DNA of 6,063 bases from Methylacidiphilaceae bacterium. Its GTDB lineage: Bacteria; Verrucomicrobiota; Verrucomicrobiia; Methylacidiphilales; Methylacidiphilaceae. The notes under the pieces are model-generated. The model was not told the origin of the DNA. It worked only from the letters and a program-made list of their open reading frames with translations, and searched no databases. Positions 1 through 6,063 of the stretch are shown here, in pieces (the stretch's first letter is position 1; each line of letters begins with the position of its first letter). A program made the translations under genes and the position numbers. The DNA is taken from assembly GCA_028687155.1 (NCBI GenBank), contig JAQUAR010000109.1:1-6063 (forward strand), read 5' to 3'.

Positions 1-615
1 TCGCTGCGCCGGGGGAGATCCGCTCCACCGGTTCAGGTATTGAAGCACGCTGCGAGCCGCGGATGATCCAGAACCCGAAGCCGCGAAGTCGACGGCCTCA
101 GATTGCGCGCCCAACGCATCGTAAAAAAAGATCTTAGGACTCCCGTTCCCCAGCGGATCGACCAGGGTCAGAACGGGAATCACGACCCCTACCCCTTGCA
201 GGGTCATGGCAAGGTTCTCCTTGAGAAGCTTGCCCACCATTCGCACCTTGGCGTCCAGCGACAAAGGCTGGAGCTGGCTCCGCCGGTAGTACTCAAAGGA
301 GTGCTGAAGAACTCGAGCAATCTCGTAGGCGGTTGCCGGAGCGCCGGCGATCGCCATGACCGTGAAGCGGTCGATCTCGATCACCTTGTCGGCCCGGTCA
401 TGAATGACCGTATGCCCCATCGTCGCCCGCCGATCTCCGGCCACGATCACTCCGTCCCGGTAATGGAAACCGAGAACGGTCGTCGATTCCAAGCCGGGGA
501 GCGGGCCGCTCCCCGCCACAACCTGCTTTCCCTCCGGAAAAAGAAGATTCCTCGACCGGAGAACGGCGAAAAAATCGCCGGTCTGCGCCCCGGAAGAGAC
601 GCCAATGGTCTCCAC
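1..615 (-). CDS. prcB: Proteasome beta subunit, 3' end cut by window edge
   Basis: Catalytic subunit of a bacterial 20S proteasome, an N-terminal threonine hydrolase that degrades tagged proteins delivered by the ARC ring. The 205 visible residues form an open frame running off base 1. Residues 1-44 would be a propeptide. The mature chain begins at Thr45 (codon 483-481) in STTVLGF, followed by VIVAGDRRAT. Counting Thr45 as position 1 puts Asp at 17 and Lys at 33 (ADK), the catalytic set of the family; AIAGAPATAYE and ENLAMTLQG follow as in actinobacterial PrcB. The residue before Thr1 is Ser rather than the usual Gly. I chose GTG at 615-613 because a GGGGAG Shine-Dalgarno sits 6 nt upstream, inside the last codons of the modifier gene. 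An alternative GTG at 519-517 with GGAGG 11 nt upstream would leave a 12-residue propeptide. Family identity is near certain; the start is less so. Confidence 0.95.
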   Translation of the reverse strand, partial: METIGVSSGAQTGDFFAVLRSRNLLFPEGKQVVAGSGPLPGLESTTVLGFHYRDGVIVAGDRRATMGHTVIHDRADKVIEIDRFTVMAIAGAPATAYEIARVLQHSFEYYRRSQLQPLSLDAKVRMVGKLLKENLAMTLQGVGVVIPVLTLVDPLGNGSPKIFFYDALGAQSEAVDFAASGSGSSAARSVLQYLNRWSGSPPAQR

Positions 616-618
616 CTT

Positions 619-798
619 CTACTCCCCGGTCCGCTGCCGATAGCGCTTCGCCTGATCGGGATCGACCTTGCGCATCCGCTTCAGGATTTCTTCGGTGTTG
701 GGGCGCTCCACTCTCGGCGCCCTAGGGCCTGGTCCCTCTCCTCCCGGACCTGGTCCGGGGGCAACTGGGTGCGTCTTCCGTACTTGTTCTGGCATCAT
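619..798 (-). CDS. ubact: UBact, Pup-like protein modifier
   Basis: Small protein tag expected to be joined through its C-terminal glutamate to substrate lysines by a PafA ligase, marking them for the ARC-proteasome. The 59 residues show a Pro/Gly-rich, probably disordered N-terminal half (PVAPGPGPGGEGPGP, residues 11-25), a likely helix at about 35-52 (NTEEILKRMRKVDPDQAKRY) and the end YRQRTGE. Actinobacterial Pup is of similar size and also ends in Gly-Glu or Gly-Gln, but with a Gly-Gly pair. The Thr-Gly-Glu end and the RMRKVDPDQAK core fit the Gram-negative UBact family. It lies between dop and prcB, where pup lies in actinobacteria. Three ATG codons stand in tandem (801-793) behind AGGAGG; I picked the middle one for its 6-nt spacing, but 60- or 58-residue products are equally coherent. 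A GTG at 822 would extend it upstream and seems unlikely. Confidence 0.92.
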   Translation of the reverse strand: MMPEQVRKTHPVAPGPGPGGEGPGPRAPRVERPNTEEILKRMRKVDPDQAKRYRQRTGE

Positions 799-804
799 CA
801 TCAC

Positions 805-810
805 CCTCCT
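805..810 (-). promoter_or_regulatory. Shine-Dalgarno of UBact modifier
   Basis: A perfect AGGAGG reads on the minus strand at 810-805. It lies 3, 6 and 9 nt before three consecutive ATG codons (801, 798, 795). It argues against the upstream in-frame GTG at 822 and sets the protein at 58-60 residues. It is the strongest ribosome binding site in the cluster, which fits a modifier needed in excess over its enzymes. Confidence 0.7.
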
Positions 811-816
811 GGGTTT

Positions 817-836
817 CGTCACCCTTTATGGTAACG
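817..836 (-). promoter_or_regulatory. RNA hairpin before UBact ribosome binding site
   Basis: On the transcribed strand CGUUACC (836-830) can pair with GGUGACG (823-817) around the 6-nt loop AUAAAG, a 7-bp stem with one G-U pair. It sits in the 52-nt dop-UBact gap and ends 6 nt before AGGAGG, leaving the binding site single stranded. There is no T-tract, so it is not a normal intrinsic terminator. An RNA processing or stabilising element is a guess; only the pairing is seen. Confidence 0.35.
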
Positions 837-850
837 CTTTCTAATAACAG

Positions 851-2401
851 TTAACTGCCGATTGGCTCCAGCTTCAACTCCTCGATCATATCCGAAACGA
901 GTTGTGCCCGATCGATCACCTCGCAGTAGTGCTCCAGATCGACGCCCGGAAAGGCCGAGGAGAGCTCGACCCGATAGGTGTGCCCTTGCCAGCGGATCGC
1001 GATGTAGTCCCACTGAACGTTGACCAGGTCTCGGGCAAACTTCTGGATACACTTGCCCCGGACGTAGGCTCGCGAGGCGTTGGGCGGCTGCTGGATCGCC
1101 CGGTAGATGTCCTCTTCCCGGGAGATTCGGCAGATCTCTCCCGCCGATTCCAACGCATAATAGAGACCCCGGTCTCGGTCGAGCAGATGATACTCCAGGT
1201 CGACGCTCTGAAGCCACGGATCATCCCACGAAAGCTTCTGCTCCTCCCGAAAGCTCTCCAGAAGTGACCGCTTGGCAACCCAGTCGAGCCGATCCCGCAA
1301 AGAATCCGGATCGCTCTGCAGCAGCTCCACGGTCTCCTTCCAGCTCTTCCAGACCGCCCGTTTTTCCGGATGGTCGAGATCGACGTAGCGGCTGACCCAA
1401 TCGGCGTAGTCATTTTGAAGCTCGGCGGCGGTCGTCGTCCCCGAGTGGGCGAGATCGATCTCCCAGCGATCGGTCTGGTCTCGGGAAATGCTCCGATGGG
1501 CGTAGAGCGGATCCGCCAGGAAGAAGCGCCGCGGAACCCGGTCGTACTGGAGTGCCTCCAGGACCAAGGCCGTTGTGCCGACCTTCAACCAGGTCGCATA
1601 CTCGGAAAGGTTGGAATCGCCCACAATGACGTGGAAGCGGCGGTAGAGCTTGGGGTTCGCGTGGGGCTCGTCCCGCGTATTGATCAGCGGCCGTCGATTC
1701 ATCGTGTCGATCCCCACGAGCTCGGTGAAGAAGTCGGCTCGCTGAGAGATTTGAAAGCCTCCGGCCAGTCCCTGATCTTCCTTTTCCCAACCCAACTTTC
1801 CCGCGCCGCCGAAGATCTGCCGCGTGACCAGAAACGCCATCATCCCCTCGACGAGGCGGTCCCAGGGAATCATCCGCGGGATCAGATAGTTCTCGTGACA
1901 GCCGTAACTGTGCCCGCCGAAGTCGGTGTTGTTCTTGTAAAGGCAGACCGTATGATTGCGCTTGCGGCTCGCCGCCCGAGCACACTCCTCCAGGATCCTT
2001 TCGCCCGCCTTGTCCTGCGCTACGAGATCGAGGAGGGTAGAGCATTCCGGAGTCGAATATTCCGGATGCGTGTGGTCATTGTAAAAGCGCGCCCCGTTAC
2101 GCAGAACGAAGTCGCTCTTGATCTCCTCGAAGCTGTAGGGCCTCTGGCGATCTTGGGAAAAGAAGTTCGCCTCATCCCCGTCCTGGCGCAGCTCCTTCGC
2201 TCGGAAGCCGCGGGCATCGCGGTGCGGATCTTCCCGCGTGTAATCCCAGAGATTGGGGCTGCCGAGCTGTGCAGCAGCCCGAACCAGATGGATCGACTCC
2301 TCGACCACGTCGACCTCCGCATTTTCCCGAACGGCAATCCCGAATTCGGTCTCCAATCCAAAATAGATCGGCCACGCTCGAATTGGTCTCTGCTTGTCCA
2401 T
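851..2401 (-). CDS. dop: Dop-type depupylase/deamidase (carboxylate-amine ligase fold)
   Basis: Member of the Dop/PafA family, related to glutamine synthetase; Dop cleaves the tag-lysine isopeptide bond and deamidates Pup forms that end in Gln. The 516 residues carry the nucleotide/Mg motif GLETEFGI (15-22), then WDY (52-54) and RDARGF (61-66) in the segment where Dop has its characteristic insertion (Dop-loop). Next come NGARFYNDHTHPEYS (102-116, with Asp109 at the catalytic Asp position), KNNTDFGGHSYGCHENYL (156-173), SQRAD (219-223) and NTRDEPHAN (241-249). WDY, RDARGF, DHTHPEYS and the LSW...VDLEY...GLYYAL tail are Dop traits. KNNTD and SYGCHENYLI read more like PafA. Length is close to actinobacterial Dop. 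The start is ATG 2401-2399 with GGAGGAG upstream; an in-frame TTG at 2443 overlapping the arc stop would add 14 residues and is unlikely. The 38-nt gap from arc implies cotranscription. Confidence 0.92.
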   Translation of the reverse strand: MDKQRPIRAWPIYFGLETEFGIAVRENAEVDVVEESIHLVRAAAQLGSPNLWDYTREDPHRDARGFRAKELRQDGDEANFFSQDRQRPYSFEEIKSDFVLRNGARFYNDHTHPEYSTPECSTLLDLVAQDKAGERILEECARAASRKRNHTVCLYKNNTDFGGHSYGCHENYLIPRMIPWDRLVEGMMAFLVTRQIFGGAGKLGWEKEDQGLAGGFQISQRADFFTELVGIDTMNRRPLINTRDEPHANPKLYRRFHVIVGDSNLSEYATWLKVGTTALVLEALQYDRVPRRFFLADPLYAHRSISRDQTDRWEIDLAHSGTTTAAELQNDYADWVSRYVDLDHPEKRAVWKSWKETVELLQSDPDSLRDRLDWVAKRSLLESFREEQKLSWDDPWLQSVDLEYHLLDRDRGLYYALESAGEICRISREEDIYRAIQQPPNASRAYVRGKCIQKFARDLVNVQWDYIAIRWQGHTYRVELSSAFPGVDLEHYCEVIDRAQLVSDMIEELKLEPIGS

Positions 2402-2410
2402 GGCGTCGCG

Positions 2411-2419
2411 CTCTCCTCC
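2411..2419 (-). promoter_or_regulatory. Shine-Dalgarno of dop
   Basis: GGAGGAGAG reads on the minus strand at 2419-2411. Its GGAGAG part (2416-2411) ends 9 nt before ATG 2401-2399; the GGAGGAG register ends 11 nt before it. No comparable site precedes the longer TTG-initiated frame at 2443 or the out-of-frame ATG at 2439, so it decides the dop start. Confidence 0.6.
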
Positions 2420-2439
2420 GGTCTCTTGTTCCCGAACAT

Positions 2440-4095
2440 TCAAACGATCTGACGCACCGTCGCTTCCTCCCTCCGGGCCACGGGGGCCAGCCGAACGACA
2501 TTCTGCGGATCGTAGTCGACGAGCTTCAGCCAGTCTTCGGTAATGTCGGACGGGGGGAAGATATCATTTTCAAGATACTCAATATCGAGTGCGGTCAAAA
2601 GATCCTCCAGCCCCAAGCCGTGATTCGACGGATCGGAGATCGCCCGCTTGATCGCCAGCTCCTTGGACCGCTCGACGATAGAAGCGATGATCGCTCCGCT
2701 GATGAGGTCGCCCCGATAGAGATATTCCTTTCTCCCGCTCCGAAAAGTGACTTCCAAAAACCGGTTCTGCTCCGCCCGGGCGAACTGGGCGTCCAACACC
2801 CCTTCAATCAGGATGTCGATCGCCTTTCCGCGATCTTCGCCTGCCTGCTCCAAGAGACCCGCCGCGTAGGGGAGATCCTGCTCCAGGTAGATCCGGTAGA
2901 TTTCGGCCGAGCCCGCGCGATCCGGCCGATTGACCTTGATCTTCCGATCGATCCGGCCCGGCCGAAGAATGGCGGGATCGATCAAGTCCGCGCGATTGGA
3001 GGCAAGGATGAGCACCACCTCCCGCATCGACTCGATGCCATCCATCTCGGCGCAAAACATGGGAACGAGAGTATTGAGGATACTATTGAACCGCCCTGCG
3101 CGTCGGGTACCCAAGATCGATTCCGCCTCGTCGATGAAGATGAAGGGGAGAAAACCTTCGCGTGCCAACTCCCGAGCCTGCTCGAAGAGCTCGCGCACCT
3201 GCCGCTCTGATTCCCCAACCCACATGTTCAGAATCTCCGGGCCCTTCACATGGAGGAAGAACTCCTTCCTCTCCTCTCCGGTCTCTTCTTGAAGCTTGCG
3301 AGTCAAGTTGTAGGCGGTCGCCTTCCCCAAGAGGGTCTTCCCGCATCCGGGGGGCCCGTGGAGCAAAAATCCTTTCGGAACATGGTGGTGATACTTGGCG
3401 AAGAGGTCCGCATGGAGGAAAGGCAACTCCACGGCGTCCCGTATCGCGGCGACAGCCCCTTTCTGGCCACCCACCTTCTCCCAGGGAAGCTCCGGAACTT
3501 GATCGAGCAGCCGGTGCCTGGTCTTCGAGGTCGCCACGACCTCCAGAGCAACCCGGGAGGAGCCGTCCACCCGAATTTCGAGCCCTGCCTTGATCCGCTC
3601 TTTGGCCAGAGGAGTCGAACGAATCACCACGAAGCTTCCTCCCACTCCTTCGTGGCCTACGCGAAGGCGGTTGTCCGGCAAGACGTCGACCACCTTCACC
3701 ACGGGGCCGGAAAAGTCGAAGCCAAGATCTCCGACGACCGCAAAGGCCTCGTTGAGCAGCACTCTCGTTCCGACCAGGAGCGTCTCATGACCAAGCCGCG
3801 GATCGATGCTGCAGTAGAACTCGGTTCCGCCCTGCACCACTAGCGCGATCTCTTTCTTGGGCAGGCCGAGAAGGGTACCGACCCGATTCGCCGGGGCGGA
3901 GAGCTTCTCCACCGCCTCGTTCAGCTTTTCCAAAGCCTGGTGAGCCTGCTCACCCGTCTCCTCCAGCTCGGCGACTCGGCGCCGAAGATAGAAGAATGCC
4001 TCCCGCGAGACCGCGTCGAAGGAAAGCGATTGTCCGATCAGGTCGACGACCTGCAAGGCGGAAGCCGACTCTAAGTTTTCGAAAGACGTAGGCAT
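2440..4095 (-). CDS. arc: ARC/Mpa proteasomal AAA+ unfoldase
   Basis: Hexameric ring ATPase that binds the tag, unfolds the substrate and threads it into the 20S core. The 551 residues show an N-terminal helical/coiled-coil stretch (about 29-66, AFFYLRRRVAELEETGEQ), which binds Pup in Mpa. The tandem OB region follows (about 70-195), then one AAA domain: Walker A GPPGCGKT (247-254), pore-loop region KGPEILNMWVGESER (284-298), Walker B FIFIDEAE (318-325), sensor 1 ASN (365-367) and arginine-finger segment LRPGRID (377-383). NRFLEVTFRSG (444-454) and a C-terminal helical part match Mpa. It ends TVRQIV, without the Gly-Gln-Tyr-Leu tail by which Mpa/ARC docks on the core. ATG 4095 is chosen for GGAGGGGAG just before it; ATG 4128 and TTG 4164 in frame lack a binding site. 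It stands 78 nt after pyrF and 38 nt before dop. Confidence 0.95.
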   Translation of the reverse strand: MPTSFENLESASALQVVDLIGQSLSFDAVSREAFFYLRRRVAELEETGEQAHQALEKLNEAVEKLSAPANRVGTLLGLPKKEIALVVQGGTEFYCSIDPRLGHETLLVGTRVLLNEAFAVVGDLGFDFSGPVVKVVDVLPDNRLRVGHEGVGGSFVVIRSTPLAKERIKAGLEIRVDGSSRVALEVVATSKTRHRLLDQVPELPWEKVGGQKGAVAAIRDAVELPFLHADLFAKYHHHVPKGFLLHGPPGCGKTLLGKATAYNLTRKLQEETGEERKEFFLHVKGPEILNMWVGESERQVRELFEQARELAREGFLPFIFIDEAESILGTRRAGRFNSILNTLVPMFCAEMDGIESMREVVLILASNRADLIDPAILRPGRIDRKIKVNRPDRAGSAEIYRIYLEQDLPYAAGLLEQAGEDRGKAIDILIEGVLDAQFARAEQNRFLEVTFRSGRKEYLYRGDLISGAIIASIVERSKELAIKRAISDPSNHGLGLEDLLTALDIEYLENDIFPPSDITEDWLKLVDYDPQNVVRLAPVARREEATVRQIV

Positions 4096-4135
4096 CTCCC
4101 CTCCGAATCCTTTTTCTTTTCTCGCCATGCTTTTG

Positions 4136-4164
4136 AAAATAAGCGCATGCGCTCTTCCCCGCAA
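4136..4164 (-). promoter_or_regulatory. Candidate promoter with palindromic spacer, upstream of arc
   Basis: In the pyrF-arc gap the minus strand reads TTGCGG (4164-4159), 17 nt, then TATTTT (4141-4136). These match sigma-70 boxes 3/6 and 4/6 with ideal spacing. The last 12 nt of the spacer are the perfect palindrome AGCGCATGCGCT (4142-4153). Initiation about 7 nt after the -10 would fall near 4129, giving a leader of about 35 nt to ATG 4095 and arguing against ATG 4128 unless that is leaderless. The boxes are weak; this is a candidate only. Confidence 0.25.
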
Positions 4165-4173
4165 ATCGACCCC

Positions 4174-4881
4174 CTAGGCGAGGCCGCTCCCCCCTTGAAG
4201 CAGATTCCGCACCAAGTTGACCGGATCCTCTGCTTCCAGCACCGGACGGCCGACCACGATGTGGGTCGCTCCTAGGGCAAACGCCTCCCGAGGCGAGACG
4301 GTGCGTCTCTGGTCGTCCACTTCTCGCTGCGTGAGCCGGATCCCCGGGGTCACCACCACTTCCGGTCGTATGCCCGCTTCCCGCAGGGAGGAGAGCTCGC
4401 GGGCGGAGCAGACGATGCCGCGAATCCCGCAGTCCCCGGCAAGCGCCGCAAGGGCGCAAACGCGTTCGGAAAGGCTTCCGCTCACGCCGACCTCCGAGAG
4501 ATCCGCCTCCTCGAGGCTCGTCAGGACCGTCACCGCGAGAATCCGGGTCTTGCTGCCCGCAGCCGCCTCCGAGGCAGCCGTCAGCATTCTCCTTCCGCCC
4601 AGGGCATGCACGGTCAGGTAGCCGACGTCCATCTGCACGCAGGCTCGGACGGCTCGCTCGACGGTGGCCGGAATATCGTGAAACTTCAGATCCAGAAAGA
4701 CCTGCGCGCCCAGGGAACGGATCTCCTCCACCACTTTTGGCCCGCCGCGCAGGAAGAGTTGACTTCCCACCTTGAACCAACTGACATAGTTGCGAAGTCG
4801 GCGCGCCAGAAGGAGCGCATTCTCCACATCGAAGAGATCCAAGGCCACAATGAGCCCATCCGCTAAGGGCAGGGAGGACAC
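4174..4881 (-). CDS. pyrF: Orotidine 5'-phosphate decarboxylase
   Basis: Last step of UMP synthesis: decarboxylates orotidine 5'-phosphate in the cytoplasm. The 235-residue TIM barrel has IVALDL (11-16), WFKVGSQLF (35-43), the catalytic DLKFHDIP (64-71, with Asp64, Lys66 and Asp69), TVHALGG (90-96), VTPGIR (177-182) and the phosphate-binding VVGRPVLEA (209-217). It belongs to the 230-240-residue bacterial PyrF type. The start is uncertain. GTG 4881-4879 gives the usual length but has no clear Shine-Dalgarno; the frame stays open to TTG 4920 and ATG 4935 (253 residues). All of these starts lie beyond the first codon of the divergent ispE at 4850, so the two 5' ends overlap unless ispE begins later. 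arc follows 78 nt downstream on the same strand, so readthrough into the proteasome cluster is possible, though no functional link is evident. Confidence 0.93.
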   Translation of the reverse strand: MSSLPLADGLIVALDLFDVENALLLARRLRNYVSWFKVGSQLFLRGGPKVVEEIRSLGAQVFLDLKFHDIPATVERAVRACVQMDVGYLTVHALGGRRMLTAASEAAAGSKTRILAVTVLTSLEEADLSEVGVSGSLSERVCALAALAGDCGIRGIVCSARELSSLREAGIRPEVVVTPGIRLTQREVDDQRRTVSPREAFALGATHIVVGRPVLEAEDPVNLVRNLLQGGSGLA

Positions 4882-5758
4882 TTCAACAGGTATTGAACTC
4901 TTCGCTCCGGCGAAAATCAACCTCGACCTGCGCATTCTCGGCCGCCGCTCCGACGGGTTTCATGAGCTCTCGACGCGGATGGCTCCCATCTCGCTTGGCG
5001 ACCGACTCCGGATCGCCTCACATCCCGGACCGGAGATCTTCTTTCGATGCGACGATCCGCTCCTCCCCGCGGGAGAAGACAATCTGGTCTGCCGGGCGGT
5101 GCGCCTCTTCGCCGACTCGTTCGGCCTCCTCCGCGGCTTGACGATCTCTTTGAAAAAGAGGCTGCCCGCGGGAGCCGGCTTGGGGGGAGGCAGCAGCGAC
5201 GCCGCCGCCGCCCTCCTGGCCCTCCGCAGGCTCCTCGGCTATCCCGCTTCCCGCGACGCGCTCCTGCCCCTGGCCGCTACCCTGGGCAGCGATGTCCCCT
5301 TCTTTCTGGTCCAGAAACCAGCGCTCTGCCACGGCCGAGGGGAGATTGTCTCCCCGGAGCCTTGGCTCGGTCCGCGGCACGGACTCCTCCTCTTCCCAGG
5401 ATTTCCCGTTCCGACTCCGTGGGCCTACCAAGCCTACGCCCGGAGTCCTCGGCCGGGGGAAGAACGCGGCACTCCGCCCTGGGGGCCGATTCGGAACGAT
5501 CTGGAGCCCGCCGTCTTTGAGAAGTATTTGTGGCTCGCCGCAGCCCGCAACTGGCTTCAAGAGGAAGCGGGTGCCAACCTTGCCATGATGAGCGGAAGCG
5601 GAAGCTCGGTGTTTGGTCTTTGGGAAAGCCGTCCCGGTCCGGAGCTCGTGGTGCGGGCGCAGCTCTTCTTTGGAGCGGAAGCCTGGATCCGCACCTTTTC
5701 CATCCTCAGCGAGGAAAGCTCGCAAGAGCTCCAAGACCTCCCAGATCCGAACCGTTGA
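4850..5758 (+). CDS. ispE: 4-diphosphocytidyl-2-C-methyl-D-erythritol kinase
   Basis: GHMP kinase of the non-mevalonate (MEP) isoprenoid pathway; phosphorylates CDP-methylerythritol using ATP. The 302 residues contain APAKINLDL (19-27), the substrate-side GRRSDGFHEL (31-40), the glycine-rich ATP loop PAGAGLGGGSSDAA (106-119), GSDVPFF (146-152, with Asp148 at the catalytic Asp position), RNDLEPAV (215-222) and the third GHMP motif MSGSGSSVFG (247-256). All are intact, so the enzyme should be active. ATG 4850 is the nearest standard in-frame start before APAKIN and has only a weak AAGG upstream. It gives about 14 extra N-terminal residues and overlaps pyrF on the other strand by 32 bp. A rare ATT start at 4892 would fit the usual IspE N-terminus but sits 14 nt after its nearest GGGAGG. 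The next in-frame ATG (4979) would destroy the first motif. Confidence 0.93.
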   Translation: MSPSAKGREDTSTGIELFAPAKINLDLRILGRRSDGFHELSTRMAPISLGDRLRIASHPGPEIFFRCDDPLLPAGEDNLVCRAVRLFADSFGLLRGLTISLKKRLPAGAGLGGGSSDAAAALLALRRLLGYPASRDALLPLAATLGSDVPFFLVQKPALCHGRGEIVSPEPWLGPRHGLLLFPGFPVPTPWAYQAYARSPRPGEERGTPPWGPIRNDLEPAVFEKYLWLAAARNWLQEEAGANLAMMSGSGSSVFGLWESRPGPELVVRAQLFFGAEAWIRTFSILSEESSQELQDLPDPNR

Positions 5759-5790
5759 CCAAAAACCGCCGCACAAGCCCTTGGCTTTAG

Positions 5791-5820
5791 CCCTGGGGAG
5801 GTATCAGGGATCTTTCTTCT
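5791..5820 (+). terminator. Weak terminator-like hairpin after ispE
   Basis: CCCTG (5791-5795) pairs with CAGGG (5805-5809) around a 9-nt loop, followed by a T-rich run (ATCTTTCTTCT). It lies 33 nt beyond the ispE stop, where a terminator is expected. The stem is only 5 bp and the T-run is interrupted, so it may be weak or fortuitous. A second short hairpin (AAGCC-CTT-GGCTT, 5775-5787) lies just before it. Confidence 0.25.
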
Positions 5821-5872
5821 CCGGGCCGCTCCCACGGGAATTCTCGGATCCTGCACTCCCTTCTCGCAGGCT

Positions 5873-5904
5873 GGACTAGTCCGCAAGAAAGTGTACACTA
5901 TAAA
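5873..5904 (+). promoter_or_regulatory. Candidate promoter/operator with two palindromes
   Basis: Two perfect 10-bp palindromes, GGACTAGTCC (5873-5882) and AGTGTACACT (5890-5899), have centres 17 bp apart. The second runs into TATAAA (5899-5904), a good -10 match about 48 nt before the oxidoreductase ATG. No convincing -35 lies 16-18 nt upstream; the closest, TGGACT at 5872-5877, is 21 nt away. A regulator-dependent promoter is a fair reading, but no binding protein can be named. Confidence 0.35.
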
Positions 5905-5909
5905 TATTA

Positions 5910-5922
5910 GGAGAGGTTCTCC
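5910..5922 (+). promoter_or_regulatory. Hairpin with buried purine-rich SD-like site in leader
   Basis: GGAGA (5910-5914) and TCTCC (5918-5922) can pair around GGT. The AGGAGAGG sequence (5909-5916) looks like a strong Shine-Dalgarno but lies 35 nt before the ATG at 5952, with no start codon at a proper distance. If transcription begins near 5910-5912 this hairpin would be the 5' end of the message, where it could protect the RNA. The pairing is seen; the role is inferred. Confidence 0.25.
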
Positions 5923-5951
5923 CGTCTATTTTCTTACTTTGTCTTATTCTT

Positions 5952-6063
5952 ATGCCAAATTATACGTATTTGATTGTCGGCGGCGGAATGACGGCCGATG
6001 CCGCCGTCCGCGGCATTCGGGAAATCGACCCGGATGGATCCATTGGCGTGCTGACGACGGAAC
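5952..6063 (+). CDS. FAD-dependent pyridine-nucleotide oxidoreductase, N-terminal part
   Basis: Only the first 37 codons are in the window. They read MPNYTYLIVGGGMTADAA and continue to GSIGVLTTE. A beta strand, a GxGxxA dinucleotide-binding turn (GGGMTA), a helix (DAAVRGIREID) and a second strand are the opening of an FAD-binding Rossmann domain. The MTADAA-V-GIRE wording is typical of ferredoxin-reductase-like flavoproteins of the pyridine nucleotide-disulfide oxidoreductase family; the electron partner cannot be told from this fragment. The ATG is fixed by the position of the GGG motif about 10 residues in. There is no Shine-Dalgarno directly upstream; the 28 nt before the start are almost all pyrimidine or A. 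The gene follows a 193-nt intergenic region, so it probably has its own promoter rather than being read with ispE. Confidence 0.8.
   Translation, partial: MPNYTYLIVGGGMTADAAVRGIREIDPDGSIGVLTTE

What the first reader, a model, noticed from the sequence alone, without database searches (positions are those of the whole stretch)
1..4095. Four-gene UBact-proteasome cluster (arc, dop, UBact, prcB) outside the classical Pup setting
Seen: an ARC-type ATPase, a Dop-type enzyme, a 59-residue modifier ending in RTGE and a proteasome beta subunit with a Thr1/Asp17/Lys33 set, all on one strand with gaps of 38, 52 and 3 nt. Known: Pup-proteasome systems were defined in actinobacteria, and UBact is the variant reported in several Gram-negative phyla, with far less biochemistry. 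Inferred: this is a complete, functional tagging and degradation system whose prcA and pafA lie left of the window.
Basis: partly seen in the sequence, partly recalled or inferred. Interest (0 to 1): 0.8.

Follow-up and report, generated by a model that had tools for sequence, protein, structure and literature searches.

The report
UBact proteasome with different docking tail
This DNA, from a close relative of acid-loving methane-eating bacteria, carries part of a known protein-tagging and protein-shredding gene set (UBact-proteasome) whose motor protein ends in a different tip from the well-studied Pup version, and so would likely plug into its shredder through a different fit.

Summary
The window is one whole 6,063-nt contig of a draft Methylacidimicrobium-type genome with arc, dop, UBact and a prcB cut off by the contig end. 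The inference holds: pafA and the 3' part of prcA lie on another contig (C181), and all 12 other genomes searched in the family keep UBact-prcB-prcA-pafA-ffh unbroken. The cluster itself is not news: proteasome and Pup-like genes were reported in Methylacidiphilum in 2008, and databases already name UBact in this genus. What I found beyond that is how the ATPase probably meets its core. Pup-type ATPases end with a penultimate tyrosine (27 of 27 here); UBact-type ones never do (0 of 93), mostly ending in two aliphatic residues. In the alpha subunit the residues that contact that tyrosine differ too, while the lysine and aspartate that hold the tail stay. Charges at the second ATPase-core contact are swapped. 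Fourteen of 61 sampled Nitrospirota genomes encode both systems, one on a single 4.3-Mb contig, and each ATPase keeps its own tail. I read this as a second docking code, predicted to be insulated from the first. Binding and tagging are untested.

The parts
1..615 (-). prcB, proteasome beta subunit, first 205 codons; cut by the contig end. Propeptide 44 aa, mature Thr at codon 45
   Evidence: PF00227 83.4 bits, TIGR03690 121.6 bits (under its cut-off of 191.9; gene truncated); aligned to mature beta subunits
619..801 (-). UBact, 58-60 aa modifier ending RTGE (three tandem ATG starts at 801, 798, 795)
   Evidence: PF20513 82.5 bits, NF033388 88.7 bits; sequence
851..2401 (-). dop, predicted deconjugase (Dop-type, with the Dop-loop stretch WDYTREDPHRDARGF)
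   Evidence: TIGR03688 449 bits; PDB Dop 4b0r E 9.4e-114; UBact-type Dop clade
2440..4095 (-). arc, proteasome ATPase (OB and AAA domains by profile; coiled-coil, beta-grasp and C-terminal tail by alignment to Mpa)
   Evidence: TIGR03689 445 bits; Mpa 7ljf E 2.4e-100
2443..2448 (-). codons of the last two ARC residues (Ile-Val), the predicted docking tip, where Pup-type ARC has Tyr-Leu or Tyr-Phe
   Evidence: sequence; comparison
2725..2742 (-). ARC beta-grasp hairpin residues 452-457 (RSGRKE), predicted contact with the core's H0 helix
   Evidence: Mpa D504/K505 contact in PMC8755798 (passages)
3211..3225 (-). ARC pore loop MWVGE; Trp in all 93 UBact-type, Tyr in all 27 Pup-type rows
4174..4935 (-). 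pyrF, upstream anchor of the conserved neighbourhood (start not settled)
   Evidence: NF001273 254.6 bits over cut-off; synteny
4790..5758 (+). ispE (start not settled), divergent anchor
   Evidence: TIGR00154 187.5 bits over cut-off; synteny

Best explanation
The window holds arc, dop, UBact and a truncated prcB of a UBact-proteasome locus, the system is predicted to tag proteins with UBact and degrade them, and its ATPase likely docks on the core through an aliphatic C-terminal tip instead of the penultimate tyrosine of Pup-type ATPases. Inferred by homology: PafA (on contig C181) joins the side-chain carboxylate of UBact's terminal Glu to target lysines, with no deamidation needed because the gene already encodes Glu. 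Dop removes it. ARC binds UBact on its coiled coils, unfolds the target through the MWVG pore loops and threads it into the PrcA/PrcB core, where Thr1 cuts. Shown by sequence: the tip, the core pocket and the second (hairpin to H0 helix) contact differ as a set from the Pup type and are conserved, with few exceptions, within the UBact type. Inferred: the tail's carboxylate still pairs with the invariant alpha lysine, while its aliphatic side chains fill a pocket whose tyrosine-binding Arg and Glu became mostly variable and Ile/Leu/Met; the swapped charges make each ATPase prefer its own core. In the window's own genome the pocket's N-terminal half lies in the unassembled gap, so it is taken from relatives.
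Against: No binding, tagging or degradation was tested. The tail-pocket match between the two types rests on one ancient split, and the IE/Arg match on one lineage, so these are few independent events. In 6 of the 13 dual genomes where both PrcA could be read, the Arg26 place is basic in both systems, so there only the tip, the Glu119 place, the hairpin and H0 tell the types apart; and the seven IE tails are not aliphatic at the last place. The alpha subunits share only about 24% identity with M. tuberculosis PrcA, so single pocket positions could be off by one. Other exceptions: one Lys at the Arg26 place with an II tail (L174), three SI tails and one WS tail (L075, perhaps a sequence error), 2 hairpins and 1 H0 helix of the other sign. 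'Insulated' is inferred from charge and residue pattern only. The window genome's own PrcA N-terminus is not assembled.
Confidence: 0.68

Rival explanations
1. An ordinary Pup-like system: the ATPase docks just as Mpa does, the C-terminal difference is tolerated drift, and no separate docking code exists.
For: Same gene families in the same order in both types, for instance the two loci of G419 (in L188 and L189 Pup is displaced); Lys52 and Asp144 of the pocket are kept; the Arg26 place is basic in both systems in 6 of 13 dual genomes; PMC6017811 notes that other activators (11S, Cpa) lack the tyrosine and still bind (passages).
Against: Drift would hardly keep aliphatic tips in 82 of 93 across phyla, nor change the Arg26 and Glu119 places and the hairpin and H0 charges with them; the GQYL motif is required in Mpa (PMC8142254, PMC12288473; passages) and its penultimate tyrosine is called the main binding determinant (PMC8755798).
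Confidence: 0.25
2. UBact tagging signals without degradation, and ARC works apart from the core.
For: Some Verrucomicrobiota and Poribacteria loci have arc and dop with no UBact or prcB found within the held flanks; Pup/PafA loci without linked proteasome genes are described (PMC2588565, passages).
Against: prcB and prcA are in the cluster in all 12 other family genomes searched; prcB keeps Thr1, Asp17 and Lys33; PrcA keeps the pocket Lys in all 76 rows.
Confidence: 0.05
3. The C181 PafA-like enzyme is not the ligase but a second deconjugase.
For: Its best solved relatives are Dop structures; NCBIfam PafA and Dop scores nearly tie (258 and 251 bits, both far under cut-off); in the trees UBact-type PafA does not group with Pup-type PafA (99; 96/99).
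Against: It lacks the Dop-loop stretch and has PafA's length and gene position; one joint PafA clade is not rejected (AU p 0.15); without it the genome has no ligase, since only two PF03136 genes were found.
Confidence: 0.07
4. The two systems seen in one Nitrospirota genome are a binning artefact.
For: Most of these genomes are in many contigs; the titles behind G419 and G420 say MAG.
Against: G476 has both loci on one 4,317,083-base contig, and the pattern repeats in 14 of 61 sampled genomes.
Confidence: 0.03

Closest known systems
UBact system (PF20513 / NF033388), as already named in Methylacidimicrobium sp. AP8 and Methylacidiphilum infernorum Minf_1282
   Same: Modifier profile, RTG[EQ] end, gene order arc-dop-UBact-prcB-prcA-pafA in relatives
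   Different: Nothing in kind; this is one more member
Pup-proteasome system of Actinomycetota (Mpa/ARC, Dop, Pup, PrcB, PrcA, PafA)
   Same: The enzyme and core gene families; alpha fold; pocket Lys and Asp; Thr1 catalytic set
   Different: Modifier family; ATPase tip without the penultimate Tyr; Arg26 and Glu119 places; charge-swapped hairpin and H0 helix; pore loop Trp for an aromatic of another kind
Pup-type systems of Nitrospirota (ARC ending GHYL or GHYF)
   Same: Same gene families, often in the same genomes as a UBact locus
   Different: Actinobacterial-style tip, pocket and gate; Pup, not UBact
Cpa and 11S/PA28 activators, which bind cores without the penultimate tyrosine (PMC6017811, passages)
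   Same: Precedent for a core activator lacking HbYX
   Different: Not ARC orthologs (recalled); no tagging system of their own

Membership tests
UBact (PF20513, NF033388) | Profile match over the curated cut-off | tested here: met
   82.5 (27.8) and 88.7 (35) bits
UBact (PF20513, NF033388) | C-terminal RTG[EQ] | tested here: met
   RTGE; 109 Q and 11 E among the 120 listed of 384 relatives
UBact (PF20513, NF033388) | Linked to arc, dop, prcB, prcA, pafA | tested here: met
   Four in the window; pafA and part of prcA on C181; unbroken in 12 of 12 other family genomes from UBact to ffh
UBact (PF20513, NF033388) | Covalent attachment to lysines | not testable with these tools
   needs mass spectrometry or enzymology
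Pup (PF05639) | Match to the Pup profile | tested here: not met
   Pfam scan at E up to 0.1 lists only UBact
Mpa/ARC proteasome ATPase of the Pup type (TIGR03689) | Score over the equivalog cut-off | tested here: not met
   445.4 against 504.75 bits
Mpa/ARC proteasome ATPase of the Pup type (TIGR03689) | C-terminal motif with penultimate Tyr (GQYL) | tested here: not met
   ends RQIV; 0 of 93 UBact-type, 27 of 27 Pup-type
Dop (TIGR03688) | Score over the equivalog cut-off | tested here: not met
   449 against 492.3 bits; Dop is still the better of the two models, PafA 366.8
Dop (TIGR03688) | Dop-loop stretch and conserved catalytic region | tested here: met
   alignment to 4b0r
PafA ligase (TIGR03686), C181 gene | Score over the equivalog cut-off | tested here: not met
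   258.3 against 551.3 bits
PafA ligase (TIGR03686), C181 gene | Groups with Pup-type PafA in a tree | tested here: inconclusive
   free trees keep them apart, AU p 0.15 does not reject one clade
20S proteasome beta (PF00227) | Profile match and Thr1/Asp17/Lys33 | tested here: met
20S proteasome alpha, in the nearest relatives | Alpha fold with N-terminal H0 helix | tested here: met

The most novel reading that the evidence does not exclude
Bacteria have two mutually insulated proteasome docking codes. Pup-type ATPases use a Tyr-Leu tip with a negative hairpin on a positive gate helix; UBact-type ATPases use an aliphatic tip with a positive hairpin on a negative gate helix. The insulation lets two complete tagging-and-degradation systems run side by side in one cell, as in many Nitrospirota.
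Probability: 0.5. Interest if true: 0.75.

Novelty: new variant of a known kind. Interest (0 to 1): 0.5.

Why it matters
The cluster alone is a further UBact member in a genus where databases already name it. The docking difference matters because a penultimate tyrosine is described as the shared feature of proteasome regulatory ATPases (PMC8755798, passages), and robust degradation by the full-length mycobacterial pair has not been reconstituted (PMC8142254, passages). UBact systems would be a natural test of which contact opens the gate, and genomes with both systems offer paired controls inside one cell. If the codes are orthogonal, they also give two independent degradation machines for laboratory bacteria.

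Tried and rejected
Rejected: 'no prcA in the genome'. PF00227 found only prcB in the draft, but the missing half of prcA explains it: the C181 fragment alone matches no Pfam or NCBIfam model, while the full-length PrcA of G006 does, though under the curated cut-offs.

Rejected as a claim: independent origin of the UBact ligase. The trees put Dop and PafA of each system together (99 in the quick tree; 96/99 in the careful one), but a single PafA clade is not rejected (p 0.15).

Led nowhere: Rfam on the window and C181, 0 matches; local profile search for a hidden UBact in loci that lacked one, best E 0.16; the Streptomyces plasmid ARC piece (L129) covers only 58% of the query and was not used; the Tsukamurella plasmid arc was not fetched.

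Rows dropped: L024-L041 were left out of family-wide counts because their genomes partly repeat the named loci. L096 and L103 were dropped as second copies of L140 and L141 (still count them: 95 ARC, 78 PrcA rows). ARCs running off a contig, PrcA rows under 190 aa and PrcA rows whose start could not be set within 3 codons were not counted. The tree took one in three rows of L071-L122; one search used 64 hand-picked rows. The named loci are the best 80 of 183 found.

Not in print, by these searches only: UBact, Pup/Nitrospira/proteasome/Verrucomicrobia, Methylacidiphilum+proteasome, GQYL+proteasome, pupylation+Verrucomicrobia, Leptospirillum+proteasome+Pup, bacterial proteasome/penultimate tyrosine/Nitrospir, PafE/20S/K52/R26 (86), (2,050 papers, 5 listed), Nitrospir+pupylation. 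I saw listings, and passages of 14 papers; in PMC7203096 the word UBact was not in the held part. The 2017 UBact paper (Lehmann and colleagues) is recalled and was not seen; it may already report Nitrospirota with both modifiers.
Full report
What is there. The window is the whole of contig C176 (6,063 nt) of a draft genome of 1,885,308 bases in 336 contigs, 83.55% complete. Reading the minus strand: pyrF, arc, dop, UBact, prcB, the last cut at base 1; ispE runs the other way. Nearest named relative: Methylacidimicrobium tartarophylax, 98% identity over ARC. The lifestyle of that genus (acidophilic methanotroph) is from general knowledge.

The missing half. PF03136 finds a second gene in the genome, on contig C181, 4091-5383. 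Next to it, running off that contig's end, is a 159-codon open frame that matches the 3' part of prcA in relatives. A 2,201-nt piece of genome G006 matches C181's end with its bases 1-735 (92%) and C176's start with 1554-2201 (94%), so about 818 nt are unassembled. In all 12 other genomes held for the family (G001-G012), UBact-prcB-prcA-pafA-ffh is unbroken; arc is present in 11 of the 12 stretches and ispE in 10, the stretches of the rest ending at a contig end.

All or nothing. Among 40 genomes (own plus relatives up to the order), 19 carry UBact over the cut-off, and the same 19 carry Dop/PafA and a proteasome subunit. The other 21 have none of the three over the cut-offs; one of them, G029, has a sub-threshold UBact match of 25 bits inside a 599-codon frame, most likely chance. 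In a phylum-wide draw, 10 of 387 genomes had UBact over the cut-off.

Known or not. Proteasome subunits were reported in Methylacidiphilum infernorum in 2008 (PMC2474590, passage), and Pup orthologs in Methylacidiphilum, Nitrospirae and others the same year (PMC2588565, passages). Protein databases name UBact in Methylacidimicrobium sp. AP8 and for Minf_1282. Proteasome subunits of Gram-negative bacteria were noted as a separate subcluster (PMC5666114, passages). So the cluster is a member of a known family.

Terminal residue. The window's UBact ends in Glu. A sister genus (G008) ends in Gln, and of the 120 listed database relatives 109 end in Gln and 11 in Glu. Both fit the published rule that Glu is used directly and Gln after deamidation (PMC2588565). 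With Glu encoded, Dop's deamidase step should be dispensable here; this is inference.

The ATPase tip. In mycobacteria, Mpa binds the core with a C-terminal GQYL motif whose penultimate tyrosine is its key feature (PMC8755798, PMC8142254, PMC12288473; passages). The window's ARC ends RQIV. Of 93 distinct UBact-type ARCs with a complete 3' end, from Verrucomicrobiota, Poribacteria, Nitrospirota and single genomes labelled otherwise, none has the penultimate tyrosine: 82 end [VI][VI], 7 IE, 3 SI, 1 WS. Of the 120 listed relatives in the protein database, 117 end [VI][VI] and none has the tyrosine; these are the closest kin, 61-98% identical. Controls read in the same way: 27 of 27 Pup-type ARCs (26 Nitrospirota, 1 Nonomuraea) end GHYL (25), GHYF (1) or GQYL (1).

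The pocket. Published contacts of GQYL in the alpha ring are Arg26 and Glu119 (to the tyrosine), Lys52 (to the carboxylate) and Asp144 (to the backbone) (PMC9599533, PMC11953334; passages). By alignment (for the numbering, for columns), Lys52 is kept in 76 of 76 UBact-type and 24 of 24 Pup-type PrcA; Asp144 in 75 of 76 and 24 of 24. The tyrosine partners differ: the Arg26 place is Lys or Arg in 24 of 24 Pup-type but only 8 of 76 UBact-type (7 Arg; the eighth, a Lys, is listed); the Glu119 place is Glu in 24 of 24 but Ile, Leu or Met in 76 of 76. So in most rows the part of the pocket that would read a tyrosine is gone, and the part that holds any C-terminus remains. Within the UBact type the seven IE-tailed ARCs are exactly the seven loci with Arg at the Arg26 place; all seven sit in one lineage, so this is one event, but a pointed one.

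Two systems in one genome. Of 61 Nitrospirota genomes drawn, 14 carry both a Pup-type ARC (over 700 bits) and a second-type ARC (349-472 bits), 11 only the first, 1 only the second, 35 neither at E up to 1e-100. All 15 second-type loci hold UBact and the full six genes, and all 14 dual genomes also have Pup. A fifteenth dual case, G420, came from another route; no Pup was found there, its Pup-type contig being short. G476 carries both loci on one 4,317,083-base contig. In all 15 the tails keep to type. PrcA could be compared in 13 of the 15, since two Pup-type copies were not readable; in all 13 the Glu119 place and the sign or size of H0 charge differ, but the Arg26 place is basic in both systems in 6 of the 13. 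Separate tails are what one would expect if each ATPase must find its own core, though no binding was tested.

Ligase question. The C181 gene is called PafA from its place, length and lack of the Dop loop. Profiles barely separate it (258 against 251 bits). In a 64-row tree the Pup-type Dop and PafA group together against the UBact-type pair (96/99), but a single PafA clade costs 17.7 log units and is not rejected (AU p 0.15). I leave it open.

How it works, in order. Shown: genes, order, conserved residues, fold prediction. Inferred: ligation of UBact by PafA, removal by Dop, capture by ARC, threading, cutting at Thr1. Proposed here and untested: docking by an aliphatic tip held by the alpha lysine, with gate opening through the H0-hairpin contact, insulated from the Pup type.

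Noticed in passing
window 5954-6063 (+): Start of a protein beginning MPNYTYLIVGGGMTADAAVRGIREIDPDG, which looks like a flavin or NAD(P)-binding reductase; cut by the contig end, no family match for the short piece.
   Followed up: no
G430, G439, G448, G457, G464, G471, G476, G481: In eight Nitrospirota genomes the only Pup match lies about 40 kb or more from the Pup-type arc gene or on another contig; in the two such loci printed (L188, L189) dop and prcB stay beside arc.
   Followed up: partly
L061, L062, L066, L069, L108, L115: Loci with UBact-type arc and dop but no UBact, prcB, prcA or pafA found within the held flank: orphan ATPase-deconjugase pairs, or parts moved elsewhere.
   Followed up: partly
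Dop/PafA trees: UBact-type PafA does not join Pup-type PafA in the free tree; either a second origin of the ligase or a tree artefact. One clade is not rejected.
   Followed up: partly
window 622-624 (last codon of UBact) and relatives: UBact's last residue flips between Glu and Gln among close genera (Glu here, Gln in G008 and in G025, G036 and G039 of family f9), so need for deamidation would change over short times.
   Followed up: partly
G002:C130:22805-23380: A second, weak PF00227 match (20.8 bits; 23.9 with its neighbours) away from the cluster in one same-genus genome; nature unknown.
   Followed up: no
window 3211-3225: ARC pore-loop aromatic is Trp in all 93 UBact-type and Tyr in all 27 Pup-type rows; possible effect on gripping or unfolding strength not explored.
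   Followed up: no
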